Source of the DNA: Endocalyx cinctus
Lineage: Eukaryota > Ascomycota > Sordariomycetes > Amphisphaeriales > Apiosporaceae
NCBI GenBank assembly: GCA_001600455.1
Contig: BCKC01000012.1
Span: forward strand, 62,001-126,000
Direction: 5' to 3'
Length of the DNA stretch: 64,000 bases
Every line of letters begins with the position of its first letter. Position 1 is the stretch's first letter. The position numbers were made by a program, and so were the translations under genes. The notes under the pieces are model-generated. The model ran no database searches, was not told the DNA's origin, and saw only the letters and a list, made by a program, of their open reading frames with translations. Positions 1 through 64,000 of this stretch are shown piece by piece.

Positions 1-1995
1 AGGTATCGCCGCCACCTGTCTGCATTCGGGCCAGCTGAACACGGCGATCCGGTAAGGATGGTCCGGCTGAGGGTACCCGAACGTCGCCGCTATCTCCCGC
101 CTCGTCGTGCTCCAGATCAGAGACGTCACCTGCGCCGATACCGATATGGTGGCGAGTGCTGCTCCCGACGTCGTGTGATAGAAGTGTATACATTTGTCGT
201 TAGACCCACCACCGGTCGCCACCAGACCTTCCCGCCACGGGCAGAAGGCTATAGCTTTAACGGCGGCTAAGTGACGCCAACGGTGTCTCTCGGTACCCGA
301 AGGGTAGTTCTTTACAGGAGTTGCGTAGGGGGATGCAGAGGGTAGACCGGGTGACGGAGTCTCGGCCCCCGAGCTGAAGGGGGGAGACGGCGTGCTACTA
401 CTACCTGCGGATGATTTTGGAGGTGATGGATAACCATCTATACCGTTATTCTCGGCCCAAGAAGCCGTGGACGGCGATACGGGAGTTCCGGGGAGATCCG
501 TCGTGACAACGCTTCCTTGCTTCGGCGCAACTATCCAGGGGAGTCCCATTTTGCCCTTACTTCTGGCATCCTTGTTGTTTTTGGGAGGATCGAGTATCTG
601 CTCCACGTTGAAGAGGCAGCACAGATTATCGTTTCCGCCTGTCGCAAACTGCGCTCCGTTCGATGACTAGGCTAACCCGCAGACCTGCTGCGAATGTACT
701 TTGATACGGGCGAGCAAGCTCATGGCACCCGACCAACTCTGCCGAGTCACTTCCTAGGGCTCCGGCCACTCAACAGAATAGTAGTACAGGTCGCCTACCT
801 CATCCGCCACCAGTAGGTCTTCTGTCTGCACGGGAACTCCGGGATTGGAAGGATTGAGAGAGGGTCGGATCGTAACCACAGGTCGCCAGGAAATACACGA
901 CACCGGAGCAAGCTGCTGAGTTTCGAACCGGGGTAGCAAACTGTCAAAGAGGGACATCAAACTGAGGGTGCCATTTGACCGTCCAAATGCGAGGATCGAC
1001 TTCCCTCCTTGCGTCGAAGAGAATGCTATAGAGGTTAACCAGGAGCCATCTTTGACGCCGGCATTCAGTAAGGTCACCCCCAAAGATTCGGACCAACCAT
1101 ATAACAAATTGCCTAATCCGACAGCGAGGGTGCTGCAGTTCCTGGAGTAGGCCATTATAGAGCAGTAAAAGTCATCCCGAAGACCTGGTGCATCTAACAC
1201 TCTATAGATGAGTTAGAGTGGTACAGATGTGGTGAGCTGTATAGCTTGAACTTACTTGAACGGTGCATTAGGCAGTACACGATGTCCTTTTTCAATTTCT
1301 GTTATTGTGAGTATTAATTTATTTTTTTTATTTCATTAAAAAAAGACGCGAATTGAAGGATAAATATAACAAATGAACTTACGGGGAATATGGTGGTCGT
1401 TTTCCCATTCAGTTCCGGTCCAAGTGGTCTTCGTGATACGTAACGAAGGTCTGCGTCTATAGCTGATCCTGCACCGCGGGAAAGTGGAATATCCGTCGAA
1501 ATCTAAAACACGCTGCACACGATTCATTCCCAACGCCGAAGCAAGTCGACCTTCGTGCTTCTCCTGCTCTTCCTCGGATTTGGGTCTAGATTCAGAGAAA
1601 GATGTGATATAAAGGGGCGCGTTTGTCCCAGAACCCACCAAACGGCCACGACCGGCTTCCACCACCACCACGCCGCTAGGAGCGATTCCGCCGACGGACC
1701 ATACGGCTCCATTGCTAACCTGCCGGTCACCAGGTTGAGAATGTAAAGTCAAGACGGTGCGTAGCCTTGGGTCCCCACTGTCGGTAGACCGAGATGCCCG
1801 TCGAGCAGCGATAGCGGCCCGGTCAAAAGCAGAACGCGTAGGTGTATGGAAACAGAAAGCGTCGGTTGCAGCCTCATCGGTTCTTAGAAGTCTCTCGGTA
1901 GCGGATAGCTCGTGCGGCTGTTTGTTACCGCGGAAGCGATCTGATAACGGCGTACGAAATGGAACGAAGCGGTCAGGCAAGGTAATAATAGGCAT
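1..1995 (-). CDS. AMA1: Cdc20/Cdh1/Ama1-family APC/C activator with two in-frame TAG codons, partial
   Basis: Substrate adaptor of the anaphase-promoting complex; the Ama1 branch is meiosis-specific in yeasts. Start at 1995 gives a C-box (DRFVPFR, residues 8-14) at the very N-terminus. Exons are 1995-1383, a 43-base exon 1298-1256, and 1201 to the window edge. The introns (1382-1299, 1255-1202) have GTAAGT donors, and joining restores the family block KVLDAPGLRDDFY before the WD40 propeller (SVEW, HSQQVCGLA, GGNDNLCCLF). The frame meets TAG at 754-756 (codon 368) and 667-669 (codon 397), then stays open for 222 codons to the edge. Both TAGs sit where relatives have Trp (after WPEP and after CGLA). 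Eleven other Trp codons in exon 3 are intact. The C-terminus lies outside the window. The family is certain; Ama1 rather than Cdh1 is inferred from the short N-terminus and the UAG pattern. Confidence 0.85.
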
Positions 1996-2082
1996 GTTTT
2001 TTTTTTGTGTGCCGTGACCAAAGAAAGAAAGACCGGAGAAATGAATGAATCGGTCTGAATCTTGGAGATTCCAGTAAGACAA

Positions 2083-2820
2083 AAAGAAAAAAAAAGAAAG
2101 CTACTTAAGTGTATTCGAATAGATGGGAACGTCCCAACGTTGCCTAGTTACATGCAACTTATTTATACCTTATACTTCACGTGGACTTAGGAGAAAGAAG
2201 AAAAAAATATATATACCCAGGAAAATATTGATGAACGGTTATTAAAAAAAAAAAAAAAGTCAGAATCTACTGCCATTTTCATGTTGGAAGGGAGTATGCC
2301 GTGCCTCGCGTAGCAGGGTAATTACTTCCATAATGTGATAGTCAAAAGTTTGACACGCTGTATGTTTCTATTTTGGAAGGACTAAGCACCATGTTTTACC
2401 TACAATAAATAAAGCTAAGATTTTATACTTTGGTAGAAATATCAGGTTGAAAGAAACTGTTTAACTTACATCTCCAAGCTTCCCACATTGTGAAGAGGCA
2501 AGCAGGCTGGCAGGGCAGCAGGGCTAGCAGGCAAGAAAGGGGCAAGATACCAACTCAGTTTAACGATATACTCGATAAATCGGTAATAGATATTTAACCC
2601 CTCTGCCCCTCAGCCCCTCTATCATGCATGTGTTCCTATCGATAACAACGTAGAGCTCGCATTGTCACCCGCTAGACCCGGACCCGTCTTTACATAGTAC
2701 TGCTACGGAATAATTGCTTACGACAGTATTCACGATAAGTGTCAGGGACACTTTGACTTTTAACAAATATATTTGTAAGTACATGAAATACCGGTCTCCT
2801 GTGTATTGGGAGAGTAAGAC
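2083..2820. other. Intergenic spacer between divergent genes
   Basis: This spacer and the 5' flank 1996-2082 separate the start codons of the APC/C activator and the Rab prenyltransferase gene, so they must hold both promoters. It has A-rich runs near 2244-2260 and short imperfect GCAGG repeats near 2501-2540. I see no gene. Confidence 0.6.
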
Positions 2821-4167
2821 ATGGCTAGTGTATGTATGCATCTGCTCGTGTCGAAATGAAATAAATTAAACAATTCAAACTTCGTTCTGATCGTCATGTA
2901 GCACGGAGTTGCTCGAACTATTCGAGCCGCGCGAACCGAGGAGCAACGCCGCCAGGAACTAGAAAAGATAACAAAATATCGCGATATAGAGGACTCTATT
3001 CGATCTCACGTTTCGAAAGAAGCTTACGACGACAAGGACCTCTTCCAGCTCACCTCGAAGCTTCTTCGTTTGAACCCAGAATATTATACAATATGGAACG
3101 TCCGTCGACGTTGTCTAATATCTGGCTCATTATCCAAACAATCGGATGGATCGTCGCCCTGGAAGGCGTCGCCGAATACTTCTCTGAGCGCCACTACGAA
3201 ACCGTCATCAGACGACTCGTCGCCCTCGCCGTCGGCCACGACCCAGCCAGGCCTACCCTCCCCGATAGCTGGGAAGAATGGTACTACACCTGAGGATAAA
3301 GAGGTCGATGAATACACAAAGGAAGAAAACAGTAGGGAGAAGAATGGAAACTTCGAATCCGACGCGCGCACGCTTCAGTCCGAGCTTAACTTCACCGTTC
3401 CCCTATTGATGGACTTCCCTAAATGCTACTGGATATGGAAATACCGGAAATGGCTACTCGAAGAAGCTATCGTACGCCTGCCCATCCCGGTCGCGAGGGC
3501 TATTTGGGAAGCAGAGCTGGCTCTCGACACGAAGATGCTCACTCGTGATCGCCGCAACTTTCATGCGTGGGGGTACCGTCGGTACGTGGTAGCGAAGCTC
3601 GAGAGCGCCGCCCTCGACGGAAAGAGCATGATTGCGGACGAGTTCGGATACACAAAGAAAAAGATAGATGACGACCTGTCCAACTTCTCGGCCTGGCATA
3701 ATCGGAGCAAACTAATTCTGCCCCTGCTGGACGAACGTGGGGCCGACGACGCGGCTCGCGCTGCGTTCCTCGACGAAGAGCTCACCCATGTTCGCGAGGG
3801 CTTGGATGTGGGACCCGACGATCAGAGTCTGTGGTATTATCATCGGTTTCTCGTCTCTCAGATTGTTGACTACGTAGGTAAACCGACGATCGCGCCGCGA
3901 CTCACGGTCGAGGAGAGAATATCGTACTTGACGAGAGAAATAGAAGAGATTAAGGACCTGCTCGAGGATTACAGGTCGGTCAAGTGGATCTACGAGGCTC
4001 TTTTAGACTACACGTTGATGCTAGAACATCTTTCTACCGATTCAGACGAACAGGTTCAGCTGGGTCGACAAGTTGAAATCAAGAGCTGGCTAGAGACGTT
4101 ACGGAAGCTAGATCCCATGCAGTCTGGCAGATGGAACGACGTAGAGAAACAGATAAGGATACAATAG
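2821..4167 (+). CDS. BET4: Rab geranylgeranyltransferase (GGTase II) alpha subunit
   Basis: Alpha subunit of the cytosolic enzyme that attaches geranylgeranyl groups to C-terminal cysteines of Rab GTPases, working with a beta subunit and Rab escort protein. The PPTA repeats are visible: NPEYYTIWNVRR, FPKCYWIWKYRKW, NFHAWGYRR, NFSAWHNR and QSLWYYHRF. Start choice: an in-frame ATG at 2896 is followed at once by TAG, so it cannot be the start. That TAG is the 3' end of an intron 2830-2901 (donor GTATGT), and a 9-base first coding exon (2821-2829) restores the family N-terminus MASHGVAR. A Ser/Thr/Pro-rich, poorly conserved insert (about 80 residues) separates the first repeat from the second. 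It ends 98 bases from the convergent phosphatase gene. Confidence 0.9.
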
Positions 4168-4265
4168 TAATAATAAATTATCATTAATATCATACGTTAC
4201 TTATCGTTGTAATTTATTCTGTCTTCACTAGGCGCCATTTTCACGGTTATCGTCCGTCGTCAGAA

Positions 4266-5831
4266 TCAAAGCGGTATCGTGCCGTTGCATTTCCCCACTA
4301 TCATATTCGCATTAACGCCCACCAATCCGTCAAAATAGGCCAGCAGCGTCTCGACAGGTACCATATCCATCTTGCCCAAACTCGGGTTCGAAGAAGTCAA
4401 GATACGACCACCAAACAAGACGCGCACGTAGAACTTCCCCTCCTTCTCGTATAATTCGAATACGATCTCGCTACCCATACCAGGCCATACCATAACATCG
4501 ATCTGCAAAATGCTGAGCACCCGGCTCACGGATCCGTCGTGCGCCACGTTGTGGTAAAAAATTGGCGTGCCTTCGTCCCGGCCTTCGACGACGGCTCGGA
4601 AGTGGGCGCTTAATTCCGCGATCCACACGCCAAAGGACCCGACCGAAGCGGATAAAGACGTGTTCGCGTCGCGGTACATGTGCGAGTATTCCCACTGACC
4701 GATACGGTAGACCGTATCCGCCAAATTCTGTGTGACGCAATTAGTCGAGTTGACGCCGTCGACCAGCTCGCACGGCAAAGGTTTATCGTGACATTGGCGC
4801 GCCGAGAGGTTGTCGAAGTAGTGATCGAAACTAGCGTGGAAGCCCGAGTCGTCGGAGGTAACGCCGGATATCTCGTCCAGAGTGGCGTATAGGCCGGCGG
4901 CGGAGTCGAGATGCCGTCGCCAAGCGGCGTTAGAGGACGACTTGATGGCGTTGAATAGCGTGCTCCCCTCGCCGCAGGTGTACTGCGGTTCAAGGCTGTC
5001 GACGCCGACGGCTTCGACGACGAGAGGGATCGACGAGGTGATGTTCCACGTTCCCGAGATCACCATACCCGCTACCTGGCTCGTGATCACGTTGTTAGTG
5101 ACGCGGTACGTCACCTTTTGCGCCCACTCCTCCCGGGGGGTGTCTCGAGACGGGAGGAAGTTAAGTAAGGTGTGGTACACCTCGTACAAGTCGCGGCCGT
5201 GCACCCAGGCGTCGTCCAATCCTTCCGCCGTTAGCTGCGGGAATTGACAGGTGCCGATCCAGCCCGAAGGCACGAACGGGTTAACGGACGATAGGTACCC
5301 TGTCCAGTAGCCCCGCGCGGGCGGTTTGTCACCGCTAGGTGAAGTCAGATCGGCGCCGTAGTAATATAGTCCGGAATCGTTGCAGTCCCAATGATAGGAC
5401 TCCACGGGGAAGGCGTTACTAGAGTAGGGGGTTCGCTTATGGTGACGTTGAATCTTTTTAATTTTTAATTTTTTTTTTTTTTTCAGCGCTACTAGTCGAA
5501 ATCTGATTATTTATTTGAATATTTGATTACTTACTACCTCAACATATCGTAACTGATACTCGGCGTCGGGGACGATGTACTCAGTCTTCCGGACGTGCGG
5601 CATATTGCACCAGTTATATGTTCCGTAGCGGTCATCGGGCGTATCGGAGCTGTTAAATATGAAGCCGTAAACGCCGGTGCCGTTCAAAGCGGACCCGAGA
5701 TTGTTGATCGAAGTCGAGTTCGGCGCATACCAGCCTAGGTCGACGGTTGCAGCGGCGGTGACGGAGGCGAACCTACCGGCGGATCCCGATAGGGACAGTG
5801 GTAGCAATCGAAAGAATGACAACTTCATCAT
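4266..5831 (-). CDS. Secreted histidine acid phosphatase
   Basis: Branch-2 histidine phosphatase (acid phosphatase/phytase clan) that hydrolyses phosphomonoesters outside the cell. Exon 5831-5535 and exon 5453-4266 are joined over an intron with donor GTAAGT, giving 494 residues. The splice rebuilds the active-site motif RHHKRTP (residues 102-108, a variant of RHGxRxP; His103 would be the phosphorylated residue). The HD proton-donor pair is at 404-405. The N-terminus is hydrophobic and signal-like. There are several N-glycosylation sequons and paired cysteines. The frame stays open 57 codons upstream to another ATG at 6002, but the 5831 start (next to ATG 5828) gives the better signal peptide. 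The exact substrate is unknown. Confidence 0.88.
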
Positions 5832-8800
5832 CGTCGTGGCTAATGCCGTAAACTGACGCGATGCGGCGAAATAGAGAGTAATAGAGAAGGAGATGCCGGA
5901 TATTATGATTATCAATAGGGGGACGAACCGACAGGATTTTGAATTCGGACGACGAGGTGAATATGCCAGATTGATTAATTTATTACATTGGATACGATAC
6001 ATTAAATAAGATTCGCACGTGTCGGCGTATTTCCTAATTTTGTTTCCTTGCCTTTCTTTTTTGCTTCATTTCTCTCACTATACTATTTTTGTCTCGTGTC
6101 TGTCTTACAAGGCCTTGAGAGCAATACATAGAGAAAAGAAAAAGATAATTAAAAATAACATAAATGACGTCTTTCTCAATTGATGGATTACACGATGGCA
6201 CGTTGACGATGTAAATTCTCCGACTGGTTATTAGGAAGCTGATATTTTTTCTTTGCTTTTTCAAATTTCTAGGCTGCCAGTTTTTTCTTTTGCACAGCAC
6301 GTGTTCTCGACTTATTTCTTATTCTTAGGTGATCAACATTCATGATAGTTATCCTGAAATAAAGGAGAGTTTGTTTATCCTCTCAAGAATTTCAAACATT
6401 CTTCAAATATTCTGTTGATATTCTGTTGATATTTTTACTCTTTAATTACTATACTGATATGGAGATATGCCGCTGACAAAATGGGAAACTTATTTCGGGT
6501 GATTGCCGTAATCCGCACCAGCGACCGATAGTTATTTGCTTAACCGCCTGATTGATTTCCTTCTAACAATAATCTTACCTAGGTAATACGTCCATGCTAT
6601 TATATTAAGTAGTACGGATACAGGAATGATATTTGCTCATTTGGTTTACCCAACTTGATTATATATACTCTGTACTCCGTATATACTCCGTTTATATATC
6701 CATATATAAATATGTATATATTCAGGTATTTGAGTGGCATATTAACCTAATTGACCTGTACTGTAAATAAAGTAAGGCTGAATGAAATTCGAATATCACG
6801 CAGGTACAAACTTACCGAAGCAATAGTAAGTTGAGGAAACATTTGGTACCTATTTAAGTACCTGGTATACTGTAACATGCCATTTTAATCATCCCCCTCC
6901 CTTTCTTTTTCTTTTTCTGTTGTATGTACGTACTATATGTCTACATATAAATACATGCGTATATGTAGATGACTCGTATCATAAGACAGACTAGACTAGT
7001 AAATCTGCTAGGTTAATCGAAACATTGTAGTTTGAAAATATTCGCTCAACCCAACCGATACTTTTACCCTTTTACCGTTAGTTATATGTTGATTTACGTG
7101 CGGATATGTGAGTAGAATAGTACTGTTTGTTACGTGTGGTATGCTTTCCGTACATATATGTATGGACGCCACCAAAGAAACCATTCGCCTTGTGATCTTG
7201 GTATAGCGTAGTAATAAAATAAGAAAACCTGTTGAAGATATTGGGTCGGCCGAATACGAAATAATAATAAGGCCTATTTATGAACAAGGGAGAAGAAGGA
7301 AAACCGATGATCCGAAGATAACCTCGTGGGTTCGTGGATTAGCGGGCCCAATGGAGTGGTATTTTCTAGGAATTAATTTATCAATTCACCCTATTTATCC
7401 TAGTCTTTCCTCTACTTCTCTATCCTTTTCCAGCTTTTCTTTGACTCTAATCTCTATCTACGGTACACTAAAGATAAGAAGGGAAAAAAGAATTAAAAAA
7501 AAAAAGAGAGAGAGAGAGAGAACCAGTTCAGAATATCTCCACACAGAATTATCCCCACATGCGGCATCTCCGCTCCAAAACTTAAATTATATTGCTAATA
7601 TCCATCTACAAAGTACATCTAGTAAATAACCCTTTTTTCAAGTACCGACTTCACTTCTTTTTTTTTTTTTTTTTTTTTTTTTTGGAGGGGACTTGGTCAT
7701 CCACACACACATCCATGGATCCTAGATACACACATACATGTACGCATATCTCTAATATATCATCTTAGGGTAGTAGTAAGTGCCATGTAATAAATACATA
7801 ATATATTCGGTATATCTTGCCAAGCTATGGTAGATATCTTTTCGCGGGAGAATAAAGAGGTCGGTACTGCGTAAGTTAGTTGAATAGTAGACTTGAACAA
7901 TCTTGATGAGATTTACCGAGCCTACTTCAAAACCGGATCAAAACGTTCATACTTCATAGCCCCTTGGCAACCAGAAAACGAGCGACTATCTCACCGTGCG
8001 TAGAAGGCTTAACTATACATTGGAGAGTAATATCTTCCTTCATCACGGTACTGCTTGTATGCAAAAGCAAAAAATAAAGTTGAAGAGAGACAAGCGAACC
8101 TGTCGAGAATTGGTTTGGTTAGGTCCAGGTCAATCCTCGTTTGAGAACGTTGCAGAGTTGTTCCTGTATTATTGACAATTTGTTACAAGATACAAGACTC
8201 TGACAGTAAAAGTCTGGTGTCAAGGATCAAGGGGGGCGTGCTTGGTCTAGCTGGGCCCATACTCCCTGCTCGAATCAAAAAATCCCGTACAGTATATATC
8301 ACAGTATACATCGATGCCGAGACCGTCACGAGATACCGTATATCCATGAATGTAAATGTAAAAGAATATCATTTCTGGTATACGAGAATATCTTATAACC
8401 CTCTAATCTTACATCTCTCCAGAAAGATTTGTGTAAGATTTGTGCATAGTGTGACGACAAGACTTTATCGTCTGTCTTGTGTCTAGTCTGGTATGATTAA
8501 ATTCGCCAGGTTTTCGAGAAGGATCAAAACAAAAGTTCTCGGTGATATCATATTATTCCTCCAAGCTGAATAACAGGGGGGGGGGTTTGAATGGATGAAT
8601 ATACTTGTAGGGTGATGTTCCATTACCCACCTAAACGAATCGTAAAGAACATGACATAGAGACAGTCAGACAGTGTCTATCGAGTCAAACACGCACAAAA
8701 AAAAAAAAAAAAGAGAGAGAGAATCATGGAATCTCTCTCTCTCTCTCTTCACTTAACCTTAGTTGTAATGCTACGCCCCGTCGGTATTTCTCGCTCCCAT

Positions 8801-9484
8801 GGATAAACAAAACCTCTAATACAGTACATAACGTAGCAGTGGATACCAAACCTCGGCGATCAACTGGTAAAATCCCTGTAAACAGCGCTTCCCGTCCTTC
8901 TAAATTAGACACCTACAGCATATGTATACTTTATTATTTCCCGCCTGCCTATCCAGGGATCCTCCGGAACCACAAGAAACCCACCAAGATGTATAAACTT
9001 CCCCCGTAAGCATGTAACCTAAGGTGTAGCATTTTGCCTAAAAAGTCGAATTAATTGAAAGCGCTATTGTTGCTCTATATACTTAGGTAACTAGGTTGTT
9101 TTCATTCTTTTTTTAAACACTGTATTCCTATTTCTTTCGCTTTTTCCCTGCCTTGTTTTTTGGAATAAAAAAAATGGCTGTTGAACTTCTCAATCTCAAT
9201 ATCGAGGGTCAACAATCATAAACAACGCAGTCAAAGAAAAAAAAAAAAGAAAGAAAGAAAAAAGGCCAACCGTGTAGAGAGTACCTTTAACGAAAAAAGG
9301 GGATATTCGCCGATTTCGATAAAAAAAAAAAATAATAAGAATGTTGGGACTCAGGTGATCGCACTTTTCTTTCCTCCTCACCACTTCCTTTTCAACGTGG
9401 TCCTCGGTATATATACATCCCCTAGGTGAATTTCTAGGTGTTCGAACTCCATCTCGAATTTCTCGTCGGAGTAGAGGATAAAAA
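5832..9484. other. Long AT-rich intergenic spacer
   Basis: About 3.6 kb between divergent genes. It holds poly-A/T tracts (a T-run near 7658-7683, an A-run with GA repeats near 7497-7521), GA/CT dinucleotide runs near 8712-8750, TATA-type repeats near 6660-6720, and one copy of the TACTCCGTA motif near 6673. Open frames here are short, low in complexity and lack family features. I see no gene. Confidence 0.6.
8712..8750. repeat. GA/CT dinucleotide repeat
   Basis: A (GA)n run is followed after a few bases by a (CT)n run, so the two arms could pair as a hairpin. It lies in the empty spacer, just after an A-run at about 8697-8712. Confidence 0.7.
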
Positions 9485-10726
9485 ATGTCAAGTAGTAGTA
9501 TACCGGGGGACGGGGTCCCTTCCCGCCAACCACAACTAGCACCGCCGTCTACCAGGTCCAATAGTACCAGGCCGAGCAACCATTCGGTGCACAGCAGCCA
9601 ACGGAGCGCCCGCAGCATGCCGATATCTTCGGCGGCGTCTATGTCGTCGTCCTCGCGAACCACCGGCCTCGTTAAGCCCTCGTGGGCCGAGACCTTTCCC
9701 TTCAGCCGCACCTGGCACGTCGTCAAGATCGCCCTAGCCACCGTCTCGTTCCTGACGTCGTTCGCGCTCCTGGTCCTGGCCGTCGCCTTGGCCGTCTTCA
9801 AAGTGCACGCCTGGCCCCCGCCCATCCTCTGGATCGCCCCCTTGGTTCTCCTCGCCGGTATCTGGGACGTTGCCGAGCTTCTGCTCATCTGCGCCCGCCC
9901 CTCGCACTTGGGCGTTAGCCCCGGCGCCCACGTCGTGGTCGACCTCGTCATCGCACTCGCGGGCGCCGTCTCCTTACTCCTGACCGCTTTCGTCTATAGG
10001 GTCGTCGTCATGACCGCCGAGGCGTGCAAGCCCCCGCCGGGTTGGTCCCCGGGCGATTGGCCGCCGCCGTCGTTTCACGATAAGAGGAGGAGTCCTTTTC
10101 ACGACGGGTTTCCGGGAGATGGTTTTCCAGGTGATGGTTTTCCCGGCGGTGGCTTCGATGGGTTTAAGAATAGTGATGATGGTGGCAGCGATGGTAGTAG
10201 TGGCGGTGACGATCGTTTCCCCCCGTTCGACCCTTTTCACTTTGGACCGTGCGCAGGTGCGGCAGAGTCCGCGAGTAAAGCACCGATTATCCTGGCAACC
10301 GTCGGCTTGTTAGGATTTCTATTGTGAGTTTTTCTTTATTCCTCCGATTTCAACGGATCCCCGCGGATGGGGGAACAGATTATCTAACCAAATGGGGGAG
10401 TCAGGGTGATTCACACTATCCTGTTCATCCGCGCTTTCATCGAAATCAAGCAACGCCAATACTACATCAAGAGTGTCAGTATCAGGAGCCGAACGGCGCA
10501 ATCTTCTTACTCGACGCATGAAGTAGCTCCGGGGTTCATCCCGCTGGCGCCGAGACGAACCGGCTCGTCGCTCAGATCATCGCCGGTTCCTGGCCAGTCC
10601 ACGCCTCAATTATCATCTAACACATTCTCTCAGACGCTACCGCAGAGAACAACGTCCTCGAGCGGCTCGATTAGAAGTCACCCACAGACCAGGATCACGA
10701 CGCCGGTTGTTCGACATCCAGGATGA
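9485..10726 (+). CDS. Four-TM membrane protein with Gly-Phe-Pro-Gly repeats in a loop
   Basis: I do not recognise a named family. Exon 9485-10323 and exon 10405-10726 are joined over an 81-base intron (donor GTGAGT, branch-like CTAAC, acceptor CAG), giving 387 residues. A Ser-rich N-terminal tail (1-75) precedes TM1 (about 79-105), TM2 (113-136) and TM3 (150-176). A long loop rich in Gly, Pro and Asp carries tandem GFPGD units (208-223). TM4 (266-292) is completed only by the splice. The C-tail is Ser/Thr-rich. The four-TM layout resembles fungal MARVEL-like proteins, which is only a topology argument. Codon use is GC-rich in the membrane part. Confidence 0.8.
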
Positions 10727-11751
10727 GCATAAATATTATATATATATACACGCGGAAAAGAATTATTAATACTAACAACTAATGTACCTCGCTTTGTTGG
10801 GTCGACGAACAACGCAGTCGATACACGAAGGCGGTTTCTCGCAGAAGGGAGGAACACGAAGCAGCGTGTCAGTACCGTCTGATATGGCTTCGTATAAAGC
10901 GGCGCACATTTATGTCATATCCATCGACCATGAACTGATATAGCGGACGGCGAAGCCAATTATGGCGATTACACAGCTGAATTGTACCCCCACTGGTTCA
11001 TGGGCCGGTGGAATTTGGAGACGGAAATACGCGCTTGAATCATGAATCAAAAATCCGATCAAATTGCGAAGCCGATATCAGTACACTCGTCATATGCACA
11101 GCGTCTATGCACTTGGGTTTCTCGCCAATAATGTGTGTCCTTGCTGGCACCGGCAGGTCTAGAGAATCGCTATGAAGTATGAAGACGGTACCTGAGCAGG
11201 ACTATACGTACAAATATTAAATTAAATGTTAATGGTTTTACTCTGGTAGCCTATCATGTTATCAGGTTAAGTAAAATGGGGGTCTAGAAAGAAGGGAACA
11301 TGGCACAATAGCCATTATGTTTCGGGTGGAGACAAATGTAGCAACGATGCTAATTATACGTTCTCGAGCTCTGTGTTAGCTCAATAGATTTCGTTGGCAA
11401 ATATGTTAATTAGATAATAGACAATGGAAAAAGAGCACAATGTTAAATAATAAAATAGTAAAATAGTAAAATAGTAAAATGAGAATGCTCATGTCGTTTA
11501 GGTGATTCCGATTTTCATCTATGATGAGTACTTAAAAGTACTTAAAAGAATATCGAGAGTAAGAGGGGGAGGCGTGGCGAACTCATCAGATGACCATCAA
11601 CTGGCAACAACTGCTTGTTTTTTTTCTTCTTTTTTTTTCTTGAGCGAACCTCCACAAGTGTATCCATTGTTTCTACCTATTAACCAAAATTTCACCTGTT
11701 CTCTTCCATACATTTTGAACAGTACGTATAGGCTTATGAAACAATCCCGTC
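10727..11751. other. Intergenic spacer
   Basis: Separates the four-TM gene from the TPR gene on the same strand. It has four tandem copies of an ATAGTAAA unit near 11450-11480 and a T-rich run near 11619-11640 that could be leader or promoter of the TPR gene. I see no coding region. Confidence 0.55.
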
Positions 11752-13423
11752 ATGCCTCAAGTACGATCAAAAGGATTCTTGAAAGAATCAAAGGCGAAAA
11801 AGCCAAAGGTTCAAGTGAGTCGCCCGACCCCGTTCTTTCGTATTAATTTTATGTCCAAGCGTCCACTCCGTTTAATCCATGGATCCATTATACCATTAAC
11901 ACGTGATCTAGAAACTTGAAGATGCAGATGATTATCACGAAGCTGCCACGGAAAATGAAGATGCCATGGGAAAGCATCGGGCAGGCGACCCGGCCAAGTC
12001 CATGAGATTCGCCCGCAGAGCTCTTGACTTTTACGCGCAGGGTGTGGAACGATTCCCTCGGAATTTTGACCTCGCATATAACAAAGCTCGGTTAGAGCTC
12101 GAGGTCGCAACTCATCCCGTCCTATCGCAAGCCCTCGACGTACCCATAATGGAGATGCTTCAGCAATCTCTATCTTCTCATCAGCATGCCCTGACCTTAG
12201 ACGTCGAGAATGCCGATGCCCTTTTCAATACGTCTCAAGTTCTCACGGCACTGGCCGAAAATATAGCCGAGGGAGATGATTTACCTGACGCCGAGGCTCT
12301 GAAATGTTTGGAACAGGCACTCGACTACCAGAAACGATGTTTTGAGATACAGGAGAAACATTTTAATCAGAGTCGTCGGGAGATCAACCAGCTAGAGGTA
12401 TCCGACGATACTTCGGAGGATGCCTCCGCAGCCGGGGGGGCGCCGTTAAAGGAAGAAGAGGGCGAAGGAGAGGAGCAATGGGTCACCATAGTAGAGCCCG
12501 TGACAGAAGATGCGCTTTTAGACACCGTCGTTGCCCAAATCAACACACTCACAACTCTCTGCAGTATCGTAAACTCAACAATGTCGGGCTCCGGCTGGGA
12601 TGCGAAGCCGGAAATATCCGTGCCTTGGCTCGAGTCGTACTCTACGAAGCTCCTGAACGGAATAGTACCAGATCTTCTTACCGCGTACGGCGAGGCCTTA
12701 CAGGCTCGGGTGTCGGAAATCGACCTTGCCAAAGCCGTCTTTTTGGGCATGTTCTTCGAACTTAGCTTTCGGGCGGGCGCCATTGACGTGTCTACATATA
12801 AAAATGAGCTTGAAGCCGCCTTCTGCACCGGCATCCAGAATCCTAACCCTACGTCGGCTGACTTCGTACTAGCCTATAGTCGTGCTCTAATCTCTTTTAA
12901 TAGCGCTCTCAACGACGTTCGTCCCCCGGTAGACGGCAATAGTACTTACCCTCCTCTGCGATGGTCAGGTCTGATGCAAGCTCAGACGCAGCTCACGTCG
13001 GCCTCGAAGCTTCCTTTCGTAAAGGTCGATAAGGAGACATTAGCCACAACACATGGTCTACGGGGCGATATAACCATGCTCATGTGCGCTCTGGCGGAGC
13101 CCCGATTCGCGTTCAAGACGGCGGCCGGTATGCGGGAACAACTCTTAACCAATGCCAAAGTGTACTACGAAAATGCGATGAAGCTGTTCGGAACGCTTGG
13201 CTCGGAAGGCGCAGATGAGAAAGCACTGTACGAGTTGAAGGTTGCGGCACTCGGTATGACGGTCCTCCTGAAAGATAAGGAGCATATGTCTGACCGCACT
13301 CCCTACATTCAACAAGTGTTTGGTAATTTGTTCAAGTCGAAAGGGGAGGGATGGGTCATGGATCGTCTAGAAGAATTAATAGATGAAGGCATCTTCCAAG
13401 CGGATCCTTTTGGGATTCGGTGA
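11752..13423 (+). CDS. TPR-repeat protein
   Basis: Exon 11752-11814 encodes a basic 21-residue start, then an intron 11815-11911 (donor GTGAGT, acceptor CTAG) leads into exon 11912-13423, giving 524 residues. The N-terminal half shows helical TPR-like pairs (ALDFYAQGVERFP..FDLAYNKARLELE, then SSHQHALTLDVENADALFNTSQVL and LEQALDYQKRCFE). An acidic insert rich in Asp/Glu follows (about residues 160-190), then a helical C-terminal half. Such proteins act as scaffolds or chaperones. It recalls fungal TPR proteins of the Acl4 kind, but I cannot assign it. A GTGAGT overlaps the stop codon at 13420, so a further 3' exon cannot be excluded. Confidence 0.85.
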
Positions 13424-13603
13424 GTATTCAGGTTATATACTCCTTATCTGACGGACCCGGCGTCTTTCGTTCCTTGACATCAAGTCGATTCTTCGCTGCT
13501 TGTTCTGTCTTTCCTTTCTGTGTACTTTCTATCATATGTAGAATACGTATCATCGTCTGCAGAGTTTTGTATCTGGGCGTAATCATTTTAGGAATGACTA
13601 GGC

Positions 13604-14319
13604 CTAGGGTCGTCGCATTGCGAGTCTATAATGTCCCGGAATCTTCTTTACTTCGTCCTTTAACATCTTATCAATCACATCTTTCAGCTTTGCCCCCCTT
13701 ACTCCGTCGCCCGCATTATCCGGATACCAGAGGCAGCATAAAATCACCGTCGCCGCCACTACTATATCAGGTCTCGAATCTCGTTCTAGGCGGAAGAGTT
13801 TTGCTACCTGAGCGGCCTTCGCTACTCTCCACTCATCTACGGATACGGGCTTGGAATATGGCGTCGTGGGCAGCATACTCGGTGGCCCCAGTCCATTAAG
13901 CGTGTCTAGAGGAACGTAGTGGTACGCTCTTGCAGAGACCGGTCCGTATACCAGATATTCGTAATCGTATCTCCTACAGGTCAATCCCGCGGTGTAGAGC
14001 TACGGTACGTAATACACGGTAACGTAAGAATCTATCAGCTCGGTGTCCAAAATCGTGATAAATAGGTCTGACGATGTAGACTTGCCTATATATATTCATA
14101 GGCCGTGTTGAAGTTAGCCGCCCACGAGCTAAATGTCGAGTCTACGGTTTTCAGCCCATAGAAGTGGCTTTCGATCATTTCTTTAAACCTCTCTATGTCG
14201 TACATAGCTAATGGTACATAATTAGCGTTGAAGAACCTATGTAGCGTCATACCACGGGTACCGCTGAGTTGCGGGTCGAAACCTCTTCCAGAGTTTACCG
14301 TGAAACCGCGGAAGAGAAA
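13604..14319 (-). pseudogene. Decayed gene, possibly DUF7587-like
   Basis: Protein-like sequence runs on the minus strand from 14319 to 13604 but in two frames. The upstream part (FDPQLSGTRGMTLHRF to SSWAANFNTAYEYI) reaches a TAG in a TATATATA run near 14085-14097. The downstream part continues one frame over (SDLFITILDTELIDSYV), meets TAG at 14000-14002, then reads on (YDYEYLVYGPVSARAY) to a stop at 13604. Another TAG lies at 14320-14322. The order SW..A, a DT/D..L strand, then YEYLVYGP resembles a fungal domain I associate with DUF7587; this is a weak match. One frameshift and in-frame stops argue for a relic. An intron at the frame change is possible but I see no good GT donor. Confidence 0.55.
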
Positions 14320-14583
14320 CTAGAGAAAGCTCTCTAAAGATGATTCTGACAACATAGTAATTAATGATTAGCATTGTCTTAATTCCAAGAAAAGAAAAAG
14401 AAAAATTAGAAAATAATATACGACTGTAGAGAAGATGTATAAGCGAGTGTACCCACTTAAGTACTTAGTCAAGGACAAAAGTACCTTCGAGGGTTTTTCA
14501 CTCGCGTTAGCTCAAGCTTTTCAAATACAACGTCTTTTTGCGGGTGTCCAAGCTGACGGGGGGTAGCCTATTTGTGGTTGGTG

Positions 14584-15030
14584 TGTTGGTGAGGGTCCGC
14601 CTACTACTTTGGCTGATCTTACTAGTGCAGAGGGGAGTAGTGGACTTGGTAGCCGGGGAGCCTCAGTGTAACCATTTAAATCAAATATAGAAGCATGGGG
14701 ATCAAACTCTTCGTTTATTTATAAAGTAGTTTTTCCGAAATTAAAGTCGAAGAGTAACCCTGTGGCCTTGGGCACATCGGAGCCGGATCTCAGTCGGTCG
14801 GGCTGCGACGAGGTGTCAGGGTTTAAAAATATCACGGGGACTACGGTGCATGTCTGCGGCTACTCTAAGGGTAACCCCGGCGGGATACGTCTATATAAGG
14901 GAAGGCTTCTGCCCTGAATAGATAGAATAAGAAGTTAATAATCAATGAAATAATTGCTCGACTCTTGAACTATACCCCTGTCTCACTGCTAAACTCTGTC
15001 TACGTAACTACGCTATCCTACACTCCAACG
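14584..15030 (+). mobile_element. Probable solo LTR of a retrotransposon
   Basis: About 447 bases start with TGTTGG and end in CCAACG, one base off the complementary CCAACA that would close an LTR. Inside, near the 3' third, is a promoter-like CTATATAAGG followed by a T-poor leader, typical of Ty1/copia-type fungal LTRs. No internal gag/pol coding region and no second LTR are in the neighbourhood. I could not find a clear 5-bp target duplication, so the borders are tentative. It lies between the decayed gene and the epoxide hydrolase. Confidence 0.4.
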
Positions 15031-15068
15031 TGCCCTTATTCTCTTACACGAGCTGATGAAGCGGACTT

Positions 15069-15245
15069 CTAATTCGGGTTTATGAACAGCCCTTCAGAAG
15101 AATCCTTGGATGTATCGGCCGTTTTGAGTTTCTTCTTGTTCCTACCGTTGTGGTCATCACCTTGTACCCGAGTTGGACCAGGATAAGAAGGCACAGAGCT
15201 ACGTTTCTGATAGGCGTTTTTCACAGACCTACGAGCGGAGTTCAT
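15069..15245 (-). CDS. Small hydrophilic ORF, doubtful
   Basis: A 58-codon ATG-to-TAG frame rich in Lys, Ser, Asp and Asn, with no signal peptide, membrane segment or recognised family. It lies just beyond the LTR-like element on the opposite strand. The composition is more protein-like than most short frames here, but it may be chance or a remnant of element sequence. Confidence 0.2.
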   Translation of the reverse strand: MNSARRSVKNAYQKRSSVPSYPGPTRVQGDDHNGRNKKKLKTADTSKDSSEGLFINPN

Positions 15246-15606
15246 GATTTAGTTCATTCCTGTGATATAATATTGATCTTGGAATCCTATTGGTTTTTCT
15301 GCGTTTAGAACTTTTCTTTTTTTTTCTCTCCGCAAGAGTGCTCATGAATATACTACAGTTCTTCTTTGCTATGTAGACTTAAACTAGATACGTTTCGCTC
15401 ACTTCTGAGCTTAAACAACCTCCCTACAAGTAAGCCATTGTGGATTCTACACTATTTTTAAAATTACGGGAATCATCTCGAGGGTACGGAGTTTTTTCTG
15501 TGAGCCTAATTTCTTTCTTTTAAAGTCATGATGTGTCTCGGTCTTTGTGGGGATATCAAGAATTCGTTCCGAGTATCTGTCTAATTGAGCAAAGTGTAAT
15601 TATCAC

Positions 15607-16833
15607 TCATGCCGAAAACCCATTTCTTCCTTTGATAGCCCCAAAAGCACCACTGGTCCTCCCAAACATCTCTCTGAGGTCTCCGGCGATTTTATCGGGC
15701 AACTCGAAAGCAGCAAAATGGCCGCCACGGTCATGTACTTTATTCAACACGAGATCACCCAGCGTTTTATTCCAAAGTGACGGAAAAACCAAGAGCTCTT
15801 TCGGAAAGATACTGCATCCGATTTTAATGTCTTCTAGGTAGACCGAGCGTATGAATGACTGGGTCTCATCTTTGCTATGCGGGGTATCGTAATATATCCA
15901 CAAGGAAGCCAACGGTCCGGGCGTACTAAACCAGTAGATACTCACCCATTTGCAGACTTCGTAGTCCGTCCAGGGATACTCGTCGGTCCAATCACGCAGT
16001 TTCTCGTAGATCCAAGCCAGAAGACCGACGGGTGAATCCGTCAGACTATATCCTATGGTCTGCGGTTTTGTCTTATGTTCAGCCCAATAACCCGATCCTT
16101 CCTCTTGAAACCACTTACTACGCCGGAACCCATCGAGTTCGGCCTGCGTGCGACCGTTCTTTTGGTCCAACTCATAAAGTTCGGGAAAACGCGTCGGGCT
16201 CGGCTCTTTCGGCTGACATCCGTTATAATGACTAGCTTTGCAGCTCTGGGGGAACAGATAACCTAAGTACCGACTGACGGCATACCCGATGTCCCCTCCC
16301 TGAGTCACGTACTCCGAATACCCTAAGACTTCGACCATGAGCTTTTGAAACACTTCGGCAGTCTGGCGGGCGCCGAAGCCGGGCTTCTTGACGAGGGACG
16401 AAAATCCGTAATTGGGCATCGACGGCGCGACCACGTCGAAGGACGGGTGGGTATCGCCGCCGTCCAGCAAGAGCGGGAGCATCTTCGAGACCTCGTTAAA
16501 ACTTCCTGGCCACCCGTGACAAAACAGCAAAGGGATAGCACCGGGATTCGAACTCTTATGGTACGCGAAGTGCAGGTCGATCGGCTCGAAGCCGTCGATT
16601 GAGATCGTTGTTACGAACTGGGATAGTTCGTTTAGCTCGGCCTCCGCTTGGCGCCAGTCGAACTCGTTCTGCCAGTACGTAGCGATTCGCTTCACATCGG
16701 CAAGAGGCGCACCGTAATCCCAGCCGGCACCCTCGATTTCGGTCTCAGGAAAGTCAGTTAGCGCGAGTTTGGCCTTGAGCCGATCAATCTTTGCTTGAGA
16801 GATGGCGATTTTATATGGCCTAATTGGAGACAT
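15607..16833 (-). CDS. Microsomal-type epoxide hydrolase
   Basis: Intronless, 408 residues, alpha/beta-hydrolase fold with the N-terminal EHN (epoxide hydrolase N-terminus) region in the first 110 residues. It adds water to epoxides to give diols, in detoxification or secondary metabolism. Visible catalytic parts: oxyanion motif HGWPGS (106-111), nucleophile Asp181 in QGGDIG, and general-base His372 in GGHFAAFE; the acid is probably in the 330-350 region. The DYGAPL and WRQAEAELN motifs of the EHN region are present. There is no clear N-terminal membrane anchor, so it may be soluble. The next gene upstream (DUF3632) is on the same strand 525 bases away; a P450 lies 7 kb further on. Confidence 0.93.
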   Translation of the reverse strand: MSPIRPYKIAISQAKIDRLKAKLALTDFPETEIEGAGWDYGAPLADVKRIATYWQNEFDWRQAEAELNELSQFVTTISIDGFEPIDLHFAYHKSSNPGAIPLLFCHGWPGSFNEVSKMLPLLLDGGDTHPSFDVVAPSMPNYGFSSLVKKPGFGARQTAEVFQKLMVEVLGYSEYVTQGGDIGYAVSRYLGYLFPQSCKASHYNGCQPKEPSPTRFPELYELDQKNGRTQAELDGFRRSKWFQEEGSGYWAEHKTKPQTIGYSLTDSPVGLLAWIYEKLRDWTDEYPWTDYEVCKWVSIYWFSTPGPLASLWIYYDTPHSKDETQSFIRSVYLEDIKIGCSIFPKELLVFPSLWNKTLGDLVLNKVHDRGGHFAAFELPDKIAGDLREMFGRTSGAFGAIKGRNGFSA

Positions 16834-17358
16834 GATAGCAGATGTCGTAGGACGCAGTACTTATTTGGTATTTACGGATTTATTTTGATATTCGATTTTG
16901 AGGGCTTATATATATGGATTGATTATGAAGAAATGACGCGGAGTTGGCTTTACATTGTACCGGATGTTTCGGATATATGCGAACCGGTTTACTTGTGCTA
17001 CCGGTTCCGTTGCTGCGTTCTTATCACGTATTACTAAATACGTGTTGCCCCTTCCCATTGCCAACTAAAGAATCAACAATCTCTCAAGAAATGGACGTTG
17101 AAAATCGGGTTTCCCCATTTTCACTTGTGAAGAGGGAGTAGACTTAAATATCGAATTATAGAACTGTAGCTATTTCCAAGGTTAGAGCGTGTTTAATTCG
17201 TTACTCTATCATATATCATCACAACAGTCGAGCATATGATCATTCTGATTTCTTACTGGCATGCAAGAAGGGTAATATTAGTTACATACTCTGCTCTTGT
17301 CCTCCCTCTTGTCGGTTTATATTTAGTTGCTTGCGCTAGTACCTGAGTATACATCTAT
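16834..17358. other. Intergenic spacer
   Basis: About 525 AT-rich bases between two minus-strand genes. It should contain the epoxide hydrolase promoter and the 3' end of the DUF3632 gene. I see no gene. Confidence 0.55.
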
Positions 17359-18228
17359 TTACATATAACTCAAAGCCAATTTTGCCTTCTCGTTGAGAAT
17401 TTCCGTCTTATCCATCGCATTTTCTAATCGACTTCGCCAAAAGTCCCATCTCTCCGGGGTCATGACATTTCCATCGTGCCACAGGTGTCTGCCGTTCGCA
17501 TTTTTCAACCCCCAGCTTTCCTCTCGTTTCGCGATTCCTTCTTTGAAAAGAGGTCCTGCGACGGCGAACCATTCGGCCACGGCCGCTACCTCGAGCTCTA
17601 ACAAGCTTTCGGTTTCTATTGTCCGTTCGAGAGCGTTGGCGACGCTCTCGTAGCCCCAGTGTATATCGAAAATCCCGGTCTTGACCAGACGGGCCTCCAC
17701 GTTTGCCTGCCTAGAACGTAATTCCAACAAGAGCTTCTTCTCGGCGGCGCCCGACGGTTTGGAGACGCCGGTTCTCGAGTTTATAGACGATCGGTAGTCC
17801 GCATACATGTACGAGAAGCCCGGAAGGCCTTTCCAGAGCGTGCCGTGCGCCGGGAGGTCTTCTTTCCGTATGCCGAGAAAGTCAGGCTCGGGTAGTTCTT
17901 GGATGGCCCGTAGAAGTACCATCAAAGAATCTAAGTGCTCTGATGCAGAAACGACGGTCAGTTCAATGTTACTCGGCTTATTGTTACATGGTAGATACTC
18001 GCCTGGGGGTAGTTCAATTAGCGCGTCACATAAAAAGCCCCATAGAACGGCAAGTTCTTCGTTCGGGTTGCTTGCTTTCTCGACAGGGAGGGTGACGTCT
18101 CGAGCTGCTTCTTGAGCGCTTTTCGTATGTAGGAGGTAGTCTTTCATTGCTTGAACTGCTCTCGGGGGAACTCCATCCTCGACGTCGCCGTCTGGGGCTA
18201 ATTTATTTGCAAGCCAACCGTCCAGCAT
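17359..18228 (-). CDS. DUF3632-family protein
   Basis: Intronless, 289 residues from ATG 18228; upstream in-frame codons to 18300 have no better ATG. The mostly helical sequence with FDIHWGYESVANALER, EVAAVAEWFAVAGPLF and a C-terminal WDFWRSRLE is the pattern of the fungal family DUF3632, whose function is unknown. It has no signal peptide or membrane segment, so it is probably cytosolic. Members are often multicopy in filamentous ascomycetes. Confidence 0.8.
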   Translation of the reverse strand: MLDGWLANKLAPDGDVEDGVPPRAVQAMKDYLLHTKSAQEAARDVTLPVEKASNPNEELAVLWGFLCDALIELPPGEYLPCNNKPSNIELTVVSASEHLDSLMVLLRAIQELPEPDFLGIRKEDLPAHGTLWKGLPGFSYMYADYRSSINSRTGVSKPSGAAEKKLLLELRSRQANVEARLVKTGIFDIHWGYESVANALERTIETESLLELEVAAVAEWFAVAGPLFKEGIAKREESWGLKNANGRHLWHDGNVMTPERWDFWRSRLENAMDKTEILNEKAKLALSYM

Positions 18229-18745
18229 TGTGTATGATATGGAGACGTAAGTCCTATAGACGTAAACATAGAAATGTAGATGATGATCCTTTCCTTTCAC
18301 TTAGGTATGTCAATGAATCTATCTTGTATAAGTATGTAATGAACTAACACCGACATAAATATCTTCAACGAGGAAGATACCTACCTACGGTACATTAAGT
18401 AAGACCTAAAAAGCAAACAAATCTATTTTAAAAGTAGTGCAATGGCTGTGTAAGTCCTACCCACCTACCCACCTACCCACTAAGTTTTCGGGTACATACT
18501 TACTTAAGTACCTAGGTACTTACCTACTTATAGTGTTATACATAATATTACAGTGTCGTATATCCACTAATTATATCCACTAACTTTGGCAAGACCGGCG
18601 ACTAAAAGTAGGTAAATCCCCCTTTAAAGAGTCCATACAATTAATCGTATAATATACTTGAGTACTACTTACTCACTTACATCTAAGCTATGTTAATCCG
18701 GGCCTTAAGTAATGAAAGAAGGAGAAGGAAAAGGAGGGGAAGGAG

Positions 18746-18834
18746 AAGAAGTAGAAGAGGAAGTAGAAGAAGAAGAGGAAGTAGAAGAAGAAGAGGAAGT
18801 AGAAGAAGAAGAGGAAGTAGAAGAAGAAGAGGAA
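18746..18834 (+). repeat. 18-bp purine-rich tandem array
   Basis: At least four near-perfect copies of an 18-base unit made of GAAGTAGAAGAAGAAGAG, with GA-rich flanks back to about 18712. The strand is almost all purine. The long open frames it makes on both strands (Glu- or Ser-rich) are a by-product of the repeat, not genes. Confidence 0.85.
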
Positions 18835-19715
18835 GGGGGAAAAAGATTTACGACGCCGAGCACCCTAAATATAATTATCCCACAAATGGTGGTAAAGAAC
18901 CGAAATAACGGTATAGAAGTGTAGCCAATGTGAGCCGGGTCCGAACCGCGTCGCCGAGTCTCGGGATCGCCTAGGTTAGTCGTTGCGTACATCTCGGAAT
19001 CGGTTAGGTTAGTGATTGGTTAAGATATGTATTTCCGTCGTGAATGATTCTATTCTTGGCACACTTATAAAGGACTAACTTCACAATTCATTAGTATAGG
19101 GAAAGACTGAACCTTGCCGACTTAGTTTCGAGTGATATTTTTTTTTTTTTGCCTACTCGGAATGCCCGGTAATTTCGTCTTACGTGCCCACATGAAGTGG
19201 CTCGAAATTTGAAGAAAGCAAGACGACGATCCTAAATATAATGATAATATATATCTACTCCGTACGTACGCGCTCTTTAAGGCTGTGGGAGTGTGGAGAG
19301 TGTGGAGGGTGTAGAGAATATGGATAGAGACAGGCATGCCCACTCAGCTAAGCTACATAAAGTTACCATAACTGCGCCTCCTATGTAAATTGCATCCTTA
19401 GCCGTGAGAATTAGCAGATTTACGTAATTTAGAAGTAAATGAAAAAGCTTAGTTTAACATACCGCGATGATCATCCTTCGTTGAAATCCTTCGGCGGAAG
19501 TCCTGCAGTTGAAAAGAATAGTCGAGTAATTCAGCACTAGGTAAAGATATGGGTAACAATTCCAATATGGAGGGATATCAAACGATGTCAACAAGCTATC
19601 CCTGAAATCTAGAAACTAATTATATCGTAAATCATCTCATGTTGTCCGTAACGTTGTAATTTATAGATACCGATTTAGAAATGGGTTCAAGTAGCTTCAA
19701 GGTGAATCTTCTTGA

Positions 19716-19724
19716 CATATAAGA
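19716..19724 (+). promoter_or_regulatory. TATA-like element upstream of the ribonuclease
   Basis: CATATAAGA lies about 190 bases before the ribonuclease ATG and is followed by a CT/TCATC-rich leader, a common fungal arrangement. The position is suggestive only. Confidence 0.3.
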
Positions 19725-19915
19725 ACCTCAAACTCCTGCCGTTCAAGTCAATCATCTTTTCACCTATCATCAACATTACTCACCCTTTCACCGCCGTCAC
19801 TACTCATCATCTCTTCATTGTCATCATCATTCATCATCTTTTCACCGTCATCATCATTCATCAGTTCATCAATATCCAACCGTCAACGTCTCCACTATCA
19901 AGTACATCTTAAAAA

Positions 19916-20632
19916 ATGAAGGCTTTTACCGCAACCGCAACCCTGCTATCTATGCTCGGAGTAGCAAGTAGCCTGCCTACTATGGAAGAACGAGCGGTCA
20001 CGAACGATCCCATCAGTGTATGACTCAACTATCCTTTGCTTATTATATACGATATAAGGAATAAATGAGTAAATCTAACGCTTAATAAATATAGCTTTAT
20101 GATGGCCCCAGCCACGACGCCTCCATCAAATGCGGTTCGTAACTCGGTATCTTTAACCCTCGGAAGAAGACGTAATCTAATCTCTACCTTCTAGGCTCTC
20201 ACACGTACAGCTACGATGATATATACGATGCAGTGCAATTCGGCGTAAACCTCGGCATAGCAGGTGAAACGCGTGGCAGTGAGCGAATCCTATCCAGCTA
20301 ATATGCTTTTTTTTTCCCCCTTAGTTAGCTAACGTTCATTAAAAAAAAAAGAACATCAATACCCGCATACCTTCGATCATAACGATTCCAAGGGTCACAA
20401 CCTAGATTTCGATTCCAAAACTTGCCCCGAAAACGACAGTAATCGTAAAGAGTACCCTCTCAAGGTCGGAGGTGTCTACGACGGTGGAAAGCACAACGTT
20501 AAACAAGGCGACGAACGAGTGGTATACTACTACGAGGAGGGCGAGATTGACTCGGATGGAAACCCTCATGTTTACTACTGTGGTATCATGACCCACAAGG
20601 GTGCTGCCAGCGGTGGCTTTCTATTGTGTTAA
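19916..20632 (+). CDS. Secreted guanyl-specific ribonuclease (RNase T1/F1/N1 family)
   Basis: Small extracellular RNase that cleaves single-stranded RNA 3' of guanosine through a 2',3'-cyclic intermediate. Four exons (19916-20017, 20095-20134, 20195-20263, 20352-20632) join to 163 residues with a signal peptide ending near residue 19. The catalytic set is complete: His76 in YPHTF, Glu104 in EYPL, Arg126 in DERVVY and His152 in THKGA, with Tyr74 before the first His. Cys47, Cys147 and Cys163 fit the family disulfides. Intron donors are GTATGA, GTTCGT and GTGAAA; the second is weak but needed to make CGSHTYS. No short ORF caller would find this gene. It could serve nutrition, competition or host interaction; the sequence does not decide. 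Confidence 0.88.
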
Positions 20633-21461
20633 TTGGGCTATTGATCTTGGAATATTGAATACTCATCGTGCTTAGTTCATTCTGAGACTAGTGCGTGTGA
20701 GATTGTTAAACATACTGGTTCCTAGAGTGGATCATATTAAGGGAAAAGGGGTTCGTTGTAGATTTATTTATTTATAGAGAGTTATTTTACTGTAAATCCT
20801 ATTTTATTGATATATTCTTCGTCCTGTGCGGTCTGGTGTGGTTCAGCGTAGTCTAAATACCCGGGTACTTAAGTAGTTAATCAAATAATGCAAGTCACGG
20901 TGTTGTTAGAATAACACGTGACTACCGTAACCTTTAACAAAGCTCCAGAGCCGCTGCAATCCCACAATCACAAATCATTGTTTCATTGTAACGGAAAAGA
21001 AAAAAAAAACAAGTTGCACGATATAAATTTACAGTTCAAGACATACCTTCTAAATATACTAGTAAATATAGTTCCTTTAGTTTTGTTTTGGTAGCCTTTC
21101 TATCTTTCTGTTAGAACAGGTGTAGTGCTAACCTTCCGACCCTGATGATAGAGGGTGTACACCGGATTCTATTATATTATATAGGTGAGAGAGTGCGTAC
21201 ATACACCCCTCCTGTCCTCCTGGTTATTTCGAACTTACTTGTATAAATTAGTTATATCTGTTCCTGTTCGATTAAAAATTTGACGGAGGAAATTTAAAGA
21301 TATCTCTCTCTCTATAAAGCAACCTAGTTCTTTTTCTTTCTTTTTAGTTTTGCACAAAATGAATCATCTTCAATATTCATATTCATATATATATATATAT
21401 ATATCACCTTCTAGTATTATCCAATTACCGAAAAATTTGTCACCGTCGTCGGCTAAAAACA
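20633..21461. other. Intergenic spacer
   Basis: Holds the ribonuclease 3' end and the subtilase promoter. Includes a (TA)n run near 21385-21404 and CT-rich tracts near 21303-21345. I see no gene. Confidence 0.55.
21313..21319 (+). promoter_or_regulatory. TATAAAG box of the subtilase gene
   Basis: TATAAAG about 145 bases upstream of the start codon, within CT-rich flanks. A plausible core promoter, judged on sequence alone. Confidence 0.35.
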
Positions 21462-22911
21462 ATGAATATCTCTATCTTCGTAACGGTGTTAATGACCCTA
21501 CCCGCGGTACGCGCAGAACATAAAAGATATATCGTTCAACTCCATCAAGACTTCCGTAGCGAAGACATCGAGAAACATCATGACGCAGTCCGATCTATTC
21601 ACCGACGTACCATGGGTACCTCTAACCTAGACAAGTGGATATCAGCTCCGATTATAAATATCACCGTGGGTAGATTTAAGGCTTACGTGTCGACGTTGGG
21701 TGATTCTGCCGTGAGCGAAATTGCCTCTCTTCCGGGTGTAGTTTTGGTTGAAGAGGACGGCGTCGTGACCCTATCCCAAGAGCGCGATCCCGACGGTAGG
21801 TATTCTTCCTTGTTCTCGTTTCAAGTCGCATACGTAGATCATTATCTAAAACTTTTGTTTTCCCCCGCGGATTAAGACCGGGATCCAGGTTATCTTCCAT
21901 CGTATCATGAATTCAGCGATCCCACCACGAATTCGTCCGAGTATATGACGAAGGATCTAATGACGAATCTGACGACGCAACGCAACTCTCCCTGGGGTCT
22001 CGGGCACATCTCACACCACAAGAGGCATCCTAAAAACTACGTCTACCACGAGAGCGCGGGAGAGGGCACGTTCATCTATCTAATCGACAGTGGCATACGC
22101 TTAAGCCACAAGGAATTCGAGGGTAGGGCCAGCTTTGGTTATAGCGGTTTCACCTACAAAGAGCCGATTGACAACTGTGGACACGGAACGCACGTAGCAA
22201 GCACCGCCGTCGGGAAGACTTTCGGAGTAGCGAAGAAGGCGTCCATTATTTCCGTTACAATTTTCAATAGAGAAAACGTACGTTCTACCAAAATAAATAC
22301 TTGAAAAGATAGAAAGAAATCAAGAAAGGAGAATGATAACTGATCAAGTTTATATACATCAGTCGTGCCCTACTTATGTTGCCTTGAAGGCCTGGCAGTG
22401 GGCCGTCGATGACATTGTGAGCAAAGGACGGCAGAACAACTCCGTTATCAGCTATTCAGGAGCAGCACCGTTCTTGCTATCATTTAACAATATCGTAGAG
22501 TCGGCCTACGAATTAGGCGTGCTTTCCGTCGTTGCAGCCGGTAACAGCGGCGAAGATGTCAAATATTGGTCTCCGGCGAGCACGGTTGCTGCTATCACCG
22601 TCGGTGCCGCAACCAGGAAGCATAGGAGATGGAAAAACTCCAACTACGGAAGTTTAATCGATATCTGGGCCCCCGGAAAGGACATCATCGGGGCCGATTA
22701 CAACTCCGACACGGGAAGCACGATCAAGGCGGGGACATCAATGGCGGTACCCCACGTCTCCGGGCTGGTGTGCTATCTCCGTAGTCTGGCAGGCGGATCT
22801 ATGTCGGCGGACGAGGTGAAGCGTCTCCTCTTCGACCTCGGCCGACCTCATATTTTGAAAGGTATCAAGGACTCGGTCAACTTGTTCGCTTATAATGGTA
22901 ATGGTGCTTGA
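21462..22911 (+). CDS. Secreted subtilisin-like serine protease (proteinase K type, S8A)
   Basis: Extracellular endopeptidase made as a pre-pro-protein. Exons 21462-21795, 21877-22277 and 22363-22911 give 427 residues. A signal peptide (about 1-18, ending AVRA) is followed by an I9 inhibitor prodomain (KRYIVQLH through SLPGVVLVEED, about 21-101). The mature domain has Asp182 (YLIDSG), His214 (CGHGTHVA), oxyanion Asn306 (AAGNSG) and Ser371 (GTSMAVPH), so the triad is intact. Odd point: the substrate-cleft strand that in proteinase K relatives reads as N-M-S-L-G-G is here S-Y-S-G-A-A, so specificity may differ. Donors are GTAGGT and GTACGT. Confidence 0.92.
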
Positions 22912-23985
22912 ATGAAATTTCATTTGTGTCTACCGGTATACGTGGAGTCGGCCTCCCTTTGTGTAATACTCCCTTGGTGTAATACAGTTTCCAAACAGTA
23001 GCTTCTTACCAATACACAATACTCATCGCAAATAGTATCATGCACGACAATACGGAATCCCATTCTCCCCATACCATCAGAATCAGGCCTGACACTAACC
23101 GATGCTGAATAGTAGCTTAGTGGTGTACTTATGGTGTTGCCTATAGCGGTGTGATCACTATAAAGATTCAACAAATCAACGTATATTGAGCTCTGTTGAC
23201 CCACCAGGGACTTTTTAAACCCTCTAACTTATCAAGTACTTACACTAAGTAATTGCACGGTAAATGCTTAAGAACTAAGTATAGTTAACTGTACTGTGGG
23301 GGAAACTAAGCGGGTCGATCCTCCCTCCCCCTTCTGCCTACTGCCTACTGCCCCTCTCAGAGCACAAGCCTCTTTTTTTCGGTATCGGGCTGGGGAACTT
23401 TGTTGGTCCCTTCGTTGCGCTGATCTCTGCATCAACTAGGTCCAACATTCTTGGCACATTTGCCTTTTCAGTCTAAGTGTACAGAGTACAGTTTTATTTT
23501 ACTATGTATGTACAATGGATATACCGAGTATATACCGAGTATCCATGGATGGATGTCATCTTAGTGACCTGCAGCATTTCGAAAGTCCATAACCTTACAT
23601 CATCCACGCTTAGTAAGGCGACAATAGCCATTCATTCCGTCTTGATATCGCAGAATGTCGTGTACAAAGTACCTACTGTTACAGGGAACCGAGCTTGTTA
23701 ATAATAATATGAATTTCTACATAGTATATTAATTCGGTATTAATGCGGGGATAGTGGAATGAGCCCTACATCACAATACATGTTTGACGCAAGTAAGAAA
23801 GATCGGGGTTCTTGGGTTTTGGGTGGTCTCCTTGGCACTGTTGAGTAATAAAACAAGAAGTTGTCTCTTAAATCTTTCTCTTGGGCATATAAATCTTTTT
23901 ATCATATCTTCTTGTTACATTTTGACCTGGTGCGAGTTTAGTTTCTGTAAAGCAGTTTAATAACACTCGCCCTTCTTCCGCTACG
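22912..23985. other. Intergenic spacer
   Basis: Between the subtilase and the P450. It includes tandem CTGCCTACTGCC near 23333-23352 and AT-rich DNA. A minus-strand frame near 22920-23204 has no ATG start or family features. I see no gene. Confidence 0.5.
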
Positions 23986-25734
23986 ATGCCGTCCCTTGGC
24001 TTGTACGTCCTCGTCGGGTTGGCGGTGCTACTGATCATAAAACCGCTCTTCGGCACCCGGTCAAAATCGCCGTTGCCCCTCCCGCCTGGTTAGTCGAGAC
24101 CCAACTTTATTTCCCGTTGACTTCGTTCTGACTTGAGATACAATCGCTCACAACCGACTTCCTTACTAAAGGCCCCCCTCCATTGCCCGTTATTGGCAAC
24201 ATCCATCAAGCTCCGAAATCTCATCCGTGGCTACAGTATTATGAATGGAGCAAGATTTATGGACCTATTCAATACCTCAATATGGCCGGTCAACCCATAG
24301 TGATCTTGTCGGCCATTAAAGTGGCCCAAGCTCTTATCTCCAAGTACGTAACAGGAGTCACCGTTCGGATCGTATTCTCTGCTTATCCTAATAATGCACG
24401 ACCACTTTAGACGAGGGACTAAGTATGCGGATCGGCCCCGGTTGATAGTTGCCGGCGAATTGGCTACCAGGGGCATGCATATTATGCTTCGGAACAACGA
24501 TGAGACATTACGCAAACATCAGAAATTGGAAGCGCCTCACCTGTCACCACGGGCCGCGAATTCTTACTTGCCGGTGCAGGACTTGGAATCGAAGCAGTTA
24601 CTATTCGACCTCATGACGCAGGGAAATTCAGCCGAGGGGGTCGACTTTCATCGACATTTCGAACGCACCACGGCGAGTGCTATCTACGCGCTTGTCTACG
24701 GCAAACGACTCAAGACGGCATTCGATTCTTCGCTGAACGAAGCTCGTCACGTACAGGAGGCGTTCAACAAGATGCTCCAGGTCGGCGCGTATCTCGTCGA
24801 CAGCTTCCCGACGCTGCGCAACCTGCCCCTCCCCGGCTTCCTAGCCCCGTGGGAAAAGGACGGTGAGGCGAACTTCCGGGCACAGCGCAAGCTGCACGTT
24901 GGCAACATGCGGCGCGGGCTCGAGAGCGCCGCCTCCTGGAACTTCAGCAGGGCCTTTGAAAAGAGTCCGGAGAGTCGCCACATGTCGGCCGAGGAGGTCG
25001 CGTTTGACCTAGGTATCCTGGCCGACGCGGCCCTAGATACAACTACCATGACGCTCGACTGGTTCATAGTGGCCTGGATCACCCAGCGGGGCACCGGCTT
25101 CGTGGCGAAGGCTCAGCGGACGCTGGACGAGGTGGTAGGACGCGACCGCCTGCCGTCGTATCTCGACAAACCTAAATTGTCGTATATCGACGCGATCGTG
25201 GAGGAGGTTCTTCGATGGCGGCCCATCGCGGGCGCCGGGGTAGCCCACGCTATCCGGGCCGAAGACGAATACGACGGCTACAGGATCCCGGCCGGATCCA
25301 TCGTCCTGATCAATCACTGGGCCGTTTGCCGGGACCCGATATTCGGCGACAGGGTCGAGGACTTCGTGCCGGAGCGCTGGATCGTCGACGGCGAGGTGAA
25401 GGACTACTTCGGCTCGCCCGTGTTCGGATACGGGAGACGCATCTGCCCCGGCCGGCATATCGCGCGCAACAGCCTGTGGATGGGTATCGCCCGCACGCTG
25501 TGGGCGTTCCGGGTCGAGCCCGCCGTTGACCCGACGGGTCGGAGGCTCGCTATCGACCCCCGCGCCGCCACCGACGCGCTGCTCTCGAAACCACTGCCGT
25601 TCAACGCGCAGTTCATCCCCAGAGGCGAATGGGTCCGCGACCTTATCATGAAGGAATGCAGTACCGCCGCCGACCAAGAACTCACCGAAATCCTAAACCA
25701 GATCGGGCTTAAAAGTGCCAATGCATATGCATAG
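23986..25734 (+). CDS. Cytochrome P450 monooxygenase
   Basis: ER-anchored heme-thiolate oxygenase. Exons 23986-24088, 24172-24343 and 24411-25734 join to 532 residues (donors GTTAGT, GTACGT). The N-terminal membrane anchor (about 3-20) leads to a proline-rich hinge (PLPLPPGPPPLPVIGN) that the first splice restores. I-helix ADAALDTTT is at 296-304 (the usual Gly is Ala), ExxR is Glu357-Arg360, PERW follows, and the heme loop FGYGRRICPG has Cys437. It resembles CYP families related to O-methylsterigmatocystin oxidoreductase, which act in secondary metabolism, but the substrate cannot be read from sequence. Exon 3 is markedly GC-rich relative to its surroundings. Confidence 0.93.
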
Positions 25735-28274
25735 ATTGTAAGTTACCGGTTTCAATCAAAGAGGTTCATTTCTGTCCGTAGGTAAAGGCGAATGGCGCAA
25801 GCAAATTAACCAGTTTTAATTCAACTCGAGTGTTTATAAACTAAGCATGGCCTCTTCTATATACTCATGAAATATCTCCGTGGAGAGAAGATCTATCTTC
25901 GGTTGAGTAGCTTAGATCCCAAATGTATGACTCTCGTCAGAATATGCAAGCTCTCGCTGGCTTTCTTACTATATACATCAGCTCTCTACTTGCATAGCAT
26001 GATGGGTAGATAACGGCATCTGGTCAGGTATTTGCGCTGGCAGGGTGAAGGGACCTTGCCAAAATCGGTATGGTCTATTCACAGCGTGCTCGAAAACTGA
26101 CCCGGAACTTCTGGTCTAGAAGAGACTTCAACAAAAACAAAGTTCGCCGGTGCAAAAAGCGTCAAGTTGAACCACGGTACCCCCACCCTTCAAAATATAA
26201 CTCGATACCTACACGTTTAAGTGGACGATCATGGACTAGGCTACTAGGTTCCTAGATAAGTATGGTTTGAGTAACTATGTAATTGGTTTTGATACAGCGT
26301 AGGTGTATTTGTGAAGCGACTGTGGCTGGCCGGATGTTAATTAGCAGAGATGGGAGGATATAAATTTTGGAGCGAGGATCAGCGTTGATTTATGGAATGA
26401 TACTCGTGTCATTGCATGATGACTTGCTACGTAGCATCCAATCAAAGGCTACAAATCAAGCCGAGAGCGTTCGCTCATATCAGCAAATAGAGCGTGAGCG
26501 TTGGTTGAAGCAATGATAACGATTGATTATTCTTATTGTTGAGATGGGGTGTTATCATTCCCATTAGCGATATTTGCAGACCGAGCCACCATCTCCATGT
26601 TTATCATCCAATTAATTATCAATGATTTAGTATACATAAGCCAACCGCTTGCGCAGGCTGACATCTAAGCTAACTGGCAGAACTGTCTGGCTGGCAGAAC
26701 AATACTGGTTAATAACTCGAGCATCTGAGAAGTTAGATGAGTGTTGGAGAGTCATTATTGATCTCATCGGTAATAATATGAGGCCTCCTGAAAATTAAGT
26801 TTATTCGTGTTATCTTGCCATAAACACTGTAGTATCTGAGCCCCGCGTAGTTCGTAAGTGATAGGTATCATACTAACCTAGTAATTAGACACATACCGTT
26901 GGATATTATTTGCGTGTTATCTGCGTAATAACTTCAAGAAGCATCTGCGGGTCAATCTTACTATCTATCTACGAGAGAATGTATAATTATATGGGACTAC
27001 GCACTTATAGATGGAGGCACTTGTTTCGCTAGTTCTGAGGCAAATAGCGGGCTCAGGAAATTACATACGCCGTAGTGATCGTGCGAATTGAATGACCATG
27101 GACGATTTATGTAGCAATATTATAACTAGCGGGACAAAGAGATCTTCGGTCATGATATTTCCACGGAGAAGTGGTGGTTCATATCGCATACGTGTATGCT
27201 GGCTTTTGACGTGTCAGCCTGCAGCTTGGCGTAACATTTCCGGCATAGATAGGCATATCCATTATCCTCCATGCATGTCAGCATCTTTGTTAAAGATTCA
27301 GAGTTGGTACTTATAATCTAGGTACCGCAGCCAATGGAGCTCTGGTATATATGTATGTGTATATGTATGTGTATATGTATGTGTATATATATATATGCCT
27401 TCTATCATTTGACCCTTGAGAATGGGGGTACTTGCAAACCGGTTTTTAATGACTATAACTAAACTTAAAGATGGTCATGTTGGCTGTACCAATAAGGCAC
27501 ACGGTGTGCTCGATGTCAACTTATACCACCGACGACTTTACTTCATAAGTATAGTAGATGATATACATTGAGTATCCGCCGTGACTCTCATCTTAGTTTT
27601 CACTACGAATCTGCGAGTGGATATAGATCTAATTATCTTCACTTCTTAAAATATGAATGTCGCGCTGTCCTAATGTTATTACCAGCTAAAATAAAATGTT
27701 TCATCTGATTCCATTTAGATGAAGAAGCGTAGTCTAATAATGGGCGTACTTAGGCGCTGTATCGTAATTAGGTGGACTAACGATCGCAAGGCATACACGA
27801 TCCTTAGCCAAACATATATTCCCAAATAATGACTCATGAACAGTGATGTAACGAGCTAATTAACTTTTCTTTCACTTGATGTTCAATTCATCTGTCCGTC
27901 TCTACCTAGACGCCGGTAGACGCCGGCAGACGACCGCCCCTGCGTCGCTATTTGAGAGATAAATCATAACCCAATTTCATCTTTCTATCTCGACTTCTTG
28001 TCTTGAAAGATCTGCTTTATGTTCCGTTAATTATCAAATGTATTTAGGTTTGTTATTCTTGTTGTTATTCCTTTCCGGCTTGCGCTGTTCTTTCTGAACT
28101 GATAGGTCCTTTCCCCTTCCCTCCCTAATCCGATAATTTTAAATTAACCCTGGGACCCCGTTTGACCCGACCTCGCTTGTCCCTTTCTCCCCCTTTTAAC
28201 ATAAGAAAATATTGATAATGAAAATATTTTTACACGTACACACGGGCCTTTCTACTGCTAAAATACTTTCGGTA
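25735..28274. other. AT-rich intergenic spacer
   Basis: About 2.5 kb after the P450, before the convergent spindle-pole-type gene. It contains a 12-bp tandem repeat (listed) and scattered short palindromes. I see no coding region above 75 codons with family features. Confidence 0.55.
27346..27397. repeat. 12-bp ATGTATGTGTAT tandem repeat
   Basis: Three near-identical 12-base units run into a (TA)n tract. A simple-sequence microsatellite in empty spacer. Confidence 0.75.
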
Positions 28275-31180
28275 TCAACCTGTGCGGTTCTTCATACTTC
28301 CCATTCTTCCCAAGTTGAGCCATTTTCGCTTCCCTGCGCTCGGTGGGGCCACGGGCGTCGAGTTTCCGCCACCATTTTCAGGAGCTACGGTTGTCGTTGG
28401 AGTGCCGGGGGTTGGTATAATTGACTTGTCCGCCGGGTCTTGCGGCGGGACTTCCCCGGCGTCCGCCACCTTGATATTTTCCAGCGTAGGCGCTCTGCTG
28501 CGCATAATAGGGGGTGGCGTCGCGCTATTTAGCTCGTCCTCTAAGACGCCTGCGGGGCGCGGCACCCACGGTGCGGTGCTAGGGGGAGGCACGCTACTTC
28601 TTCCCGGCACTTTCGCCGCATTCGTTACCGGGGAAAATTGATGTGCCGGTGGCATAGGTACTTGGGACGCATTTTGAGGGGCTCCACCGCCACGAGACTC
28701 GGAGCCGGATCGTTTAAACAAGGAGTTCAAACCAAGGGAGCGGCCTCTTGGCTGGAGCGATATGGGAGGGTAATGATTTCGCTTGCCTGGCGCTCCGGTA
28801 TCTACTTGCTGTACTCTTGGTGGACTCTGAGGGGTCGAATCAATACTATTGCTTCGCATCCGGGCACCCATCGAATGCCTAGTGGAGTTCTTCCAAGTCT
28901 TCCCGGTCGACGGTGGTGCGGTATAGGTGCTTCCGGTGTACGCATTCACGCTAGACCTTCGAGAAGGAAGGTTCGTCGGCCCTTTAGACACGTCAAAGGT
29001 CCCCCTCCTCGGTGTCGAATTTGCCGGGAGCATCTCATCCATCGGATCTCGCTTTAGGGCTGATACGGGAGAGCCGAGGAACCCGTTACCCTTCAAAGCG
29101 CCGAAGATGACATCTGTCTCCCATCCACCACCGTCTGCGGGGAACGAAAACAAGTCAGGAGACGTTGATCTATCATTCCCGTGTTGCGAACTCGTACCTG
29201 ATTTGAACTGATCCGGTCTCGAACTCTCGCGCATCCATTGGTCAAAATTACCCACGACCCGACGCGCATCCACACCACCGTCATCCGAGTCAGAATCGGA
29301 AATAAAACTATCAGCCCGGGAATGCGCGCTTATAGTCTCGGCCGCCGAATGAGGTCGCGGTGGAAGGGACTGAGCTAGCCGGCTGAGACTAGAGATCAAG
29401 TCCGTATTGATAGTAGGAAGCGGCGGAATATCTTTTGCGCCAGGGTACGCAGAGACTCCTGGCTGGTTTCTCGCCTGTCTCGAAAGGCTGTCCTGAGAAC
29501 TTGACTGATTTTGGTGCTTGCGAAGGACGGACGAAGACACGGTATCGGGAGTGGGTGGTAACGTATGCGAATTCGCGAGCTCTTTTTGACTTGGATAACC
29601 GGTATTCACTTTCTGCAGGGTCTTGCGCTTATCTGCTTTTGTTCCATAAAGTTTTGAAGCTTCTCCGAAGCGAGAGGCGGTGGGGGTTGAAGAGTCCCAG
29701 TCCTGATTAGCAGGAGGTGGTCCGGTAGTACCGTCTCCTGCGATCATCTGCCCCTCTAACTTCTCAATTCTCTGTAACGGAGAATCTGTAGCGAGCATTC
29801 CAGCCACCGATTGTTTCCCGGACGACATACTAGCCCCGTTTGTAGGAGCAAATAAGGGTTTTTGACTCGGGGCAAAGTTACCCTGAAGCTTCCAGCTTTC
29901 TTTACCGGTATCTATGGCTGTGGTGGGCGACCGATCAATTTCGGTACCATCGCCTCCCAGGTAAGTCACGTCCCCCGGGGGTGATAACCCGCCAAACTCC
30001 GGCTCCTGGTCGCCTTTAGAACCATATATGCTAAGGAACGAGCTCTCGCTCAGCATGCTTAAACTCGGGCTCGCGAACCGATTGAGTTCACTGTAGTCGA
30101 CGCTAGACTCTGATATTTTGCGTATGTGGAAGAGACTGCTTCGGCTTCGTAGAACCGCGTTTCTAAGATTCTCCGTCTGTTCACTACGCTCCGACAGAAA
30201 GCTAGGCATTCTAGCAAGTTCTCTGGCAGCTTCGGGGGAGATCTGGTCGAGATCGATAGGTTTCATCTTAGGTGTCTCGACGGTCATGACCTCGGAATCA
30301 TCCGATCGCAATTGATGATACGGCCCGTCTATCTCTATTCTTCTCACCATCTCCTTCTCCTGCTGCAGCTCTTCCACGGTGCCTTCAAGTTTTACAATCA
30401 TATTTACGGCTTCTTCAATAGCTTTGTCTCTTTGTTCCAATTCTGCGTTAAGATGATCGTGAAGCTGTACTAGGTCTTGATTTTCGCTTTCAAGTTTACC
30501 GACCCTTTTCTCTAGTTCGGTTTGTCGCTCACGTCGGTGAAATAGTTCGAGTTTTAAGTCAAAATTCTGCTTATGTAGTTGTGAAAGAGCCTGTACGACG
30601 AAGGGGTGGGGGAAGTGTTAGCGAGCCCGGATCCAATCAAGCTACGTAGAGACGTATAACCGGCATTTCGTACCTGTTCCATAGATCTAACACCCATGCT
30701 CTCTTCGGTCGAAGCATCGTCGGCGCCGCTTAGGCCGGTTAACTTGGATCCTCGTCTTCCACCGTTCCTCTTTGCCGGGGAACTGTGCGAGCTACCCTCG
30801 TGAAAATCGCTCGTAGCGCTTACATCGCCGCTCGACCTCCTCGCTAACTTATCGCTCTCGACCTGCCTCTCTTTTTGCAACCTCTCCTGGAGCAGTTTTG
30901 AGACGGCCGGTGAACCAAACCTGCTGGATTCATGACTGGACTGCCTCGTCAGTTGGGGTGACGCCCTGGGATTTATCGGGCTCGTGCCGCATTGGCTACC
31001 GTGATACCTGTGCGTGTACTGCGGTTTGCTCGTGCTCATTGTATCGCGTAATCGGGAAGACGTGCTGCTCGAACTTTTGGCGGTTATATGTGTGTTTGAT
31101 GTACTAATTGTGCTGGCTCGGGAATGCGCGCGAGGGTGTAGACGTTCCCCAAACTCCTTGGGGCTCGCTATACCATCCAT
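28275..31180 (-). CDS. Cnn_1N-domain (centrosomin motif 1) protein, probable MTOC factor
   Basis: Exon 31180-30674 and exon 30590-28275 (intron donor GTACGA, acceptor CAG) give 940 residues. The first 165 residues are Ser-rich and disordered. The splice falls at the start of a coiled-coil block (about 167-260) containing SQLHKQNFDLKLELFHRRER, the pattern of the Cnn_1N motif, by which Mto1/Pcp1/centrosomin relatives recruit gamma-tubulin complexes. A short helical stretch (PEAARELARMPSFLSERSEQTENL) follows, then about 550 residues of disordered Ser/Pro-rich tail ending in a basic GKRKWLNLGRM segment. The spindle-pole or septal MTOC role is inferred from the motif only. Confidence 0.8.
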
Positions 31181-34100
31181 AACGAATTGTAGCGATAGCT
31201 ATATCCAAACTTGTATAAAAAATAAAAAAAAAAAAAAAGAATCGGTTTCGCGAATCATAAAACTAAACGATTGGTTGGGAGGCCCGGTAGCTTGAGAAGG
31301 TGAAATTACGTCAATAATAAGTTGTAATAAATAGTATTATGCGAAATTACGAAGGTAGTGCCGTTTAAATACTTTCTAACACCGATGCCTCTATCGTCTT
31401 TCTTTTTTTTCGGCCGATTCCTCAGCTAACGTTGTGGTGGTGGAGAAAAGCAAAATGAAAATGAAATGAAAAGGTGAAACGAGGAAAATGCGATAATTGA
31501 AAGAAATCATATTTACATACAGAGAGTTCTAGATGCGAGCTCTTAAAGACGGTCGGGTAGCAGTAATTCGAGGCTTGAGCGTCTTAATATAAGGTATTAT
31601 AATCTTCAATTGAAGGGTCCGTAACCAGGTTGAGCTGCACACGGATATTTCCTCGACGGATCGTCCTGGAGACCGTTATGACTTATTATTAGGTCCACGC
31701 GCTTTCTTTCTTCTTATTCGAGAACGCTAATAAGTCGGAATGGAATCTTCATGGTGCAGAATAATAGTCGGTTAATGGAATTTCGGGGACTATGTGTTCC
31801 TCAAGAAAACTTGTAATAAAAGAACGACGAGATTTTCTTTCTGTCTTGTCGAACGAACAGAGGAATCGAAATGTCTTGCTCGTGTCTTAGATAGCCATGC
31901 TCATGATTGGCCCGTTGAATGATAGCTTCAGCTACGAAACAACAGATTATATACGGCAAGCTCTTAAGATTAATTGAAGATCTTCGAAATGAAAGTAAGA
32001 AGATAATAGAAGGGACTGATTACGGAGTATTCTGTACAAGTACACAGACATAATAGGTAGTAATAGAGGAAAGGAAAGAGAGCACATGCGACAATATCGA
32101 ACCCAATTACTAACCCCATAAAACTAGGTATACGTTATGTCCATGGGTATATGTATATGTATATGTATATGTACGTATATATGGATACATATAAAACAAA
32201 AGCTCTCCTAAAAGACAGTATCGATCAGGGAATCTTACGCAAGCTGGCAAGCTTGAAAAGGTGATGGGGCTGAAAGGGGAAGAGGGGGGGGGAGAAAGCC
32301 TAGGATATCTGGGCCTAAGATTGTGCCTTTTAGGTACGTGTGTGGTGGGATTTGTAGGGATATAAGACTCTATAAGACGGGACAAATCCACCTCTCAATT
32401 ACAGACCCTGTCACTCGGGATTTAGTGCTTCGCGCCAACTTTGACGAGAACATCCATTCAGAATTCAAGATGTGATAAAATATCCCGTCAAACTATTTAT
32501 TTAGTCGCGAGACTGTACTTGATCGGGCCCGTCGATATCCATCGGGAATATATTTATTACGTCAAAGTACTTAAGTTTAATCCATTAGTGCTTCAGTTGT
32601 CGTTCATCCGTGGATACGGTGTATTTCCATCATGAACGCGTCCCCTCTTCTTTCTCAAAGTGCCAAGTTCGTGTATTCAGGGGGGTCGCCGACGCAGGCC
32701 CTTAAAAGTGCTAAACCCTGTATACCACGACGTTCGGTTAGTCGGTGTCGCACACGATTGGTTCAGGATATTCGAAAGTATAGTGCTTGCTTGCTTTTTC
32801 TGATTCTCTCCTTTTCCAGTAGATCCATCACACCGTCACATAATCAATTGGTTTCCAATTTTCATTTCCCCGCCAACGGGGAACAGGGAAGTGAATGTCC
32901 GATTCTAGTATACGTATTAGACTCCTTCACTCACTAGGTACCTACCTAGGTACTTACATATACCTACTTGTAGGTACCTAGGCTGCTAGGTAGTAGCCCT
33001 GTATTAAATTTTCATCACGTCACACCCGTGAACGTCTCATATCTCATCTCCAGGGTTGTCACCTCTTATCTCTCATCTCCCATCTCCCATCTCCCATCTA
33101 GTATACTGTGATACAGTGTAGTCTATCTTATTTTCTATCTCCATTCTCATCTGCTTCTACCACATATAACCATCTCTGGAACTTCCCACTTTATTCACGA
33201 TCGCACACACTAAAATATATGTAAGTGTTTAGATGTGGTACCTTTTCTTCGTCGCATTAGTGCAGTATTAAAAATATCCAACGGCTGGCGAAGTATTCCA
33301 TGGCCTCGAGGGAAGATCCGCGTACTTTCAAAAAAAAAAAAAAAAAAAAAAGAACGGTTCAACGGCTAGAAATCTTCTAACCTAGTATATTTGGCTTCTG
33401 CATATATGTTTCGCTGGTCTAAATTCTAGTGTCAGTGAGACCGCTTTTTCGTGATATGATACAGAGTCGGGCGGTGAATCAGTCTCTCAATTCACCAGTA
33501 ATACAAACATCAAAAAATTCCGTCATTAATCTAATGGGAATCAAAACACTGCGTGCCACGATCAGCCGAGGATAGAAGAAGAGTGTCTGTGTGAAAGTAA
33601 CCGTCTGTCCACCTACCACCTACCACCTTTCGCTTCCCTTCCCTTCCTTTCCTTTCCTTTCCCTTTCCTTACACAACAGCAACTAGAAATGAAAATAGAA
33701 CCCGGCAGATGTGCGCCGCCCTTCAATTGGCTCTGAATCGGACCGCACGTTTGAGGGTATATGCTGGTTTGTTTAGAAGATTCCATTCTGCAACGAATTG
33801 GTCAGATGATCAGATCAGATGTACGCTTTTTTCCTCCTTTCTTTTTCGTTAGCTGGCATATGCCTGCTTGACGCCGGTATACGTGTACGAACTTTACCTT
33901 CGTGCAGATAAAAGTCGTTTATCGCGGCAAGAAAAGAAGTATCCCCTAACTTAGCCCAATCTATCATTCGCCGTCAGCTATCCCGTAAGCGAATTTTTTT
34001 TCGCGTCAACGCTTGAAGGCAGCGAAAATGCCTGTCCGCTATACCTAACAATGCACATCATCTGCAATGCCGATTGGGTCTTTCTCTCTCGTCCGTCTCT

Positions 34101-34966
34101 TCCCTTTTGGAGATTAGTATAGTATACTATAGTATAGTATAGTTGAATATGCAATCGGGCATAGACGCATTATCAGTGTGTGTGTGTAGGCATCTGCCCG
34201 TATCTGTATTCGGTGGACAAACACATCCTAACGGTGCCCATCTAGTATACCTCTACGATCTGGTCGGCTTCATGCCGGTCTACGTGGCGACAATCCCCGC
34301 GATCTTGTCTTCTGCAAGTCTTATGTGCATGCATGCTGACTACGGATACGTACTGCTTTTTAGTAGATCGATGCACCGGCAGACTGGCTCTTGCAAGTAT
34401 CTACATATATTCTAGCCGTCATGAATAAGCTATATTTTGGCCTAACATTAGGTACAAATCGTCCATCATTTCACCGCATTTCTTGGTGCATATTTGGATT
34501 TAATGGCAAGACGTAAAATACTTCGCTTGGAAAATCTAAACAGCGTAACGGAAATACGCCCCCGAGACTCCCTCCATGGTTTCATGTTCGCTAGCTCATC
34601 AATCAATCCAGCTTAACCCCCTTTCTTGTTCCTATTTGACCGCATCGTTAAATAAAAGCATCGTCCAGATCATGGCTAGCTAAGAGACAAGAAACAGGAA
34701 AACGTGAAAGACCTTATTCGTCGTCTTTTCCCAAGCAGCATCTCGGGTTAGCCACGAGGCATGCGGCAATAATAATGGTAGTGACAGTGATGATGATACA
34801 AAAATTGTAATACAGAGGATCTGCCGCCCATAATTCAATTGAGAAAGTTGGAAAAAGAAAACCGCTTTTGACAAGGTGTCATACATGATTTTTCTCATAA
34901 TACAATATTTCTTTTCTTTTCGAAAACGTAGGAGAGAGAAACAAACGTCCCTTTTTTTTTTTTTTG
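31181..34966. other. Long intergenic spacer
   Basis: About 3.8 kb with many simple repeats: (TATATG)n near 32147-32172, CATCTCC units near 33056-33100, CCCTT/CCTTT units near 33630-33670, an A20 tract near 33330-33350, a TAGGTACCTA palindrome cluster near 32935-32990 and a TACGGAGTA at 32021. Short frames lack family features. I see no gene. Confidence 0.55.
33056..33100. repeat. CATCTCC heptamer repeat
   Basis: Several copies of a 7-base CATCTCC unit, grading upstream into diverged TCATCTC units. Simple repeat in spacer. Confidence 0.65.
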
Positions 34967-37838
34967 CTACTTGACGATCATATGGTCATTTCCGAAGTTA
35001 TTGCCACGACCCTGTACATAAAAGTTTTCCCGTCCGATTTCCCCGGTCGTGTACTCATTATGATGATAAAGATGATTATTGCTTCTCAACGTAGTATTAT
35101 TAAGCTGATCGTGTTCTCTAGTAGCACCCCTAGGTGAGGTAACGTTATTGTGGTGGTGGATATGATGACGATGGAAGTTTTTGTCCCTACCTGTACCGTA
35201 AACCCCGGGACTGGGACTAAGACTGAGGTAAGGTGTATTGTGATGACGGGGATACGCGGGGGAAATGCTAGCTACGGGCGAAACGGGGCCCGAGCTGTAG
35301 TATCCGTAGCTACCGTTATAACTACTATCGTCGCTGTACAATGCAAATTCAGAGGATGGCAGTGATCGAGGAAGATTCGTCACTAGTGCGGGCAAGAGAA
35401 ACTGAGAGCCCTCTGAAATAGTGTCGCTGTTACCACCATAGTGGCTGAAACCAGCATGAATAGCAGTAGGAGACGAGGGAGACGTGTCGATGTCCATCTC
35501 GATACCCTGCACCATGGCGTTCATCGTCTCTTCGATCGTGTGTTGTTCCAAACCAAGATCTGCATCTTTCGACGCCGCATCCCCATTCGCGTTCTCATCT
35601 TTTACGCGGTGATTATCCTGATGTTCCTCGCCGAGCTCTTCCACGATACTCCCGCCCTGTCGCGTGGTAGGAATAAGAGAAGTATTCGCGATACCCGGCT
35701 CCCAATTTGCCGGGCCGTGGTACGCCGAAGAAGGCAGAGCCGGGCTCAGCGCCGTCTTGGAGCTTCCGGGTGTCTGCCCCGCTATCTTAAGAAGCTGCTC
35801 GGCGAACTTGGTTCGGCTGTTTGGGCTCGAGCTCAGAATCTTGACGAAAAACTCAACGGGGTCAACGTGCACGCTTCCCCTCCCGCCTTGTCTCAGAACG
35901 TCGAGGTCCGAGTTGGCTGCTCCCAACGACGAAGGACCCCTAGATCCTCTAGAGGCGGCAAAGTCGCACGCCCCCAAGACGCTCACGGACCAGGACCCGA
36001 TCTCGAAGATCTTCTCGAATATGCCCATCCCGTGTACCTCGATGGCCGAGCTCGGCAGCGATTGCAGGATAGAGGCCGTATCTCGTGCGATGGATAGAGG
36101 GAACTCGAACGTCATGCTCTCGTGCTCGGCCTTACTAGACACCAAATGCTGCCGAACCGAAGACTGCCAGACGACCAGCCGCAACCACTGCTGGGTCATG
36201 AATAGATCCGCCTTTTGAATCTCGGTAGGCTCGGGCCCGGGTCCGGACTCTATCGTCTCCGCTCTTTCTTCATCTTCCTCTCGTCGTAAGTAAGGGCCGG
36301 CGGAAGGCCTCGGTGTATCGCATCCTCTCTTCGAGCGTTCCGTAAAGTTGAGCGGTTGCGCCAAGCTCTTTTGCAGGTTCAGATACGTAGCGGCCGATAC
36401 CTTCGGATCGCTACCCTCGTTCCAAGCGTTGAGAAAATTCTCGTCGAGCGGTACGTAACTCCGAACTAGTTTCAAAAACCCGGCGTGAATATCCGGAGCC
36501 TCGTATTCGTGGCCCCTGGTCGGCAACCGCGGAGTCTTGCGCAGTATAAGGGGCTTATTACGGAGGATGGCGAAGCTACGCTCCGTGACGAAGAGGATCC
36601 AGAAGACGCGTAGACGACAGAGCTTATCCGTAGCATTCAGATTCTTGTAGGACTTCTCGTCGTGTAGCCGCAGATCGGTCGCCAGATTAAGCGCCTCCCG
36701 AAGGTAGTACCAGCTTTTCCGGTTCTGGTTGATCTCGAAGAAGCTCGTGCTCAGCCAGAAGCTCGATATAACGGCCGAGAGCGAGAGGTCGCCGACAAAG
36801 TCGTACTCTTGAACCGGCAGCTGCCTCACCGCGATGCACTCGTCGAGGAAGAAGCGGCCGACGGCCTCCCAGCTGGGAAACGGTGGCGGCTCCCCGTCCG
36901 TAGACAGCAGCGACTTCCCCGACATGTGAAAGGACGTCAGGGCGCAGAGGGCGTAAACGAGGTTCTTGTTTTTCGGTGTTAATGGTCGCTCTTCAGACAA
37001 CATGTTTCTTACTAGGGGCATGTACAGCAGCGGCATGATGGGGTAGATGTGCTCATAATACAGGTCGACGCACCGGGGTACTAGATCGAGATAATTGCGG
37101 CTATGCGGCCGATAGGCCTCCGTCGTGAATGGCGACACCGGTTCCACGCGATCACTGATAGAAGCGGTCCTCGACCAGGGGAGAAGCTGCGTCTGCGGCG
37201 ATGGCTCCGCGGTCACCGTTGCCGAAGTGAGTGCCGAGCTGAAGGGTTCGTTGAAAGATTCCATCGCATCGCTACCCATACTAGCAGGAATCCGGAATTT
37301 TAGGGCTTCCTCCTTTTCGCCCGCTCGAATGGCATTGATGATCCGACCATGCCCCCTTTTTGGACCCCGTTTCTTAGGGACGTGGTCTCTCCTACATACT
37401 AGGGTCGCGTCTTCGCATTTCTTGCACGGGGACCGGCCATCACAGCGAATCCCTGAGGCCATGGTTAGGTGGTGCTTCAAGACGCTTGAGAATAAAAAAA
37501 CCGAACAAGGAGTGGTTTCAAGATATGAGAGTTTGAGATACATGTTATATGCAAAGGATACGGAGATAAAGGGATCCCGCACGACGAGACAGGGCTGTCG
37601 CGACCTTCTTCCCACCAAATAAGCAGGTAGATTTAGACTTACGCCTCCTTCGACAATGATCGCATACCGCCCTCTTCGTTAGGGATAGGCGCGCAGGCAC
37701 AGACCCAACGCCGCGATTCACGCCGATTTCACCTTCGTCCACCTCTGTTTTCACCGTTTGTTTCGTATCACTAACATCGGATGAGAGGGGAATTACGGGC
37801 GACGATAGCGGTTGTATTATATTGTCGTTACACTGCAT
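34967..37838 (-). CDS. Zn2Cys6 transcription factor with fungal-specific regulatory domain
   Basis: Nuclear DNA-binding regulator. Exon 37838-37643 and exon 37452-34967 give 893 residues. The 190-base intron (donor GTAAGT, branch-like CTAAC, acceptor CAG) lies inside the zinc cluster; splicing yields Cys59, 62, 69, 75, 78 and 85 with the canonical C-X2-C-X6-C-X5-C-X2-C-X6-C spacing. A basic KKRGPKRGHGR linker follows, as in sugar-responsive regulators. The middle region (LVPRCVDLYYEHIYPIMPLLYMPLV onward) is the fungal_trans domain. The C-terminus is disordered, His/Asn-rich. The intron reads open in frame with exon 2, so a naive ORF call begins too early. The target pathway is unknown. Confidence 0.92.
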
Positions 37839-39650
37839 GGCTGAGCATAGGTGTCTTACACCTTGAATCTGTCAAGACATGAGGATACCAAATTTAATAT
37901 TATACTGGATAGAAAACTGGTTCTAAGGAGCGAAAGTTTCCAAGGAGGATCCGTAAGAAAAGTTCAACAACTGAGAAAATAGAGGGAAGAAAAAAAAAAG
38001 AAAGTAAAGAATGATCGAATATGATCTAAAATAAACTGCTCGTTTCTAAAATTGTACACCTATAAGAGAATCTAGAACTTCTTGGTAGGTAAAAATGCGG
38101 GGAAGGTTCCTTTAGGTTTTTGAAGGGTTCTTTTCTTCTTCTCAACGTTTTTCTTTTCTTTCTTTAACTCCTCTCTCTCTCTCTCTTGTCTCCCTTCTTG
38201 AAGGTTATCAAGTACTGTATCATGAGATTTGGATCTAGTGGCCAAAGGGACAAGCCGTTGGCGTCATCGTGAGGAGGTAGGATGCGGAGAGAGCCAATCA
38301 CGAGATACATATCCGTAAATTCGATTGCTTAATAACTATCGTGATATGTGACCCCATTTCGTTATTCGGGTAGCTTTTCTGCGAGCTGGGTGGGAAGGGT
38401 GGTCTTCCCCCATCAGGCCACGCATGCTGTAATGCTTATTAAAGTTGCATGATTCATTGAAATCCGAATCAATCTTATATTACTGAAAAAATTCAATATA
38501 ATTACATTATTATTGCCCATATTGGGAGTTGAGGTATTACTTGACTGCCTCAAGTCGGATGTTTCCGACGGACTAAAGAAGTACCTACGAGACTCATCCG
38601 GGTTAATCAACTCGACGTATACATATGTCTTCACCTTCCTTACAAACACTATGTAAGTTGAATCAATTCTTTTTATATTCACTCTCCTGCAGTCTGCAGC
38701 ATATATTGATTGTACTGGATATATGTCATGTTTTGGTCATGCAGAAAATCCTCTTCATATCCATGGATGTTGCCTTCATTCTTCGATTAATTGCAGGAGA
38801 GAGAAAAAAACAAAAGTAGACTACGTCCTGCCGTGTTACCTGTACCGCCATCTCTTATGTAATGGGTCGCATGGTCAATTTTGACGAACTGCCTTTCAAG
38901 CAGACCGCCAATGCTTAGAAAATCATGAGAAATACTTCGGGATGGGTGGGTGCCAATATTGATCGTCGTCGTTACTGAAGCGAGATGCGATTAATCATCG
39001 ATTGCCTACGACGCCCCGGAAAAGATGTCGATAAGAGTCATCATTCGGCGATGTTTTGCTTTATTGTTTCGGCGATGCAAACGCCCGCTTAAATTGATTC
39101 CACGACCTGCGCGTAAGCGTGTGTGGATTCAAATGCAACTGCACGACATCAAACACTGCCGTAACCGTATTTCCTACTATATATTCAATTTCTCTCACTC
39201 CTACCGTCGGCATCGGTGACGTTCGGCTTCGTCATCACGGTTCAGGTGATGGGGTGGTTTTTTTTTTTTCTTTTTTCTTTCTTCAACCAAAAGGACGCCC
39301 TTGAGGTCGATCGCAGTGAAGTACGGGTTTCCGTATGGCAAAGGCGAGACAAAATGAATATGCTTTAATACGTGTGTGGAAACTAGATCTTTAACGACCA
39401 CATGCCTGAGATACATACTTTCTCTTTACCGAGGGGATGGCCCTGCCGTTTGGTCTAAGCCCGTAGCATAACTATGCTACGATTAGGTCTAAGTAAATTA
39501 CTCATTAGATGTTTTTTTTTTTCGTATGATTTCTCTGTAATTCAGACTTAATAGGGGTAAAAATACCAAGCCGTGTGAAAATTATCTGTAGTTATTCCGT
39601 GATAACGCCGTACTTAATGCGAGGAAGAAACTGTCTAGATAGAAGAGAAT
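37839..39650. other. Intergenic spacer
   Basis: Upstream of the Zn2Cys6 gene and downstream of the Yos9 gene. It has CT-rich runs near 38150-38190 and T-runs near 39256-39280. A few 60-90-codon frames lack family features. I see no gene. Confidence 0.5.
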
Positions 39651-41177
39651 TTACAGGTCTTCTTTGAAGAATTTTTCCTCGCTACCCTCCTCCTTCTTCT
39701 CTTTGCCGGTAGTTTCGCCTTCCTCTTCTGCATCTTCTTCGTCGCCGTCGACTAAGCCGTGCAACTCCCTGATATCCTCTCCCATTTCGACTACTTCTAA
39801 TCTCCACCCCTTGTCGCCCGCCAACTTTTGCAGTTCGTTTTTGAGCTCTTCAATCATCTCCGGGCTAAGATCGAGCTTCTCGAGCTCTTCCGCGCTAAGT
39901 ACGTCGATTTTGCCTCCATCCTCCTTGCTGCTTCCCTGAGCAACCCACTCGACAAAGGCCGCTTGGCTGGTGCTCCTATAATTGCGCGGTGGCATTAGTC
40001 TGTGCGGTTCCTTGCCGTCTTCCCCGTGACCGAGCATCTTTCTACCGCCGACGACGACGCCGCCTATGCTCAGGGGCATCTTGTTCGCTTGTTTACTCTG
40101 CCCCACCATAGCAGCTTGGGCCTCGAGCGTCTTTCGAGCGTGCCAGTCTACCTGCTCTGCCTCGGATACGATAGTCCTGCAGCTAATGATATTTGCCCTC
40201 TCCTCCTTCGGGGGTTGGAACGCGACGTCGACGCATAGGCGCGGCGTGTTGACGACCATCAGATATGCGCACGTGGTTACCTCCTTAATCCAGCCAATGC
40301 GATCCTGAGTGGTTCCTGGTGCGCAGTGATACTGCACCTCGATCGTACGCTCGCGACCGGTCAGGTCGCAGAGAGTTCCGTCACCCATCCTCTGAACCAG
40401 ATATCGTTGGTCACCCTTAACCTGAAGTTCGGTATTAGGAGGCGCTAGGTTACTTTTCTGTCCTTGCTGGCTAGACCCGGACTTCCCGCGGCGCGAGGCC
40501 GGACTCATATCCGTTACTCTTCCCAGCATGTACTCCGCTGTATTAGGATCGCGCACGGGCGGGCCGCTCTTCACGCTCGCCGGGAGAGCGTGAAACTGCA
40601 CGACATCCTGACCGTAGCAAAACCTGTAACTCCACCATCCGGACATATAATAGAGACAATCCTGGTTCTCCAGTTCGTTGACGAGATCCCAACCATGAGC
40701 GGAAGCTCTAGCTAATTCGCGCGCCTCTTCGGCCTTGGCTAGCTCCGACGCGGTTTTGTTCGGAGCAGGCGGGGTTTCGATAACGGGGATCGCGCAAAGG
40801 TAGCGATTGGGCGGCATGCTCATGATTTCGAAGGACTCTGGATTTTTTTGGTCGCTATCTTCGTTTCCCGCGGAGACTCGGACACTGGCGGCTAAATCGG
40901 TTTGACTGGCGAATTCGGCATCGTAGTTGGGGTGAGATGGGTCGGCCTTCTCGACAAGAGCTCGGGCCTCTGATTCTGATATATAGGTATCTGAAAATAC
41001 GATTTCAAACTTGAGAACAGATGAATAATATTAGACTGACAAGCATAGAAAGAGTACGGAAGAGAGGCGATAATTTACCTGCGGATAAGCTAGAAGGTCG
41101 TGATGAATGCTGAAGCCAGGCGTACGAGCTCCACAGAGCTGTAGCCAGCTTAGGAAAAGTAACTGGTGACGGCGCAT
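39651..41177 (-). CDS. YOS9: ER lectin Yos9/OS-9-like protein
   Basis: ER-lumenal lectin of ER-associated degradation that reads trimmed N-glycans on misfolded glycoproteins and passes them to the Hrd1 complex. Exon 41177-41079 and exon 41009-39651 (donor GTAAAT, acceptor AAG) give 485 residues. There is a signal peptide (about 1-17), then the OS-9 N-terminal part. The MRH lectin domain starts around Cys151, with the diagnostic Trp-Trp pair (158-159) in SGWWSYRFC and later RTIEVQYHC and CAYLMVVNTPRLC. The C-terminus is acidic and ends KEDL, which looks like a variant HDEL/KDEL retrieval signal. Confidence 0.93.
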
Positions 41178-44100
41178 TGATGCCGCTTATTCCAATAGTA
41201 TATTCACATGGAAGCAAGTGAAATACCACAAATAAAATGCGCGGTAATATTTGAATCCAAACCGGATTGCTAGGTATTCTGTAAATTGTATTCGCTGATA
41301 TGGTCAATCCTTATTGAACTAACTAATGATAACGGCGAAGGTGTCAACATCATCAAGTAGTAAATTATCTAGGGTGTATAGCCATAACCTGGAGGTAGGA
41401 ATATCTATTTACAGATTATGCAATAAACCGACATTAAGAGTAGTGTCCATACTTTAGCTGTGTCTAGCAGTCTAGGTACTGTGTAGTACTATGTATACCC
41501 GTGCAGTCGTGGACCTGTCCAGCCGTGGTAGGTACCTAGGTAGGTATTACGGAATATGTCGTTACTAATAAGAATAAGATGTGCCGCTTATGATTCTATG
41601 GTTGAAGGTATACACAGCAGGTATCTTTTGTTTCTTATCGTTTATCGCTGTTCTACTATCTTATCCTATCTGCCTATTACCTAAAATTATGAAATACCTG
41701 CTTGTAGGTACCCATGCATCGATGTATGGATGCGTGTGCGTATACTATGTACATTCATGGATATACATACCTACCTAGCCTACCTAGGGTAGTACATTGT
41801 TGAAGTAAAAGTATTGGGATAAGAAGCATGACTTTGAATGATTTTAGTCTGTTTGTCTAAAATCAACTACCAGCGTTGAGTGAGATAGAGAGAGTTAAGG
41901 CTCGGAAAAGAAGCTCCTAGGAGATCATTAATTAGATTTTGTTGATACCATTAGGCTCCCATTTACCTATAACGCTAGGTTAGGCGAATACATATAATGA
42001 TAGTTAGTATATTGAGGGAGATGAGGTCGGATCGGTATCCGATCACAGACTTGCCTGACCTGAGCTCTGTCGAAACCTGACCCGGGATCCGATGGAATCT
42101 CCTGCATACTTACCCAAGTACCCAAGGCAAACGATCATTGGGAACAAAAAAAAAATCGATGCCACCCACACTATTCCTTGGTGAAGTTTCCATTTCGCCA
42201 TCAAAATCCCCGAATAGCAAGTCCCGGTTATGAACAGGTCCATGCAATCACTAAGTGCCGATTTTGCCGAGACTGATCGCTTCGCATCGAAATTGCCCAG
42301 GTGAAGTGGTGTATTACCATCACCGTAAATCCGACTTTGAAATTGCCCTTTTCCTATCCCACTACGTGCATGAAATATTAAATTGTTTAGATTTGTTCTC
42401 AGATACACTAAATAAGACGTTTTTGACAGAAAGACCCCCCCCCTCAAGACTTTCGGTGCCCCTTTCTGTCAACTGTCAATCTTCACCGATGACGTGATGG
42501 TTGATATATCATATTTGGGAAAGGTTTATATGTAGGTGAATGCCATGCTGTCACCGCGTCGAAACCGGCTATGTCATTAGGATTTGGAGATTTGATCCGA
42601 GCTGACGGTCCAGGAACGAGAAGCCTGACTTATATCACTCATCATCTTCGTCGGGCGATCTAAGCGAATGTAATGGCAATCTTTGTGAAACTCGAAATCA
42701 CGGCGAAATCACCGTTTCTTATGCCGAGGATTTACTATTATTGATTTACCTGGCTGGGAATAGAAATGTATCCATGTCAAAAGACGTATATTTGTACATG
42801 CCATACTGTTGATACATCCGGTTAGGATACATCAGTCAATTTAGGAATGTACTTGTATACACAAGTATATATGTGTGTAAAAGAAATATAGGATGGCTAC
42901 GGTATCGAGAGGAAAACAAGTGAAACGCAGCAACGTTCAGGAGCTCGTCCAACAATCGATGCCAAACTTCTATCGTGTGTTCTGGAATATGTTTTGGGAT
43001 TAGCACGATGGATAATTCGTAATACTACGTTTTCGTTTCCAGGTACGTTCGGTCGCGAAAGAAATTAAAAAAAAAAAAAAAAAAAAAAAGGATTGAAATG
43101 GAACGCGGGTACGGATCAACGCTGATCTATTCATACTTACACCGAAACTGAAAGAACTTGGTGATGAGCGCTTAAAAGAAAAGGATTATTGAAATAGTGC
43201 ACTAATGCTGGGCACATATCTGTGAAGCACCTTACGCGATAATCGTTGACCAGTCAAACGGTTTAGCAGGGCTGTCGCCTCACTTTTTTTTTTTTCTTCT
43301 CCTTTGAACCTATCGAGAGCCAATAAATACTGCATTCGCCTCGCACAGTGATTCGTTCAGTGGCTGAAATGGCCTGAGGCAAATGCTTGCAGGTAAGTTT
43401 AGACCAGTAATAATTCGTGCATGTTAGGGTACAGCAGGGCAAGGTTATTCATTATTCAAGTACGTAGGGTATAATACAGTTTATACTGTACATTTTACAC
43501 TAGTTGCAAGGAAACCGACCAGCCAGCTTACGACGACATGGGACCTTTGGTTATAGGATTTATAAGTACATTGATCTTTTTTTTTTCGACGGATTGGGGA
43601 TAGCGCATTTGCTGCTTTTACTTAGGCTCGGCTCAGTCACTTATCAGTCAAGTCCATGTTCTGAGTAGTTGTATTTATGCATAGTTATGGATAAGTTATG
43701 CGAAGAAAACGGAGCTTAAAGAAAACAGTACTCCGTAAGGTTAGACACTACAAGTGTGGCTTGTTAAAGAAATATACTTAATTTTAGACGTTTTTAACTT
43801 GAAAGGTTAGCCATTTTTGGCCTCGAGGGTTGGTTATTTCTAGCTCTTGTCACCGATACAGTATCGGAAGTATACCATTCGAAAAACAACTGATGAATTT
43901 CTTCTAATAAGGTTGAGGAAGGAAGGGTAAGAAGGAGAGAGCAATCAATGAGATGCACATGGTGGTCCGAGAGGGTTATCAAATGAACGGAATCCCCAGT
44001 TACTTGTAGGTAGGTACTATAATATAGTAGAAGAAGGCTTTTTATATTTAGAAAGTTTCCCCAAGAAATTTTCCAGCTATACCACTAGGTCTTGATAGAC

Positions 44101-44578
44101 TCAGACAATATCTAGTCGTATATCCTTAGACTTTTGCATCATTCTACTATAGGATATTTCTTCAAAGACCTGGGCTTTGACAACATTTTTAGCTTCGAGA
44201 GTTGAACATTTTTGGTTTCGATGGTTAGTTAATTTTTGCTGCGTGGAGATTCGTTACTGAGCCACAACGTACATGGACATTCGTTACTAATCTACAACTT
44301 AACTTAAACGGATAACTATCCGTAATAAAAATCATTACATTAAAAAATTAGTTACGGAGAAAGAAGTTATGCAAATTTCTAATTTATAATAGGCCTAGAA
44401 TCCGGTTTAAAGCGGCGTGCTTCAAGTATACATCGAGCACCTAATCCCTACTGTAAAACCTATTTATCGGGTTAACCTTGGTTGGGTCATCTCCATTTTC
44501 CATGCATCTTAACTCTTGTAAAATGTAGGAAATATATACATATACATATACGTAGTAGTATAATATAATGCGTATATC

Positions 44579-44613
<35 letters not shown>

Positions 44614-47391
44614 TCCAGGGATGGGTTCACATTGAGCACGAGGTTCTCCCTTGCAGACCGCCAACGCAGCCAATTCCACCTCTCGCTAGTAGACAAGGGT
44701 GGATCTTTTAATCGCGATTGCTTCCTGAAAGATTTGCTCTCCGACGTGATAGGCCGACTGTTGTGACCCAATTAATTATCACGTTGATCATCGATCCAGT
44801 AATCCTAAACTGGCATGCATCATGCGGTTGACGAGATTTATCTGTAGATATTGTAATGTAATGTAATATGCTATGTGGTTTGTGTCTAATAACTAGGAAC
44901 TAACGAGAAAAATAAAATAGGGTATGATTCCTTTCTCTCTACCGCCCGCTGCAGTTTTTACGAGAGTGTATCGTAGTATACATATGCACTACGCACGCTG
45001 CCGTTGTGTCTGTCATTCAGATTGGTAATGAATAGTTGCCTATAGAAGGAAAGTCGAAGAAATCTCTTACTCGAAAATGACTCGGGTACTATCTTATATG
45101 TATACGAGTAGAAGCTCATCGGAAGGGAGACCATGTTCGGGCTTGGACTGCAGATTATAATAGAAAAGGCATGCCATGCCAACTCATGATCAAAAACGAG
45201 GGTACATATTGAAATAAGACGGGATAAAAGTAAGTGAAATATGCAGTGTCGGATGCACATACATATATCCATATCGTTGTAGAGATAGATCTATCTACCT
45301 AGTCACGCTATCTACTTTACCACGTTGTCAACGGTGCTACCGGTATGATATGTAGTGTACACCACCTGAAACTGGGTCAAGATTAGCGTACCTACATATA
45401 TCATACACATCAAAATATATACCTACCTAGATACGTATAGGTATTTCCATTTCTTTTAATCAAAGGCCGCTTTTCTAGTACAAAGTATAATATACACAAT
45501 TATCGGCAGGGACGGATGGTAGAATCAATCGAGGTTCGGTGATCCAAGAATTTGCTTGTATTCTCCACCGAGCACAATATCGTCAAAACCTTTCGAGATG
45601 AATTGATATGTGATATTGTATATACAAATCCCTACGTAAAGTATACGTATCGAAGTAAGCTGGCAAACATATCTATACTAGTATGTATGTGTACACGGTA
45701 GGTAAGTAGGTAGATAGGAGGTAGGTATATACACTACATAGGTAGTGTAGTATGTAGACTACATATATGGATGTATGTATATCCTTGGGTTGTGCTACGT
45801 CACTTGAGCCTGGCTCCCCCCTGTAAGTAAGATCAAAGATGCCGGGGTGTTCTGAACAGAAGTTCTTTTTCTTCTTCTTATTCTTTTCGTTTCGCAAGCT
45901 ACGACCTATTAAGGTGACCGATATTTCTTTATGGTGGTGTAGGTAAGGTTGAACTCATTGTGCATACTGGATACTGGATATATATTGCATGCATCGGTGC
46001 CAATAGATGCATCCCGCGACATGGTTTAAACAAAGAAGGATGGGTGGATAATTGGTAATGTAGTTCCCAAGTTCCAAGTCCTGCAAGACCGAGACATCGC
46101 AGCCAGCTCATCCTGTCATCCACGATGGTCGATTGTAGTGGATGCTTTGCTGCGTTGGCGTTGGCTTTGCGTTGGCTCGCCCATCATTCATCCTACCCAC
46201 CCACACGCACGAATTCGGATAAGATCCAAATGAAGATATGAATTATTCTATCCCTTTCCTACTCTTTTTTTTTACACACATTTTTCCCTACTTGTTATTA
46301 AAAAAAAAAAAAAAAAAAGCAAGCCGGTAAGAGAGGCATAAGAGGGAGAAAGAAAAAAGATAGGCAAATTCAAGTCTTAGTAAAAACAAAAATCAGGTGT
46401 GCTGTCGTCTTGAACTGCTATCTGTCACATCACAAATACTACCCTACCTTATTATATGTAAGTGGTTAAAATATATGATATTTGATCGAAATAACTTTAA
46501 TATATATATACTTAAGTATATATTTAATGGTTTTCTTCGTCTTATCTTGTACTAAAATGTATGTACATCAGTAGTGAAAAAGTATTTACAAAGTCCCCGG
46601 ATTATATACGCTGCTTTTTACGGTATTACAAGGTTACCGGCACTGCCAGGGAAAACAAACCCTGGACAAGCGCTGCTTAGCCAAGAAGTCGATCTGAACC
46701 CACCTATAATTCTCGTAAATTAAATAGCTGCATATACTCCATATACCACACTACATACGCTATAGTTACAGAAGGGGAATAAGTAAACCACAGACCCACA
46801 GTGTGCCCATGCACCTAAAGCCTCATCTCAACTTGACTGGTACATAACAAACCATTCGTCGTCTGTTTGTGCCATCGAAGCCTCCTCTCTCGCCATCTTC
46901 TTTCTTTTCTCCATTGTTTAACAGATCAAATATTACAACACGCCTTTTTATATATTTATTATTATTATTATTATTATTTTGATAATTTGTTCTCCACCTC
47001 TCTTAAGGGAACATTTATTCCTTTCATTTTCAAACCTCGTGCTTTTAAAACGGACGAGTTTTACAAGACATCATTCATCCTTGTTATCCAGTCTTCACTA
47101 TATACGTATATAAAAGAAAGCAAGAAAATAGGGCTGTCTGTCTCGGAGAAAGCAATAAAAAAAACGAAACGTGGTGTTCGTTCGAGAAATATTCAAAGTA
47201 AAAGGGAAAAGTAAAGCGACAGGAAAAAGAGAAGGATAGTAGGCAAATCGCATTAAACGCCTGTCGTTTAATCTGTCCTGTTTTCATTGCTTCGTTTCGC
47301 CTCGCCTCGCTTTGCTTTGCCTCGCCTTGCCTTGCCCTATTTGCTCGCGAAATATACAAGTTGATAGCGAGTTGTTTAGTTACTCTATAAC
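41178..47391. other. Very long repeat-rich intergenic spacer
   Basis: About 6.2 kb between divergent genes, the longest gap here. It holds TAGGTACC-type palindromes (near 41530, 41705, 44008, 45420), an A-run at 43070-43090, a T/A hairpin near 44579-44613, degenerate 23-32-base repeats near 43803-43840 and 44184-44310, an A-run near 46300-46317, (TTA)n near 46957-46978 and 5-base CCTCG/CTTTG units near 47295-47335 in the probable leader of the next gene. No gene is supported; a 134-codon minus frame near 42043-42447 lacks an ATG start and family features. Confidence 0.55.
44579..44613. repeat. T24-A11 perfect inverted homopolymer
   Basis: A run of 24 T is followed directly by 11 A, so the transcript or single strand can fold as an A/T hairpin. 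Such tracts are also assembly-sensitive. Confidence 0.8.
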
Positions 47392-49715
47392 ATGAGTCGC
47401 CACATTCAAACTCAATCCCCGGAGCAGTTGAATGATGTTGAGCTTTTGCGAGCTTTACTTTCCCAAAAAGAGGAGGACCTAGCAAAAGCAAGACAGAAGA
47501 TCTCACTTTTAGAAAGTACTGTCCCTCCACCGCAGTCATCGCAATACACCAACTCCAATTCCCAAATTCCTCATAATGCGTCATCCCTTCTTCGCAGTGA
47601 GCCTCAATCCTCGACTCATGTACCCGTCGTACCTTTTAGCCATGATGCCCTATCGAGACATCAGTATCAAGCCGTACCTATAAACGCCGGTAGTGATATG
47701 CACAATGGCCATGAATCCTTGCCTCGCTCCAATGTAAGAATTACCAGCGTCTGACTGTTCTCCCCGCCTTCTACATCTCCTCTTTTCCCTCCCCCCCTCT
47801 TGTCCGTGCTGATTGTTTTCGTTAGAATCGCTTCGGTAATCACCCACCCGCCATAAAGCGAGCGAGGACCATGTCGCAACAAGGCCCTTCGTCGCATCGG
47901 ATGGATCGTAATAGTTTCTCCGCTAGGTCTGCGGGACCCTTTACCGGCACTGCTCCCATCTCACCACCGCCAAGACTTAGTAACGTCAATAATAATCAGG
48001 CAAAGACTAATGGAGCAGCCACTTCGGATTATATCGTAGGAGATGAGAGCGTGAACTCGTTCCCGTTCTCGCAACCAATGCGACAAACCCAATCTAGCAG
48101 GCATCGAAGTGACATGCCCACCGTGGTTGAATCAGCTCCGATTACCGGCCGGATGCTCGACCCGGAAGAATGGCTCGCTTCGACGTCCTTTACTGAAGAC
48201 CACTTTCTCCCAACTAATCCTTCTTTCGATCCTTCCTTGGCGCACCAACGCCATGATATAGATATGTCGCAGTTTAACTTCGCTGCTAACGTCTCGGTCT
48301 GCGACTCGATGACGACATCGCCTACCTATGATACCGCTCCACTAACTCGGCAGAACAGCTCCTTTGATGATCAGTCTGTTTCCGGAGGCGTTCGCATGAT
48401 CAACCTCGGTTCGCATATGTCCCAGACCACGGACCCATACTGTCGAGATGGTTTTCAGCAGCAACAGCAGCAGCAACAGCAGCAGCAAATAGGAAGCGGG
48501 TCTGAGAACGTGACGTTGGGAAAACGGCCTTTCCCCGGCGAGGATACGTTAAGACACGTAGGCTCGAGCCTCGAGGCCCCCATGGTCCATCAGTATGCTT
48601 CCTCGGCCCCGAGCGAAGGTCTCATGATGTTATCATCGGAGATGGAGAGATCGGTATCGAGCGCGAGCATGGCTAGCACGAGGTCGACATCTTCTCTTAA
48701 GGTCCGCGCCAAGGACACGTTAAAGCTGCAGAACCAACGTAGCATGAACACGCCGCTCAAGCCCAAGCCAGCCTTGTCGGCATCCGCTTCGTCTGGCTCA
48801 GACAGTGGAGAAACTTCCCAGACCCAGGTTAGCAAGAAAGACGGCAAGACCGCCATCGCCAAAGCCAAGTATGTACGTCCGCGCATGCCAAAAGTCTTCT
48901 GTGACATGTGCAACGAGCACAAAGATGGGTTTCGTGGAGACCACGAACTACGTCGCCACAAGGAAGCCAAACATCAGGATCGCATCAAGAAGTTCATCTG
49001 TGTGGACCCGGCGACTAGGGGCCTGCCGACGCCTACTCCCGTGATCAACCCGCTGTCTAAGTGCAAGGCCTGCAACTCGAAGAAGAAGTACGGAGCTTAT
49101 TATAATGCTGCGGCGCATCTTCGTCGCACCCACTTCAAAGAAAAGCCGCCACGACAGAAGAACAAAGGTGGAGCGGCGGGGGTAGGCTCCGGCGGCGTGG
49201 GTGACGAGGAGAAGCGCGGTGGTAAAGGTGGTGGCGACTGGCCCCCGATGAACGAGCTCAAGAACTTTATGCAGGAGATCTGGGTCAGTGCTTCGGAGCT
49301 ACCGGCCGAGGACCAAAATGACTGCGAAGATGAGATGGGGAGTACCGATTACCAGAATTACGTGGAAATGGAAGCTACTGAACTCGGTGGTTTCGATATG
49401 CTACCGTCTCAAGCGGTGCCACAAGAACAACACCAAATCCAGATCGGTTCTCTAGACTATTCCATTCATCCAAACCTCATGGTCAGCACGGATTCTGCTG
49501 CCTACTACAGCGGCATGCCAATATCATCGGCCGACTTCAACCTCGCGACCTCGCCTGGCATGTCATCTTCTTTTCCCCCAGACATAATGGGTTACGGCCA
49601 CCAAGATCACAGCATGAACCATTTCAGCTCGGCTGTGTCATCTTCAGCCACCGTCACCCCCTTGACGGCTTTCAATAATAACGATGACATGTCGTTTGAT
49701 ATGATCTACAATTAA
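47392..49715 (+). CDS. C2H2-type zinc finger protein, DUF7896 / 'key lime pathogenicity protein' family
   Basis: Probable nuclear regulator. Exon 47392-47733 and exon 47826-49715 (donor GTAAGA, acceptor TTAG) give 743 residues. The first exon has a short coiled coil (LLRALLSQKEEDLAKARQKI). Long disordered regions follow, with a polyglutamine run at about 325-335 and a SMA(S)TRSTSSLK-type Ser block. The conserved core holds two finger-like Cys2His2 sets: Cys473, Cys476, His492, His497 and Cys527, Cys530, His545, His550, with the family phrases FRGDHELRRH and YYNAAAHLRR. A member in Colletotrichum is known as KLAP1, required on key lime; that role should not be transferred. The long spacer and CT-rich leader upstream suggest complex control. 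Confidence 0.85.
48456..48488 (+). repeat. CAG/CAA repeat encoding polyglutamine
   Basis: Mixed CAG and CAA codons encode 11 consecutive Gln in the zinc finger protein. The mixed codons limit slippage, but length variation between strains is likely. Confidence 0.85.
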
Positions 49716-52700
49716 TGAATGCCTCCCTCCTTTGAATGCTTCTTATCCCGTGTTTGTTCTCCCTCAACAATTCTTTACGACCTATTATTTCATTTTATTG
49801 ATTCATTGAGTACACGATATCTACCTTGCTTCTTCATGTTCCGGATAATGGGGGAAAAATAACAAAAAAAAGAAAGAAAAAAAGATCTCAACATGCATTT
49901 TCAAATGACCTCTCGCGACGTCATCTAACTTTTATCCTATTCGACTGGCTAGCTGACTAGCTTATATTTCATTTATCTTATTCTTTGATTCTATTCATCA
50001 TACAATCTTCTTTTCTTCTAACCCTTTACGGCCACCCCCTTTTTTTTTCTTTTTTTTCATATCTCTTTTTACATCGCAAAAATGGGTGGAAACTTTTGAG
50101 GGATACGTTTTGAATAAACCTTGACATCTCGCCCGGCCTCTCTATCAAGTCATAGTAGCTTGGAGGGAGAGCAGATGATGATGTGGGGTCTTGCACAAGT
50201 CAACTTGATCGACGTTTTTTTCCCTTATTAGGGACTTGAAATGATGGCAGCATCGATGAGATGCTTATCAACTTGCGATTTCTTTCGTATTTGATAGCCT
50301 TTTTTTTTTTTTTTTTTTTTTTTTTTGGGGGGGGGGGCCAGCATGAGATTTATGAGCGAGGAGTTCAAGCGATGGTTTTGTGGCAGACGCTTTCTATTTA
50401 CAGACTTTTTACGACATCATGTCCCGGTGGCGTTGGTTTGGAATTTGGTTTAAATCTCTTTCTCTATTGATAACAGGTAGCAAGTTGGTTAGCTGATGAT
50501 TGGTTGGGGCAAAGGGGGGGCGTAGAGGAACTAAAAGATTTTATGTATAGAGTATTCTAATCTTTGTTTCGGTTGGGTAGAGAGATAGACATACAGGTCT
50601 TCTCTTGGGCATGGCGAGCCCTTACTGGATGATGGGGAAGAATAGTCTGGTTTTATTTTACTTATTGGGTCACATTCTACCTCCTTATTACGAGGTATTG
50701 AAGCAGTTGGATACTCTCGTCTCTTCTTCTAGAAGGGCCGGAGTTGTTGACCTTCAAACCCTACTAGGGTTTGATTGCTAGATACTCCTAGTTTGTCGAC
50801 AATTAAGATGCCTAAAAGCATACTTGCCAACTTGGAATGAATTATCTTAACTCGTACCTATTTATTCACTTACCTTTATTCTCCAAAGACTCTTAGTCCT
50901 AGTCTTCAAGTCCTACAACCTTCTCTTGCGCCTTGTACATGTGCCCGTTAAATATATACAGAGATACGCATCGCGCTAGCACTCTCGACAAAGCGTTCGG
51001 AATCGAATTTAGGTCGTGATTCACCGAAACGATTTCATACTATAGACATTAAAAATAGAGAGAGCATTATGTACCGATTTATTTTATATATAGATACATG
51101 GATGCTCTCAGTGATGAAAGGTAGATAGATGCTTTCTGCGACTGATTAATTGACCAACCCAGCCACTCGGTTAGCCGCTTCTCTGCTTTTACTCTTGAGG
51201 GAGGCAGTTCGCGTTACACAGTAGTTTTATGTTTTATTCCCGCCTCCCGTCCGGTCTGCATAATAACATCGGACAACATTTGCATTGCCTCTCTACTAGG
51301 CAGGCTGTGATCTGCACCTATTTTTGTCCAGTCTTTCCTCATCTCAAACCGGTCAGCGGAACGTGCCGAATGACAACAATCAATCACACTTTTATTTTCC
51401 TTTTCTTTCTTTACTTCTTATCGATATATATTCTCCAGCATACCGTGATGGAGTGGTCACATTCCTCGGGTATTCCATTTAAGCCCCCAATGCTACGTTG
51501 ACTGTTGGTGTTGGTTCCAGGATGGGTGAGGTACAGCGGCTGAAGGAATGGGTTCTATGATACAGGTAGCAGAACATGCCACTCCCCCCAAAGGCGGTGG
51601 CGGGGAACCCGGGTCGCTTTGCTTTATTTTTGAAATCCTCATAAATTCGTGCAGTGAGGTTTGGGACTTGTATTGATACGATTCGTTTCGAAATAGAACG
51701 ATAAACGCATCCCTAGAATGTGTGCTTACCGGTCTGTCTCATCTAACCTAAGGTATCCTTTCAACACTTCTCGCATTTTTAGTCATCGGCTTACCCCACG
51801 AGACTCATTTCAGCTTTCTATATGTATCTTATCTAGCGACGGACTGCAGTGTAGCCTCGTGTGAAAATTATCTCACCTGCAGCTGAGCTCAAAAGAATCG
51901 GTATATGATAAGACTTAATTTCCAATAATAGACCATTCCTGCACTTTCCAATATATCGGTCGCTAGCCTTAGTCCATTTAAGACTTGGTGATCATCGCTG
52001 CGTTTACTTGCTGAAAAAACATGACCAGCGGGAACATACTCACACTTTTCGAAGAGAGAGCGCGGACTCTCCGTTTTCTGCAAAATTGCGCCACCAACGT
52101 GCATGAATACTGATACTAATACCACCATCATTTTGGAGAGAAGGGGAGGGGTTCAGAGCTGATATTACCTTTTTTTCATCGCGAGCCTGCAGGTGATACA
52201 GGGGATCTTCATCAACGTTCTCGCGAAATCCTAACTGGAGCGCACTCTACGGAGTACTATTTTCGGCTTACCAGGCTTTTTCTTTTTCTTTCTTTTTTTT
52301 CTCCTGATTTACTTTTCGTTTCTTTCCCCCCGTTATTGTTCTTGAGTTGTATGCCCCTGTTAAGCCCCTCGAAACCTGTCCCATGCAGCAATGCCATCGT
52401 AGTACATGCATTCTGGAATAAACTAACACCCGGCCATGATTTTACAATTAATTGTTTCCTTTAATTGAAGTTTATGTCGTTTAATATGACTACTTTTCTA
52501 ACCGATACTGTCATAATTACGCTCGTTTGGTATTGTGAAATTGCGTGAAGAAATAAATAATCAGTATATCTGGGGAGCGGTTATATAGACAAGGTTGTTG
52601 AACCAGCCTTATTGTTGCCCGGCTTCCAACAATCTAAGTGCAAATAAGTGAGGTAGAACTAAGCTTGTAAGTTTGAATATGCAAGGCTTATAGAGGAGAA

Positions 52701-52957
52701 ATTAATAAAGACAAGGGGCATGAAAAAAAAATGTACCACTCGGTAGATTTTCAGTTTGATTCATGCATGGGGGCCAATTCAAAAGTTTTGGATTTAAGAA
52801 AGCGCTCATCGCTCATCTCGCCTAGGCTCTCTTCTTCTCGCACCTAGATGTTAAAAATAAACCTCTCCAAAGACGATGTCCCTTTTCAATACCTCTCCTT
52901 AATGTCAATTCATCTTCATCAGATTAAATCAATAGTTTCAACCTGTACCAAACTAAA
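49716..52957. other. Intergenic spacer
   Basis: About 3.2 kb with T-rich tracts, the T25-G11 tract (listed), a TACGGAGTA at 52248 and CT-rich DNA near 52280-52330. Several 70-90-codon frames lack family features. I see no gene. Confidence 0.55.
50302..50337. repeat. T25-G11 homopolymer pair
   Basis: Twenty-five T followed directly by eleven G. It is an all-purine/all-pyrimidine switch with a G-run long enough to stack with neighbouring G-tracts. Confidence 0.85.
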
Positions 52958-54742
52958 ATGGGCGCGTTTAATTCTGTTCTCGAATGCAAGTCCCATTTTA
53001 ATATCACAGTAAACTGCAATATTACCGGGAGTAATCAGACGACTCCAGATGGGCAGATCGCTCTTCCATATACTCAACTCGGTCTTTACAGCCCCGGAGA
53101 ATTCCCAGGAGATCCCGACATCGCCGGCAGCGGCATCTTAGGGGTATTCTTGGCCGTCACCGGCTTTGCTGTCCTAGCGAGCATAATCGATATAGTATGG
53201 CAACTTCACAAGACGACTAGAGGGTGGAAGAAGAAGTATCAGACTAGGCCCGAGATTTTCACGCCAGATATTCAAAGGAGCATAAGCGTTTCTGAGATTT
53301 TGGAAACGCTTGTTCTCGCCTGCAGCGATCAGCAAGTATTCACGGGCGCCGCCTACGCCCTTACCCTGCGATACTGGAGAGGTTGTACGATCTCGGCCTA
53401 CCATTACAACATCGTCGCCAACATGCTCTTGCTTACCTGCGCCACGCATCTGATGTCCGTTACCATCGTCCGCAATTATTGGAAGTATCCCTGGCTGGCC
53501 ATACTACGCATCATCGCTGTGTCCGGTCTATTCCTCGTCACGGGACTGCTTCTGGTTAACCAAAATTTCAACAACGAGTACAAGTTCCCCACGGGCATAC
53601 CAGACAGAGATAATTCTAACAGCTTGGTGTTCTTACCCGCCGCTTGCTTCCAGTATACTAGCGGGTCGGTGTCTGAGACATTTCAACAGAGCACCATGAC
53701 GGCCCATGATTTTTTAAAGGTTCTAGAGAACTCGACGCCGGGTAACAGAATTCAAGGATTCAACTATTACATCTTGACCCTTTTATACTACGGCGCGGCC
53801 CTCTTAGCCGAAGCAATCAGGTTCATTCGACGAGGGAGGAGCAGGCCGGGATGGAGAGCCAGGGTCGGTGAATTCTTTGGATCCATCTTCCGCCTGGGTT
53901 CGCTTCCGAGAAAAGCTGTCCAGATCATTTTCCTCCTTTACATCTTCATCGGGGTTGGACTGGGTAGTGCCGTGACCGTCGTCTCTGGGAGGTACATCTT
54001 CGGGCTTAGAGCCTGGGTCGCCAACTCCGGATGGATGGAAACTCCGAACCCAGAATACGATGCCTCTAGCTTTGGTCAACTTGTACCTATATTCTCTACG
54101 GCCTTGATCTTATTCAGCTTCGCTCAAATCATTAGTGGTAAGTTGCATCACCCCTCTCTTTATCTTCTATTATTCCAAGCGGAAAGTAGCTGATGGGCCT
54201 TAATAATCACAGAGAAAACGACCCGACACGGGAACCGCAAGTACGCGAACGACAAGATTCCAGACCAAACGGGCACCATCGAATTCCTCGACCCCTCGCA
54301 CTACGACCTCATTCCACCACAAGCTCCTGCCGTACCCGAAAAGATGAGTATGACCTACTTTGGAGCCGCCGGTGTCCCGTCTGCTTCTTCCCCACCTACA
54401 CTCGGCGACATTCAATACCAGTCTACTTGGGGAAGTACTATATCTCTTTCGAATTCGAAAGCGAACGTGACTCCTAAGACGTCTTATTCGCCGATGCTCC
54501 CTGGATCGGCGGTCACGACGCCGGGGATGTATGGTCAAAATTCTGTTTCATCTACAGCACGGCCCAGTAGCACTACTAGAAATACAGGGAGCCCGCCGTT
54601 ATCGACTTATTCGAGAAGAGCAGCGTCGACGCCCTTACCTTCGCAGCCGTTCATTTCGCAGCCGCTCACTTCGCGTAGTTCACTCCCTCTGGATGCTCAT
54701 ACCCCTGCCGAGGCCCAGCGACTTATGAATAATGGAGTTTAG
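52958..54742 (+). CDS. Polytopic membrane protein, fungal, unknown function
   Basis: Exon 52958-54137 and exon 54213-54742 (donor GTAAGT, acceptor ACAG) give 569 residues. The N-terminal 55 residues carry three or more N-glycosylation sequons and probably face outside. About seven membrane segments follow (near GILGVFLAVTGFAVLASII, VFTGAAYALTLRYW, YNIVANMLLLTCATHLM, LAILRIIAVSGLFLVTGLLL, YYILTLLYYGAALLAEAI, VQIIFLLYIFIGVGLGSAV and LVPIFSTALILFSFAQII). The second exon is a cytosolic Ser/Thr/Pro-rich tail. The layout recalls uncharacterised Sordariomycete membrane proteins; no named domain is recognised. It begins a run of three plus-strand genes. Confidence 0.82.
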
Positions 54743-55601
54743 AAATACTCTTGGAAATGAAAGAGTGCTATTTGTTCTGCTTTTTATTTTATTTATTTTT
54801 TCCTAATAAATATACCACAAAGCGAAGGAGTGATTCTTGTTTCTTGTCCTCAATACCAATCTTTTTAATAGATAGAATTAATTAAAAAGAAAGAACCATA
54901 ATAAAATCCTGCAAGATCCATAATTATTGGAATAACGCTCCTCACTCCCTAGCCATGGTCTTAATGCCTTGCCCCCACCTCCTTTATATATATATATATA
55001 CTAATAGTCAACGTGTCTGAGAACTAAGCCCTACTAGGGAGGTACTGAGACTAGTATTTTCAATACCATCATGATGTGGTTGTGGTATATAGCCAGTTAG
55101 CATGATAGTTGGCCGAGAGAAAATATGGCAGTATAACTAGCTGGTCGACTACTGTTGGCTGATACAGCTCAAACTTAGTTACAGACATTTTGGCTACTAT
55201 CATAGCTAGCATACCAGTCTCGACATGCTTGTAGTGGGCTACTCCCCTCTTACTGGAATCTGAACCCCCCATTTTCGGGGATCAAGGAAAATCGTCTGTC
55301 GATCAGTGAACAGAAACAAACATAAGCTTCGTTTTTCTGGCCGAAATGAATTCAGAAGCTTACTGTTTCACTAAACGTTGCCTTTTCCTGCCTCCTAATT
55401 AGCCCTAGAAAACTGCAGGGCAAGTAACGATAAACCATAATATGTCTTACACACGGTCTTAAGTTCACCGAAACCCCTGAAAACCTCAACTTTATAATAC
55501 CGAGGTATTCTCGAATGACTTTACCAAGTTGAATCGAATTTCTCCAAAATGTGATACTCCAAAGGATATACAACAAGGTTAAGAGGCAGATACTCGTCAT
55601 C
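54743..55601. other. Intergenic spacer
   Basis: Contains a (TA)n run near 54984-55000 and imperfect AGCTAGCATACCAGT-like and AGCCAGTTAGCATGA-like inverted segments near 55080-55220. I see no gene. Confidence 0.5.
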
Positions 55602-57054
55602 ATGGGCGATTTCGACGACATCTTCAGGAACACGCTACAAGTTCAGAGCTGGTCTCTGTACGCCGTAGGTATAACTTTCATCATTACGAGACTGTGAGCT
55701 TAAGCACATAAATACCGCGTCTTATAGTTTTTTACTGACACCGTCGCATACCTAAGTTATGCACAGACACGCAGGTTGGGAGGCATTATTCACTACCAAG
55801 CGGACGATTACATCATGATACTTGCTGGAGTAAGTATTGATTAACGTCCTAATCGACTGCCTCTCGTGGCCTTTTCCAAACCTGGCTAATTCCATCGCGA
55901 AGGGCTTATACACGACTTTAACAGTCTGCCTAAACGTCATAGCGCAAGGAGGAGGCTCGAATCTATATCCGCCCGAGCTCAGGGGGACATTTACCCAGGA
56001 AGAAGTGCTCGAGAGAATCCACGGGTCCAAGATCGTCATTATTTCCGAGCAAGCGATGCTGAACTGCATCTACGCCATCAAGATCTGCATGCTGATCATG
56101 TACACGCGCCTCACGCTGGGGCTGGCGGTTCAGAAGTCGATCCGATACCTGGCTGTCTACGTGGTGGCGGGATGGACGGCATCCGAGATAGCCTTCTTCA
56201 CAGCGTGCGCGCCGTTTGAGGGATACTGGGAGATGCCGCCTCCGAACCCGCAATGTTCGACCCTTCAGCGCTACGCCATCGTCACCGGCTGCTTCAATAT
56301 CAGCTCCGACTTGCTAATGCTAGGTATACCTATACCGCTCGTATTGCGCATCAGCAATATTGCCTGGCGACAAAAGCTCGTGCTTCTATTCGTGCTGGGG
56401 ATGGGTACTTTTGTCATCGTCGCTGCGCTGCTGACCAAGATCTTCAATTTGACCAACATCTGGGACCCTAGCTATATGCTATGGTACACGCGCGAGGCTT
56501 CGGTTGCCGTGTACGTCAGCAACCTGCCCATGATCTGGCCTCTCCTCCGCGAATGGTTCCCGGGGCTGCGGGCCCTTAATCCATCGGGTCATATCGTCAG
56601 CACGGGGAATGGCAATCGAGTGCGGAGGTATCGCACCGGGAGTCCGATTTCGGCTCATCCACGACGCTTCGACAAGATGCAATCTGAAGTGGGTCCAAGC
56701 TGTCCATCTCGTTCATCACGTTCACTCAACAGCTTAAACTTGGCCGACGATGCGGAACTGGGGCTTGTTAGGAAAGAGCACGAAGTTAGAGATTTCCGCC
56801 AGAGCCAGTCTAATCCGTCGCATTTAACCGGTATTTCCACTAGTGACGATAGCCGTGAAGAATACGTCGTGAGTAATTTGGGACTGGAAGATACGATTGT
56901 AATGCAAAACGGTCGCGGTGAGATCCTAATCGAGAGACGAATCGTTATCGAGGAGAGGAGACTAAGGGAAGATGAATGTGACAATTTCGACTGGGCACGT
57001 CAAGGGGTCGTGACAGTTTCTCGTGGTGGTACGGGAAGTAATCATCATACTTGA
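55602..57054 (+). CDS. Pth11/SAT4-type fungal rhodopsin-like membrane protein
   Basis: Seven-TM fungal receptor-like family (rhodopsin-type domain; Pth11 of Magnaporthe is the best-known relative). Three exons, 55602-55693, 55757-55829 and 55903-57054 (donors GTGAGC, GTAAGT; acceptors TAAG, GAAG), give 438 residues. For intron 1, the TAAG acceptor rather than the later ACAG keeps the frame and yields ITRLYAQTRRLGGIIHYQADDYIM, matching the family's ADDY motif after TM1. Later segments include GWTASEIAFFTACAPFEGYW, a GCFNISSDLLMLGIPIPLV helix and NLPMIWPLLREWFP. A long disordered, charged cytosolic tail ends it. Ligand and signalling partner are unknown. Confidence 0.88.
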
Positions 57055-57265
57055 TCGATTAATTATGACTTTCCCTCGGATGAGGAACATTTCTGTTCTA
57101 AAAGTTCAGTTATTAATTAATCGGTTATCATCACACAGATTATAGTGCGTTTAGGTGGAAAATTAGGTGCTTGTTATAGTGAAGTTCTTCAGCGCTAATT
57201 AGGGCAATATTTCCCTGTCGTTCCACTCAACGCTTCTGCTTCCACGAGAGCTTCATCCCCTCAGA

Positions 57266-58180
57266 ATGGACTTGAGTAAAACCATCGCAAATTTTATCGC
57301 AGAGACACACGATGATACTCTTCAAATATCCACCGTCTGTGAAGAAAGTAGGACAGATAGGAATAAAAAATACGAGCAGATCCTTTTAGAACCAGGCTAT
57401 TCCGGAATCCCAATTGACGAGATACTTACGGCTCGGCTAAACGATCCCGATTACGTTGATCCGCGCAATAATCTCTGTCTTTTCGCCTGGCCATCCAAAG
57501 AGGTCATAGATTTGATTTTGATAATTCAGGCGGAATTGAAAGTTCTTGCTCCAAGTAAGCTTCTTTTCCAAGCAACTTAGTGATGACTCTCTCTGACCCG
57601 GAAATATCATGTAGATATATGGCTCTCACCGCCCGAGTGGCTTCACATGACAGTCATTGAACTGGCCCACTCGAAGCCACCAGAAGAATTAAAAATCCAG
57701 GCTAGTCACGTCAAACCCCACGCGACCAAGTTGACAGCATTCGCGGCAGAACACTCCGCTAGTCTTGATAGGCCGATGCTAAGCTTGGATGATACCGCCG
57801 TGGCCTTGACATTTCTCCCCGTTAAGGACATCCAATATACGTACCTACATCTGAGACGGGATTTGGCCATCACATGTACGGAAAACAATATAGAGGTCGC
57901 GTCAAAATACTACAACACGTCAGCACACGTCACTTTTGCGCGATTTGCAAACATATCTGACTTGAAGAGTAGGGAGAATCTAGAGGTCTGGGTCAAGAAG
58001 ATCAAATCGTTGAATGAATGGTTGAAGGATCGGCATTGGCCTAGAGAAGATGGGAAGGGGTTTATCTCTCCGGGGCTCAGGTGGGATGTTGGTGCTGGAC
58101 GTGGTATGGAAATTAGAAAGGGTACGCTGTGGTATGGTGATGGAGAGCCGCTGCATTTCGAAGGAGGCAGCGCGTTATAG
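57266..58180 (+). CDS. 2H phosphoesterase-superfamily protein (2',3'-cyclic phosphodiesterase / RNA ligase-like)
   Basis: Exon 57266-57554 and exon 57615-58180 (donor GTAAGC, acceptor GTAG) give 284 residues. The two hallmark His-x-Thr motifs are His107-Thr109 (LHMTVIE) and His201-Thr203 (AHVTFARF), about 94 residues apart, as in 2H enzymes that open or make 2',3'-cyclic nucleotides or modify RNA ends. There is no signal peptide; probably cytosolic. The C-terminal GEPLHFEGG region fits the fungal branch. The physiological substrate is unknown. It begins 211 bases after the Pth11-like gene, on the same strand. Confidence 0.82.
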
Positions 58181-58514
58181 ATCTTTACGGATTGCCCGTT
58201 CTCTAACTACATAATAGCACATTCGCCACATGCACGCTCATAGGTTCACCGCCAGCCATAGTATGATGTTCTGTCCATGCGCCGAAGGGGATATAATTGA
58301 TATGAAGTAGTTAATGATAAATCATACCCACAATATATGTTTTCCCGTCAATAGACAAAAGGAGATAACCGTACTTTGGTATGTGAAAGTGGTCAACTTG
58401 CTAGCCGTTCGTGGACGTAGCTAGGCTAACAAGGACAGCAGACAATTACCAATCCCGATAACCGCCTTGAGAAATCACCCTACTATGGGATACTTCTGAT
58501 ACATCGCCATTTGA
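58181..58514. other. Intergenic spacer between convergent genes
   Basis: Should contain the 3' ends of the 2H phosphoesterase and EthD genes. No distinct terminator or other feature is seen. Confidence 0.5.
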
Positions 58515-58928
58515 CTAGTCTCTCTTCGTAATATTAGTCTCGCCAAGAATGGTCATCGGGAGACGCGACCGATCCAAGAACTTCTCCTCATCTTCTGCAA
58601 TCTTCGCCACGACCTCGGGCTGTTGCATGACGTTGGCGAAATTGAAGAAATGTTTATCGTCTTCAAAGACCAGCTCGGCGAGGGCGTCGTAGTCAAAATC
58701 GGTCTGAGTCCCGGAGAGGATGGAAGCCGGGGTGGTGGGGTTCCGCTCGGTACCGTTCTGGTCGGTTTTCTCGGTTCGATGGATATAGCGCCGGATGTGC
58801 GAAAGCGGGAAATGCGGTCCAGCTAGCTTTTTGACGAGCGGTACGTGAGTACCTTCGTAATGGGTCTTAAAGGCTTCCATAGTAGTGCCGGGCTTGCGGT
58901 ACGCAACGACAAAGATTGAGTAAGTCAT
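58515..58928 (-). CDS. EthD-domain protein
   Basis: Intronless, 137 residues, dimeric ferredoxin-like alpha+beta barrel of the EthD family. The family start MTYSIFVVAYRKPGTTMEAFKTHYEGTH is recognisable (a YRKP..T.E.FK.HYE..HVP pattern), followed by LVKKLAGPHFP and a C-terminal FANVMQQPEVVAKIAEDEEKF. Members act as small enzymes or accessory factors, in bacteria in ether degradation and in fungi often beside polyketide genes. The role here is unknown. There is no signal peptide. Confidence 0.88.
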   Translation of the reverse strand: MTYSIFVVAYRKPGTTMEAFKTHYEGTHVPLVKKLAGPHFPLSHIRRYIHRTEKTDQNGTERNPTTPASILSGTQTDFDYDALAELVFEDDKHFFNFANVMQQPEVVAKIAEDEEKFLDRSRLPMTILGETNITKRD

Positions 58929-59930
58929 GATGAATAGCGATCGTTACCGATTGATTTGTTACAATGTTAGTTGTTTAAAGGTGCAATTAATTTTGAGAAA
59001 TTAAGCGTACGTGATAGAGTAAAACTTCTTTAAGTCAGGGGGATTTTGCACAGCTTTTTTTGGTACACACAGGTCTCATTCATAACTATCGTAATGCCTA
59101 GCACCGAGTTCAAATGATTACTATATATAAAGTATAGAAAGTTCGCCCTTGACCAGCTTATCCATTGAAACATGCTGATTAGCACGTACATGGTAGGACT
59201 TATCGTCATTCTATGTTAACTGCTTACCCCAGCCCCCTTACTTGTACCCCCGCCTCTTGTCCTCCTTATACTACCTAGGTGCATAGTTGTGTAAATGGTT
59301 GATATGGATATGCACGCAGACATACATGCAGACATGGTACACTTCTAGTGGAGTACATAGTCTACGAGTGTAGTACGGAGTATACGCAGTGATACGCCAG
59401 TGGGCCAATGTCGTATATCGCTACGAACCAATCGCTTCAAGTACGTCGGCCTTCATGATATATACGACCTAACGACCAAATTATAATACATGGTAGAAGT
59501 CTCGTCTTTAAAACCTTTGAAACACGACGGCTTACATATTTTTCGACTTGAAAGAGACAAAATAATAATAGAAGAAGAGTATGTACAATTTGTGTAAATA
59601 ATATGTGGCGTGTTTTAGAATGATGGTGTATCACCGCGCGCCTAAGGTAAATGCTCGCGGTATCATGTTGATCCGAGTCTGACATGCATATAGAAGGGTA
59701 AGCATTCAAGAACTACCCCATGCTCGTTACAGATAAAAATTCTGCGCCGCTTTTATTACAGATAATTAGATCGAACAGCGTACACGGTACAGGCAAGGTA
59801 ACAAAAGGCATCTAATAATTACACAATAAGAAGCGTATATACATAGTAACCGTTCAAGGACTGGGTATTGATAAATGATAACTTTTTAAAGAAAAAATAA
59901 ATAATAAAAATTGCTCCCCAACATTTTTAT
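58929..59930. other. Intergenic spacer
   Basis: About 1 kb, AT-rich, with one TACGGAGTA at 59374. I see no gene. Confidence 0.55.
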
Positions 59931-61279
59931 TTAAATTACCTCATTCCTATGTGACGTGACCGTCACATTTCTCTCCACGCCTATCTCGCCCTTTCTTAGG
60001 AATTGAGTCTTCGTCAACGTAGATTTTGGATCCGACGAAAACGTAGCAGATACCTTGTGATGATAGTTTGGACCTTGATAGGGTGATCCTGCCTCATTAT
60101 TATCGGCGTGGTGGTCTGGTGTGCTTCGGTCGCCACACTCGTCTTTGGGCTCATCAGAGGCTTCGAAGCTCTGTAACCGAATATGGCTACCCCGGATCCC
60201 ATGCTCGCCGTTGTTGATATCATTTTTCCTCCCGGTGAGACTGTATTCGTGCCTATAAGGCTTTTTCAACGAGGGCGTGCTGGATCGGGCGCGCCAAAAT
60301 ATAGGGCTTAACGTTGGCACACACGCTACAGCTATACCCACACCCATTTCGGCAACTGTGAGGATTGCGCTGTCGAGGGTGCAATAGGTAAAATCATTTA
60401 GGTCGCAATCAAGTACCTTGACGACGCGCGCGACATTAATAGCGGATATTCTGCGACGCTGTCAGTCCCATCGGCTTCAAATAATTGACGGGGGGTGTGC
60501 GTTGGTACTTACCCTAACCCCAAGCTGAAGGTTACGCTGATACCGACTTTCTTTGGGTTTGGGAGCTGCAAGTGCCATACTATGGGAAGAGGTAGAGCGA
60601 CGATGACGATGTCTAACGCTATGTTGAGCGCCGCCGCCGAAAGCTCCGCCGCTCCAATCTCGCCACATCGGCCGCCCGGAATAGATTTGTCCCAACTAAA
60701 AGCGACGGGATGGCAAAGAGCAAGACTGGTGGTAATGCTGGCGACAAAGAATAAGCAGACGAAGACAATGTTTCCCCATGCTGCGAGACGGAATTTGCGA
60801 GACACGGAAAATATATCAATGTAAAGCAAGAGTATGGAGACGCGAAACGACGCAATAGAAACAGCCCAGAAAAACTGAGAGGCAAAGAAAGTCTGTAATA
60901 GAATTCTCGTTTGTCAGTTCATATCACGAGTATCGCGTGCGAAGAAGAGACTAACTTTCAAGGCCACTATCAGTTGTAACTCTGTGACTTCCCACATGTG
61001 CAAGCCTATACCGCCGACTACAGTCCCGATTATGGTATCGATGCTATAAGCAAGAAGAGTAATCTATGCACTACTTCGTTAACAATGAAGTCAGCCTTCT
61101 AGATTATGGTGGGGTCTACTTGCGAGTGAGACTATGCAGAGATAATCATGCAGCTTGACTCTTCTGCTCGTAAGATAAATGGCATAGAAACGTAATACCA
61201 CGGAAAGGACAGCGAAAAAGTCAATGATCGCGTAGGAAATAATGAGTCCTACGCCATTCCTATGAAGCGTTCCCCCCAT
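59931..61279 (-). CDS. Second Pth11/SAT4-type membrane protein, GC-AG intron and possible frameshift
   Basis: Exons 61279-61124, 61063-60956, 60892-60513 and 60459-59931. Intron 1 (61123-61064) has a GCAAGT donor, so it is of the GC-AG class; splicing gives CIVSLITLLAYSIDTIIGTVVGG. Introns 2 and 3 have GTTAGT and GTAAGT donors. TM helices, the ALPLPIVWHLQLP segment and DFTYCTLDSAILTVAEMGVGI match the family. Near 60420 the family-like frame (SAINVARVV, joined at 60451) and the next (KVLDCDLNDFT) differ by one base. With the acceptor at 60459/60460 the gene stays open (390 residues) but TM6 is replaced by a non-family stretch. Intact gene or recent pseudogene is undecided. Confidence 0.78.
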
Positions 61280-64000
61280 TTTGATCGCGAAGTTTGGAAA
61301 CGCATACGGGGGCGGAAAAGAGGAAAAAAAAAAAAAGATAAGGTGGGGTGTAATAATGTGAAGGAAAGTGAGCCCGGGGAGGACTGAGAAATAGATAGGA
61401 ATGGTGCTCAGCTGTAAATATAATGCTTACATCGCACTATATTCCCACTTCGGTACGATCAAAAGATACGCGGATGATTTCTTCTTCAACGGTAAAAAGA
61501 GTGGTTCGGTGTCTGGCTTGGGGTGCGGAGTAGGGTGAGTGATGTAAAGTGATAGGTTGACACATGTGACATGTCGACGGGTTTTCCTATATATCTACCT
61601 ATTACATAGTAAGTTACGCAGTCCTATAAGCTTAGGGATCACCATACTCCGCATTTATTCGCTAATTTTAGATACACGAAGGTTGTAAATGGTAAGTGAC
61701 ATCAATGCTGAGTATACCCTGACGATACTGTGTAGGTTACTGCCAAGGATGTGCGCTGATACGTTCTGCATGGTGTAGTCAGGTTGGCGATCTCTACTCC
61801 GTATTGCTTACATCGTTCCATATTTATTCCTTTTTATCCCTTTCTGACTTTTGAAAATCCTGAAATTACGTATATACATGTGTATGTATATATGTATACA
61901 TGGAACGTATATGCTTGATCCAAATGCCCCCAGGATAATCTCTCTAGCATCGCATATCAAGTAATCAACACTTATTATATTATACTATAGCAATATCAAC
62001 ACGTCTTTTCATGTAGGTAAGGTAAACCGCCTTGTAATTATTTTATGTTGCAACATTTCCATTTCTATGGCATCCTATTCGGCAGTTTTCATCGATAGAG
62101 AGTGGCATTGATCAACTCTAATCATGACTCTTGTCTAATTTGCCTCCTTCTCTTTTCATGTACCTTAGACTTTTAAAGATACTGGAGCAATAATCTGACT
62201 GTCGATTCCGGTTTTTGTTATGAGGCGCCATCTTCTTGAGCAATTTTCGAATATTTTAATTTATTTACTCTCCCTTATCTTAAATCACCACTCCGGTCTA
62301 GTGCACCAAGTTGAAGAAAAAAGGAAAAAAAAAAACATTGAAGATAAACCCACTCATTGATTAGAGGTCGCAGAGTGATATAATCATAGGTAGTATTTAA
62401 TTGGTAGTAGTTATAATCCTAAACAATAATACCGCCTCGCCAGGTCTGTCATATATTTTATTTCCCCCCGTCTAGTCTCAGCACGCGAACACAATAATTC
62501 AATAAGTTCTTAGTGTATTGTATATACCAAGTTCCTCTTTACAATAAATTCATATTCAGAGCCTAGTAACTGTGTTTCTATAATTTTTATACAAGCATGA
62601 CCGAGCATATTATAACCAATTCTTATATAGATAGACCAAACATCTTCTCCTGGAGGGGAAGGGGGAATTTTAGAAAAGACAATAATTACCAGAAAAGGAA
62701 TGGAGACTAGATAAACCGTTATAACCAAACAGGTAATAACGGATTCGTTTTTTACCTATATCAATAATTAATCATAGTCCTAATGTTGCTCTTGAAAGGT
62801 TATTAACCATGGATTGTTATTATCATCGATATTATGGGTTATCCTCATAGTGATATTCTTGTGACTTGTATTAATTAGATGAGAAGTTGGTAAACCTAGG
62901 ACTGATATAATTCATCTCGCAGAAAATTTCTCCACAAGTCTTAATTCACATTGTATTCATTTGTAAGGACCAAGCAGTCCGCGTTACAGGAGAGGCGAAA
63001 AAAACGTTACGTTATGTTAGGGGTGTGTATGTCGGGAGTGCCGGCCTGGTGGCTCCGACTCCGAAGAACGAGCCGGGTTCTGTTTGGGAAAATCGGCGAA
63101 AGCTATAGTAATATAAGTTGCTTTTAGCTATGAGCCCCAATTGCTATCAACGTACCATTGTTACTTTTCCAAAACGCTTCACCGACATTTTTCGTTCCGT
63201 TTTTCGCCTGATGGACCTTTTTTATTATACATTTACTATGTGAAGTGTGGTTCTTAGATAGATGGTACCAACATTTTCCGTCAGAATAATTATCCCTTGT
63301 ACCTGGGCGCCACCTATCAGAAATAAGTTATTCCACGCAGCTGTTTTCTCGTCCTTATTCAATATATATTGAGGTCATAATGACCTGTGATAAATTCGTG
63401 TAATCTGTGTTTTGGGACGTTATTGTTGTTGTTGCTGCTAAATTACGAAACATAGAACATATAGAATACCATGGGCCTTTCAACCCGAAAATGCGGTTAT
63501 CATGTCCTAAAGCCAAAGTTATTCGATCTAACTCCAGAATTATGTGGAGATTGCTGAGCTAAAGATGGTTCAAATATTTGAAACTGGGATTTTTCCTATC
63601 TAAACGGCTAGATAAATGTTTACATTACGCATTCGTCGTGATACCTTTGTCGCGGTTCACACCGAGTCTTCTCTTCCAAATCCATAATTTAAAAGACGAT
63701 ATTTAGGGTATTCAGCATTATATGTCGACACAAATACGTGTAGCACAGCCTTACCCTTTCTCCCAATAATGGACTAATCACGCTCAAACTTGAAATGGTC
63801 GGCTATTAGACCCTAAAAATCAAAATCAAACCACTGAGAAAGTGCAAAAACAAGATAGTATATCTCAGCTCAAACAAGATTACAATTAACAATGTAAGTG
63901 TTGGGTGTCACATATAGATAGAGAATAACATTGCATTCTAAGGCAGATTCCCTGAAACTGTTAGATGAAGAGCTGAGTGAGAGCTCGCTAAGAGAAGAAT
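61280..64000. other. AT-rich end of window, no gene supported
   Basis: Upstream of the second Pth11-like gene. It includes its promoter region (A-run near 61324-61336), a TACTCCGTA at 61795, ATGTATATA-type repeats near 61865-61905 and long AT-rich DNA. Only short frames without family features are present. A gene starting outside the window cannot be excluded but shows no trace. Confidence 0.55.

Follow-up and report, generated by a model that had tools for sequence, protein, structure and literature searches.

At the left end of the window, the whole stretch of 64,000 nucleotides that was analysed (G000:C12:62001-126000), lies an AMA1-type APC/C activator gene whose frame is broken by two TAG codons at positions where the family typically has tryptophan. 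The gene is the sole AMA1 of a Xylariales fungus, and it appears to be kept in a form that would not be translatable in full from unedited mRNA. The explanation that best accounts for it, and which we regard as highly probable, is premature-stop-correcting A-to-I editing (UAG to UGG) of AMA1 in sexual tissue. The initial annotation had proposed such recoding, and the proposal gains support both from the evidence below and from the published editing of the Fusarium orthologue, FgAMA1, from which, together, we infer editing in this fungus. Phenomenon and gene are thus known in Fusarium, making the present AMA1 a further case, and it is the breadth across the Xylariales that may be the new element. 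This breadth was not met with in the papers found on editing in Xylariales or on AMA1 editing in ascospores; the main Fusarium papers on AMA1 and on restorative editing may mention it.

The AMA1 gene is transcribed from the minus strand and crosses the window edge, being complete when 10 kb of flank is added. Its spliced frame has 706 codons in three exons, with splice sites inferred from sequence (Table 1). The only inner stops are the TAG codons 368 (site 1) and 397 (site 2); upstream of the terminal TGA, which lies outside the window, there is no TAA, TGA or third TAG. The description of a minus-strand frame interrupted only by two TAG codons is therefore borne out as far as the terminal stop, as are the peptide contexts that had been given for them: codon 368 sits after EWPEP, and codon 397 sits after CGLA and before SSNG. 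Eleven nearby tryptophan codons had been called intact, and the count for the whole CDS is 16 intact TGG codons, together with 19 intact CAA/CAG codons.

Table 1. Coordinates of the AMA1 gene, its candidate editing sites and the other genes and long open reading frames (ORFs) of the window (position 1 is the first base of the window).
Feature	Position	Strand	Details
AMA1 exon 1	1383..1995	-	ATG at 1995-1993; C-box-like PDRFVPFR, residues 7-14
AMA1 intron 1	1299..1382	-	84 nt, GTAAGT...CAG, inferred; joined frame reads IEKGHRVLPNAPFK
AMA1 exon 2	1256..1298	-	43 nt
AMA1 intron 2	1202..1255	-	54 nt, GTAAGT...TAG, inferred; joined frame reads KVLDAPGLRDDFYC
AMA1 exon 3, part within window	1..1201	-	runs on to TGA at G000:C12:61737-61739; protein ends in EGDVIR
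Site 1, in-frame TAG, codon 368	754..756	-	family Trp; candidate edited A pairs with window base 755
Site 2, in-frame TAG, codon 397	667..669	-	family Trp/Phe; candidate edited A pairs with window base 668; same frame as site 1
81-nt RNA stretch around site 1	715..795	-	site 1 adenosine in terminal loop of a long predicted hairpin; -33.5 kcal/mol, z -2.49
Protein prenyltransferase alpha subunit (PF01239)	3070..4167	+	next gene, transcribed away from AMA1
Long ORF	4266..5405	-	379 aa
Long ORF	11966..13423	+	485 aa
Epoxide hydrolase-like gene	15607..16833	-	
Cytochrome P450 gene	24394..25734	+	
Long ORF	28275..30440	-	721 aa
Fungal transcription factor gene	34967..37618	-	
Long ORF	52958..54193	+	411 aa

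Judged by its WD40 domain, C-box, IR tail and AMA1-named homologues, the gene is an AMA1-type APC/C activator of the Cdc20/Fizzy superfamily, as the initial annotation had it. Both stop-free pieces match PF24807 (CDC20/Fizzy WD40), the one before site 1 at E 1.5e-13 and the one after site 2 at E 3e-32, with scores (51.1 and 112.5 bits) below the curated whole-domain cut-off of 200 bits. Solved relatives of the piece after site 2 are Slp1, Cdh1 and Cdc20. The PDRFVPFR motif near the N terminus is C-box-like, and the C-terminal GDVIR provides the IR tail typical of APC/C activators. Three homologues (P0062, P0065 or Bcama1, and P0115) are named AMA1, and most matches carry general WD40 names. 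In the quick tree, the nearest rows, placed without strong support, are three from Biscogniauxia, which belongs to the Xylariales (NCBI taxonomy), one from Camillea and one labelled Xylariomycetidae. Residue 622, left of the window, is one extra glycine (PWEGGEH) in a column that is empty in 119 of the 120 listed homologues.

An intact paralogue nearby would have made this copy redundant, and none was seen in the 44.76 Mb, 15-contig genome: the gene piece matches itself and one 30%-identical stretch on contig C1, and of 131 matches to the CDC20-type WD40 family, none outside C1 and C5 reaches the cut-off, with AMA1 showing as weaker pieces. As for the rest of the window, a Pfam scan covering 10 of 15 selected ORFs identified the genes named in Table 1; the epoxide hydrolase-like, P450 and transcription factor genes are possibly a metabolic gene neighbourhood. 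The four long ORFs had no Pfam match at E 1e-5.

The AMA1 copy is without visible decay and bears no sign of a dead gene. Across residues 222-706, it keeps the family residue in 84 of 88 conserved columns before the stops, in 15 of 17 between them and in 151 of 152 after them. Identity to six relatives is 0.88-0.96 over residues 525-706 (0.89-0.96 among the relatives themselves) and 0.81-0.84 over residues 222-367, very slightly lower than the 0.83-0.88 found mutually. Between the stops, at residues 369-396, the corresponding ranges are 0.64-0.82 and 0.79-1.00, and a sceptic may see in this lower identity a point for splicing or for relaxed constraint.

In fungi, A-to-I editing is reported to favour adenosines that follow a U, have a purine at both +1 and +3 and lie in a hairpin loop (PMC11156358; PMC9600606). 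Site 1, C-U-[A]-G-G-A-A, has the preferred base at all three positions (U, G and A, respectively), and its adenosine is predicted to lie in a terminal hairpin loop, within a stretch as stable as which were 2 of 200 shuffles. Site 2, C-U-[A]-G-U-C-A, has the preferred U and G at -1 and +1, with C rather than a purine at +3; its predicted hairpin loop is present in a fold of +/-20 nt and absent in one of +/-30 nt, and 22 of 200 shuffles were as stable (z -1.29). In controls, a predicted hairpin loop holds 30 of the 87 UA adenosines of the CDS and 5 of 18 Trp positions (+/-30 nt), so that such placement is common in the CDS and, taken alone, weak evidence.

As to the machinery, the cofactor Ame1 is reported to belong to the DUF726 family, with an MV pair called critical (PMC11087585). 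There are three DUF726 genes in the genome, one of which carries IV, shifted by one residue relative to the MV of F. graminearum Ame1 (counted by eye); this is no more than suggestive of Ame1. One DUF726 gene, at G000:C3:3369707-3370273, has a TAG inside the matched stretch, which may be intronic. SPO22, C5 DNA methylases and DCP1, representing families of other Fusarium stop-edited genes, show no stop in their matched parts in this genome. Protein kinases gave 139 genome matches, some with TAG from which introns are inseparable, and no match was assigned to PUK1.

The strongest argument comes from the relatives. The coincidence of two stops at Trp positions is modest in itself: AMA1 sense codons offer 248 one-step nonsense paths, 16 of them TGG to TAG, giving a chance of two such changes of about 0.004 if all changes are equal and 0.085 with transitions only, so that the weight is carried by the recurrence of the site 1 break. 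A protein search returned 520 homologues, of which 120 were listed; among these, 71 have W at site 1, 47 have no residue there, and D and Y occur once each. The clades were cut from the quick tree, whose starred sets do not include the query, and their labels follow the organism names, four having been checked by taxonomy look-up. Among the listed rows, the break is found in 43 of 56 of the query's Xylariales clade, in 0 of 37 Leotiomycetes (W in all 37), in 0 of 12 Sordariales (W in 11, Y in one) and in 4 of 15 others. Relatives with plain TGG had been named as evidence against editing, and this is partly what is found: 13 of the 56 clade rows, including Xylaria, Nemania and Rosellinia, have W at site 1. 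The conservation of the stops among orthologues, as seen in protein models, likewise divides, site 1 breaks recurring in Xylariales and site 2 being nearly private to this gene.

The form of the breaks is telling. In the 47 listed models without W368, the start of the gap varies, and 30 of them resume exactly at the next residue. A false intron in phase 0 that ends at codon 368 needs AG as its last two bases, which TAG supplies and TGG does not; these 30 models look like cases in which gene prediction misread the AG of a TAG as the 3' end of an intron. Seven of the 30 gaps are 12 residues long (36 nt), one is 7 residues (21 nt) and 18 are of 57 nt; gaps of 36 and 21 nt are too short for real introns, while 57 nt is permitted by length. 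Searching with the stop-free sequence upstream of site 1 (the N-half) gave 88 matches, all examined, 43 of which end exactly before site 1, one (P0307) exactly before site 2 and 44 at neither. The sequence downstream of site 2 (the C-half) gave 347 matches; of the 120 listed, 23 start at Met379 and four at residue 370, just past site 1. Because the search length limits favour short models, the fractions from all these searches should not be read as natural frequencies. Nine of the 43 N-half matches carry NCBI names. One truncated N-half model, P0244, is named 'ubiquitin-like protein atg8'.

Eight of the 43 pair with a C-half match whose longest contig is equally long (P0253/P0130, P0248/P0128, P0250/P0126, P0270/P0221, P0271/P0235, P0272/P0121, P0277/P0127 and P0280/P0188), the organism name being shared in three of the eight, and in Parahypoxylon the locus tags of the two halves are consecutive (AAE478_006318 and AAE478_006319). 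Four of the 43 (P0278, P0279, P0280 and P0285) group in the tree with named Fusarium rows. A phase-2 intron donor at site 1 (xxG) was considered as the cause of the truncations and is ruled out for five of the 43, P0264, P0267, P0268, P0274 and P0285, which end in N or Y (Asn in P0285) and so have no xxG codon; the other 38 ends, singly, fit a stop or a phase-2 donor alike. Judged from these protein models, the breaks of the relatives at site 1 are presumably TAG. The tree gave 12 state changes, which depend on the rows entered (the 120 homologues, the 43 of 88 N-half matches chosen for ending there and 21 hand-picked rows, 20 C-half and one N-half, of which 20 were scored W, that is, no stop, though P0192 has F), so the 12 are no estimate of gains or losses. 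On the practical side, many public Xylariales AMA1 models are truncated, split or gapped at codon 368, which is an annotation fault.

Site 2 has a different distribution. Among the 120 listed of 520 homologues it is W in 87, F in 30 and missing in three, namely P0015 (Nemania, with a gap across site 2 and W at site 1), P0046 and P0107; wherever present in the 240 rows examined, the residue is W, F or Y. Only P0015, by its gap, and P0307, by the end of its ORF, are fair parallels, and starts at residues 399-403 in three of the 120 listed C-half matches are ambiguous as a mark of a stop here. Site 2 thus looks young and of narrow spread, and it is probably edited as well. A further position, W620, lies left of the window and has an intact TGG codon here. 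It is missing from 29 of the 56 listed Xylariales-clade models, against three of the 37 Leotiomycete and none of the 12 Sordariales models; two NCBI-named Daldinia models (P0124 and P0131) stop just short of it. Of all 323 proteins fetched, 28 terminate precisely at QVAAIP or a similar sequence (last residue P in 27 and S in one), and among them are rows with Phe at site 2, as in Leotiomycetes. Behind the W620 loss is either a further stop open to editing in the relatives or an intron conserved there, with a phase-2 donor (xxG TAA), and for this reason no third editable stop is claimed.

Four other explanations of the two stops were weighed. Regulated splicing of an in-frame intron (exitron) could remove both stops in place of editing. 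Suitable signals exist, a donor GTAGGC at codon 354 with acceptors at codons 397 (132 nt), 403 (150 nt) and 419 (198 nt), and a stop of FgBUD14 in Fusarium is reported to be subject to both splicing and editing (PMC11156358). The reduced conservation of residues 369-396 points the same way. However, such an exitron would delete at least 44 residues of the propeller from a segment that is conserved where it is translated and in which 15 of 17 conserved columns still match here, and the gaps of the relatives have varying borders, some being too short for introns; we consider splicing very unlikely. That the gene is dead, plus-strand C-to-T changes by RIP having turned two TGG codons into TAG, is more improbable still. 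The change of CpA to TpA on the plus strand yields exactly TGG to TAG, and the 0.085 chance of two such hits with transitions only leaves some room for it, but RIP acts on repeats and AMA1 is single copy. The RIP indices of the gene (0.97 and 0.91) differ little from the window-wide values (0.93 and 0.98), the 19 CAA/CAG and 16 TGG codons are intact, constraint persists through to the IR tail, and many species show a break at site 1, all of which leaves the competing idea raised by the initial annotation weak.

A-to-I editing by another deaminase, for instance of the OLD type as in the Neurospora OLD-ZAO pair, is given even less credence, as OLD enzymes are reported to edit mainly their cognate zao genes and the editing of Fusarium AMA1 is of the sexual-stage kind. 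The least credible of the four is readthrough, whereby an amino acid would be placed at UAG without editing. Site 1 does tolerate other residues, since some C-half matches have Y, F, Q, R, H, L, A or T there, yet two serial stops would leave very little product, site 2 is aromatic in every one of the 240 examined rows that has a residue there, and the site 1 break is confined, among named rows, to Sordariomycetes, a class in which editing of this kind is known.

Sexual-stage editing has close precedents. The AMA1 orthologue of Fusarium graminearum, FGRRES_10728, is one of 69 genes whose UAG codons, hidden by false introns, are reported to be edited to UGG in perithecia (Liu 2016, PMC4817773), and FgAMA1 is named among the genes requiring premature-stop correction in a 2024 review (PMC11156358). 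Its deletion is reported to give round or oval ascospores (PMC9499528), and its editing is stated in other Fusarium papers to matter for ascospores. The window gene, with two stops 29 codons apart, is likened to FgAMA1 at the level of the gene. A second parallel is PUK1 (FGRRES_01058) of F. graminearum, which likewise has two UAG codons, both edited and hidden in a false intron by automated annotation (PMC4817773), although its stops are in tandem and in a kinase, whereas those of AMA1 stand apart in a WD40 protein. The first PUK1 site is reported as common to Fusarium and Neurospora (PMC11156358; PMC5381528), so that a restorative site spanning orders is already known. The conserved premature UAG of Fusarium CHE1 has been annotated as a true stop, bypassed by a downstream Met start or hidden in a false intron (PMC11169179), and all three faults are seen in the relatives' models at AMA1 site 1. 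CHE1 differs in being edited in hyphae, at a site reported from closely related Fusarium species, while AMA1 site 1 is spread in Xylariales.

Under A-to-I editing, the tRNA deaminase Tad2-Tad3, with its cofactor Ame1, would turn the A of the UAG codons 368 and 397 into inosine in sexual tissue, and the inosine-containing codons would be read as UGG (Trp). A complete WD40 propeller, and with it the C-terminal IR tail, would be made only after editing of both sites. In hyphae, a leaky transcript would yield a 367-residue product with the C-box and the first part of the propeller and with no IR tail, so that APC/C-Ama1 would stay off and the stops would act as an off-switch outside sex.

Comparison of Sordaria, Pyronema and Fusarium is reported to show individual editing sites to be mostly unconserved (PMC5381528), and for 34 of 47 Fusarium genes of the stop-corrected kind the event is reported as common to two Fusarium species (PMC4817773). 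We lean slightly towards the view that AMA1 codon 368 is among the oldest restorative sites in fungi, in the class of the first PUK1 site. The UAG would have been fixed early in the Xylariales, being present beside Fusarium-type sequences too, kept in much of the order and, in certain lineages of Xylaria, Nemania and Apiospora, reverted to UGG. On this view the stop itself would be under selection, locking a meiotic activator, with later stops (397 here, perhaps 620 in relatives) accumulating in the locked gene. If this is true, a stop that requires editing and is nevertheless retained across much of an order would be well suited to separating adaptive from neutral restorative editing.
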